Below, in pieces: positions 1 through 64,000 of a DNA stretch of 64,000 nt. The stretch comes from Paramacrobiotus metropolitanus (taxonomy: Eukaryota > Tardigrada > Eutardigrada > Parachela > Macrobiotidae): assembly GCF_019649055.1 (NCBI RefSeq), contig NW_026570397.1, forward strand, positions 124,001-188,000. The letters run 5' to 3'. The notes beneath the pieces are model-generated. The model saw only the letters and a list, made by a program, of their open reading frames with translations, searched no databases and was not told where the DNA came from. Both the position numbers and the translations under genes were made by a program. Each line of letters starts with the position of its first letter. Within the stretch, counting starts at the first letter, position 1.

Positions 1-2260
1 GTAATTCGAAATTTAACGGATAAATACGCGTACTGGATTTCAGTACTCAGTAAAAATTTAATTCTTAACAATTTTCACGAGAATGTATACGATTTGAAAA
101 AGTTAAAATTGCGGTAGCATTTTCAATTGTGAGCAGTGTCAGAAAAACCTTATTATGAGAAAATTCGTAGTGGCGCAGTGAGTGTGACATTTAGGATACT
201 TTTGCAATATGCACGGGGTGAATCGGTATCAAGTTCTGAAATAAATTTTTGTAATGCATTATTTTTCCTCTTTTGCCAAGTGTGCAGTAGTAAGGATACA
301 AAATAGGAAAGTGTAAATTTTACTTATAATTAAGTATAATTACGGAATTCGGTATTTAGTTGCAGAAATTGTAATTTCAGATAATAGTATGGTGAGAATC
401 CTAGTGTAGTGGCTTTTCAAAACAGAGCAGTACAGCTATAGATTTTGTATAATTTGATATTTCACGTCATTAGTTCACGTCATGGCAAACCATGATGCTT
501 CCAACGGCAAGTATAAGTGACTTTTAATTACGCTTATTGAATCCAAAAACTCGTAATAGGTAATTATCTAGAAATTTAACGGTAAATGCTAGTTAAGCAC
601 AATGGTGCTAAACGACCGAAATTGAACTATAAAGACTGCATTAAGTGAACAATTATGTAAATTTTAACTTGCTAAAAATTGAACTGATAATGTTGTGAAA
701 CTAGTGCTAGCTCATGAACCTGAAATATTCAATTTAAGTGGTTATAAGCTGGAAATTGTTCGTAAATGATTTTGCCTTGGTTGTTTACTGTTTTGTATGA
801 AGCGGATTAGGTCTCTTGTAGCAGCTGATTACTTTCCATTGAAGAATGTGCGGTATCGTGATTCTAGTTGGGGTTACTGGTCACTGTGAATTATGATTTT
901 ATCTTTTGTTGTGTATGTGGGTGGATACTCTTTTGTGTACAGAATTTTTCCAGTTTTAGCGTGCTTGCATCCGGAAATATGTATAGCGGCACAAAGGATG
1001 TTGTGTCCTCTGATTTTAAGAAGTTCTAAGCAGTGAAAAATCCCAGCAATGCCAGAACTATGCAGATCTAGATCTGGCGGTATGATGCTTCTGATGATTG
1101 GAATTTAGTACGGAATAAGCCAGGAAAATGGACGTATAGTATTGAGCTAAGTGCGAGTTATGAGAAACGTAACAATTCAGGATTATCCGGTATAACCAGT
1201 AAAACTGTAAGAATGTCGAATGATTGTAGTGTAGTGGCGTGCGCATGGTTCGTACAATCAAGTTAAGCGTAGTTTAGCCTACCTCCTTTACGCTAACGTC
1301 AGAAAAATAATGTTTGTTAATTTTTGCGAAATTAGGACAATTACTATAACTAATTACTACTAAGTCGTATAGTTTATGAATGCAGCGGTAATAATTCCGA
1401 TTTTAAGAAATTTTAAATTCTATGTGCAGAATACAGTAAAATGCTTTTCAATAATTGGGTGTAGATACCTAAATCCGAGTGAAACTAAATGCATAATCAG
1501 TAGAAGTGTTAACGATGATTACTTTTTAATGCAGTTTTATATGTTCCCACCCGCCCTAACCCGTTTCAGGAATTATTATGAACGAACGTAAAACACAGAT
1601 GTTTTGAGCATACTATGTTGAATTCTTGTTGAATTTCGTGGGTATTGTTTGTTTGAGTAATGTTGTACAGTGTATTGCCATATGATATATGCAGTTATTT
1701 GTAACTACAGTATTTGTCAGACTTCGTAGTATAAGGTCTTTTAGTCCGCCTACCAATTCCGCAGTAAGATGTAAATATAATCGACTTAACGAATAAGCTT
1801 TAACACTATGTTTCGAAGTAGCAATATTTTTGTTAATTACGGTCAATTACACCAACAGCAGATTTAGTATTTTTAAGTGGTACAGTATTTGTCAAAACAT
1901 TTACTATTGCATAAAGTCTGGGTATTGTTAAATCTTGTTTGTAGCAGTTAACCTTTTAATCCTTTAATTTTCACTAGTTGATCGTAGTACGGTGGCTTCA
2001 ATCGACTAATACTTTCGTGCTGTTGCCAGTTAGAGAAATACGAAATAACATCAAATGACCAATTTAAAGCACTTAATGCTAAAACAAGAACTTTTTGTCG
2101 TTTATACGTTTGGATCTCATGGACGTTCCTGCTCTCCGCCTTTCCACTTCCTTGGACTTCCGGATTGCCAGTTACGCTCCAGGATCCGATGACCTTTAAC
2201 TTTAACTCACTAACAACTTACCGGATCGAGCGACGTTACTTACCTTTTGATGGCACCGGA
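1..2260. other. AT-rich non-coding stretch
   Basis: No open frame here is long, compositionally biased or similar to a known family. The DNA is AT-rich with frequent stops in all frames. Small internal repetitions are visible, such as the motif AATTTAACGG near 14 and again near 570, and a doubled TTCACGTCAT near 462-483. It could be intergenic DNA or a long intron of a gene lying outside the window. Confidence 0.6.
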
Positions 2261-2665
2261 TAGTCAGGATGGAATTTGGCGATAGTGCTAGATGTTACAC
2301 GCACTATGCGGATGGAGCAGATGTTACGATTTCCTATGTCCCTATGTTCGCTTCCTCTACGTTCCACGTCGTTACACGATGTTCCACATTTGTTCCACTA
2401 CGATGCAGCGAAATCTCGTTTGCGGGGGTGACGTGTACTGGCGTCCCTTAGTACACATCGGTACTACTTTACTACTTCTACCCTTACAACTAAGGCCTAG
2501 GCTTTACTACAACTTCTACGCGAGTCATGACCGCGACTCCGAGTATCGACTTCTCAGAAATCCCCAGCAGAGAACTTTGACCGCGACTTGCCATTTCGAC
2601 GTGACCGCGCTTCGATGACGTAGTTCAACCTATTGTTCTAGTGTATTAGTCGACCCCATGTTCTC

Positions 2666-2710
2666 ATTAGTCCACGTGTAGTGATGCAGCGGTGTGATTA
2701 GTCCACGTGT
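2666..2710. promoter_or_regulatory. Duplicated 14-bp motif containing an E-box
   Basis: The motif ATTAGTCCACGTGT occurs at 2666-2679 and again at 2697-2710, 31 bp apart. Each copy contains the palindromic E-box CACGTG, which bHLH factors bind in animals. The pair lies about 100 bp upstream of a TATA box. A regulatory role is inferred from the motif and its position only. Confidence 0.35.
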
Positions 2711-2805
2711 CCTCAGATGTCTCTTATTGGCTAGAGTTTAGATCCCTATTGTTCTCAGACCCGTACCTGCGCGTACGAAGAGCCAGCACTTGCGGTGCCC
2801 AGGGC

Positions 2806-2813
2806 TATATAAG
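2806..2813 (+). promoter_or_regulatory. Candidate TATA box
   Basis: TATATAAG is embedded in GC-rich flanks (GGGC before, GCGCTCG after), the classic setting of a core promoter. A start site would be expected near 2835. No plus-strand gene is recognised downstream, so the promoter may belong to a non-coding transcript or a decayed element, or be a chance match. Confidence 0.4.
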
Positions 2814-3575
2814 GCGCTCGTCGCCCACACAAATGTCAAGAGTTGTAATCCCAACAAAAGTAGAGCCTTGTTACTCGATCTGATTAACTTCAGGCTTTTG
2901 CTCTGGTCTTCTCTTTCCAAGTGAGGCTGTTCAAACTGACCTCTGGGTGACCTTTCACCTATTGTCAGGGGTCATTCCTCTACTTCGTCGACGTGCATTA
3001 TCATCTTCGGATATTCTCGTGACGTAACAGGCTACCCACTTGATCCCACTTGCATCCTGTGACCTTTCGGTCTCTTCTTCGATCTTCATGCCCTGTATCG
3101 CCAGGTTGATGGATATTTCTCTTATCGCTTCTGCTAACATCTAGCGTCGGACAGGTAACGTATACTTCTCCGTCGTTTGTGTATTTCTCGTGTTTGCAGG
3201 ACCCGGACCTCTTCTTCTTTTCCTTTCCCTCTTCATACCAGATCAACGTAATCTTCTACCATCTTCCGTAACAGTTTGAGACAGAGTCGCTCTATCCGAC
3301 TGGACGTGGTCGGACAAGTGGATACAGCACCCACTTCACTGTGTTAGGTCTTTCATTCACGTCAGTTATGTCCAGGTTTTCTACACCGGTAAAACTGCGT
3401 TCGGTTCCGCGAAAGGTGTATTTAACCCTTATAAAATGGTGAATGCTATAAAGGGAATCCCCCTTATGATATACTCTACGAGACAATCCGGTTCCTTAGG
3501 GGTGCGAATGTTATACAGGAGTGCATTTAATAAAGAAGTGTATTTAAGGAGAGGTTTTACCGTACAGCAAATTTC

Positions 3576-3902
3576 TTGTTAACCGGCATGGGGGACATTA
3601 TTGCCGGTACGAATTCATAGTTGTCCGACATGGGGGACATTAATTCCGGAGTGAATTCATTGTTGCCCGGCATGGGCGACATTAATGCCGTAGTGAGTTC
3701 ACAGTTGTCCAGCATGGGGGACATTATGGCCGGAGTGAATTCATAGTTGCCCGGTATAGGGACATTAAAACCGCAGTGAATTCATAGTTGTCCGGCATGG
3801 GGGACATTAATTCCGGAACGAATGCATAGTTGCCCGGCATGGGGGACATTGATGCCGGAGTGAATTCATAGTTGTCCGGCATTGGGGGAGATTAATGCCT
3901 TA
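3576..3902. repeat. 42-bp tandem repeat, about 8 copies, dimeric
   Basis: Copies start at 3576, 3621, 3663, 3705, 3747, 3788, 3830 and 3872. The core is CCGGCATGGGGGACATTA followed by a TGAATTCATAG end. Copies tend to alternate TTGTCC and TTGCCC at their start, giving an 84-bp dimer. The first copy is 45 bp and most are 42 bp, both multiples of three; the fifth is 41 bp. Read on the minus strand, most copies are open in one frame as a 14-residue repeat, continuing from the gag-like remains at 3903-7027. It may be the repetitive tail of that protein or a separate minisatellite. Confidence 0.8.
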
Positions 3903-4366
3903 GTCCTGCATTTCGTTGCTGGTGTCCCTTCGTCGGCCTTGTTCAGGATGTGGGCCGCAACTGAAGCGCACTCTGGTTGCTATGTGTGGTGCTGCTTCTG
4001 GCAATGGTTCTGGTATGGTCCTGACGTTGATCAGGCCCAAGTAGTACTTTGGCCATATGCTGGCGGTTACGCCAGGATGTTGGACCAATTTCTTTCTAAG
4101 TTTTATAATGTCATTGAAGAGGTTCGAGCACATCCGCTGGAGTGCTTTTGGAGTTTCCATGTAATATTCTCTATAGTCTCACAATAGGGCTGACCTGGTT
4201 GGAGCCGCCGCGGTTGCTGTGCGGCTTTAACTGCTGATCGGTCAATGGCGGAAAGGCGGTTCTTTCGTTGGCGGGTGTTTGTAATCCCCGCGCTCCATAC
4301 CGTTCTGCACCGCTTTGTTGATTTCCGCCACCGTTCCCATTCCCTGAGCCGGTGGGCTGCCTTCGG

Positions 4367-4867
4367 CTACCATTCCCCCCGTTGCCACGTTGTTGTCGGG
4401 GTTGTTTGCGTGGCACCAAGCCGAAGCGGTTGGGATTGAGTGCCCCTGTCGGTAATACCTTCTGGTATCGACACTGCGAAATCAAGGTACCGTATCCGAT
4501 TAGGATTGTCCATGTAATCTTTATTGGCGTGGCCGCATCCTTCAATTTTGTGGTTTCCCCAGAGACAGTAGTTGCAGATTATGGTTCCGTCTCTGGTCCA
4601 CCGTTCGAACATGCGCTCGATCCGATCGATGTACATGTTCTCTTGGCCTGCACTGCCTCCTTGGCCACGTCGTCCGGAGCCACTATTGCCGCCGCCTTGC
4701 TTTCCGCTGAAACTGGCGTTTTGACCTCCGCAATATCCGCCTCTTTGTCCTCCACCGCCACCGTTGCCCTGGCTATAGCCAAAATTCCACTGGTTCTGGG
4801 CCTGGCCATAACCACAACCACCAACGTTAGGCGGTGTGGGCCCACGGTGTGGCGCGCCCACCTTCAT
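4367..4867 (-). CDS. Gag nucleocapsid-like segment with CCHC zinc knuckle
   Basis: This open frame of 166 codons is rich in Gly, Gln and Asn over residues 1-75. A CX2CX4HX4C zinc knuckle follows at residues 98-111 (Cys98, Cys101, His106, Cys111), bases 4576-4535. Zinc knuckles of this spacing bind nucleic acid in retroelement Gag proteins. Just before it lies a short helical stretch (IDRIERMFERW). The frame overlaps another open minus frame (4545-4171) that carries a similar Gly/Asn-rich basic tail, which suggests a frameshift near 4440. All four ligands are intact, unlike the broken frame around them. Confidence 0.65.
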   Translation of the reverse strand: MKVGAPHRGPTPPNVGGCGYGQAQNQWNFGYSQGNGGGGGQRGGYCGGQNASFSGKQGGGNSGSGRRGQGGSAGQENMYIDRIERMFERWTRDGTIICNYCLWGNHKIEGCGHANKDYMDNPNRIRYLDFAVSIPEGITDRGTQSQPLRLGATQTTPTTTWQRGEW

Positions 4868-5236
4868 AGCCGCGATAGCGGCATATGGTGCTTCAATTTG
4901 AGCTTGGGTTGATGTAAGCGTCTGTGGAGGATAGTAAGCCGGTGATGTTGGCTGTTGCGGTACGACTTGGGCAGGTGGCGTTGGTGCGGCCGCCCGGATG
5001 ACCAGGTATCCTTAGCCCGCCTTCCCGTCGTATTCGGTTTTACCTGCCGTAAACTGCCGAATATAGTCCCGAAATTCTGTCGGAGACTTCGGCAGCCAGA
5101 TTTCTAGGGCACGGCGCAGTTCTGGCTCAGTCATATTGGTCTTCGGGAAATGGTGAGTCATTGTGTCGTCTAAGTTGGCGCGTGCCTGGAGAGTTAGGAT
5201 TGTGTCACAGTTTTGGTCTGTCGTCTCGAAACCGTG

Positions 5237-5635
5237 TCAGGAGGTAAGGTGCGAGATGTCTCCAAGAGCATTGGCCTGTTGGTTCTCGTCGTCGTATCGA
5301 GCGGCAAACTTCCGAAGAAATTCGTCGACGGTCCAGCCGACGCCTTCTTCACGCTTTACCCGGCCCTTATACCATTCCTTGACCGGTTTGGACAAAGATG
5401 CGAAGATGCGGCTCATAAAGTCCGTGTCTGGCTTGTTAAAGTCGGACGACTGCTTACAGATCCTTCTGATCTGGGCAATCCACCCTTTCACGGCTGCCTG
5501 GTCGCCGTTGAAGGTCGGCTGGGTGGTCCGGGCGTTAGCTTTTGCATACGAGTCGGTCAGCATCTGCATGTGTACCAGGTCATGCACTGGCGGACTGGCA
5601 CTTGGCGACGGTGCAGGCGCTATCTGCTGTACCAC
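5237..5635 (-). CDS. Gag capsid-like domain (Retrotrans_gag type)
   Basis: The frame contains a helical segment with the sequence SLSKPVKEWYKG followed by a W..DEFLRKFAARY segment. This matches the pattern of the Retrotrans_gag family, in which an A..W(Y/F) motif is followed some 15-20 residues later by W..F...F...F. The frame closes at 5237. In a neighbouring frame, coding-like sequence continues to about 5010 (ILTLQARANL, then LEIWLPKSPTEF), so the domain is split by a frameshift. In intact elements this domain builds the particle shell. Confidence in the family is moderate, because it rests on motif spacing only. Confidence 0.6.
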   Translation of the reverse strand: MVQQIAPAPSPSASPPVHDLVHMQMLTDSYAKANARTTQPTFNGDQAAVKGWIAQIRRICKQSSDFNKPDTDFMSRIFASLSKPVKEWYKGRVKREEGVGWTVDEFLRKFAARYDDENQQANALGDISHLTS

Positions 5636-5659
5636 TACTTGTGGCGGTAGCTGCAGTGC

Positions 5660-6549
5660 CTATGGCCCTGGCCTCGGCCCCTGTTGAGGGTTCAACAACG
5701 GTTGAGGTGGGTATTGGATGGCTCCGTTGGACGCCATCCACCCGTATGTTTCATTAGACAGCTGAACTAGCACGGGCGCATGCTGGCCCTGGTTTGGCTG
5801 AGCTGCCGGTCTGGGTGGCGTCGCCGTCGCTGGCGGTGCGCCGGGTGGGTTGGGCACTTTCTGGCCCGACTGTGGTTGGGCTTTGCCCGTTGGGGCTGAT
5901 GGCCCGAACACTGGGCTCGGCGGGTTGGTCCGGTTTGGTTCCGTGCTGCTTTTTGGAGCTTAACCTGATAGCTGATGTGGGCTCAGGTGAAAGTTCATAT
6001 TCATCAACAGGGATGGGTACATTAGACATGGCCCTAAGTATCCTCGGCTCGGCGTCTGGTTCTGAGACGTTGGCTGGCTGGGCTAAAGAATGGTCCGGTT
6101 GGCACGGACGGTGGAGTCTGAGTGGCGGGCGTCACTATGGTCATTTGACCCATAGTTGCCGATGTGGTGACCCTGATTGGTGGTGACAGCAACGTTACTG
6201 TCCCCGTTGATGATCCCTGGTTCACTGGACTCAAGGGCGTTGGTATGGTCGGCGGTTGTCCCGTTGATGGCTCCGTTTGGAACCGTTGACGCGGTAACGT
6301 TGATGATGATACACTGGCTGCTGGTAGAACCGTTGGTCCTGCCGCAGGGCCTCGTTGACTTTTTCTTGTCGACGTTGTGTATCCGAGTCCGGAAAGGTCG
6401 GTGGTTCTGCGGACATCTCGGAATGTAAATTCTCGAGATGTAATTTTTTCGCATCTAAACAGGTGTTCTCCGTGCTTACCCTTCCGGGTCCTTGTTAAGT
6501 TCAGTAATACGTTGGGCGGCCGCCTGGTAGTCTTTAACCAAGCCGGCAT
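5660..6549 (-). pseudogene. Proline/threonine-rich linker between coil and capsid
   Basis: Three partly overlapping minus-strand frames (6549-6034, 6029-5754 and 5911-5660) are rich in Pro, Thr, Ser, Gln and Ala. None has a folded-domain signature. Together they look like a low-complexity linker interrupted by frameshifts, between the coiled-coil part upstream and the capsid-like part downstream. Which frame is real at each point cannot be decided by eye. Long plus-strand open frames over the same bases are mirror images caused by the GC-rich composition. Confidence 0.4.
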
Positions 6550-7027
6550 TGCTGGGCTTCAATTTGATGATCCGGTCGTGTTGGCCTTGAATCACCTGTT
6601 TGGCTTGGCTGAAGGCCTGCTCCAATTGGACAAAATTCTGTTGCCCAATGGCGCTGTTTTGCACAAGTTGCGCTCGAATCGTTGATTCGATTCTGAGCTG
6701 GCTCGGGAGCGCAGCGATCTGCTGCTGTAGTTGCACGATCCGTGCTGCATTATGTTGAACCGTTTCGTCCAATAGTCCTCCTTGTTTGGTCACCTGGCCG
6801 AGAGTTTGATGATTCTCATACAGCAGGTGAAATCCGCTGCGCAGGCGATTAATCTCGTCCTGCAGCTTGGACATGTCGTCGATAAGACGATCGTTTTCTG
6901 TCTGAAAGTGGACCGCCTCAGAGTCAGTTTCGCCGATGATGATTCGACTTCCGGCCAGCCGAGCAAACAGTTTGTTTGTCTGTTGAGGGTTTATACCGGG
7001 CCCGCATTTTATGGCATTTTTTAGCAT
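6476..7027 (-). CDS. Gag-like N-terminal coiled-coil segment
   Basis: This is an open frame of 183 codons starting with ATG at 7027. It is rich in Gln, Leu, Ile and Arg with heptad-like spacing from about residue 45 to 175, for example the stretches around DRLIDDMSKLQDEINRL and RIVQLQQQIAAL, indicating a long coiled coil. It stops at 6476, and the next frame (6549-6034) overlaps it by 74 bp, as expected for a frameshift or a programmed frame change. Coiled coils at the N-terminus of Gag proteins commonly drive multimer formation; assignment to Gag comes from the downstream capsid and zinc knuckle. No promoter is evident. Confidence 0.5.
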   Translation of the reverse strand: MLKNAIKCGPGINPQQTNKLFARLAGSRIIIGETDSEAVHFQTENDRLIDDMSKLQDEINRLRSGFHLLYENHQTLGQVTKQGGLLDETVQHNAARIVQLQQQIAALPSQLRIESTIRAQLVQNSAIGQQNFVQLEQAFSQAKQVIQGQHDRIIKLKPSNAGLVKDYQAAAQRITELNKDPEG

Positions 7028-7324
7028 TTTCCAATTATTTTGTGAGTTGCCGCGACTTCAAAACAATCGTTATGCAAGTTATTGCCATTTCTTGCATCTG
7101 ACCTTGGAGTTTATTATACAACATTCTCAACGGGAACAGTGCGAATGAGATGGATACGAGCAGTTTATAATGTTTTACCGGCGCACTCCCGTTTGTATTT
7201 CCATCCGATATCACTGCTGAAGTTAACAACTGAATATTTGCACATGCCATACCAAAAAATCCAGAATTGGCCACGGCAATGTACCAACCTATAACATTTT
7301 TTCCGTTACCTTCGAAAGTGTTAT

Positions 7325-7453
7325 GGGGCTAAATAGCCAAGGACTATGAAACCCCAGTTTGGGGCTGAATAGCCAACTAACTATTAGACGGGCTCCACTG
7401 GGGCAAAATAGCCCAGTAGTTATTTTCCCCCCACACACTGGAGCAAAATAGCC
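7325..7453. repeat. Minisatellite, four copies, 36-40 bp apart
   Basis: The motif GGGGC(T/A)(A/G)AATAGCC begins at 7325, 7361, 7400 and 7440 (the last copy reads GGAGC). Each of copies 2-4 is preceded by a similar TTTG/ACTG end. The spacing of 36, 39 and 40 bp shows a short, diverged tandem array just beyond the 5' end of the gag remains. No coding or RNA role is apparent. Confidence 0.75.
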
Positions 7454-9066
7454 ACTCCGTTAAGAAAATCTATACATACTCTATGTCGTCGTAATGTCGA
7501 TAAATGTCCGTACTGTCGGACATGGTTGGAATAGCACAATGGTGAGCAGAGAGAGAGCATACGCAGGGCGCGATGATGATGTAGCCGTAGTAAAGGGTGA
7601 TATGGCGGATGTGGAAGTGCACGGCGGTGACATTGGGGAAGGGGAAGGACAGCAGACGCAATAGCTAACGTTGCGCACCATCGCCGTGCTTACGATGTCC
7701 CATTCCGGTATTCCGCTGCAGCAGAAGGATTAAGCGGTTACACCCTGCTTTATCGGTGGCGTGCTTGACGTACCCTACCACCTGTACCCAGCTTTATCGG
7801 TGATGCGCATTGAAAGATTAATGGCAGTAATAAATAGCGCCTTTCTTGGAAGCCTTTGTAAACACAGCTGTAAATCGCACTTTTGATTCTAATCGAACCA
7901 GGAGCACACCACAATGTCACATGCAGTGCTGCCATTCTTCACTTCCGTCACACACTGGCATTATTGCTCCGTAGAGAGCGACAGAAGGTGCGGCCAGAGG
8001 GAGCTCACCAACGTACTATCAAAGTTGCTTGTTTTTTGTGGAGCACGACGCCTTCCACGCTGCCTCAATGCCCACACCAACGTAAATCAAACGTGGAGGT
8101 CACTAACTTCTTCACTGACTTGCGGTACTGAAGGCTGCATCTGATTAACTATTTGCATGTGAGTGCGGCCTCCTGATTAGCTCCTGGTGTCCTGGGAGTG
8201 CGGTTACACACAAACAGCCGAATGCCTGAGTCAGCCTGACCACACCGTCAGGGTGTCACTGCGGTCGATACTGTTCTTTAACAGCTCCTGACACGCCTTC
8301 AGGACAAAGTCAATCTCCCGCTCATACCACTGGTGAATAATAAGTTCTTTATTTGATTGTGTTTACTGAGCGGTCCTCGCTGATGCAAATATCGAGAATA
8401 AACAGGTCCGATTATTTATTGATTTGTTCGTGTTGGGTGAGATTGCTTGCTTCCGCTACGTTCCGGTTATCTTAAGTCGCGCCACTAACACGTTCAGTGA
8501 CTTACAGTAATTGGGTCGTATAGGAGATCAAAAAGGGATGCAGCCTGTTATCAGCATGGTGATCAATGTTCGTTAGGAACGATTAGCTATTAATAACAAC
8601 GGCACACAGCCAGCCATTATATATATTATATTAATAATATATATACTTGTACGTAGATACAAATTCGCAGTCAGGAAGAAGCGTCTGGATCCGAATGCGC
8701 TCCGGCAGAAACGCTTGGACTGGAGTGCGCAAGGGTTACATAATTACCTCTCTGACAAGAGTGAGCTGGCACCCGGCAGGTGTCGTGCTCAGCTCGCACC
8801 TGTGTGTGCGGCGATTGACCTGTCTTCTCTGCGCCTTTCGACATCTTGCTTTTTACTTTGAGTTGTACTGAAGAAGAAAAAGAAACAGAGGTGTGGCGGG
8901 CTAAAAACACATCGAAACCGCTGGTGATTGCACACCTGGAAATAGCTCAGTGCTGCTGAAAAGTCTTGTTTAGAGGCAACAACTGGACAGTGAGCACAAA
9001 CGGGACGCTGATCCCACGAACATTGTTAACAATATTTAACATGTTAAATTGTAAATTGCTTAACGT
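7454..9066. other. Stretch without a recognised gene
   Basis: Short open frames (for example 7883-8131 and 8647-8871 plus) show no domain, and opposite-strand frames are equally open. A TA-rich near-palindrome lies at about 8619-8645 (TATATATTATATTAATAATA core). Codon-like bias is weak. I see no gene here. Confidence 0.5.
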
Positions 9067-9142
9067 GGGTACACTTAACGTGCGTCATAAAATCACGAGT
9101 GACTCCAACGATTTTGGTTGTTTTTTCAATGTTTAAAATTTA
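9067..9142 (+). mobile_element. 3' tail of a retroelement (short fragment)
   Basis: About 75 bp match, allowing substitutions, the reverse complement of 13764-13835, the end of the retroelement coding region in the intron near 13.8 kb. Both share GGGTACA, then TTTGGTTGTTTTTTCAATGT, and both close with a stop codon in the same frame (residues DFGCFFNV then stop at 9135-9137). Nothing recognisable of the element is seen upstream of 9067, so this is a 5'-truncated or decayed copy, the usual fate of target-primed insertions. Confidence 0.6.
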
Positions 9143-9819
9143 CGCTTTTGATTAGTGTAAAGCTGCGCACGCGAATTCTTATGTGTATTGGCTGATTGCT
9201 TAATAAAATTAAACGCAATAATTAATTTATTATTGCTTAATAAATTGTCATAAGTGGATCACTGTTATTGAGATCACACAGTGAATCACAGGTAAAGGGA
9301 CTGAATGTCGACATCAGCGCAGAAAACGGCTTGGTTGACCTCTTGACAAGAAAGCAACTGGACGTCGGAATATGAGCTTATCTGACAATCATCTTTTTTT
9401 TGTCAATGCCATAGAACAGAGCCAGCTTACTTTCTATACTGTGGTAGGCTCGTGACGGAAATCTGGAAACTGGTATTTCCGTTTCTGTCGTTGAATAACG
9501 AGACAAGTACAACGACATCAAGGCAATAAAAGCTAAAAGAAGAAGACCGTTTCTGAAAAATATAAATACGCAGATGCAGAGTACGGTATCTTAATGCGGC
9601 AAGTATAAGAAAAGTTTTCGATGGCATGAAGCAGAGTAGAGCATCCACAGACTTATTCTCATAGATCGTTGGGCATTCGCCAAGAAAATTAAGTCTGTAA
9701 GTGCTGCAGGTTCAAATTGCATCGCCATATGTAAACGCACTAAGGATGTCTAATGACTATTACTACTATAAGGGCACTACTATAAGCCAGTGAATAGGCA
9801 CGAATTATGCGATTATAAA

Positions 9820-9871
9820 AGTCCCGCGGCCGATCTCATTTCCTGGCAGAAATGAGATCGGCCGCGGGACT
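9820..9871. repeat. Perfect 23-bp inverted repeat (hairpin)
   Basis: The left arm 9820-9842 (AGTCCCGCGGCCGATCTCAT and three more bases) is the exact reverse complement of the right arm 9849-9871, with a 6-bp loop CTGGCA. The perfection and high GC content stand out against diverged surroundings. It could be a recent foldback insertion, a structured RNA, or a sequencing or assembly inversion artefact. Confidence 0.9.
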
Positions 9872-11056
9872 GCGATACAGCGTTGGTAATCCGTATCATT
9901 TCCGTTTTGTGCAATGGTCTTTTGCTGGCCATGTATGCCGTTCCGCCCCTTCTGCGCAGCGGCTTCATTATCTTTATTTGGCTATCTGTGGGGACATTAT
10001 CGGCGACGGCGCACGCGTAGAATGGCGTCGGCGGTCGGCTATCGGTCTGCGCCGGGCTCTTTGCCACATTCTGCTCTAAAGTGTGCAAGCGGCGACCACT
10101 GTACTCGAGCAGCTTGCAACCGTATCCGGAAGATTCGCAGTCCGCACGCCTGTAAAGGGTCTTCAGCGCACTGCCCAAGATGGCGCTGTAGGTGCTGATC
10201 GTGGCCCGCTGTGCGCTCATTTTGAGTGCCCGCTGACGAAAGCAGCGCGCCTGCACCACATGCGGGACGTCGACGCCGGTTGCGGACAGCAGTTCGCAAT
10301 TGCCCACGCAGTCAACACGCCGCGGCAGTGAAGAGGTCACTGGTGGGAGAGGAATGGCTAGGCGCACGCGCCGCTCGCAGCACAACGTGCGCATCCTCAT
10401 CGTCCTGACCGGACCGGAAGCGTTGGGGCCGGTTGGATGTCGATGAACGTGCACTGTCTGATGCTCAGTCGCGCGAGTGATCGCACCTCTGACCGCATTG
10501 CCGACATCATTAACATGTTGCGCTCGGCCATCAATACGCTGCGTTTACTGGGCTACTGCTCCTGTCAGTCTCACAATGCAGTCAAGGCTTTACTTTCAAA
10601 ACAAAACAAAATTCTCCTTTGGGCAGCCGTGTGACCGCACTGTGATCACTACGATATTACAGAGTAAATAAATATCTTTCTGCTCAGCTGCTCTTTGGTT
10701 CCTGAATGTCCAGCCCGTGTAAGAGTCGACGTTTTTGAAGCGCAATTGTTGATTGGCTGTGATTTCCGATGCGTATTGTGAGATCTGATCTGCTAATCGT
10801 CTGAACGGTTTCCACTTGACACTGCAGACACCGCGTGATCAGAAGCTGCTATTCCTCCTAAAGAAAGGCCACCGAGCAGTTGATTAAGTTGCCCTGTTGA
10901 AATGGATGTGAAGTTTGAGCTCAAGAAAGTCATCTGAATGTCGCACATTTCCCGCTTGCTGGATTGTGCAGTCTTCCGTGGTTGTCCAGCTTCTGTGGTT
11001 ATTTTTATAGATGCTGCTACGTGAACCGGGTGGCTAAGCAAAACGGCTGTCTGATA
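9872..11056. other. GC-rich, coding-like region, not assigned
   Basis: Open frames exist on both strands, the longest on the minus strand (10454-9813, 213 codons, starting within 10454 and running into the hairpin). On the minus strand around 10300-10030 one frame has a helical, charged look, and a second frame around 10540-10440 is similar. No family is recognised. Plus-strand frames over the same bases are comparable in length, so the strand cannot be fixed. It could be exons of a small-intron gene or decayed coding DNA. Confidence 0.3.
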
Positions 11057-12386
11057 TTATAGCACCACCTCCATCTCGAACTGCACATCGTCCACCGGTC
11101 CGGCGGTACTCGTTCTAACGCTTCCACTACTCTTCAGCATGAAGATGACCACGGCGGACGGTGTTTTTGCCAGCATGGTCACCCTGCAGAGTTGCGCCGC
11201 TCCGGTTCGTTGCCTTTATTAAGCACCGACATTCGCTAACAATTTCCCGTCCTTCACCGACGTCACCACGTGATTAACATCCTCCGCCTGGATCGTCACG
11301 CCCTCCAACGACCGCCTGCCCTCATGGGGCCCTTGTGCACCTCGATCATGGAGGCAGGTTAATGGACGCTTGCTGACCTCCCAGAAGGAGGCCGGGTGCT
11401 CGACGGCGGGATACCTCCAAGTTTCAACACCACAGCCCCAGCGTGATCTCGAAGGCGTTGCTGCGAAATTATCTGCAGTCTTGCCAACCCCTCCGCTACC
11501 GGGTAATGTTTGGCGCCGTTGGGGAAGCCGTTCTTCAAGTTCTACGGCAGCGTTTGATGTATTCCGGCAAGGATGGCACACAAAAACATGGCCTGGTATC
11601 CCTGGGAATTCACCTCCGCCACCTGCTTGAAGATGGCGTCGCCGGGACTCTGGCTGTAGACGGAGGAGCCGCCGGTGGGGTTCTGCTGGAGGTCGCCGCA
11701 GGAGTAGCTGACCGGCGGCGAGCCCGTGGAAGAGAATGAAGGAGCAGCGGTCCAGGACATGATGACGGCCGTCTTTGGCTGCTGGCGGGCGTTGTCGCTG
11801 GCAAATTGGTCGTAAAAAAAGGTTGAAGGGATGCGGTTGTCCGTCCTGACGCGGTCCTGTACGCAAAGTAGTCGCTTGAACAGGAGGCCGAATCCGTTGG
11901 GGTTCACGGAAGGCAGGATGTGGATGTAGGCGGCATTGATCAGTGTCTGAATACCGGGTGATACGGCGCGTCGTTTTAGCTATCCAGGAGGGTCTGGATC
12001 AGCAGCAAGAGTGTGATGTACGAGCACGATTGGTTTCACGAGATTCCTGACCATTGTCTTGGCAACACTGACAGCTACAAAATAATTATCTATGACGTCA
12101 TTATCTATGACTATGTTGAACGTATACGGTATATCAGGTTGTATTGGTCAAATCATACTCAGTACATAATTGTCAGAGAAAACAAAACACAAAACTACAA
12201 TAGAAAATATTGTTGTATTGTTGTTTCTGTTGTGTTGTTTAGTTCAGCTGCCATTTGGTTAAAAAACAGTGCAAGTCAATACGTGAAAACGAGTAACTCG
12301 CGGCCCACCACCTCCTTGCGGTGCATGTTGCCCACGTAGTTAAATTCCGGCTTGCCCTCAACGAATGCCATCATAATTTTAGCCAT
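11057..12386 (-). pseudogene. M14 metallocarboxypeptidase, CPE/CPD type, degenerate
   Basis: The minus strand carries, in order, the hallmarks of the regulatory (N/E) carboxypeptidases that trim C-terminal Lys/Arg from peptides. The segment 12386-12283 encodes YVGNMHRKEVVGRELL, with the HxxE zinc ligands kept although the usual Gly-Asn between them is Arg-Lys. After an intron, 11935-11890 encodes IHILPSVNPNGFG (family PS.NP.GF). Around 11820-11580 lie an NR motif, an HG in a shifted frame and a YSQSPGDAIF segment. Near 11290-11240 the start of the transthyretin-like domain (VTSVKDG) appears, and the gene closes at a TAA at 11059-11057. At least three frame changes interrupt it. It is either a pseudogene or a gene carrying sequence errors. 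The N-terminal exon is not seen with certainty. Confidence 0.65.
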
Positions 12387-12949
12387 ACCGAATGACATCA
12401 GATTAACATCATTCATAAATCATAATCAATCAGCGTGCGTCGAAAGGTTTTTCTTGCAATCTTTCTTCGAGAAATAATGAAGAATCAATAACAGCTGACA
12501 AACGGGGTGTTTTGCCAACGTCCAGTCGTGAGCCGTAGATGTCGTTTGCGACTTTGCGGCAATCGCGATATTTGTAGAGGTTGGTCTTCTGTTAATTTTG
12601 ATGTACAAGTAGTTAGTACTTACCTGTCGCAATGACAAACATCATCTGTTGTGAAGGCGTGGTGTTTAAAACGTGGCAGGGAAAGTCCGTGTGAGTCTAC
12701 GCTGACTTCCCGGCGTCTCTTAGGTATCTGACTCTCAACCGCCCAAGGGCGGCGTGTTGTTGCCAATCGGAACCAGCAGCAATGCTGATACGTAAGTACT
12801 GTACGTTACAACTGTGTAAAGTGCTCACTGCTCACTGCTCAGTATGCTCTACGCTGTAACTTCAGTTTTACAGTCAGCTCTTCCTTATCTTGTCATAGAA
12901 GCTTTTTTGAAAAGTTCTTCCTGTAAATTCGATCATTGTTTTTTTTAAA

Positions 12950-15520
12950 ATGTCAGCGTCGCCCGACCCTGAACCATTCATCATTGGGAGCAAGGATATG
13001 GGGGACAAATGCAAAAGAGCTGGGCAGATCGCTAACAGTAAGTGTGCAACTGGTGCATCCACCGCCCGTTTCTCGTGTGGTCCTTCTCCGATCCCTTGCA
13101 GTCACTAGTGCGCCGTCCTGAACATATCGTAATCCAGTTAAGCCTGTGATTTGCGTGGACTGCTCAGAGCTCGCTGCATTCGTATGCGGGTACCAGAAGT
13201 AGAGAATTCACCAGATTCTTCTTTTTGGTTACAGAAGTTGTTGACAGCCTTCTGGAGAAATGCGTGCCCAGCCAGTCAGTGCGGGAACTGTGCGAAGCGG
13301 CTGATGCCATGATCGTCGCGGAGACATCGTTGGTTTTTAAAGCCAACCTGTATAAAGGTTGGAGCAGGCTTTACTGCCCAGCGCTGTGGTTTTGTAGTTG
13401 CCGTTGATATGTTGATGGAGTACAGTGCATTGACAGGTGTTGCTTTTCCAACATGCATCAGCGTCAACAACTGCGTCTGCTACTTTTCCCCCCTCAAGGC
13501 CGACCCCGACCGTCTGCTGGATCACGGAGATCTGGTTAAAATGTATGGAATTGCTTTTATGTACCGTAATTGCTTTATCACTGAGCCGTGTTTGTTTGTT
13601 TTGTTTCTCCAGCGAATTGGCCGTCCACATTGACGGATACACCGCCAGCGTCGGATATTCACATGTTGTTGGCGCTACGATGGTGAGTTTTTTTTTTTTT
13701 TTCAGGCAATAGCCAATTAAACGTAACAAAAAGCCTGCGCCGAAAGACACTAATTAAAAAGTTTGAATTTACACATTGAAAAAACAACCAAAGTCATTAC
13801 TGTCACATCCAACTTTCGGTCGCGCGTTTAATGTACCCAAGACAGCAGCCGCATTTCCTTTAACAACAGCGAGACTAAAACGTTGTCTAAGGAAAGCCGT
13901 AGATCGAGATTCCCCGGTCACATCGCGAATCTTCCTCCCGACAAAACGTATCATCTCAGCAAATTCCGAACCAAAAGTTCCAAGGGTTTCGACTGCGAGG
14001 GTGTAGAACAGATACCCCATATCCTCCAAAAATCCGTACTTCCCGCGCTTAAAGTCTTCCGCCAGCCGTGCCACGTTACCTGGCTTCTTTGAGCTGGCTT
14101 TTACGTGCGAGGTAGCAGTTGCAGTACGTTGCCTTGTTTTTGAACTGAATTCGGTTTTTAGTGGGTGTTGACTTCGTGACATGTTGCAAATGCTGCAAGA
14201 ATAGCCAGAGAACTGTTTTCCAGCTTGTAAGCACAACGTGGGTGATTGCAGGACAGTCCGGCGAGCGGACGCCACGCCGACGTCATGCTGGCAACAAACG
14301 CCGCCATGGAGGCCTACTCGCAGCTGATCAAAGGCGGAGTTGAATTTGATGTGCGCCTGCATGAGTGTACTCGCTAGTTGAACACGTTTCAGCTGATAAT
14401 GCTTGTTATGCTTTTGGTAGTATTGCAAAGCAAAGCGAATGGTGGAGACCGTAGTCCAGGGCTTCCAGTGCAAGCTAATGCACATGCTCCCCGAAGGGAA
14501 AACGAAATTCCACGTCAACGAAGTCGCTCAACTGGAGATTCTGGTCAGCACGGGCGAAGGGCTGGCCTACGAGTACCTGGACACGGAGAGCAACATCTTC
14601 CGCTGGAACGACCTCTCCGATTCACTACCTCGCTCGGCTTCTCGTGGTGCGAAGAGTGAGTGCGAAATATCGAGTGCAAGCTACGTACCTTGTCATTTAT
14701 CGGAGTAATGCAGTACGTAATCGGTATTTACATAATCCTGCTTATAATCGAAAATATTATTTTCCGTTGCCCGTGTTACTTGTGTTGCTTGTCAGCATGG
14801 CTTCCTTGCCCTAGACTGAATTTTTAGAAGAAAGTTTCTTCTAATTTCAAGAAACTGACTTCGCAATTTACAGTATAATTTTTTGTAAAATCTCGGTATG
14901 ATCGGACTTATCGCACCTTTTCGGTATGATTGCACTTATTGCCAGCCATGAATTATTCAAAAGTAAAATTAAGTGACGAGACAAGTCAGAACACCAGTAT
15001 TCACCAGTATGACGAGCATTCACCATTACGACAACTGTCGACAAGCATTCACCAGTACGACGAGCAGTAACTATTAAAATTAATGATTAATTATTGTTAA
15101 TACGTATTACGTGCAGTGCGTACAGCACGATACTCTGTGCATTAAGCTGGTTATAGGTAGCTGCTAGCAAAACTGCTCTTTTGCCTAGCGTACTTGTTAC
15201 TGTTGATGTGTTGTGTTGTTGATTATCATTGCATGGATTGCTTAGAATTCCTCGCCGAAACTTCTAGCAAGTATGGAACCTCGAGTTTTTCACTGAGGTA
15301 CTTTGACGACGAGGAGACCGCCCGCCTGTCCGCCCAGGAGTGCGTCGATCACGGTATTCTGCTGGGGTTCCCGGTACTGTATGAAAAGGAAGGCGAGCTA
15401 GTGGCGCTGCTCAAATGCACCGTGGGTATCACTCCCACCGGAATCCAAACGCTCACCGGCTGCTCCTTGAACGTGGATGCCTACATATCGAATCACAAGA
15501 TCGTCGACGTTGATTTAGAG
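12950..15520 (+). CDS. PA2G4/EBP1-like protein, seven exons
   Basis: Proposed exons are 12950-13037, 13235-13357, 13437-13542, 13613-13682, 14252-14350, 14421 (or 14436)-14655 and 15268-15520, all with GT-AG borders and matching phases. The product follows PA2G4 (proliferation-associated 2G4, a catalytically inactive methionine-aminopeptidase fold that binds ribosomes and RNA): GQIAN, then [62 protein letters not shown] and [14 protein letters not shown]. Relative to typical PA2G4, about 30 residues around the middle 'EGMLSH' segment are missing. A frameshift lies near 14606-14625 in exon 6, after which the other frame resumes the family pattern. No lysine-rich C-terminal tail is seen; exon 7 instead abuts a vigilin-like exon in phase 0. 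It may be a divergent paralogue, the 5' part of a chimeric gene or a decaying copy. Confidence 0.7.
13769..14120 (-). mobile_element. Retroelement reverse-transcriptase C-terminal fragment in an intron
   Basis: On the minus strand, inside the 569-bp fourth intron of the PA2G4-like gene, an open frame ends at 13769 and encodes a segment with [10 protein letters not shown], then [18 protein letters not shown] and [10 protein letters not shown]. This pattern is familiar from the C-terminal end of many metazoan retroelement polyproteins, probably of non-LTR type. Only the end of the protein is present. The upstream part of the same open frame (14121-14518) overlaps exons 5 and 6 and is only their mirror image. 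The last 75 bp have a homologue at 9067-9142. Confidence 0.55.
14991..15069. repeat. Short imperfect tandem repeat in intron 6
   Basis: Variants of CATTCACCAGTATGACGAG recur four to five times between 14991 and 15069, mixed with CATTCACCATTACGACA. Just upstream, TCGGTATGATCGGACTTAT at about 14893 recurs in altered form at about 14921. These simple repeats explain part of the unusual length (612 bp) of this intron. Confidence 0.6.
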
Positions 15521-15652
15521 GTGCAACCTGTTGGTACTGCTTGTGCGGCATCTGGTGTACATTGTTAACTATGCAGTCTTTAATTTAAGCCTTCTGTTGA
15601 GTTAGTGCTGGTGTTGATGCAGGAGGGGGATTTGTGACCATGTCATTTGCAG

Positions 15653-16162
15653 GCGCAGTGCAGCTATCGCGTGGAGATGCGCGTAGATCCAAAGTACCAC
15701 TTCCAGCTGATCGGTCAGAGCGTGCAACTGAACAAAATTCGAGATGAGTTCCAGGTGGAGCTGCAGTTCCCGCGCAGTGACGCGGCCGCTGAGGATGCCG
15801 ACAAGATCGTCATCGTCGGGCTGGAGTCGCAGGCGCACGCGGCGCGCGACAAGATCCAGACCATCGTTGAGGCCGAGGTGAGGAAACAGAGATGGTCAAC
15901 TGCAGCGCTGCAGAATGTAATGGCGTTGGTGTCCGTTGTGCAGAAGAGCCAGTCGCAAGTGAAGGTCCCCCTGGACAGCCGCATCCACGCCCGCATCATC
16001 GGCGACAACCGCACCGGTCTGCAACAGCTGGAACACCGCTTCCAAGTCAAGATCAACTTCCCGCGCCGCGACGATGAGGACGCCAACGTGGTGACGGTGG
16101 TGGGCGAGGAGGGGAATGTGCACGCCTGCGAGGCGGAGCTGAAGCGACTGGAGGGCATCTAC
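15653..16162 (+). CDS. Vigilin-like KH domain pair (two exons)
   Basis: Two exons, 15653-15877 and 15944-16162, are joined in phase 0 with a 66-bp GT-AG intron. They encode two KH domains that follow the last two KH domains of vigilin (HDLBP), a large RNA-binding protein with 14 KH repeats found on translating ribosomes and the ER. The first has RVEMRVDPKYH then LIGQSVQLNKI and FQVELQFP; the second has VPLDSRIHARIIG then FQVKINFP and VVTVVG. In both, the GxxG loop has lost its second glycine (GQSV and GDNR). The preceding exon of the PA2G4-like region joins in phase. The other twelve KH domains are absent from the window. Confidence 0.75.
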
Positions 16163-16222
16163 GTGCGTCCGCTGACTGGTTTTCATTCACAGCAGGGTTA
16201 ATTCGCGCGTTTGTTGTTGCAG

Positions 16223-16600
16223 CTGAACGATGTGGCGAAGAAGACCGCAGGTGCCCACCGAAGCACGGCAACGGGCCCGGGGCGTCAGGACGCCAAGTCG
16301 AAGCGGAAAAGCCCCGTCGCGATGTCAGCCAAACCGTCCCGCCGTGGGCGACCAAAAAAGGGCGCCAAACCCCGCACTGGAGTGCTTAAGGGAATGCTAC
16401 GAAAAGCCTTACGTAACCGTCACGTCCGCGCGTTTTCGGAGGAAGAGAAACGAGAAGTAGTCGGTGTGTATCGTACGTATCCAAGCGAAGCCACGGAAAT
16501 TGCCAACATTTTGAACTGTACAGGCTTGTCGCGTAACACCATTTATTCATGGTTTGATGAATGTGAGCGCGCTTCCGGTCACACGTCGGTGGGAGGATGA
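16223..16600 (+). CDS. Terminal exon: vigilin-like tail, AT-hook and helix-turn-helix
   Basis: After the acceptor at 16221-16222 the frame stays open to the TGA at 16598. The first residues (LNDVAKK) continue the vigilin C-terminal helix end. A basic linker follows, then an AT-hook core RGRPKKG (16343-16363). Next comes a three-helix segment (about 16433-16570) with EEKREVVGVYRTYP, EIANILNCTGLSRNTIYSWF and DECERA, the pattern of a helix-turn-helix of the transposase, psq or CENP-B N-terminal kind. An internal ATG at 16322 could start a stand-alone 92-residue DNA-binding protein. The AT-hook binds the minor groove of AT-rich DNA. The unbroken frame shared with the vigilin tail is the main evidence for a fusion. 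Confidence 0.6.
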   Translation: MNDVAKKTAGAHRSTATGPGRQDAKSKRKSPVAMSAKPSRRGRPKKGAKPRTGVLKGMLRKALRNRHVRAFSEEEKREVVGVYRTYPSEATEIANILNCTGLSRNTIYSWFDECERASGHTSVGG

Positions 16601-16654
16601 GTTGTTGCGTTTTTGCAGAGGTACACAGACGTATGAAATGTTTGGTCATCATTG

Positions 16655-16660
16655 AATAAA
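16655..16660 (+). terminator. Polyadenylation signal of the chimeric gene
   Basis: AATAAA lies 55 bp after the TGA stop of the AT-hook/HTH exon. It is the first canonical polyadenylation signal I saw downstream of the PA2G4-like exons on this strand, which supports one transcript ending here. Confidence 0.6.
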
Positions 16661-17309
16661 ACGGATCAAAGGATTGAACACAGATTGGCGTATACTATAC
16701 TATATAAGACACCTTTATATGTACCTAATATTATAATGTACGTATACGAGGACAATTGGGTGCTGCGAACACCCCCTGCACGATTGGGCTGCGATGAACA
16801 GTCTTTATTATTTTGCAAGTAAGCGATTGCACCGCACTTGAAAACACATGGCTGTTATTACGTGATTCAGTATGTACGCAGCGCCGATGCCCGCTTTTGG
16901 AAAACACATAAATTAAAATAACGTATCTAACTCAATGCAGGAGATCGATTTAAGCGGTAGAACGAAAGCTTGTAAGCACTAGACAGCGGTCGAAAAAAGC
17001 AAGTGATTAAAGATGGCAGCAAGATGTTTGCCTATGTTACAGAATGTGAAGTACTCGTATGTAGAAAGTACGTAATATAATAAGTAACTTTAATAATACA
17101 TGTTCACTGCAGCTGGCCAACCGGTGACTGAATCAGTAAGAAGTAGAATAGTACGTACAGCAATAGAATACAACATGAGTTGCTAGGATGTAAACAGCAT
17201 GTGTACGGAGTACAACAACAAGAATTCACAAGACACCACACAGAATATGTTCTTCTTTATTGGGTTATTATGCGTGTAAAGTGCAAAGAAACGAAAACGT
17301 TCTTGGATC
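16661..17309. other. Intergenic, nothing recognised
   Basis: AT-rich DNA with only short open frames. No domain, repeat or RNA gene was recognised between the polyadenylation signal and the foldback element. Confidence 0.5.
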
Positions 17310-17761
17310 CATACTTCGAATACTGCCTTATATGGGCTCCCCTTATATTACTCTCCCTTATCTGGGCTCCCGGCTAGTTTGCAACACCCGTCAAATTAAA
17401 TTTATCGGATTTATAGTAGAACCCTTTTCTACTTCTTTCAATCGGATTTACCATTAAGCCCACCAAAGAATTCCGAAATTTAATATACGAATTATATTTA
17501 TATATTTTATTTATATATATTCTTCCATTAATTTCAACCGAATCTGCCAATGAACAAATTGAAAAATGCTACAAAATTACTGGCAAAATAAGTATTTTAA
17601 ATAAATCAAAATTTTCAGTCAGTGATAACACACTGATAACAACTGCGAAAGTGTGAGTAATAACGTAACCGCCCATGTAGAGGGTTGCTCATATTGCTCG
17701 GGAGCCCAGATAAGGGAGAGTAATATAAGGGGAGCCCATATAAGGCAGTATTCGAAGTATG
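17310..17761. mobile_element. Foldback/MITE-like element with 63-bp inverted ends
   Basis: The left end 17310-17372 and the right end 17699-17761 are exact reverse complements of each other. They enclose a 326-bp AT-rich centre with no transposase frame. The arms begin CATACTTCGAATACTGCC and include a doubled GGGCTCC and CTTAT pattern. This is the architecture of a non-autonomous foldback or MITE. No clear target-site duplication is visible outside the arms, so the true ends may lie elsewhere, or the arms may have arisen by inverted duplication. Confidence 0.7.
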
Positions 17762-19020
17762 CTGTGTATTAAAACGTATCCATAGTCCGTACCGGTCTGA
17801 CACTGCACTGCATGCACGTGTCCGTTCACGCTGCCATAATTTTCCCGCCAACGGAAAAAAATATAAAAAGTCAAAGTGACTGTGCGCCTCCGCAATCGAG
17901 GCGACTTGAATCCGTTGCGTAGGATAAGAAGGAAGCGCAAAAAAATACGCGACAGGTTCGGCAAGTGGAGGTTCCGCAGTCCGTCCGTACACCACTTCTT
18001 CCCGCGGTAATGCGAAGAGGGACACAGATCAGCAGCCACCATCGTGCACAGCTCTTAACCAACACAAAATGCACTGTACAGTACTTAAATCGGGTCCGTG
18101 CTCTATTCCTTGGATGTTTTTTGCATTCAGGCCATTTTCACAATATGGATTCGCCTACCGGATACTGAAGAAGCGATATTTTCTGCGTGGCTCCACATGA
18201 CAAAAAATTTTTAAAACTGATTTCGTGATAATTAGTGCTCATACACGAAATACAAGCTTGTACACAAGATAACCGTAATAAAAAATTATCAGGTTTCCAA
18301 ATGTGGAATAATACGAATCCGAAAGAGTGCATTGCGAAAGTGTCCGGAATGCGAAAAACGTCGATGTATGTATACTGTATTTCTCCAGTGAAAATCCAAG
18401 TCGATATTCGACACCATAGCCTGAAATAGTGTGTATTATTACACATTTTGTGTTCTTTTTCGCGTGAAGCGGACGAATGACTTTTTCTTAAAAAAGTCTA
18501 CAAATTCCATTAAAAATAGAAAATTTAATTAAATTTGAATCTTACAGATCCCTCTCACCTTTTCTCGGTGGTTTTTAATTCTTCAATCTTGCACATTTAG
18601 AATGTCAAAAATATACGAAGCACATTCAAACTTATTATTGTTAAATTTATATCCACTAGTTCAATATCAAAGTCATCGCACACTAACCGCAGAGTAAACA
18701 TGGAAAGAACTCAGAGTAAGCTCACTTCCTCTGTTCGAAGGAGATGGCTATGTGGAATATTCTGTATTGTTTCAATACTTTGGCTTTGGTTTTTCTCATG
18801 TTAAAATTGCCAAAGAATGCATTGGCACAAAAATATATTGGCCTGTTTGACGTGAATTGATAGCCACTTTTTGATTTTCGCGATCTTGTGTTACGCGGAT
18901 GTATTTGGTCTTTTTTGTCTTGCAAACCGAGCGAAAATATTTCTTACTCGCCATATTCAAAAGATTTATGGACAAACAAGGCAATTCAGTAAAAAATAAT
19001 CATGCCCTTAACATGATCCC
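17762..19020. other. Stretch without a recognised gene
   Basis: Open frames of 60-100 codons occur on both strands (17871-18074 minus, 18138-18446 minus and 18235-18429 plus among them), but none has a family signature and opposite strands are equally open. I see no RNA gene or repeat here. Confidence 0.45.
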
Positions 19021-19720
19021 CCTGGGGGTGCGCCGGGAGGAGTGTACAGTTTTAAAATTCCAGACTGCCTTCGATACTGTTGGCTGGGCACCGGCAGCAC
19101 CGCCTCCACTCTGTTCCACAACGTGCTGGCAAAATACCCGTTTAACGGCAGGCTTATCTTAACGCCACGTCAACATCCAGCGTCAGTTGCGTGTCCTAGC
19201 TCTGGCAGCAGCAGCGTCAGGTCGTGCATGGATTTCACCGAGCTGCGGACCAGACTGATGGACTGCGGCACAGCGCGATGGAATCACAGAGATGACACTT
19301 AAAAGAACATGCCATCGTGGACCAGGTAAAGTCTTCGAGATTGTGCACATCGCAGCGCTCAGGTTGCTCAAGCTTTCGGATATTCGAAAACCGACCCGGG
19401 TATGTGACGACGAATCCGACTCCGAGTATGTGACGCCGACCACATGTAGCGCCGTCAGACGGATCGCGGGACGGGAACGCGACACGTGGCTAATCATTTT
19501 CAACACGGCGTGGAGGTCTGCCTGGTATCTGTAGATGCAATGAACGCGATCGTGTATAATAACGCGCTTGGTGGAGGAGCGCAGGCAGTAGAAGAGCGGC
19601 GCTGTAAGGGTATACAGCAGATCTGGCAAGCCTTTGCTGCCAGCGTCCGTCTCGATGATGATGCTGGCCATTATTGTTCCCTGGTTCTGTTACTATACAT
19701 ACAAACAATGCAATACACAA
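19021..19720 (-). other. Coding-like segment of unknown family
   Basis: A minus-strand frame of 162 codons (19671-19183) is followed in other minus frames by coding-like stretches, for example AVPQSISLVRSSVKSMHDLT then LLLPELG around 19275-19200, and one around 19165-19050. GC content is higher than in flanking DNA. No family is recognised, and plus-strand frames over part of it are also open, so the strand is not certain. It may be exons of a gene broken by introns or frameshifts. Confidence 0.3.
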
Positions 19721-20639
19721 AGGGGGGTGCTTTATTATTTACTGACAAACACACCCGCTTGCAAGCGGGAACAACCTCTAAAAAAATCAATTTAAATCCC
19801 GATCGTTGCCGGACGCAGTGCCAAGTGTGAGCACATACACTGCGAACGGCTGCTATATATACTCGTACCATACACTGCACGCTGACCATTAGAATACTAA
19901 CAGACCGAACAGACCACTGCGTTCCGCCCACCGTCACCAGGTCCAATAATATACAGATTATTATCAGCAGCACGACGCAGAGGCTCACGATAGTGAGGAA
20001 ATGAGGCTTTATTGTGTGATAGCAATAAAGTACAACACAGTGCGTGAGCAAAATCATGACTAACTAGAATGATCGGCTGAATGAGCCGTAACATGGAAAA
20101 TGCCTATCTGCGGCACTGGGCTGATCCAACACGAGCGAACGAACGCTGATTGGCCGAGACGTCAAGCCGTAGGCGTGGCAAGGCGTGGCCGAGCCGGAGT
20201 CGAGGCCGATGTGGCGTTCGACAGCGAGTGCGACTCGGTGTGAGTCAGCACACCGGAAGCGGGACTGTCGCTGGCTGCCTACTCGTAGGCTGCCATAGCG
20301 ACTGGCCCAACATGCCTCTGGGCGGAAGTCCGGGCCCCTGCGAAGGACCGGCCTCATACCGCTCCAGTGCCCGCTCCGCACACGACCCTACTAGGGTCGG
20401 TGGCTGCGCCTCGGTGGTGTCCGATGAAGGTCTCTCGGTGCCGCGTTCTCCTCCGGACCCGTGGTGGCGATACAACTCACGGCAGAAATCCGAAGGTCGG
20501 TCGGGTTTCTTGTTGGACCGGTGTAGGCTTCTGTTGATGAACATCCGTAACGGCAAGAAAAAGCAAAGTAAAAATAAAGCATTTATCTCTGTTTCTCTCT
20601 AGTTAACTTCTAATAAAGCATTAGAAAACAGTAAAACAA
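19721..20639. other. Unassigned stretch with polyadenylation signals
   Basis: A TATA-like sequence (CTATATATACTC) lies near 19852, and AATAAA occurs at 20024, 20573 and 20612 on the plus strand. A plus-strand open frame of 150 codons (20150-20602) ends in a lysine-rich tail just past the 20573 signal, but it has no known domain and minus frames overlap it. It could be a small transcribed unit or the edge of a decayed element. Confidence 0.3.
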
Positions 20640-22128
20640 AATTCTAGTCTTTGGTCCGGGTCTTTGGTCCGGGTGCTCATTCCGACTAGGAAGACGTCCG
20701 TTGCCGGGGTCTCCTGTCTTCAAGGTGTCCGGTCATTCAGGTCCGAGGCATAGGTTCTCGGGATACCCGATGTTACCGGTTCAGACTTCATCGAAAGGGT
20801 TGGGTAAGCCGGGCTTAAACTTAGATCCGACTGACTGACTTCCGGTAAGGTGTGGATATACGTGGCCGGGTGAGAAACGGGCTTGAAACTCAGTTCCGAC
20901 CGGGGATCCTCCGTTTTCAGTTGACTGGAACCTCCATAGCCGGGTAAGAAGGGCTTAGACTTACATCCAGCCGGGGGTTCATAGGGTAATCTGGTGGGGA
21001 GGCACTGTCGCTGTCTGCGAAAGCCGTAACGCAACCTCCCTGGGTAAGGAATGAGGCCTATTGGGTCACTTGGTGGTGAATCATCCGGTGAAATGCCGGA
21101 ATTCCAAAATTCTGTCCGGACAAAAACCGTAATTTCGCGTCCTGTCGCCTATTGGGCAACTTGGACCGGTTGATGTCGGGCTCTGAAGGGTTGAATCCGG
21201 GGGTAGCCTTGCACTGTAGGAGGGAGCCTCGGTTACTGATTCTAAGTCCCGAGTCAGCCTCACTTGCACTGGCAGATCGTTGTTTAGCGGTCTGGTGGCA
21301 GTTCCGGTTCATAAGGTGTGCTGATGGGAGAGGCACTGTCGCGAATACCGTAAGGTACCCTCTCTGGGTGCAGGATAAGACCTATTGGGTCTCTTAATCG
21401 GTGGATCGTCCGGTGATCCGAGGTTCTATCCGGGCATAACCGTGAAGTCGTGTCCTGTCACCTATTGGGTAACAAGGACAAGTTAATGCCTGGTTTCCAA
21501 CAGGTTGAGTGGCTGGTGGACGTGGTTCACACTGCACCGTGCAGTGTGAACCACGTTCTGGTCCGAATAATGTTATGGCCTCTGTGCGGGAGTCCGACCC
21601 CTTATCCGGTTGGCTTCAGAGTTTTGAAGTCCGATGGTAGCCTCGGTGACCGAGGGTCAGGTCAGCTCCGGTTGCAGAATCAGAGTCCATGCTCAGCCTC
21701 GGTTACTGAGTCTAAGTCCTTTGGCAGCCTCGGTACTCGAGTTAGAGTCCGGGTTATACCCTCGGCTGCAATGGCAGATGGGGTACGCTCAGCTGAAAAT
21801 CCTGAGTTCGTCTCCTGTCACCTATTGGGTAACTCGGGGAGAATATTCGCCGGGGTTCGAAGGGTCAAGGCAGCCTCGGTAAGGAGGTTAAGTCCCGATG
21901 TACCCTCGGCTGTGCTGGCAGATCGTGGTTCACGCGATGTGCTGAGTGTTCTGTCCGGCCAGAAGTCCCAAATCCGTCTCTGGTTACCTATTGGGTAACT
22001 CGGAAGGGTGTGTTCCGGACTTTGAAGGTTGACGTCCGAGAACGATTGGCCTCGGTTGGCTGGCAGATCGCGGTTGACGGTATGATGGTCGCTACATCCC
22101 GGCAAAAACCCTTGTTGTCGGTGAAAGT
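20640..22128. repeat. Old, diverged complex tandem repeat beside the satellite
   Basis: Several motifs recur in the same order. CACCTATTGGGTAAC or close variants occur near 21149, 21456, 21815 and 21981, and related CCTATTGGGTC forms occur near 21055 and 21373. GCCTCGGTTACTGAGTCTAA or variants occur about six times between 21221 and 21895. GGCAGATCG occurs near 21270, 21917 and 22063. CCGGGTAAG plus GGGCTTA repeats lie at 20800-20975. The overall unit is about 300-360 bp with nested roughly 35-bp subrepeats. High GC and strong divergence contrast with the young, AT-rich satellite that follows. Confidence 0.7.
21520..21556. repeat. Perfect 18-bp inverted repeat with 1-bp centre
   Basis: The left arm ACGTGGTTCACACTGCAC (21520-21537) and right arm (21539-21556) are exact reverse complements around a single C. 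It lies within the diverged complex repeat. The arm resembles a nearby single copy of GTGGTTCACGCGATGTGC near 21926, suggesting the palindrome formed by local inverted duplication. Confidence 0.85.
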
Positions 22129-25100
22129 GAACGGTTTTAGGCTCGCGGACAATTTAAAAATTATTTTACCAAACCCGCCAATTTTATCTTTATGAAGCAC
22201 AAATTCCAAAAGTAGGCCAAAAACGTTGTCCTATGTAAAAGAACGCGGGAAATCGGACGCCGCAAAAATCAGACAGAAAAAACGCCATCTGAGTGGTTTT
22301 TGGCTCGCTGACAGGTAAAAAAATTTCACCAAACCCGCCAATTTTATCTTTATGAAGCACCAATTATAAAATTAAGTAAAAAACGTTTTCCTATGTAAAA
22401 GAACGCGGGGAATCGGACGCCGTAAAAGTTGGAGAGAAAAACGCCATCTGACTGGTTTTTGGCTCGCTGACAGGTAAAAAAATTTCACCAAACCCGCCAA
22501 TTTTATCTTTATGAAGCACCAATTCCAAAATTAAGTAAAAAACGTTTTCCCATGTAAAGGAACTCGGGGAATCGGACGCCGCAAAATTCAGACTTAAAAA
22601 ACGCCATCTGACTGGTTTTTGGCTCGCTGACAGGTAAAAAAATTTCACCAAACCCGCCAATTTTATCTTTATGAAGCACCAAATCCAAAATTAAGTAAAA
22701 AACGTTTTCCTATGTAAAAGAACGCGGGGAGTCGGACGCCGCAAAAATCAGACAGAAAAAACGCCATCTGAGTGGTTTTTGGCTCGCTGACAGGTAAAAA
22801 AATTTCACCAAACCCGCCAATTTTATCTTTATGAAGCACCAATTCCAAAATTAAGTAAAAAACGTTTTCCTATGTAAAAGAACGCGGGAAATCGGACGCC
22901 GTAAAAATCAGACTTAAAAAACGCCATCTGACTGGTTTTTGGCTCGCTGACAGGTAAAAAAATTTCACCAAACCCGCCAATTTTATCTTTATGAAGCACC
23001 AATTCCAAAATTAAACAAAAAAAGTTTTCCTATGTAAAAGAACGCGGGAAATCGGACGCCGTGAAAATTGGACAGAAAAAACGTTATCTGAGTGGTTTTT
23101 GGCTCGCTGACAGGTAAAAAAATTTCACCAATCCCGCCAATTTTATCTTTATAAAGCACCAATTATAAAATTAAGTAAAAAACGTTTTCCTATGTAAAAG
23201 AACGCGGGGAGTCGGACGCCGCAAAAATCAGACAGAAAAAACGCCATCTGACTGGTTTTTGGCTCGCTGACAGGTAAAAAAATTTCACCAAACCCGCCAA
23301 TTTTATCTTTATGAAGCACCAATTCCAAAATTAAGTAAAAACGTTTTCCTATGTAAAAGAACGCGGGGAATCGGACGCCGCAAAAATCAGACAGAAAAAA
23401 CGCCATCTGACTGGTTTTTGACTCACTGACAAGAAAAAAAATTTCACCAAACCCGCCAATTTTATCTTTATGAAGCACTAATTCCAAAATTAAACAAAAA
23501 ACGTTTTCCTATGTAAAAGAACGCGGGGAATCGGACGCCGCAAAATCAGACTTAAAAACGCCATCTGACTGGTTTTTGACTCACTGACAAGAAAAAAAAT
23601 TTCACCAAACCCGCCAATTTTATCTTTATGAAGCACCAATTCCAAAATTAAGTAAAAAACGTTTTCCTATGTAAAAGAACGCGGGAATCGGACGCCGCAA
23701 AATCAGACTTAAAAACGCCATCTGACTGGTTTTTGGCTCGCTGACAGGTAAAAAAATTTCGCCAAACCCGCCAATTTTATCTTTATGAAGCACCAATTCC
23801 AAAATTAAGTAAAAAACGTTTTCCTATGTAAAAGAACTCGGGGAATCGGACGCCGCAAAATTCAGACTTAAAAAACGCCATCTGACTGGTTTTTGACTCA
23901 CTGACAAGAAAAAAAATTTCACCAAACCCGCCAATTTTATCTTTATGAAGCACTAATTCCAAAATTAAACAAAAAACGTTTTCCTATGTAAAAGAACGCG
24001 GGAATCGGACGCCGCAAAATCAGACTTAAAAAACGCCATCTGACTGGTTTTTGGCTCGCTGACAAGTAAAAAAATTTCACCAAACCCGCCAATTTTATCT
24101 TTATGAAGCACCAATTCCAAAATTAAGTAAAAAACGTTTTCCTATGTAAAAGAACGCGGGGAATCGGACGCCGCAAAAATCAGACAGAAAAAACGCCATC
24201 TGACTGGTTTTTGGCTCGCTGACAGGTAAAAAAATTTCACCAAACCCGCCAATTTTATCTTTATGAAGCACCAATTCCAAAATTAAACAAAAAACGTTTT
24301 CCTATGTAAAAGAACGCGGGGAATCGGACGCCGCAAAATTCAGACTTAAAAAACGCCATCTGACTGGTTTTTGACTCACTGACAAGAAAAAAAATTTCAC
24401 CAAACCCGCCAATTTTATCTTTATGAAGCACCAATTCCAAAATTAAGTAAAAAACGTTTTCCTATGTAAAAGAACGCGGGGAATCGGACGCCGCAAAATT
24501 CAGACTTAAAAAACGCCATCTGACTGGTTTTTGACTCACTGACAAGAAAAAAAATTTCACCAAACCCGCCAATTTTATCTTTATGAAGCACCAATTCCAA
24601 AATTAAACAAAAAACGTTTTCCTATGTAAAAGAACGCGGGGAATCGGACGCCGCAAAATTCAGACTTAAAAAACGCCATCTGACTGGTTTTTGACTCACT
24701 GACAAGAAAAAAAATTTCACCAAACCCGCCAATTTTATCTTTATGAAGCACTAATTCCAAAATTAAACAAAAAACGTTTTCCTATGTAAAAGAACGCGGG
24801 AATCGGACGCCGAAAAATCAGACTTAAAACGCCATCTGACTGGTTTTTGGCTCGCTGACAAGAAAAAAATTTCACCAAACCCGCCAATTTTATCTTTATG
24901 AAGCACCAATTCCAAAATTAAGTAAAAAACGTTTTCCTATGTAAAAGAACGCGGGAAATCGGACGCCGTAAAAATCAGACTTAAAAAACGCCATCTGACT
25001 GGTTTTTGGCTCGCTGACAGGTAAAAAAATTTCACCAAACCCGCCAATTTTATCTTTATGAAGCACCAATTCCAAAATTAAACAAAAAACGTTTTCCTAT

Positions 25101-28100
25101 GTAAAAGAACGCGGGAATCGGACGCCGCAAAATCAGACTTAAAAACGCCATCTGACTGGTTTTTGGCTCGCTGACAAGTAAAAAAATTTCACCAAACCCG
25201 CCAATTTTATCTTTATGAAGCACCAATTCCAAAATTAAGTAAAAAACGTTTTCCTATGTAAAAGAACGCGGGAATCGGACGCCGCAAAATCAGACTTAAA
25301 AACGCCATCTGACTGGTTTTTGGCTCGCTGACAGGTAAAAAAATTTCACCAAACCCGCCAATTTTATCTTTATGAAGCACTAATTCCAAAATTAAACAAA
25401 AAACGTTTTCCTATGTAAAAGAACGCGGGGAATCGGACGCCGCAAAAATCAGACAGAAAAAACGCCATCTGACTGGTTTTTGGCTCGCTGACAGGTAAAA
25501 AAATTTCACCAAACCCGCCAATTTTATCTTTATGAAGCACCAATTCCAAAATTAAACAAAAAACGTTTTCCTATGTAAAAGAACGCGGGGAATCGGACGC
25601 CGCAAAATTCAGACTTAAAAAACGCCATCTGACTGGTTTTTGGCTCGCTGACAAGTAAAAAAATTTCACCAAACCCGCCAATTTTATCTTTATGAAGCAC
25701 CAATTCCAAAATTAAACAAAAACGTTTTCCTATGTAAAAGAACGCGGGGAGTCGGACGCCGTAAAATTGGACAGAAAAACGCCATTTGACTGGTTTTGGC
25801 TCGCTGACAGGTAAAAAAATTTCACCAAACCCGCCAATTTTATCTTTATGAAGCACCAATTCCAAAATTAAGTAAAAAACGTTTTCCTATGTAAAAGAAC
25901 GCGGGGAATCGGACGCCGCAAAAATCAGACAGAAAAAACGCCATCTGACTGGTTTTTGGCTCGCTGACAGGTAAAAAAATTTCACCAAACCCGCCAATTT
26001 TATCTTTATGAAGCACCAATTCCAAAATTAAGTAAAAAACGTTTTCCTATGTAAAAGAACGCGGGGAATCGGACGCCGTAAAAATTCAGACTTAAAAAAC
26101 GCCATCTGACTGGTTTTTGGCTCGCTGACAGGTAAAAAATTTCACCAAACCCGCCAATTTTATCTTTATGAAGCACCAATTCCAAAATTAAACAAAAAAC
26201 GTTTTCCTATGTAAAAGAACGCGGGAATCGGACGCCGCAAAATCAGACTTAAAAACGCCATCTGACTGGTTTTTGGCTCGCTGACAGGTAAAAAAATTTC
26301 ACCAAACCCACCAATTTTATCTTTATGAAGCACTAATTCCAAAATTAAACAGAAAACGTTTTCCTATGTAAAAGAACGCGGGAATCGGACGCCGCAAAAT
26401 CAGACTTAAAAACGCCATCTGACTGGTTTTTGGCTCGCTGACAAGTAAAAAAATTTCACCAAACCCGCCAATTTTATCTTTATGAAGCACCAATTCCAAA
26501 ATTAAACAAAAACGTTTTCCTATGTAAAGGAACGCGGGGAGTCGGACGCCGTCAAAATTGGACAGAAAAACGCCATCTGACTGGTTTTTGGCTCGCTGAC
26601 AGGTAAAAAAATTTCACCAAACCCGCCAATTTTATCTTTATGAAGCACCAATTCCAAAATTAAACAAAAAACGTTTTCCTATGTAAAAGAACGCGGGGAA
26701 TCGGACGCCGCAAAAATCAGACTTAAAAACGCCATCTGACTGGTTTTTGGCTCGCTGACAAGTAAAAAAATTTCACCAAACCCGCCAATTTTATCTTTAT
26801 GAAGCACCAATTCCAAAATTAAACAAAAAACGTTTTCCTATGTAAAAGAACGCGGGAAATCGGACGCCGTAAAAATCAGACTTAAAAAACGCCATCTGAC
26901 TGGTTTTTGGCTCGCTGACAAGTAAAAAAATTTCACCAAACCCGCCAATTTTATCTTTATGAAGCACCAATTCCAAAATTAAACAAAAACGTTTTCCTAT
27001 GTAAAAGAACGCGGGGAGTCGGACGCCGCAAAAATTGGACAGAAAAACGCCATCTGACTGGTTTTGGCTCGCTGACAGGTAAAAAATTTCACCAAACCCG
27101 CCAATTTTATCTTTATGAAGCACCAATTCCAAAATTAAACAAAAACGTTTTCCTATGTAAAAGAACGCGGGGAATCGGACGCCGCAAAATCAGACTTAAA
27201 AACGCCATCTGAGTGGTTTTTGGCTCGCTGACAAGTAAAAAAATTTCACCAAACCCGCCAATTTTATCTTTATGAAGCACCAATTCCAAAATTAAACAAA
27301 AAACGTTTTCCTATGTAAAAGAACGCGGGGAATCGGACGCCGGAAAATCAGACTTAAAAAACGCCATCTGACTGGTTTTTGGCTCGCTGACAAGTAAAAA
27401 AATTTCACCAAACCCGCCAATTTTATCTTTATGAAGCACCAATTCCAAAATTAAACAAAAAACGTTTTCCTATGTAAAAGAACGCGGGGAATCGGACGCC
27501 GCAAAAATCAGACTTAAAAAACGCCATCTGACTGGTTTTTGGCTCGCTGACAGGTAAAAAAATTTCACCAAACCCGCCAATTTTATCTTTATGAAGCACC
27601 AATTCCAAAATTAAACAAAAAACGTTTTCCTATGTAAAAGAACGCGGGGAGTCGGACGCCGTAAAAATTGGACAGAAAAACGCCATCTGACTGGTTTTTG
27701 GCTCGCTGACAGGTAAAAAAATTTCACCAAACCCGCCAATTTTATCTTTATGAAGCACCAATTCCAAAATTAAACAAAAAACGTTTTCCTATGTAAAAGA
27801 ACGCGGGGAATCGGACGCCGCAAAAATCAGACAGAAAAACGCCATCTGACTGGTTTTTGGCTCGCTGACAGGTAAAAAAATTTCACCAAACCCGCCAATT
27901 TTATCTTTATGAAGCACCAATTCCAAAATTAAACAAAAACGTTTTCCTATGTAAAAGAACGCGGGGAATCGGACGCCGCAAAATCAGACAGAAAAACGCC
28001 ATCTGACTGGTTTTTGGCTCGCTGACAGGTAAAAAATTTCACCAAACCCGCCAATTTTATCTTTATGAAGCACCAATTCCAAAATTAAACAAAAACGTTT

Positions 28101-29189
28101 TCCTATGTAAAAGAACGCGGGGAATCGGACGCCGCAAAATCAGACTTAAAAAACGCCATCTGACTGGTTTTTGGCTCGCTGACAAGTAAAAAAATTTCAC
28201 CAAACCCGCCAATTTTATCTTTATGAAGCACCAATTCCAAAATTAAGTAAAAAACGTTTTCCTATGTAAAAGAACGCGGGGAATCGGACGCCGTAAAAAT
28301 CAGACAGAAAAAACGCCATCTGACTGGTTTTTGGCTCGCTGACAGGTAAAAAAATTTCACCAAACCCGCCAATTTTATCTTTATGAAGCACCAATTCCAA
28401 AATTAAGTAAAAAACGTTTTCCTATGTAAAAGAACGCGGGGAATCGGACGCCGCAAAAATCAGACTTAAAAAACGCCATCTGACTGGTTTTTGGCTCGCT
28501 GACAGGTAAAAAATTTCACCAAACCCGCCAATTTTATCTTTATGAAGCACCAATTCCAAAATTAAGTAAAAAACGTTTTCCTATGTAAAAGAACGCGGGA
28601 ATCGGACGCCGCAAAATCAGACAGAAAAACGCCATCTGAGTGGTTTTTGGCTCGCTGACAAGTAAAAAAATTTCACCAAACCCGCCAATTTTATCTTTAT
28701 GAAGCACTAATTCCAAAATTAAACAAAAAAACGTTTTCCTATGTAAAAGAACGCGGGGAATCGGACGCCGCAAAAACGAGACTTAAAAACGCCATCTGAC
28801 TGGTTTTTGACTCGCTGACAGGTAAAAAAATTTAACCAAACCCGCCAATTTTATCTTTATGAAGCACCAATTCCAAAATTAAACAAAAACGTTTTCCTAT
28901 GTAAAAGAACGCGGGGAATCGGACGCCGCAAAATCAGACTTAAAAACGCCATCTGACTGGTTTTTGACTCGCTGACAAGTAAAAAAATTTCACCAAACCC
29001 GCCAATTTTATCTTTATGAAGCACCAATTCCAAAATTAAACAAAAACGTTTTCCTATGTAAAAGAACGCGGGGAGTCGGACGCCGTAAAAATTGGACAGA
29101 AAAACGCCATCTGACTGGTTTTTGACTCGCTGACAGGTAAAAAAATTTCACCAAACCCGCCAATTTTATCTTTATGAAGCACCAATTCC
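22129..29189. repeat. Satellite zone A (proximal variants)
   Basis: In this zone the variable segment reads AAAATTAAGTAAAA or AAAATTAAACAAAA, many copies carry CAGACTTAAAA instead of CAGACAG, and the end reads mostly GGCTCGCTGACAGG. The first monomer (22129-22300) is the most diverged, with GCACAAATTCC, AGTAGGCC and ACGTTGTCC, as expected at an array edge next to the older complex repeat. Confidence 0.8.
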
Positions 29190-32100
29190 AAAATTAAGCA
29201 AAAACGTTTTCCTATGTAAAAGAACGCGGGAAATCGGACGCCGTAAAAATCAGACTTAAAAAACGCCATCTGACTGGTTTTTGGCTCGCTGACAGGTAAA
29301 AAAATTTCACCAAACCCGCCAATTTTATCTTTATGAAGCACCAATTCCAAAATTAAGCAAAAACGTTTTCCTATGTAAAAGAACGCGGGGAATCGGACGC
29401 CGCAAAAATCAGACAGAAAAAACGCCATCTGAGTGGTTTTTGGCTCGCTGACAGGTAAAAAAATTTCACCAAACCCGCCAATTTTATCTTTATGAAGCAC
29501 CAATTCCAAAATTAAACAAAAACGTTTTCCTATGTAAAAGAACGCGGGAAATCGGACGCCGTAAAAATCAGACTTAAAAAACGCCATCTGACTGGTTTTT
29601 GACTCACTGACAAGAAAAAAAATTTCACCAAACCCGCCAATTTTATCTTTATGAAGCACTAATTCCAAAATTAAACAAAAAACGTTTTCCTATGTAAAAG
29701 AACGCGGGGAATCGGACGCCGCAAAAATCAGACTTAAAAACGCCATCTGACTGGTTTTTGGCTCTCGCTGACAGGTAAAAAAATTTCACCAAACCCGCCA
29801 ATTTTATCTTTATGAAGCACCAATTCCAAAATTAAGCAAAAACGTTTTCCCATGTAAAAGAACGCGGGGAATCGGACGCCGCAAAAATCAGACTTAAAAA
29901 ACGCCATCTGACTGGTTTTTGGCTCGCTGACAGGTAAAAAAATTTCACCAAACCCGCCAATTTTATCTTTATGAAGCACCAATTCCAAAATTAAGCAAAA
30001 ACGTTTTCCTATGTAAAAGAACGCGGGGAATCGGACGCCGCAAAAATCAGACAGAAAAAACGCCATCTGACTGGTTTTTGGCTCGCTGACAGGTAAAAAA
30101 TTTCACCAAACCCGCCAATTTTATCTTTATGAAGCACCAATTCCAAAATTAAGTAAAAAACGTTTTCCTATGTAAAAGAACGCGGGGAGTCGGACGCCGC
30201 AAAAATCAGACAGAAAAAACGCCATCTGAGTGGTTTTTGGCTCGCTGACAAGTAAAAAAATTTCACCAAACCCGCCAATTTTATCTTTATGAAGCACCAA
30301 TTCCAAAATTAAGCAAAAAACGTTTTCCTATGTAAAAGAACGCGGGAATCGGACGCCGCAAAAATCAGACAGAAAAAACGCCATCTGACTGGTTTTTGGC
30401 TCGCTGACAGGTAAAAAAATTTCACCAAACCCGCCAATTTTATCTTTATGAAGCACCAATTCCAAAATTAAGTAAAAAACGTTTTCCTATGTAAAAGAAC
30501 GCGGGGAATCGGACGCCGCAAAAATCAGACAGAAAAAACGCCATCTGAATGGTTTTTGGCTCGCTGACAGGTAAAAAATTTCACCAAACCCGCCAATTTT
30601 ATCTTTATGAAGCACCAATTCCAAAATTAAGCAAAAAACGTTTTCCTATGTAAAAGAACGCGGGGAATCGGACGCCGTAAAAATTAGACAGAAAAACGCC
30701 ATCTGACTGGTTTTTGGCTCGCTGACAAGTAAAAAAATTTCACCAAACCCGCCAATTTTATCTTTATGAAGCACCAATTCCAAAATTAAGCGAAAAACGT
30801 TTTCCTATGTAAAAGAACGCGGGGAATCGGACGCCGCAAAAATCAGACAGAAAAACGCCATCTGACTGGTTTTTGGCTCGCTGACAGGTAAAAAATTTCA
30901 CCAAACCCGCCAATTTTATCTTTATGAAGCACCAATTCCAAAATTAAGTAAAAAACGTTTTCCTATGTAAAAGAACGCGGGAATCGGACGCCGCAAAATC
31001 AGACAGAAAAAACGCCATCTGACTGGTTTTGACTCGCTGACAGGTAAAAAAATTTCACCAAACCCGCCAATTTTATCTTTATGAAGCACCAATTCCAAAA
31101 TTAAGCAAAAACGTTTTCCTATGTAAAAGAACGCGGGGAATCGGACGCCGCAAAAATCAGACAGAAAAACGCCATCTGACTGGTTTTTGGCTCGCTGACA
31201 AGTAAAAAATTTCACCAAACCCGCCAATTTTATCTTTATGAAGCACCAATTCCAAAATTAAACCAAAAAACGTTTTCCTATGTAAAAGAACGCGGGGAAT
31301 CGGACGCCGCAAAAATCAGACAGAAAAACGCCATCTGACTGGTTTTGACTCGCTGACAGGTAAAAAAATTTCACCAAACCCGCCAATTTTATCTTTATGA
31401 AGCACCAATTCCAAAATTAAGCAAAAACGTTTTCCTATGTAAAAGAACGCGGGGAGTCGGACGCCGCAAAAATCAGACAGAAAAAACGCCATCTGACTGG
31501 TTTTTGGCTCGCTGACAGGTAAAAAAATTTCACCAAACCCGCCAATTTTATCTTTATGAAGCACCAATTCCAAAATTAAGCAAAAACGTTTTCCTATGTA
31601 AAAGAACGCGGGGAATCGGACGCCGCAAAATCAGACTTAAAAACGCCATCTGACTGGTTTTTGGCTCGCTGACAAGTAAAAAATTTCACCAAACCCGCCA
31701 ATTTTATCTTTATGAAGCACCAATTCCAAAATTAAACCAAAAACGTTTTCCTATGTAAAAGAACGCGGGAATCGGACGCCGCAAAAATCAGACAGAAAAA
31801 CGCCATCTGACTGGTTTTTGGCTCGCTGACAGGTAAAAAAATTTCACCAAACCCGCCAATTTTATCTTTATGAAGCACCAATTCCAAAATTAAGCAAAAA
31901 CGTTTTCCTATGTAAAAGAACGCGGGGAATCGGACGCCGCAAAATCAGACAGAAAAAACGCCATCTGACTGGTTTTGGCTCGCTGACAGGTAAAAAATTT
32001 CACCAAACCCGCCAATTTTATCTTTATGAAGCACCAATTCCAAAATTAATTAAGCAAAAACGTTTTCCTATGTAAAAGAACGCGGGAATCGGACGCCGTA

Positions 32101-35100
32101 AAAATCAGACAGAAAAAACGCCATCTGACTGGTTTTTGGCTCGCTGACAAGGTAAAAAATTTCACCAAACCCGCCAATTTTATCTTTATGAAGCACCAAT
32201 TCCAAAATTAAACAAAAAGGTTTTCCTATGTAAAAGAACGCGGGAAATCGGACGCCGTAAAAATCAGACAGAAAAAACGCCATCTGACTGGTTTTTGGCT
32301 CGCTGACAGGTAAAAAATTTCACCAAACCCGCCAATTTTATCTTTATGAAGCACCAAATCCAAAATTAAGCAAAAAACGTTTTCCTATGTAAAAGAACGC
32401 GGGGAATCGGACGCCGTAAAAATTGGACAGAAAAACGCCATCTGACTGGTTTTTGGCTCGCTGACAGGTAAAAAAATTTCACCAAACCCGCCAATTTTAT
32501 CTTTATGAAGCACCAATTCCAAAATTAAACAAAAAGGTTTTCCTATGTAAAAGAACGCGGGGAATCGGACGCCGCAAAATCAGACAGAAAAACGCCATCT
32601 GACTGGTTTTTGGCTCGCTGACAGGTAAAAAATTTCACCAAACCCGCCAATTTTATCTTTATGAAGCACTAATTCCAAAATTAAACAAAAAACGTTTTCC
32701 TATGTAAAAGAACGCGGGGAATCGGACGCCGTAAAAATCAGACAGAAAAAACGCCATCTGACTGGTTTTTGGCTCGCTGACAGGTAAAAAAATTTCACCA
32801 AACCCGCCAATTTTATCTTTATGAAGCACCAATTCCAAAATTAAGTAAAAAACGTTTTCCTATGTAAAAGAACGCGGGGAATCGGACGCCGCAAAATCAG
32901 ACAGAAAAAACGCCATCTGAACGGTTTTTGGCTCGCTGACAAATGAAAAAATTTTTTACCAAACCCGCCAATTTTATCTTTATGAAGCACCAATTCCAAA
33001 ATTAAGCAAAAACGTTTTCCTATGTAAAAGAACGCGGGGAATCGGACGCCGTAAAAATTAGACAGAAAAACGCCATCTGACTGGTTTTTGGCTCGCTGAC
33101 AGGTAAAAAATTTCACCAAACCCGCCAATTTTATCTTTATGAAGCACCAATTCCAAAATTAAGCAAAAACGTTTTCCTATGTAAAAGAACACGGGGAATC
33201 GGACGCCGCAAAATCAGACTTAAAAAACGCCATCTGACTGGTTTTTGACTCGCTGACAGGTAAAAAAATTTCACCAAACCCGCCAATTTTATCTTTATGA
33301 AGCACCAATTCCAAAATTAAAGCAAAAACGTTTTTCTATGTAAAAGAACGCGGGGAATCGGACGCCGCAAAAATCAGACAGAAAAAACGCCATCTGACTG
33401 GTTTTTGGCTCGCTGACAGGTAAAAAATTTCACCAAACCCGCCAATTTTATCTTTATGAAGCACCAATTCCAAAATTAAGCAAAAACGTTTTCCTATGTA
33501 AAAGAACGCGGGAATCGGACGCCGCAAAAATCAGACAGAAAAACGCCATCTGACTGGTTTTTGGCTCGCTGACAGGTAAAAAATTTCACCAAACCCGCCA
33601 ATTTTATCTTTATGAAGCACCAATTCCAAAATTAAGCAAAAACGTTTTCCTATGTAAAAGAACGCGGGGAATCGGACGCCGCAAAATCAGACAGAAAAAA
33701 CGCCATCTGACTGGTTTTGACTCGCTGACAGGTAAAAAAATTTCACCAAACCCGCCAATTTTATCTTTATGAAGCACCAATTCCAAAATTAAGCAAAAAC
33801 GTTTTCCTATGTAAAAGAACGCGGGGAATCGGACGCCGCAAAATCAGACAGAAAAACGCCATCTGACTGGTTTTGACTCTGACAGTAAAAAAAATTTCAC
33901 CAAACCCGCCAATTTTATCTTTATGAAGCACCAATTCCAAAATTAAGCAAAAAACGTTTTCCTATGTAAAAGAACGCGGGGAATCGGACGCCGTAAAAAT
34001 GAGACAGAAAAAACGCCATCTGACTGGTTTTGGCTCGCTGACAAGTAAAAAATTTCACCAAACCCGCCAATTTTATCTTTATGAAGCACCAATTCCAAAA
34101 TTAAGCGAAAAACGTTTCCCTATGTAAAAGAACGCGGGGAATCGGACGCCGCAAAAATCAGACAGAAAAAACGCCATCTGACTGGTTTTTGGCTCGCTGA
34201 CAAGTAAAAAATTTTTTTACCAAACCCGCCAATTTTATCTTTATGAAGCACCAATTCCAAAATTAAGCAAAAAACGTTTTCCTATGTAAAAGAACGCGGG
34301 GAATCGGACGCCGTAAAAATCAGACAGAAAAAACGCCATCTGACTGGTTTTTGGCTCGCTGACAGGTAAAAAATTTCACCAAACCCGCCAATTTTATCTT
34401 TATGAAGCACCAATTCCAAAATTAAGCAAAAACGTTTTCCTATGTAAAAGAACGCGGGGAATCGGACGCCGCAAAAATCAGACAGAAAAACGCCATCTGA
34501 CTGGTTTTGACTCGCTGACAGGTAAAAAATTTCACCAAACCCGCCAATTTTATCTTTATGAAGCACCAATTCCAAAATTAAGCAAAAACGTTTTCCTATG
34601 TAAAAGAACGCGGGGAATCGGACGCCGTAAAAATTGGACAGAAAAACGCCATCTGACTGGTTTTTGGCTCGCTGACAGGTAAAAAAATTTCACCAAACCC
34701 GCCAATTTTATCTTTATGAAGCACCAATTCCAAAATTAAGCAAAAAACGTTTTCCTATGTAAAAGAACGCGGGGAATCGGACGCCGCAAAAATCAGACAG
34801 AAAAAACGCCATCTGACTGGTTTTTGGCTCGCTGACAAGTAAAAAATTTTTTTACCAAACCCGCCAATTTTATCTTTATGAAGCACCAATTCCAAAATTA
34901 AGCAAAAAACGTTTTCCTATGTAAAAGAACGCGGGAATCGGACGCCGCAAAAATCAGACAGAAAAAACGCCATCTGACTGGTTTTTGGCTCGCTGACAAG
35001 TAAAAAATTTTTTCACCAAACCCGCCAATTTTATCTTTATGAAGCACCAATTCCAAAATTAAGCAAAAACGTTTTCCTATGTAAAAGAACGCGGGAATCG

Positions 35101-38100
35101 GACGCCGCAAAATCAGACAGAAAAACGCCATCTGACTGGTTTTTGGCTCGCTGACAGGTAAAAAATTTCACCAAACCCGCCAATTTTATCTTTATGAAGC
35201 ACCAATTCCAAAATTAAGCAAAAACGTTTTCCTATGTAAAAGAACGCGGGGAATCGGACGCCGCAAAATCAGACAGAAAAAACGCCATCTGACTGGTTTT
35301 TGGCTCGCTGACAGGTAAAAAATTTCACCAAACCCGCCAATTTTATCTTTATGAAGCACCAATTCCAAAATTAAGCAAAAACGTTTTCCTATGTAAAAGA
35401 ACGCGGGGAATCGGACGCCGTAAAATCAGACAGAAAAAACGCCATCTGACTGGTTTTTGGCTCGCTGACAGGTAAAAAATTTCACCAAACCCGCCAATTT
35501 TATCTTTATGAAGCACCAATTCCAAAATTAAGCAAAAACGTTTTCCTATGTAAAAGAACGCGGGAATCGGACGCCGTAAAATCAGACAGAAAAAACGCCA
35601 TCTGACTGGTTTTTGACTCGCTGACAGGTAAAAAAATTTCACCAAACCCGCCAATTTTATCTTTATGAAGCACCAATTCCAAAATTAAGCAAAAAACGTT
35701 TTCCTATGTAAAAGAACGCGGGAATCGGACGCCGCAAAATCAGACAGAAAAAACGCCATCTGACTGGTTTTGGCTCGCTGACAGGTAAAAAATTTCACCA
35801 AACCCGCCAATTTTATCTTTATGAAGCACCAATTCCAAAATTAAGCAAAAACGTTTTCCTATGTAAAAGAACGCGGGGAATCGGACGCCGCAAAAATCAG
35901 ACAGAAAAAACGCCATCTGACTGGTTTTGACTCGCTGACAGGTAAAAAATTTCACCAAACCCGCCAATTTTATCTTTATGAAGCACCAATTCCAAAATTA
36001 AGCAAAAACGTTTTCCTATGTAAAGAACGCGGGAATCGGACGCCGTAAAAATCAGACAGAAAAAACGCCATCTGACTGGTTTTGCTCGCTGACAGTAAAA
36101 AAATTTCACCAAACCCGCCAATTTTATCTTTATGAAGCACCAATTCCAAAATTAAGCAAAAAACGTTTTCCTATGTAAAAGAACGCGGGGAATCGGACGC
36201 CGTAAAAATCAGACAGAAAAAACGCCATCTGACTGGTTTTTGGCTCGCTGACAAGTAAAAAATTTTACCAAACCCGCCAATTTTATCTTTATGAAGCACC
36301 AATTCCAAAATTAAGCAAAAAACGTTTTCCTATGTAAAAGAACGCGGGAATCGGACGCCGTAAAAATCAGACAGAAAAAACGCCATCTGACTGGTTTTTG
36401 GCTCGCTGACAGGTAAAAAATTTCACCAAACCCGCCAATTTTATCTTTATGAAGCACCAATTCCAAAATTAAGCAAAAAACGTTTTCCTATGTAAAAGAA
36501 CACGGGAAATCGGACGCCGGAAAAACAAGACTTAAAAAACGCCATCTGACTGGTTTTGGCTCGCTGACAGGTAAAAAATTTCACCAAACCCGCCAATTTT
36601 ATCTTTATGAAGCACCAATTCCAAAATTAAGCAAAAACGTTTTCCTATGTAAAAGAACGCGGGAATCGGACGCCGTAAAAATCAGACAGAAAAAACGCCA
36701 TCTGACTGGTTTTTGGCTCGCTGACAGGTAAAAAATTTCACCAAACCCGCCAATTTTATCTTTATGAAGCACCAATTCCAAAATTAAGCAAAAACGTTTT
36801 CCTATGTAAAGAACGCGGGGAATCGGACGCCGCAAAAATCAGACAGAAAAAACGCCATCTGACTGGTTTTTGACTCGCAGACAAGTAAAAAAAAATTTCA
36901 CCAAACCCGCCAATTTTATCTTTATGAAGCACTAATTCCAAAACTAATCAAAAAACGTTTTCCTATGTAAAAGAACGCGGGGAATCGGACGCCGCAAAAA
37001 TCAGACAGAAAAAACGCCATCTGACTGGTTTTTGACTCGCTGACATGTGAAAAAATTTCACCAAACCCGCCAATTTTATCTTTATGAAGCACCAATTCCA
37101 AAATTAAGCGAAAAACGTTTTCCTATGTAAAAGAACGCGGGGAATCGGACGCCGCAAAAATCAGACAGAAAAAACGCCATCTGACTGGTTTTTGGCTCGC
37201 TGACAAGTAAAAAAATTTCACCAAACCCGCCAATTTTATCTTTATGAAGCACCAATTCCAAAATTAAGCAAAAACGTTTTCCTATGTAAAAGAACGCGGG
37301 GAATCGGACGCCGTAAAAATCAGACAGAAAAAACGCCATCTGAACGGTTTTTGGCTCGCGGACAATTAAAAAATTTTACCAAACCCGCCAATTTTATCTT
37401 TATGAAGCACCAATTCCAAAATTAAGCAAAAAACGTTTTCCTATGTAAAAGAACGCGGGGAATCGGACGCCGCAAAAATCAGACAGAAAAAACGCCATCT
37501 GACTGGTTTTTGACTCGCTGACAGGTAAAAAAATTTCACCAAACCCGCCAATTTTATCTTTATGAAGCACCAATTCCAAAATTAAGCAAAAAACGTTTTC
37601 CTATGTAAAAGAACGCGGGGAATCGGACGCCGTAAAAATCAGACAGAAAAAACGCCATCTGAACGGTTTTTGGCTCGCGGACAATTTAAAAAGTTTTTTA
37701 CCAAACCCGCCAATTTTATCTTTATGAAGCACCAATTCCAAAATTAAGCAAAAAACGTTTTCCTATGTAAAAGAACGCGGGGAATCGGACGCCGTAAAAA
37801 TCAGACAGAAAAAACGCCATCTGACTGGTTTTTGGCTCGCTGACAAGTAAAAAATTTTACCAAACCCGCCAATTTTATCTTTATGAAGCACCAATTCCAA
37901 AATTAAGCAAAAACGTTTTCCTATGTAAAAGAACGCGGGGAATCGGACGCCGCAAAAATCAGACAGAAAAAACGCCATTTGACTGGTTTTTGACTCGCTG
38001 ACTGGTAAAAAAATTTCACTAAACCCGCCAATTTTATCTTTATGAAGCACCAATTCCAAAATTAAGCAAAAACGTTTTCCTATGTAAAAGAACGCGGGAA

Positions 38101-41100
38101 ATCGGACGCCGTAAAAATGAGACAGAAAAAACGCCATCTGACTGGTTTTTGACTCGCTGACAGGTAAAAAATTTCACCAAACCCGCCAATTTTATCTTTA
38201 TGAAGCACCAATTCCAAAATTAAGCAAAAACGTTTTCCTATGTAAAAGAACGCGGGAAATCGGACGCCGTAAAAATGAGACAGAAAAAACGCCATCTGAC
38301 TGGTTTTTGGCTCGCTGACAGGTAAAAAATTTCACCAAACCCGCCAATTTTATCTTTATGAAGCACCAATTCCAAAATTAAGCAAAAACGTTTTCCTATG
38401 TAAAAGAACGCGGGGAATCGGACGCCGTAAAAATCAGACAGAAAAAACGCCATCTGACTGGTTTTTGACTCGCTGACAGGTAAAAAATTTCACCAAACCC
38501 GCCAATTTTATCTTTATGAAGCACCAATTCCAAAATTAAGCAAAAACGTTTTCCTATGTAAAAGAACGCGAATCGGACGCCGTAAAAATCAGACAGAAAA
38601 AACGCCATCTGACTGGTTTTTGGCTCGCTGACAGGTAAAAAATTTCACCAAACCCGCCAATTTTATCTTTATGAAGCACCAATTCCAAAATTAAGCAAAA
38701 ACGTTTTCCTATGTAAAAGAACGCGGGAATCGGACGCCGTAAAAATCAGACAGAAAAACGCCATCTGACTGGTTTTGACTCGCTGACAGGTAAAAAAAAT
38801 TTCACCAAACCCGCCAATTTTATCTTTATGAAGCACCAATTCCAAAATTAAGCAAAAAACGTTTTCCTATGTAAAAGAACGCGGGAATCGGACGCCGCAA
38901 AAATCAGACAGAAAAAACGCCATCTGACTGGTTTTTGGCTCGCTGACAGGTAAAAAATTTCACCAAACCCGCCAATTTTATCTTTATGAAGCACCAATTC
39001 CAAAATTAAGCAAAAACGTTTTCCTATGTAAAAGAACGCGGGGAATCGGACGCCGTAAAAATCAGACAGAAAAAACGCCATCTGACTGGTTTTTGACTCG
39101 CTGACAGGTAAAAAATTTCACCAAACCCGCCAATTTTATCTTTATGAAGCACCAATTCCAAAATTAAGCAAAAACGTTTTCCTATGTAAAAGAACGCGGG
39201 GAATCGGACGCCGCAAAAATCAGACAGAAAAAACGCCATCTGACTGGTTTTTGACTCGCTGACAGGTAAAAAATTTCACCAAACCCGCCAATTTTATCTT
39301 TATGAAGCACCAATTCCAAAATTAAGCAAAAACGTTTTCCTATGTAAAAGAACGCGGGGAATCGGACGTAAAAATCAGACAGAAAAAACGCCATCTGACT
39401 GGTTTTGACTCGCTGACAGGTAAAAAATTTCACCAAACCCGCCAATTTTATCTTTATGAAGCACCAATTCCAAAATTAAGCAAAAACGTTTTCCTATGTA
39501 AAAGAACGCGGGAATCGGACGCCGTAAAAATCAGACAGAAAAAACGCCATCTGACTGGTTTTTGACTCGCTGACAGGTAAAAAATTTCACCAAACCCGCC
39601 AATTTTATCTTTATGAAGCACCAATTCCAAAATTAAGCAAAAACGTTTTCCTATGTAAAAGAACGCGGGAATCGGACGCCGTAAAAATCAGACTTAGAAA
39701 AAACGCCATCTGACTGGTTTTTGGCTCGCTGACAAGTAAAAAATTTCACCAAACCCGCCAATTTTATCTTTATGAAGCACCAATTCCAAAATTAAGCAAA
39801 AACGTTTTCCTATGTAAAAGAACGCGGGAATTGGACGGCGTGAAAATCAGACAGAAAAAACGCCATCTAACTGGTTTTGGCTCGCTGACAGGTAAAAATG
39901 TATTTTACCAAACCCGCCAATTTTATCTTTATGAAGCACCAATTCCAAAATTAAGCAAAAAACGTTTTCCTATGTAAAAGAACGCGGGGAATCGGACGCC
40001 GTAAAAATGAGACAGAAAAAACGCCATCTGACTGGTTTTTGGCTCGCTGACAAGTAAAAAATTTCACCAAACCCGCCAATTTTATCTTTATGAAGCACCA
40101 ATTCCAAAATTAAGCGAAAAACGTTTCCCTATGTAAAAGAACGCGGGGAATCGGACGCCGCAAAAATCAGACAGAAAAAACGCCATCTGACTGGTTTTTG
40201 GCTCGCTGACTGGTAAAAAAATTTCACCAAACCCGCCAATTTTATCTTTATGAAGCACCAATTCCAAAATTGAGCAAAGAACGTTTTCCTATGTAAAAGA
40301 CGCGGGGAATCGGACGCCGTAAAAATGAGACAGAAAAAACGCCATCTGACTGGTTTTTGGCTCGCTGACAAGTAAAAAATTTTTTTACCAAACCCGCCAA
40401 TTTTATCTTTATGAAGCACCAATTCCAAATTTGAGCAAAGAACGTTTTCCTATGTAAAAGACGCGGGGAATCGGACGCCGTAAAAATGAGAAAGAAAAAC
40501 GCCATTTGACTGGTTTTTGACTCGCGGAAATGTGAAAAAATTTCACCAAACCCGCCAATTGTGTCTTTATGAAGCACCAATTCCAAAATTGTTCAAAAAA
40601 CGTTTTCCTATGTAAAAGAACGCGGGGAATCGGACGCCGTAAAAATCAGACAGAAAAAACGCCATCTGACTGGTTTTTGGCTCGCTGACAGGTAAAAAAT
40701 TTCACCAAACCCGCCAATTTTATCTTTATGAAGCACCAATTCCAAAATTAAGCAAAAACGTTTTCCTATGTAAAAGAACGCGGGAATCGGACGCCGTAAA
40801 AATCAGACAGAAAAACGCCATCTGACTGGTTTTTGGCTCGCTGACAGGTAAAAAATTTCACCAAACCCGCCAATTTTATCTTTATGAAGCACCAATTCCA
40901 AAATTAAGCAAAAACGTTTTCCTATGTAAAAGAACGCGGGAATCGGACGCCGTAAAAATCAGACAGAAAAAACGCCATCTGACTGGTTTTTGACTCGCTG
41001 ACAAGTAAAAAATTTCACCAAACCCGCCAATTTTATCTTTATGAAGCACCAATTCCAAAATTAAGCAAAAACGTTTTCCTATGTAAAAGAACGCGGGAAT

Positions 41101-44100
41101 CGGACGCCGTAAAAATCAGACAGAAAAAACGCCATCTGACTGGTTTTTGACTCGCTGACAGGTAAAAAATTTCACCAAACCCGCCAATTTTATCTTTATG
41201 AAGCACCAATTCCAAAATTAAGCAAAAACGTTTTCCTATGTAAAAGAACGCGGGGAATCGGACGCCGTAAAAATCAGACAGAAAAAACGCCATCTGACTG
41301 GTTTTTGGCTCGCTGACAGGTAAAAAATTTCACCAAACCCGCCAATTTTATCTTTATGAAGCACCAATTCCAAAATTAAGCAAAAACGTTTTCCTATGTA
41401 AAAGAACGCGGGGAATCGGACGCCGTAAAAATCAGACAGAAAAAACGCCATCTGACTGGTTTTTGACTCGCTGACAGGTAAAAAATTTCACCAAACCCGC
41501 CAATTTTATCTTTATGAAGCACCAATTCCAAAATTAAGCAAAAACGTTTTCCTATGTAAAAGAACGCGGGGAATCGGACGCCGTAAAAATCAGACAGAAA
41601 AAACGCCATCTGACTGGTTTTTGGCTCGCTGACAAGTAAAAAATTTCACCAAACCCGCCAATTTTATCTTTATGAAGCACCAATTCCAAAATTAAGCAAA
41701 AACGTTTTCCTATGTAAAAGAACGCGGGAATCGGACGCCGTAAAAATGAGACAGTAAAAACGCCATCTGACTGGTTTTTGACTCGCTGACAAGTAAAAAA
41801 ATTTCACCAAACCCGCCAATTTTATCTTTATGAAGCACCAATTCCAAAATTAAGCAAAAACGTTTTCCTATGTAAAAGAACGCGGGGAATCGGACGCCGC
41901 AAAATCAGACAGAAAAAACGCCATCTGACTGGTTTTTGACTCGCTGACAGGTAAAAAATTTCACCAAACCCGCCAATTTTATCTTTATGAAGCACCAATT
42001 CCAAAATTAAGCAAAAACGTTTTCCTATGTAAAAGAACGCGGGAATCGGACGCCGCAAAAATCAGACAGAAAAAACGCCATCTGACTGGTTTTTGGCTCG
42101 CTGACAGGTAAAAAATTTCACCAAACCCGCCAATTTTATCTTTATGAAGCACCAATTCCAAAATTAAGCAAAAACGTTTTCCTATGTAAAAGAACGCGGG
42201 AATCGGACGCCGTAAAAATCAGACTGAAAAACGCCATCTGACTGGTTTTTGACTCGCTGACAGGTAAAAAATTTCACCAAACCCGCCAATTTTATCTTTA
42301 TGAAGCACCAATTCCAAAATTAAGCAAAAAACGTTTTCCTATGTAAAAGAACGCGGGAATTGGACGGCGTGAAAATCAGACAGAAAAAACGCCATCTAAA
42401 CGGTTTAGGTTCGCGGACAATTTAAAATGTTTTTTACCAAACCCGCCAATTTTATCTTTATGAAGCACCAATTCCAAAATTAAGCAAAAAACGTTTTCCT
42501 ATGTAAAAGAACACGGGAATCGGACGCCGGAAAAACGAGACTTAAAAAACGCCATCTGACTGGTTTTTGACTCGCTGACAGGTAAAAAAATTTCACCAAA
42601 CCCGCCAATTTTATCTTTACGAAGCACCAATTCCAAAATTAAGCAAAAAACGTTTTCCTATGTAAAAGAACGCGGGGAATCGGACGCCGTAAAAATCAGA
42701 CAGAAAAAACGCCATCTGAACGGTTTTTGGCTCGCTGACAGGTAAAAAATTTCACCAAACCCGCCAATTTTATCTTTATGAAGCACCAATTCCAAAATTA
42801 AGCAAAAAACGTTTTCCTATGTAAAAGAACGCGGGAATCGGACGCCGTAAAAATCAGACAGAAAAAACGCCATCTGACTGGTTTTTGACTCGCTGACAGG
42901 TAAAAAAATTTCACCAAACCCGCCAATTTTATCTTTATGAAGCACCAATTCCAAAATTAAGCAAAAACGTTTTCCTATGTAAAAGAACGCGGGGAATCGG
43001 ACGCCGTAAAAATCAGACAGAAAAAACGCCATCTGACTGGTTTTTGACTCGCTGACAAGTAAAAAATTTCACCAAACCCGCCAATTTTATCTTTATGAAG
43101 CACCAATTCCAAAATTAAGCAAAAAACGTTTTCCTATGTAAAAGAACGCGGGGAATCGGACGCCGTAAAAATGAGACAGAAAAAACGCCATTTGACTGGT
43201 TTATGACTCGCTGACAAGTAAAAAAATTTCACCAAACCCGCCAATTTTATCTTTATGAAGCACCAATTCCAAAATTAAGCGAAAAACGTTTCCCTATGTA
43301 AAAGAACGCGGGGAATCGGACGCCGCAAAAATCAGACAGAAAAAACGCCATCTGACTGGTTTTTGGCTCGCTGACAAGTAAAAAATTTCACCAAACCCGC
43401 CAATTTTATCTTTATGAAGCACCAATTCCAAAATTAAGCAAAAAACGTTTTCCTATGTAAAAGAACGCGGGAATCGGACGCCGTAAAAATGAGACAGAAA
43501 AAACGCCATCTGACTGGTTTTTGGCTCGCTGACAAGTAAAAAATTTTTTCACCAAACCCGCCAATTTTATCTTTATGAAGCACCAATTCCAAAATTAAGC
43601 AAAAACGTTTTCCTATGTAAAAGAACGCGGGAATCGGACGCCGCAAAAATCAGACAGAAAAAACGCCATCTGACTGGTTTTTGGCTCGCTGACAGGTAAA
43701 AAATTTCACCAAACCCGCCAATTTTATCTTTATGAAGCACCAATTCCAAAATTAAGCAAAAACGTTTTCCTATGTAAAAGAACGCGGGGAATCGGACGCC
43801 GTAAAAATCAGACAGAAAAAACGCCATCTGACTGGTTTTTGACTCGCTGACAGGTAAAAAATTTCACCAAACCCGCCAATTTTATCTTTATGAAGCACCA
43901 ATTCCAAAATTAAGCAAAAACGTTTTCCTATGTAAAAGAACGCGGGAATCGGACGCCGCAAAAATCAGACAGAAAAAACGCCATCTGACTGGTTTTTGAC
44001 TCGCTGACAAGTAAAAAATTTCACCAAACCCGCCAATTTTATCTTTATGAAGCACCAATTCCAAAATTAAGCAAAAACGTTTTCCTATGTAAAAGAACGC

Positions 44101-47100
44101 GGGAATCGGACGCCGCAAAAATCAGACAGAAAAAACGCCATCTGACTGGTTTTTGGCTCGCTGACAAGTAAAAAATTTCACCAAACCCGCCAATTTTATC
44201 TTTATGAAGCACCAATTCCAAAATTAAGCAAAAACGTTTTCCTATGTAAAAGAACGCGGGAATCGGACGCCGCAAAAATCAGACTGAAAAACGCCATCTG
44301 ACTGGTTTTTGACTCGCTGACAAGTAAAAAATTTCACCAAACCCGCCAATTTTATCTTTATGAAGCACCAATTCCAAAATTAAGCAAAAACGTTTTCCTA
44401 TGTAAAAGAACGCGGGAATCGGACGCCGCAAAAATCAGACTGAAAAAACGCCATCTGACTGGTTTTTGACTCGCTGACAAGTAAAAAATTTCACCAAACC
44501 CGCCAATTTTTCTTTATGAAGCACCAATTCCAAAATTAAGCAAAAAACGTTTTCCTATGTAAAAGAACGCGGGAATTGGACGGCGTGAAAATCAGACAGA
44601 AAAAACGCCATCTGACTGGTTTTTGACTCGCTGACAAGTAAAAAAATTTCACCAAACCCGCCAATTTTATCTTTATGAAGCACCAATTCCAAAATTAAGC
44701 AAAAACGTTTTCCTATGTAAAAGAACGCGGGAATTGGACGGCGTGAAAATCAGACAGAAAAAACGCCATCTGAACGGTTTTAGGCTCGCGGACAATTTAA
44801 AATGTTTTTTACCAAACCCGCCAATTTTATCTTTATGAAGCACCAATTCCAAAATTAAGCAAAAAACGTTTTCCTATGTAAAAGAACGCGGGGAATCGGA
44901 CGCCGTAAAAATCAGACAGAAAAACGCCATCTGACTGGTTTTTGACTCGCGGACAAGTAAAAAATTTCACCAAACCCGCCAATTTTATCTTTATGAAGCA
45001 CCAATTCCAAAATTAAGCGAAAAACGTTTTCCTATGTAAAAGAACGCGGGGAATCGGACGCCGCAAAAATCAGACAGAAAAAACGCCATCTGACTGGTTT
45101 TTGACTCGCTGACAAGTAAAAAAATTTCACCAAACCCGCCAATTTTATCTTTATGAAGCACCAATTCCAAAATTAAGCAAAAAACGTTTTCCTATGTAAA
45201 AGAACGCGGGGAATCGGACGCCGTAAAAATGAGACAGAAAAAACGCCATCTGACTGGTTTTTGACTCGCTGACAAGTAAAAAATTTCACCAAACCCGCCA
45301 ATTTTATCTTTATGAAGCACCAATTCCAAAATTAAGCAAAAACGTTTTCCTATGTAAAAGAACGCGGGGAATCGGACGCCGCAAAAATCAGACAGAAAAA
45401 CGCCATCTGACTGGTTTTTGACTCACTGACAAGTAAAAAATTTCACCAAACCCGCCAATTTTATCTTTATGAAGCACCAATTCCAAAATTAAGCGAAAAA
45501 CGTTTCCCTATGTAAAAGAACGCGGGGAATCGGACGCCGCAAAAATCAGACAGAAAAAACGCCATCTGACTGGTTTTTGACTCGCTGACAGGTAAAAAAT
45601 TTCACCAAACCCGCCAATTTTATCTTTATGAAGCACCAATTCCAAAATTAAGCAAAAACGTTTTCCTATGTAAAAGAACGCGGGAATCGGACGCCGCAAA
45701 AACGAGACTTAAAAAACGCCATCTGACTGGTTTTTGACTCGCTGACAGGTAAAAAATTTCACCAAACCCGCCAATTTTATCTTTATGAAGCACCAATTCC
45801 AAAATTAAGCAAAAACGTTTTCCTATGTAAAAGAACGCGGGGAATCGGACGCCGCAAAAATCAGACTTAAAAACGCCATCTGACTGGTTTTTGACTCGCT
45901 GACATGTAAAAAAATTTCACCAAACCCGCTAATTTTATCTTTATGAAGCACCAAATCCACAATTAAGCAAAAAGGGTTTTCTTATGTAAAAGTACGCAGG
46001 AAATCGGACGCCGTAAAAATCAGACTTAAAAGACGCCATCTAACTGGTTTTTGGCTCGCTGACAAGTAAAAAAATTTCACCAAACCCGCCAATTTTATCT
46101 TTATGAAGCACCAATTCCAAAATTAAGCAAAAAACGTTTTCCTATGTAAAAGAACGCGGGGAATCGGACGCCGTAAAAATCAGACAGAAAAAACGCCATC
46201 TGAACGGTTTTAGGCTCGCGGACAATTTACAAAGTTTTTTACCAAACCCGCCAATTTTATCTTTATGAAGCACCAATTCCAAAATTAAGTAAAAAACGTT
46301 TTCCTATGTAAAAGAACGCGGGGAATCGGACGCCGGAAAAACGAGACTTAAAAAACGCCATCTGACTGGTTTTTGACTCGCTGACAGGTAAAAAAATTTC
46401 ACCAAACCCGCCAATTTTATCTTTATGAAGCACCAATTCCAAAATTAAGCAAAAAACGTTTTCCTATGTAAAAGAACGCGGGGAATCGGACGCCGTAAAA
46501 TCAGACAGAAAAAACGCCATCTGACTGGTTTTTGGCTCGCTGACAAGTAAAAAATTTTTTCACCAAACCCGCCAATTTTATCTTTATGAAGCACCAATTC
46601 CAAAATTGAGCAAAAAACGTTTTCCTATGTAAAAGAACGCGGGGAATCGGACGCCGTAAAAATCAGACAGAAAAAACGCCATCTGACTGGTTTTTGACTC
46701 GCTGACAAGTAAAAAAATTTCACCAAACCCGCCAATTTTATCTTTATGAAGCACCAATTCCAAAATTAAGCGAAAAACGTTTTCCTATGTAAAAGAACGC
46801 GGGGAATCGGACGCCGCAAAAATCAGACAGAAAAAACGCCATCTGACTGGTTTTTGACTCGCTGACAAGTAAAAAATTTCACCAAACCCGCCAATTTTAT
46901 CTTTATGAAGCACCAATTCCAAAATTAAGCAAAAAACGTTTTCCTATGTAAAAGAACGCGGAGAATCGGACGCCGTAAAATTCAGACTTGAAAAACGCCA
47001 TCTGACTGGTTTTTGACTCGCTGACAAGTAAAAAATTTCACCAAACCCGCCAATTTTATCTTTATGAAGCACCAATTCCAAAATTAAGCAAAAACGTTTT

Positions 47101-47261
47101 CCTATGTAAAAGAACGCGAGGAATCGGACGCCGCAAAAATCAGACAGAAAAAACGCCATCTGACTGGTTTTTGACTCGCTGACAAGTGAAAAAATTTCAC
47201 CAAACCCGCCAATTTTATCTTTATGAAGCACCAATTCCAAAATTAAGCAAAAAACGTTTTC

Positions 47262-47957
47262 CTATGTAAAAGAACGCGGGGAATCGGACGCCGCAAAAAT
47301 CAGACAGAAAAAACGCCATCTGACTGGTTTTTGACTCGCTGACAAGTAAAAAATTTCACCAAACCCGCCAATTTTATCTTTATGAAGCACCAATTCCAAA
47401 ATTAAGCAAAAACGTTTTCCTATGTAAAAGAACGCGGGGAATCGGACGCCGCAAAAATCAGACAGAAAAAACGCCATCTGACTGGTTTTTGACTCGCAGA
47501 CAAGTAAAAAAAAATTTCACCAAACCCGCCAATTTTATCTTTATGAAGCACCAATTCCAAAATTAAGCAAAAACGTTTTCCTATGTAAAAGAACGCGGGG
47601 AATCGGACGCCGCAAAAATCAGACAGAAAAAACGCCATCTGACTGGTTTTTGACTCGCTGACAAGTAAAAAATTTCACCAAACCCGCCAATTTTATCTTT
47701 ATGAAGCACCAATTCCAAAATTAAGCAAAAACGTTTTCCTATGTAAAAGAACGCGGGGAATCGGACGCCGCAAAAATCAGACAGAAAAAACGCCATCTGA
47801 CTGGTTTTTGACTCGCAGACAAGTAAAAAAAAATTTCACCAAACCCGCCAATTTTATCTTTATGAAGCACTAATTCCAAAATTAAGCAAAAACGTTTTCC
47901 TATGTAAAAGAACGCGGGGAATCGGACGCCGCAAAAATCAGACAGAAAAAACGCCAT
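47262..47957. repeat. Dimeric higher-order repeat within the satellite
   Basis: Two monomer types alternate. One has CTCGCTGACAAG followed by a six-A run (about 158 bp), the other has CTCGCAGACAAG followed by a longer A-run (about 161 bp), giving a 319-bp dimer that repeats twice. The next unit breaks the pattern with CTCAGCCTGCTGACATAT at about 47974. Confidence 0.7.
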
Positions 47958-49704
47958 CTGACTGGTTTTTGACTCAGCCTGCTGACATATAAAAAAATTT
48001 CACCAAACCCGCCAATTTTATCTTTATGAAGCACCAATTCCAAAATTAAGCAAAAACGTTTTCCTATGTAAAAGAACGCGGGGAATCGGACGCCGTAAAA
48101 ATGAGACAGAAAAAACGCCATCTGACTGGTTTTTGGCTCGCTGACAAGTAAAAAATTTTTTTACCAAACCCGCCAATTTTATCTTTATGAAGCACCAATT
48201 CCAAAATTGAGCAAAAACGTTTTCCTATGTAAAAGACGCGGGGAATCGGACGCCGTAAAAATGAGACAGAAAAAACGCCATCTGACTGGTTTTTGACTCG
48301 CTGACAAGTGAAAAAATTTCACCAAACCCGCCAATTTTGTCTTTATGAAGCACCAATTCCAAAATTGTTCAAAAAACGTTTTCCTATGTAAAAGAACGCG
48401 AGGAATCGGACGCCGCAAAAATCAGACAGAAAAAACGCCATTTGACTGGTTTTTGACTCGCTGACTGGTAAAAAAATTTCACTAAACCCGCCAATTTTAT
48501 CTTTATGAAGCACCAATTCCAAAATTAAGCAAAAAACGTTTTCCTATGTAAAAGAACGCGGGGAATCGGACGCCGTAAAAATGAGACAGAAAAAACGCCA
48601 TCTGACTGGTTTTTGACTCGCTGACAAGTAAAAAAATTTCACCAAACCCGCCAATTTTATCTTTATGAAGCACCAATTCCAAAATTAAGCGAAAAACGTT
48701 TCCCTATGTAAAAGAACGCGGGGAATCGGACGCCGCAAAAATCAGACAGAAAAAACGCCATCTGACTGGTTTTTGACTCGCAGACAAGTAAAAAAAAATT
48801 TCACCAAACCCGCCAATTTTATCTTTATGAAGCACTAATTCCAAAACTAATCAAAAAACGTTTTCCTATGTAAAAGAACGCGGGGAATCGGACGCCGCAA
48901 AGTTCAGACAGAAAAAACGCCATCTGACTGGTTTTTGACTCGCTGACAAGTAAAAAAAAATTTCACCAAACCCGCCAATTTTATCTTTATGAAGCACCAA
49001 TTCCAAAATTAAGCAAAAACGTTTTCCTATGTAAAAGAACGCGGGGAATCGGACGCCGCAAAAATCAGACAGAAAAAACGCCATCTGACTGGTTTTGACT
49101 CGCAGACAAGTAAAAAAAATTTCACCAAACCCGCCAATTTTATCTTTATGAAGCACCAATTCCAAAATTAAGCAAAAACGTTTTCCTATGTAAAAGAACG
49201 CGGGAATCGGACGCCGTAAAAATGAGACAGAAAAAACGCCATCTGACTGGTTTTTGGCTCGCTGACAAGTAAAAAATTTTTTTACCAAACCCGCCAATTT
49301 TATCTTTATGAAGCACCAATTCCAAAATTAAGCGAAAAACGTTTTCCTATGTAAAAGAACGCGGGGAATCGGACGCCGCAAAAATCAGACAGAAAAAACG
49401 CCATCTGACTGGTTTTTGACTCGCTGACAAGTAAAAAATTTCACCAAACCCGCCAATTTTATCTTTTAAGCACCAATTCCAAAATTGGTCAAAAAACGTT
49501 TTCCTATGTAAAAGAACGCGGGGAATCGGACGCCGCAAAAATCAGACAGAAAAAACGCCATCTGACTGGTTTTTGGCTCGCTGACAAGTAAAAAATTTTT
49601 TTACCAAACCCGCCAATTTTATCTTTATGAAGCACCAATTCCAAAATTAAGCAAAAAACGTTTTCCTATGTAAAAGAACGCGGGGAATCGGACGCCGTAA
49701 AAAT

Positions 49705-49752
49705 GAGACATCTGAAAAATTCATTCTCTTATTGGTTTTGACACTAAAAAAA
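49705..49752. repeat. Aberrant monomer segment
   Basis: In this single copy the usual GACAGAAAAAACGCCATCTG segment is replaced by GACATCTGAAAAATTCATTC followed by TCTTATTGG, and the CTCGCTGACA end is reduced to CACTA. The flanking parts of the monomer are normal. It may be a repaired break, a footprint of a lost insertion, or an assembly join. Confidence 0.75.
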
Positions 49753-52700
49753 TTTCACCAAACCCGCCAATTTTATCTTTATGAAGCACCAATTCCAAAA
49801 TTAAGCAAAAACGTTTTCCTATGTAAAAGAACGCGGGGAATCGGACGCCGCAAAAATCAGACAGAAAAAACGCCATCTGACTGGTTTTGACCTGCTGACA
49901 TAAAAAATTTCACCAAACCCGCCAATTTTATCTTTATGAAGCACCAATTCCAAAATTAAGCAAAAACGTTTTCCTATGTAAAAGAACGCGGGGAATCGGA
50001 CGCCGCAAAAATCAGACAGAAAAAACGCCATCTGACTGGTTTTTGACTCGCTGACAAGTAAAAAATTTCACCAAACCCGCCAATTTTATCTTTATGAAGC
50101 ACCAATTCCAAAATTAAGCAAAAACGTTTTCCTATGTAAAAGAACGCGGGGAATCGGACGCCGCAAAAATCAGACAGAAAAAACGCCATCTGACTGGTTT
50201 TTGACTCGCTGACAAGTAAAAAATTTCACCAAACCCGCCAATTTTATCTTTATGAAGCACCAATTCCAAAATTGGGCAAAAACGTTTTCCTATGTAAAAG
50301 AACGCGGGGAATCGGACGCCGCAAAAATCAGACAGAAAAAACGCCATCTGACTGGTTTTTGACTCGCTGACATATAAAAAAATTTCACCAAACCCGCCAA
50401 TTTTATCTTTATGAAGCACCAATTCCAAAATTAAGCAAAAAACGTTTTCCTATGTAAAAGAACGCGGGGAATCGGACGCCGTAAAAATGAGACAGAAAAA
50501 ACGCCATCTGACTGGTTTTTGACTCGCTGACAAGTAAAAAAATTTCACCAAACCCGCCAATTTTATCTTTATGAAGCACCAATTCCAAAATTAAGCGAAA
50601 AACGTTTTCCTATGTAAAAGAACGCGGGGAATCGGACGCCGCAAAAATCAGACAGAAAAAACGCCATCTGACTGGTTTTTGACTCGCTGACAAGTAAAAA
50701 ATTTCACCAAACCCGCCAATTTTATCTTTATGAAGCACCAATTCCAAAATTAAGCAAAAACGTTTTCCTATGTAAAAGAACGCGGGGAATCGGACGCCGC
50801 AAAAATCAGACAGAAAAAACGCCATCTGACTGGTTTTTGACTCGCTGACAAGTAAAAAAATTTCACCAAACCCGCCAATTTTATCTTTATGAAGCACCAA
50901 TTCCAAAATTAAGCAAAAACGTTTTCCTATGTAAAAGAACGCGGGGAATCGGACGCCGTAAAAATCAGACAGAAAAAACGCCATCTGACTGGTTTTTGAC
51001 TCGCTGACAAGTAAAAAATTTCACCAAACCCGCCAATTTTATCTTTATGAAGCACCAATTCCAAAATTGGCAAAAACGTTTTCCTATGTAAAAGAACGCG
51101 GGGAATTGGATTCCGCAAAAATCAGACAGAAAAAACGCCATCTGGACGGTTTTTTTCTCGCTGACAAGAGAAAAAAATTTTACCAAACCCGCCAATTTTA
51201 TCTTTATGAAGCACCAATTCCAAAATTAAGCAAAAACGTTTTCCTATGTAAAAGAACGCGGGGAATCGGACGCCGCAAAAATCAGACAGAAAAAACGCCA
51301 TCTGACTGGTTTTTGACTCGCTGACAAGTAAAAAATTTCACCAAACCCGCCAATTTTATCTTTATGAAGCACCAATTCCAAAATTAAGCAAAAACGTTTT
51401 CCTATGTAAAAGAACGCGGGGAATCGGACGCCGCAAAAATCAGACAGAAAAAACGCCATCTGACTGGTTTTTGACTCGCTGACATATAAAAAAATTTCAC
51501 CAAACCCGCCAATTTTATCTTTATGAAGCACCAATTCCAAAATTAAGCAAAAAACGTTTTCCTATGTAAAAGAACGCGGGGAATCGGACGCCGCAAAAAT
51601 CAGACAGAAAAAACGCCATCTGACTGGTTTTTGACTCGCTGACAAGTAAAAAAATTTCACCAAACCCGCCAATTTTATCTTTATGAAGCACCAATTCCAA
51701 AATTAAGCGAAAAACGTTTTCCTATGTAAAAGAACGCGGGGAATTGGACTCCGCAAAAATCAGACAGAAAAAACGCCATCTGGACGGTTTTTGGCTCGCT
51801 GACAAGTAAAAAATTTTTACCAAACCCGCCAATTTTATCTTTATGAAGCACCAATTCCAAAATTAAGCAAAAAACGTTTTCCTATGTAAAAGAACGCGGG
51901 AATCGGACGCCGTAAAAATGAGACAGAAAAAACGCCATCTGACTGGTTTATGACTCGCTGACAAGTAAAAAAATTTCACCAAACCCGCCAATTTTATCTT
52001 TATGAAGCACCAATTCCAAAATTAAGCGAAAAACGTTTTCCTATGTAAAAGAACGCGGGGAATCGGACGCCGCAAAAATCAGACAGAAAAAACGCCATCT
52101 GACTGGTTTTTGACTCGCTGACATATAAAAAAATTTCACCAAACCCGCCAATTTTATCTTTATGAAGCACCAATTCCAAAATTAAGCAAAAAACGTTTTC
52201 CTATGTAAAAGAACGCGGGGAATCGGACGCCGCAAAAATCAGACAGAAAAAACGCCATCTGACTGGTTTTTGACTCGCTGACAAGTAAAAAATTTCACCA
52301 AACCCGCCAATTTTATCTTTATGAAGCACCAATTCCAAAATTAAGCAAAAAACGTTTTCCTATGTAAAAGAACGCGGGGAATCGGACGCCGCAAAAATCA
52401 GACAGAAAAAACGCCATCTGACTGGTTTCTGACTCGCTGACAAGTAAAAAAATTTCACCAAACCCGCCAATTTTATCTTTATGAAGCACCAATTCCAAAA
52501 TTAAGCGAAAAACGTTTCCCTATGTAAAAGAACGCGGGGAATCGGACGCCGCAAAAATCAGACAGAAAAAACGCCATCTGACTGGTTTTTGACTCGCTGA
52601 CATATAAAAAAATTTCACCAAACCCGCCAATTTTATCTTTATGAAGCACCAATTCCAAAATTAAGCGAAAAACGTTTTCCTATGTAAAAGAACGCGGGGA

Positions 52701-55700
52701 ATCGGACGCCGCAAAAATCAGACAGAAAAAACGCCATCTGACTGGTTTTTGACTCGCTGACAAGTAAAAAAATTTCACCAAACCCGCCAATTTTATCTTT
52801 ATGAAGCACCAATTCCAAAATTAAGCAAAAACGTTTTCCTATGTAAAAGAACGCGGGGAATCGGACGCCGCAAAAATCAGACAGAAAAAACGCCATCTGA
52901 CTGGTTTTTGGCTCGCTGACAAGTAAAAAATTTTTTTACCAAACCCGCCAATTTTATCTTTATGAAGCACCAATTCCAAAATTAAGCAAAAACGTTTTCC
53001 TATGTAAAAGAACGCGGGGAATCGGACGCCGTAAAAATGAGACAGTAAAAACGCCATCTGACTGGTTTTTGACTCGCTGACATGTGAAAAAATTTCACCA
53101 AACCCGCCAATTTTGTCTTTATGAAGCACTAATTCCAAAATTGGTCAAAAAACGTTTTCCTATGTAAAAGAACGCGGGAATCGGACGCCGCAAAAATCAG
53201 ACAGAAAAAACGCCATCTGACTGGTTTTTGACTCGCTGACATATAAAAAAATTTCACCAAACCCGCCAATTTTATCTTTATGAAGCACCAATTCCAAAAT
53301 TAAGCAAAAAACGTTTTCCTATGTAAAAGAACGCGGGGAATCGGACGCCGCAAAAATCAGACAGAAAAAACGCCATCTGACTGGTTTTTGACTCGCTGAC
53401 AGAGAAAAAAATTTCACCAAACCCGCCAATTTTATCTTTATGAAGCACCAATTCCAAAATTAAGCGAAAAACGTTTCCCTATGTAAAAGAACGCGGGGAA
53501 TCGGACGCCGCAAAAATCAGACAGAAAAAACGCCATCTGACTGGTTTTTGGCTCGCTGACAAGTAAAAAATTTCACCAAACCCGCCAATTTTATCTTTAT
53601 GAAGCACCAATTCCAAAATTAAGCAAAAACGTTTTCCTATGTAAAAGAACGCGGGGAATCGGACGCCGCAAAAATCAGACAGAAAAACGCCATCTGACTG
53701 GTTTTTGACTCGCTGACAAGTAAAAAATTTCACCAAACCCGCCAATTTTATCTTTATGAAGCACCAATTCCAAAATTAAGCAAAAACGTTTTCCTATGTA
53801 AAAGAACGCGGGGAATCGGACGCCAAAAATCAGACAGAAAAAACGCCATCTGACTGGTTTTTGACTCGCTGACAAGTAAAAAATTTCACCAAACCCGCCA
53901 ATTTTATCTTTATGAAGCACCAATTCCAAAATTAAGCAAAAACGTTTTCCTATGTAAAAGAACGCGGGGAATCGGACGTACAAAAATCAGACAGAAAAAA
54001 CGCCATCTGACTGGTTTTTGACTCGCTGACAAGTAAAAAATTTCACCAAACCCGCCAATTTTATCTTTATGAAGCACCAATTCCAAAATTAAGCAAAAAC
54101 GTTTTCCTATGTAAAAGAACGCGGGGAATCGGACGCCGCAAAAATCAGACAGAAAAAACGCCATCTGACTGGTTTTTGACTCGCTGACAAGTAAAAAATT
54201 TCACCAAACCCGCCAATTTTATCTTTATGAAGCACCAATTCCAAAATTAAGCAAAAAACGTTTTCCTATGTAAAAGAACGCGGGGAATCGGACGCCGCAA
54301 AAATCAGACAGAAAAAACGCCATCTGACTGGTTTTTGACTCGCTGACATATAAAAAAATTTCACCAAACCCGCCAATTTTATCTTTATGAAGCACCAATT
54401 CCAAAATTAAGCAAAAACGTTTTCCTATGTAAAAGAACGCGGGGAATCGGACGCCGCAAAAATCAGACAGAAAAAACGCCATCTGACTGGTTTTTGACTC
54501 GCAGACAAGTAAAAAAAAATTTCACCAAACCCGCCAATTTTATCTTTATGAAGCACTAATTCCAAAACTAATCAAAAAACGTTTTCCTATGTAAAAGAAC
54601 GCGGGGAATCGGACGCCGCAAAAATCAGACAGAAAAAACGCCATCTGACTGGTTTTTGACTCGCTGACAACTAAAAAATTTTACCAAACCCGCCAATTTT
54701 ATCTTTATGAAGCACCAATTCCAAAATTAAGCAAAAAACGTTTTCCTATGTAAAAGAACGCGGGGAATCGGACGCCGCAAAAATCAGACAGAAAAAACGC
54801 CATCTGACTGGTTTTTGACTCGCTGACAATATAAAAAAATTTCACCAAACCCGCCAATTTTATCTTTATGAAGCACCAATTCCAAAATTAAGCAAAAACG
54901 TTTTCCTATGTAAAAGAACGCGGGAATCGGACGCCGTAAAAATGAGACAGAAAAAACGCCATCTGACTGGTTTTTGGCTCGCTGACAAGTAAAAAATTTT
55001 TTTACCAAACCCGCCAATTTTATCTTTATGAAGCACCAATTCCAAAATTAAGCAAAAAACGTTTTCCTATGTAAAAGAACGCGGGGAATCGGACGCCGGA
55101 AAAATCAGACAGAAAAAACGCCATCTGACTGGTTTTTGACTCAGTGACATGTGAAAAAATTTCACCAAACCCGCCAATTTTGTCTTTATGAAGCACCAAT
55201 TCCAAAATTGGCAAAAACGTTTTCCTATGTAAAAGAACGCGGGAATCGGACGCCAAAAATCAGACAGAAAAAACGCCATCTGACTGGTTTTTGACTCGCT
55301 GACAAGTAAAAAATTTCACCAAACCCGCCAATTTTATCTTTATGAAGCACCAATTCCAAAATTAAGCAAAAACGTTTTCCTATGTAAAAGAACGCGGGGA
55401 ATCGGACGCCGCAAAAATCAGACAGAAAAAACGCCATCTGACTGGTTTTTGACTCGCTGACAGTAAAAAATTTCACCAAACCCGCCAATTTTATCTTTAT
55501 GAAGCACCAATTCCAAAATTAAGCAAAAAACGTTTTCCTATGTAAAAAACGGGGAATCGGACGCCGCAAAAATCAGACAGAAAAAACGCCATCTGACTGG
55601 TTTTTGGCTCGCTGACAAGTAAAAAATTTTTTTACCAAACCCGCCAATTTTATCTTTATGAAGCACCAATTCCAAAATTAAGCAAAAACGTTTTCCTATG

Positions 55701-56620
55701 TAAAAGAACGCGGGGAATCGGACGCCGTAAAAATGAGACAGTAAAAACGCCATCTGACTGGTTTTGACTCGCTGACAAGTAAAAAATTTCACCAAACCCG
55801 CCAATTTTATCTTTATGAAGCACCAATTCCAAAATTAAGCGAAAAACGTTTCCCTATGTAAAAGAACGCGGGGAATCGGACGCCGCAAAAATCAGACAGA
55901 AAAAACGCCATCTGACTGGTTTTTGACTCGCTGACAAGTAAAAAAAAATTTCACCAAACCCGCCAATTTTATCTTTATGAAGCACCAATTCCAAAATTAA
56001 GCGAAAAACGTTTTCCTATGTAAAAGAACGCGGGGAATCGGACGCCGCAAAAATCAGACAGAAAAAACGCCATCTGACTGGTTTTTGACTCGCAGACAAG
56101 TAAAAAAAAATTTCACCAAACCCGCCAATTTTATCTTTATGAAGCACCAATTCCAAAATTAAGCGAAAAACGTTTCCCTATGTAAAAGAACGCGGGGAAT
56201 CGGACGCCGCAAAAATCAGACAGAAAAAACGCCATCTGACTGGTTTTTGACTCGCAGACAAGTAAAAAAAAATTTCACCAAACCCGCCAATTTTATCTTT
56301 ATGAAGCACTAATTCCAAAACTAATCAAAAAACGTTTTCCTATGTAAAAGAACGCGGGGAATCGGACGCCGCAAAAATCAGACAGAAAAAACGCCATCTG
56401 ACTGGTTTTTGACTCGCTGACATATAAAAAAATTTCACCAAACCCGCCAATTTTATCTTTATGAAGCACCAATTCCAAAATTAAGCAAAAAACGTTTTCC
56501 TATGTAAAAGAACGCGGGGAATCGGACGCCGCAAACCAGACAGAAAAAACGCCATCTGACTGGTTTTTGACTCGCTGACAAGTAAAAAATTTCACCAAAC
56601 CCGCCAATTTTATCTTTATG

Positions 56621-59600
56621 AAGCACCAATTCCAAAATTGGTCAAAAACGTTTTCCTATGTAAAAGAACGCGGGAATCGGACGCCGCAAAAATCAGACAG
56701 AAAAAACGCCATCTGACTGGTTTTTGACTCGCTGACAAGTAAAAAATTTCACCAAACCCGCCAATTTTATCTTTATGAAGCACCAATTCCAAAATTGGTC
56801 AAAAACGTTTTCCTATGTAAAAGAACGCGGGGAATCGGACGCCGCAAAAATCAGACAGAAAAACGCCATCTGACTGGTTTTGACTCGCTGACAAGTAAAA
56901 AATTTTTTACCAAACCCGCCAATTTTATCTTTATGAAGCACCAATTCCAAAATTAAGTAAAAAACGTTTTCCTATGTAAAAGAACGCGGGGAATCGGACG
57001 CCGCAAAAATCAGACAGAAAAACGCCATCTGACTGGTTTTTGACTCGCTGACATAGTAAAAAATTTCACCAAACCCGCCAATTTTATCTTTATGAAGCAC
57101 TAATTCCAAAATTGGTCAAAAAACGTTTTCCTATGTAAAAGAACGCGGGGAATCGGACGCCGCAAAAATCAGACAGAAAAAACGCCATCTGACTGGTTTT
57201 TGACTCGCTGACATATAAAAAAATTTCACCAAACCCGCCAATTTTATCTTTATGAAGCACTAATTCCAAAATTGGTCAAAAAACGTTTTCCTATGTAAAA
57301 GAACGCGGGGAATCGGACGCCGCAAAAATCAGACAGAAAAACGCCATCTGACTGGTTTTTGACTCGCTGACATATAAAAAAATTTCACCAAACCCGCCAA
57401 TTTTATCTTTATGAAGCACCAATTCCAAAATTAAGCAAAAAACGTTTTCCTATGTAAAAGAACGCGGGGAATCGGACGCCGCAAAAATCAGACAGAAAAA
57501 ACGCCATCTGACTGGTTTTTGACTCGCTGACAAGTAAAAAATTTCACCAAACCCGCCAATTTTATCTTTATGAAGCACTAATTCCAAAATTGGTCAAAAA
57601 ACGTTTTCCTATGTAAAAGAACGCGGGGAATCGGACGCCGCAAAAATCAGACAGAAAAAACGCCATCTGACTGGTTTTTGACTCGCTGACATATAAAAAA
57701 ATTTCACCAAACCCGCCAATTTTATCTTTATGAAGCACCAATTCCAAAATTGGTCAAAAACGTTTTCCTATGTAAAAGAACGCGGGGAATCGGACGCCGC
57801 AAAAATCAGACAGAAAAAACGCCATCTGACTGGTTTTTGGCTCGCTGACAAGTAAAAAATTTTTTTACCAAACCCGCCAATTTTATCTTTATGAAGCACC
57901 AATTCCAAAATTGGTCAAAAACGTTTTCCTATGTAAAAGAACGCGGGGAATCGGACGCCGCAAAAATCAGACAGAAAAAACGCCATCTGACTGGTTTTTG
58001 ACTCGCTGACAAGTAAAAAATTTCACCAAACCCGCCAATTTTATCTTTATGAAGCACCAATTCCAAAATTAGTTCAAAAACGTTTTCCTATGTAAAAGAA
58101 CGCGGGGAATCGGACGCCGCAAAAATCAGACAGAAAAACGCCATCTGACTGGTTTTTGACTCGCTGACAAGTAAAAAATTTCACCAAACCCGCCAATTTT
58201 ATCTTTATGAAGCACCAATTCCAAAATTAAGCCAAAAACGTTTTCCTATGTAAAAGAACGCGGGAATCGGACGCCGCAAAAATCAGACAGAAAAACGCCA
58301 TCTGACTGGTTTTTGACTCGCTGACAAGTAAAAAATTTACCAAACCCGCCAATTTTATCTTTATGAAGCACCAATTCCAAAATTGGTCAAAAACGTTTTC
58401 CTATGTAAAAGAACGCGGGGAATCGGACGCCGCAAAGTTCAGACAGAAAAAACGCCATCTGACTGGTTTTTGACTCGCTGACATATAAAAAAATTTCACC
58501 AAACCCGCCAATTTTATCTTTATGAAGCACCAATTCCAAAATTGGTCAAAAACGTTTTCCTATGTAAAAGAACGCGGGGAATCGGACGCCGCAAAAATCA
58601 GACAGAAAAAACGCCATCTGACTGGTTTTGACTCGCTGACATATAAAAAATTTCACCAAACCCGCCAATTTTATCTTTATGAAGCACCAATTCCAAAATT
58701 GGTCAAAAACGTTTTCCTATGTAAAAGAACGCGGGGAATCGGACGCCGCAAAAATCAGACAGAAAAACGCCATCTGACTGGTTTTTGACTCGCTGACAAG
58801 TAAAAAATTTCACCAAACCCGCCAATTTTATCTTTATGAAGCACTAATTCCAAAATTAAGACCAAAAACGTTTTCCTATGTAAAAGAACGCGGGGAATCG
58901 GACGCCGCAAAATCAGACAGAAAAAACGCCATCTGACTGGTTTTTGACTCGCTGACAAGTAAAAAATTTCACCAAACCCGCCAATTTTATCTTTATGAAG
59001 CACCAATTCCAAAATTGGTCAAAAAACGTTTTCCTATGTAAAAGAACGCGGGGAATCGGACGCCGCAAAAATCAGACAGAAAAACGCCATCTGACTGGTT
59101 TTTGACTCGCTGACAAGTAAAAAATTTCACCAAACCCGCCAATTTTATCTTTATGAAGCACCAATTCCAAAATTGGTCAAAAACGTTTTCCTATGTAAAA
59201 GAACGCGGGGAATCGGACGCCGTAAAAATGAGACAGAAAAAACGCCATCTGACTGGTTTTTGACTCGCTGACAAGTAAAAAATTTTACCAAACCCGCCAA
59301 TTTTATCATTATGAAGCACCAATTCCAAAATTAGTCAAAAACGTTTTCCTATGTAAAAGAACGCGGGGAATCGGACGCCGCAAAAATCAGACAGAAAAAA
59401 CGCCATCTGACTGGTTTTTGACTCGCTGACAAGTAAAAAATTTCACCAAACCCGCCAATTTTATCTTTATGAAGCACCAATTCCAAAATTGGTCAAAAAA
59501 CGTTTTCCTATGTAAAAGAACGCGGGGAATCGGACGCCGCAAAAATCAGACAGAAAAAACGCCATCTGACTGGTTTTTGACTCGCTGACAAGTAAAAAAA

Positions 59601-62600
59601 TTTCACCAAACCCGCCAATTTTATCTTTATGAAGCACTAATTCCAAAATTGGTCAAAAAACGTTTTCCTATGTAAAAGAACGCGGGGAATCGGACGCCGC
59701 AAAATCAGACAGAAAAAACGCCATCTGACTGGTTTTTGACTCGCTGACATATAAAAAAATTTCACCAAACCCGCCAATTTTATCTTTATGAAGCACCAAT
59801 TCCAAAATTGGTCAAAAACGTTTTCCTATGTAAAAGAACGCGGGGAATCGGACGCCGCAAAAATCAGACAGAAAAAACGCCATCTGACTGGTTTTTGACT
59901 CGCTGACAAGTAAAAAAATTTCACCAAACCCGCCAATTTTATCTTTATGAAGCACTAATTCCAAAATTGGTCAAAAACGTTTTCCTATGTAAAAGAACGC
60001 GGGGAATCGGACGCCGCAAAAATCAGACAGAAAAAACGCCATCTGACTGGTTTTTGACTCGCTGACAAGTAAAAAATTTTTTCACCAAACCCGCCAATTT
60101 TATCTTTATGAAGCACCAATTCCAAAATTGAGCAAAAAACGTTTTCCTATGTAAAAGAACGCGGGGAATCGGACGCCGCAAAAATCAGACAGAAAAAACG
60201 CCATCTGACTGGTTTTTGACTCGCTGACAAGTAAAAAATTTCACCAAACCCGCCAATTTTATCTTTATGAAGCACTAATTCCAAAATTGGTCAAAAAACG
60301 TTTTCCTATGTAAAAGAACGCGGGGAATCGGACGCCGCAAAAATCAGACAGAAAAACGCCATCTGACTGGTTTTGCTTCGCTGACATGTAAAAAATTTTT
60401 ACCAAACCCGCCAATTTTATCTTTATGAAGCACCAATTCCAAAATTGGTCAAAAACGTTTTCCTATGTAAAAGAACGCGGGGAATCGGACGCCGCAAAAA
60501 TCAGACAGAAAAAACGCCATCTGACTGGTTTTTGACTCGCTGACATAGAAAAAAATTTCACCAAACCCGCCAATTTTATCTTTATGAAGCACTAATTCCA
60601 AAATTGGTCAAAAACGTTTTCCTATGTAAAAGAACGCGGGGAATCGGACGCCGCAAAAATCAGACAGAAAAAACGCCATCTGACTGGTTTTTGACTCGCT
60701 GACAAGTAAAAAATTTCACCAAACCCGCCAATTTTATCTTTATGAAGCACTAATTCCAAAATTGGTCAAAAAACGTTTTCCTATGTAAAAGAACGCGGGG
60801 AATCGGACGCCGCAAAAATCAGACAGAAAAAACGCCATCTGACTGGTTTTTGACTCGCTGACAAGTAAAAAATTTCACCAAACCCGCCAATTTTATCTTT
60901 ATGAAGCACTAATTCCAAAATTGGTCAAAAACGTTTTCCTATGTAAAAGAACGCGGGGAATCGGACGCCGCAAAAATCAGACAGAAAAAACGCCATCTGA
61001 CTGGTTTTTGACTCGCTGACATATAAAAAATTTCACCAAACCCGCCAATTTTATCTTTATGAAGCACTAATTCCAAAATTGGTCAAAAAACGTTTTCCTA
61101 TGTAAAAGAACGCGGGGAATCGGACGCCGCAAAAATCAGACAGAAAAAACGCCATCTGACTGGTTTTTGACTCGCTGACAAGTAAAAAATTTCACCAAAC
61201 CCGCCAATTTTATCTTTATGAAGCACTAATTCCAAAATTGGTCAAAAACGTTTTCCTATGTAAAAGAACGCGGGGAATCGGACGCCGTAAAAATGAGACA
61301 GTAAAAACGCCATCTGACTGGTTTTTGACTCGCTGACAAGTAAAAAATTTCACCAAACCCGCCAATTTTATCTTTATGAAGCACTAATTCCAAAATTGGT
61401 CAAAAACGTTTTCCTATGTAAAAGAACGCGGGGAATCGGACGCCGCAAAAATCAGACAGAAAAACGCCATCTGACTGGTTTTTGGCTCGCTGACAAGTAA
61501 AAAATTTTTTTACCAAACCCGCCAATTTTATCTTTATGAAGCACCAATTCCAAAATTGGTCAAAAACGTTTTCCTATGTAAAAGAACGCGGGGAATCGGA
61601 CGCCGTAAAAATGAGACAGAAAAAACGCCATCTGACTGGTTTTTGGCTCGCTGACAAGTAAAAAATTTTTTTACCAAACCCGCCAATTTTATCTTTATGA
61701 AGCACTAATTCCAAAATTGGTCAAAAAACGTTTTCCTATGTAAAAGAACGCGGGGAATCGGACGCCGCAAAAATCAGACAGAAAAAACGCCATCTGACTG
61801 GTTTTTGACTCGCTGACAAGTAAAAAAAAATTTCACCAAACCCGCCAATTTTATCTTTATGAAGCACTAATTCCAAAATTGGTCAAAAAACGTTTTCCTA
61901 TGTAAAAGAACGCGTGGAATCGGACGCCGCAAAGTTCAGACAGAAAAAACGCCATCTGACTGGTTTTTGACTCGCTGACATATAAAAAAATTTCACCAAA
62001 CCCGCCAATTTTATCTTTATGAAGCACTAATTCCAAAATTGGTCAAAAACGTTTTCCTATGTAAAAGAACGCGGGGAATCGGACGCCGTAAAAATGAGAC
62101 AGAAAAAACGCCATTTGACTGGTTTATGACTCGCTGACAAGTAAAAAAATTTCACCAAACCCGCCAATTTTATCTTTATGAAGCACCAATTCCAAAATTG
62201 GTCAAAAACGTTTTCCTATGTAAAAGAACGCGGGGAATCGGACGCCGCAAAAATCAGACAGAAAAAACGCCATCTGACTGGTTTTTGGCTCGCTGACAAG
62301 TAAAAAATTTTTTTACCAAACCCGCCAATTTTGTCTTTATGAAGCACTAATTCCAAAATTGGTCAAAAAACGTTTTCCTATGTAAAAGAACGCGGGGAAT
62401 CGGACGCCGCAAAAATCAGACAGAAAAAACGCCATCTGACTGGTTTTTGACTCGCTGACAAGTAAAAAATTTCACCAAACCCGCCAATTTTATCTTTATG
62501 AAGCACTAATTCCAAAATTGGTCAAAAAACGTTTTCCTATGTAAAAGAACGCGGGGAATCGGACGCCGCAAAAATCAGACAGAAAAAACGCCATCTGACT

Positions 62601-64000
62601 GGTTTTTGACTCGCAGACAAGTAAAAAAAAATTTCACCAAACCCGCCAATTTTATCTTTATGAAGCACTAATTCCAAAACTGGTCAAAAAACGTTTTCCT
62701 ATGTAAAAGAACGCGGGGAATCGGACGCCGCAAAAATCAGACAGAAAAAACGCCATCTGACTGGTTTTTGACTCGCTGACATATAAAAAAATTTCACCAA
62801 ACCCGCCAATTTTATCTTTATGAAGCACTAATTCCAAAATTGGTCAAAAACGTTTTCCTATGTAAAAGAACGCGGGGAATCGGACGCCGCAAAAATCAGA
62901 CAGAAAAAACGCCATCTGACTGGTTTTTGACTCGCTGACAGTATAAAAAATTTCACCAAACCCGCCAATTTTATCTTTATGAAGCACTAATTCCAAAATT
63001 GGTCAAAAACGTTTTCCTATGTAAAAGAACGCGGGGAATCGGACGCCGCAAAAATCAGACAGAAAAAACGCCATCTGACTGGTTTTTGACTCGCTGACAA
63101 GTAAAAATTTTTTTTACCAAACCCGCCAATTTTATCTTTATGAAGCACTAATTCCAAAATTGGTCAAAAAACGTTTTCCTATGTAAAAGAACGCGGGGAA
63201 TCGGACGCCGCAAAAATCAGACAGAAAAAACGCCATTTGACTGGCTTTTGGCTCGCTGACATGTAAAAAATTTCACCAAACCCGCCAATTTTATCTTTAT
63301 GAAGCACTAATTCCAAAATTGGTCAAAAACGTTTTCCTATGTAAAAGAACGCGGGGAATCGGACGCCGCAAAAATCAGACAGAAAAAACGCCATCTGACT
63401 GGTTTTTGACTCGCTGACATATAAAAAAATTTCACCAAACCCGCCAATTTTATCTTTATGAAGCACTAATTCCAAAATTGGTCAAAAAACGTTTTCCTAT
63501 GTAAAAGAACGCGGGGAATCGGACGCCGCAAAATCAGACAGAAAAAACGCCATCTGACTGGTTTTTGACTCGCTGACAAGTAAAAAATTTCACCAAACCC
63601 GCCAATTTTATCTTTATGAAGCACTAATTCCAAAATTGGTCAAAAACGTTTTCCTATGTAAAAGAACGCGGGGAATCGGACGCCGCAAAACTAGACAGAA
63701 AAACGCCATCTGACTGGTTTTTGACTCGCTGACAAGTAAAAAATTTCACCAAACCCGCCAATTTTATCTTTATGAAGCACTAATTCCAAAATTGGTCAAA
63801 AACGTTTTCCTATGTAAAAGAACGCGGGGAATCGGACGCCGCAAAAATCAGACAGAAAAACGCCATCTGACTGGTTTTTGGCTCGCTGACATATAAAAAA
63901 TTTCACCAAACCCGCCAATTTTATCTTTATGAAGCACCAATTCCAAAATTGGTCAAAAAACGTTTTCCTATGTAAAAGAACGCGGGGAATCGGACGCCGC
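56621..64000. repeat. Satellite zone C (distal variants)
   Basis: From about 56630 the variable segment changes to AAAATTGGTCAAAA, with a few other forms until 58.9 kb. GCACTAATTCC becomes the commonest form after about 59.6 kb, and endings are GACTCGCTGACAAG or GACATATAAAA. Copies are more alike here than in zones A and B, which suggests recent expansion. The array continues beyond the window. Confidence 0.8.

Follow-up and report, generated by a model that had tools for sequence, protein, structure and literature searches.

Positions 12950-16600 on the plus strand of the window (the whole 64,000-nucleotide stretch analysed here, C177:124001-188000 of a 169.8 Mb assembly with 533 contigs) most probably hold a genuine chimeric gene, which is maintained by selection and was built by DNA-level exon shuffling from PA2G4/EBP1, vigilin and an AT-hook/helix-turn-helix (HTH) tail. 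We give this reading a probability of about 0.9, in which the order of the building steps is the simplest one. The spliced model possesses ten exons, with every intron GT-AG, and a single open frame of 605 aa (Table 1). A sequence-only reading of this DNA had described seven PA2G4-like exons, followed across a short GT-AG intron in matching phase by the last two KH domains of vigilin, and all of these were found. The last exon likewise runs without an internal stop from a vigilin-like start through RRGRPKK into an HTH, as that reading had claimed, and the predicted AATAAA lies downstream of the stop, while an earlier ATTAAA (15073) is intronic, preceding exon 7. The proposal of a chimeric gene itself is upheld by the order, splice sites and phases, which are identical in two diverged loci, together with signs of constraint.

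Table 1. Features of the fused gene in the window (positions of the window).
Feature	Position	Strand	Remark
Exon 1, PA2G4-like	12950..13037	+	start ATG at 12950
Exon 2, PA2G4-like	13235..13357	+	
Exon 3, PA2G4-like	13437..13542	+	
Exon 4, PA2G4-like	13613..13682	+	
Exon 5, PA2G4-like	14252..14350	+	
Exon 6	14421..14655	+	merger of two ancestral PA2G4 exons; ~26 residues and one intron deleted; same in C41
Exon 7, PA2G4-like	15246..15520	+	phase 0 at end
Fusion intron	15521..15652	.	132 bp, GT-AG, phase 0
Exon 8, KH domain, second-last of vigilin (KH13)	15653..15877	+	GXXG loop altered
Exon 9, KH domain, last of vigilin (KH14)	15944..16162	+	GXXG loop changed to GDNR
Exon 10, chimeric last exon	16223..16600	+	vigilin-like start, AT-hook, HTH; stop 16598-16600
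Vigilin-like start of exon 10 (LNDV...GRQDA)	16223..16294	+	DNA alignment to vigilin last exon
AT-hook RRGRPKKGAKPR	16340..16375	+	RGRPKK identical in 4/4 aligned tails
Helix-turn-helix	16439..16576	+	three predicted helices; transposase-type by weak profile match
AATAAA polyadenylation signal	16655..16660	+	

The architecture is beyond chance, because a second locus, on the minus strand of contig C41 (1073008-1069097), has identical architecture and splice phases. This paralogue joins PA2G4, KH12-KH13-KH14 and AT-hook/HTH in eleven exons that encode 669 aa without an internal stop, where KH12 to KH14 denote the last three vigilin KH exons according to the customary count of 14. In a spliced alignment, the ten window exons map to ten C41 exons with matching boundaries, order and phases, and C41 has one further vigilin KH exon, KH12. 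The DNA homology blocks between the two loci begin at 13005, within exon 1, and finish at 16658, beyond the stop and at the AATAAA; 3' of its own stop, C41 has no AATAAA, and its nearest candidate is an ATTAAA 300 bp downstream. A tRNA-like stretch noticed by eye in a C41 KH intron was discarded, as an ARAGORN search gave no tRNA.

A genome search with the PA2G4-like part returned at least five PA2G4 loci and a weaker match on C112 (26% identity); the search works exon by exon and may miss weak matches, and the number of paralogues is therefore a lower bound. The canonical PA2G4 is located at C43:827 kb, matches PDB PA2G4 chains with up to 466 bits and keeps the lysine-rich C-terminus. Two other paralogues, at C43:1080 kb and C48:246 kb, carry PA2G4 and AT-hook/HTH with no KH domains, and the former possesses a short extra exon between the PA2G4 body and the tail. 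The intron after exon 1 has phase 1 in the window, C41, C48 and both C43 models.

Exons 1-7 of the window gene have PA2G4 chains as their best PDB matches (eleven sequences, 196-216 bits), and the M24-fold domain is matched by PF00557 at 52.2 bits (cut-off 23). These exons are homologous to PA2G4/EBP1, and their intron positions and phases are those of the canonical gene of this genome, minus one lost intron. Unlike PA2G4/EBP1, the fusion carries the deletion in exon 6, has added KH and putative DNA-binding parts, and many of its ribosome-contact residues are replaced; the lysine-rich C-terminal helix, present as a lysine-rich stretch in the canonical copy, is absent from both the window and C41.

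Sixteen ribosome-contact residues of EBP1, taken from excerpts of a cryo-EM study (PMC7005732), were mapped via zebrafish PA2G4. The canonical copy keeps 11 of the 16, compared with 5 in C48, 3 in the tail-only C43 copy, 3 in C41 and 4 in the window. Over all 16 contacts, this loss is not, or barely, beyond background (P = 0.886 for the canonical copy, 0.144 for C48, 0.046 for C43, 0.098 for C41 and 0.224 for the window), the background identity being 0.57 for the canonical copy and 0.37 for both the window and C41. Among the 11 contacts kept by the canonical copy, 5 (C48), 3 (C43), 3 (C41) and 4 (window) are retained, while background conservation over all canonical-kept sites is 0.81, 0.67, 0.60 and 0.62, respectively; the corresponding P values for loss beyond background are 0.008, 0.007, 0.028 and 0.069, obtained on related sequences and thus not from independent tests. 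R243 of EBP1, which forms a salt bridge with uL23, is E or D in the fusions, K66 is lost, and F266 and S267 are replaced.

The KH exons 8 and 9 match vigilin KH structures in the PDB (2ctl, E 7.3e-10; 2ctm, E 6.9e-9) and share 78% and 72% aa identity with the last two KH exons of the vigilin gene of the same genome, which is complete at C119:358-364 kb (12 KH matches by Pfam). The start of exon 10 also aligns with the last exon of this vigilin at the DNA level (score 73, compared with at most 60 in 500 shuffles), and that exon has no AT-hook. From the vigilin family (vigilin, HDLBP, Scp160, DDP1), the fusion has taken its two KH exons, the placement of their introns and the opening part of exon 10. 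It differs from these proteins in having two KH domains instead of a long tandem array, a different C-terminus and no GXXG loops. In both fusion copies, the KH13 loop changed from GQRG to GQS-V, with one glycine deleted, and the KH14 loop from GGKG to GDNR, and these losses sit among 14 replacements common to the window and C41. The KH12 loop of C41 reads GEAG, versus GKAG in vigilin.

An AT-hook is defined by an RGRP core with K/R on its flanks, and both are present in RRGRPKKGAKPR. A profile of the four tails matches Cgl2762 (2jn6, E 9.9e-6). The C41 tail scores 19.1 bits against HTH_Tnp_1, under the curated cut-off of 24.1, and the window tail is unmatched at E 1. The tail shares with AT-hook and HTH_Tnp_1-like proteins the RGRP core in a basic context and the profile match to 2jn6, but it is borne by a PA2G4 body without a transposase domain, and its Pfam matches stay under the curated cut-off. 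Fold prediction of the last exon gave helices at low confidence (mean pLDDT 60.8), and a Foldseek search of this model against the PDB returned 27 matches with a best E of 3.1, i.e., no structural match. As for a donor of the tail, searching the genome with the window, C48 and C43 tails returned the PA2G4 paralogues plus weak matches on C8 (E 0.85) and C30 (E 3.0). Searching with PF01527 returned 16 matches (E 0.09-0.93), the C41 tail among them, and one match, on C148, is at the cut-off only when its neighbours in frame are counted.

Since the scaffolds are kept, much of the ribosome and RNA contact is lost and the AT-hook/HTH is kept, the fusion may have become a nuclear DNA-binding scaffold or adaptor instead of a ribosome/RNA factor, a suggestion which we put forward tentatively. 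EBP1 has co-repressor roles and vigilin has chromatin roles; by comparison, the AT-hook/HTH would bind DNA, while the M24 fold and the degenerate KH domains would serve as protein-binding surfaces. The fused protein probably neither docks at the ribosome like EBP1 nor binds RNA in the usual KH manner. EBP1 is reported to be nuclear as well, with isoforms binding Sin3A/HDAC2 as well as Rb and occupying promoters (PMC8080562).

Alternatively, the fusion might still be a translation factor, with the PA2G4 part at the tunnel exit, KH domains that bind mRNA or rRNA, and a basic tail that takes over rRNA binding from the lysine helix. Basic tails can bind RNA too, and in C48 the tail takes up the exon position that belongs to the lysine-rich region in the canonical gene. 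Moreover, both parents were described as translation-associated in the excerpts considered (PMC7005732, PMC9117268). The changes at R243, K66 and F266/S267, the deletion of ~26 residues and KH loops of GQS-V and GDNR instead of GXXG all speak against this alternative, and we consider it unlikely. The same losses, together with that of the lysine-rich helix, weaken the earlier suggestion that the fusion unites two working ribosome- and RNA-associated activities with DNA binding. For the DNA-bound adaptor combined with the chimera and its history, i.e., the explanation as a whole, we see roughly even chances.

The two intact fused copies look as if they are kept by selection. Between the window and C41, 587 aligned codons are 71% identical, with dS 0.55 and dN/dS 0.33; by region, dN/dS is 0.27 for the PA2G4 part, 0.33 for KH13, 0.54 for KH14 and 0.37 from the AT-hook to the end. 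For pN/pS, the 95% interval lies below 1 for the PA2G4 part (0.27-0.46), KH13 (0.27-0.68) and the AT-hook to the end (0.28-0.76), as well as for the whole protein, the whole tail exon and the HTH, and it reaches past 1 for KH14 (0.31-1.33) and for the 15 codons of the vigilin-derived tail start (0.30-3.79). In a neutral simulation restricted to substitutions, at 0.275 per site per copy, the whole gene acquired ~12 stops per copy, and no fewer than 2 in any of 1000 runs for each copy, compared with zero observed in both copies; for the KH and tail part only, zero stops, as observed, occurred in 3 of 2000 runs. Accelerated amino-acid change just after the fusion was also considered and rejected, the shared changes being 15 nonsynonymous and 8 synonymous versus 50 and 30 private ones (Fisher p 1.0).

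A pseudogene, or a functionless segmental duplicate, would fit the satellite array 5.5 kb away and the degenerate vigilin-like copies that the same genome carries on C48. It is nevertheless rather improbable, as 605 and 669 codons stay open where neutral simulation expects those stops, and dN/dS is well under 1 at the value given above.

A still less probable alternative is a pair of neighbouring genes, namely a shortened PA2G4-like gene that stops with exon 7 and, beginning within the 132-bp gap, a small gene for the KH domains, AT-hook and HTH. The ATTAAA before exon 7 could be cited for it, as could the full-length relatives of each part elsewhere in the genome; complete PA2G4 and vigilin genes elsewhere, combined with a lack of expression at this locus, had been named by the sequence-only reading as speaking against a fusion, and the first half of this holds, as both genes exist (C43:827 kb, C119). 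But no AATAAA or ATTAAA was found within 15521-15652, and the KH frame opens at 15638 with no ATG upstream of the KH exon at 15653. Two diverged loci also agree in order, splice sites and phase 0, and two KH-less paralogues have the PA2G4 part joined to the same kind of tail. An assembly artefact joining unrelated contigs, for which nothing was found in favour, is practically negligible, as C177 and C41 share the arrangement at their synonymous divergence of 0.55.

Returning to the chimeric gene, its introns point to the route of origin. The window intron between KH13 and KH14 aligns to its vigilin counterpart with a score of 41 (maximum of 500 shuffles 32), and that between KH14 and the tail with a score of 52 (maximum of 500 shuffles 41). 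Because vigilin introns are still recognisable in the fusion, DNA was moved, not a processed transcript. In the fusion intron, the 5' half is similar to C41 intron 7 (score 56, against at most 34 in shuffles) and the 3' half to C41 intron 8 (score 41, against at most 38 in shuffles), which is expected after deletion of the KH12 exon; this exon was probably lost from the window copy between the two halves. Neither the 3' half nor C41 intron 8 aligned above shuffles to the vigilin KH12/13 intron, and the same holds for C41 intron 7 and the vigilin intron preceding KH12.

For the PA2G4 part, a maximum-likelihood tree was built from six sequences over 329 columns, with zebrafish as the outgroup. 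In it, C41 and C177 are grouped with support of 100/100, C43 (70.3/66) joins them next, C48 (89.2/82) follows, and the canonical copy falls outside. Because the tail-only C43 and C48 copies are placed outside the fused pair, the simplest reading is that the tail predates the KH insertion, the supports of the deeper nodes being modest. Accordingly ordered, a PA2G4/EBP1 duplicate would first have acquired a C-terminal AT-hook and HTH in place of the lysine-rich helix. Next, a stretch of vigilin comprising KH12 to KH14, the accompanying introns and the opening of its final exon would have been inserted behind PA2G4 exon 7 and ahead of the tail, in phase 0. Finally, the fused gene would have duplicated, and the window copy would have lost the first of its three KH exons.

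The gene clearly illustrates how exon shuffling can give rise to a new protein, here a predicted one. A chimeric gene made by co-retroposition is known in PIPSL, as described in the part of the report considered here (PMC2773790). Both are new genes in which two unrelated parents were joined, whereas in the tardigrade fusion introns were carried along, and the transfer was thus DNA-based. Literature searches covering titles, the starts of abstracts and the best matches of longer result sets found no earlier report of the PA2G4-vigilin fusion architecture, although one may exist, and a search for PA2G4 in tardigrades found nothing.

If the proposed order is right, a ribosome-exit factor may have been converted stepwise into a small group of related chromatin proteins that bind DNA, with the step forms surviving in one genome; we regard this as possible and no more than that. 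Duplication would have been followed by replacement of the rRNA-binding helix by the AT-hook/HTH, erosion of the ribosome contacts, capture of vigilin KH domains as protein-binding modules and, at last, exon loss. The unfused parents (C43:827 kb, C119), tail-only forms (C48, C43:1080 kb), the longer fusion (C41) and the trimmed fusion (window) coexist, and this genome thus offers an unusually full record of how a multidomain protein was assembled. Provided that it is expressed and located in the nucleus, the fused protein would represent a translation factor recruited to DNA, in which the role of each module could be tested paralogue by paralogue.

In the C41 paralogue, which is the second copy of the fused gene, the intron separating the last two KH exons is 515 bp long, compared with only 66 bp in the window. 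By eye, this longer intron holds a stretch that resembles a tRNA-derived element, and no tRNA was found by ARAGORN on the locus stretch carrying it (L002).

Besides the fused gene, the window carries an open frame resembling zinc carboxypeptidase (M14), which scored 17.7 bits in Pfam, below the cut-off of 21.6. As well, two further open frames were judged by eye to resemble a zinc-knuckle gag region of a retroelement; a Pfam search of both matched nothing at E 0.1. A perfect 63-nt inverted repeat, with a spacing of 326 nt between its arms, looks like a foldback or MITE-type element, and a 159-bp satellite array (~264 copies, 94% matches) occupies the remainder of the window.

Vigilin-like KH exons are also present on other contigs of the assembly. 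On C9 and C238, one last KH exon each is located downstream of open frames for an unnamed protein, and three of these upstream frames on C9 matched nothing in Pfam over the cut-off. On C48, three vigilin-like KH copies each have a neighbouring same-strand domain of the ubiquitin-specific protease (UCH) type, judged by eye in one of them (L004), possibly representing a second vigilin fusion family that is separate from the PA2G4 fusion.

Coordinates of the features described
Locus	Position	Feature	UCH support
L002 (C41)	~3720-3206	KH intron
Window	4367-5011 (-)	gag-like frame
Window	5237-5659 (-)	gag-like frame
Window	11542-11976 (-)	M14-like frame
Window	17310-17372 and 17699-17761	inverted-repeat arms
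Window	22133-64000	satellite array
L005	C9:417-422 kb	last KH exon
L012	C238:32.5-38.5 kb	last KH exon
L004	C48:271-275.5 kb	KH copy, UCH	by eye
L008	C48:296-302 kb	KH copy, UCH	E 4.2e-7
L010	C48:415.5-421 kb	KH copy, UCH	E 3.5e-30
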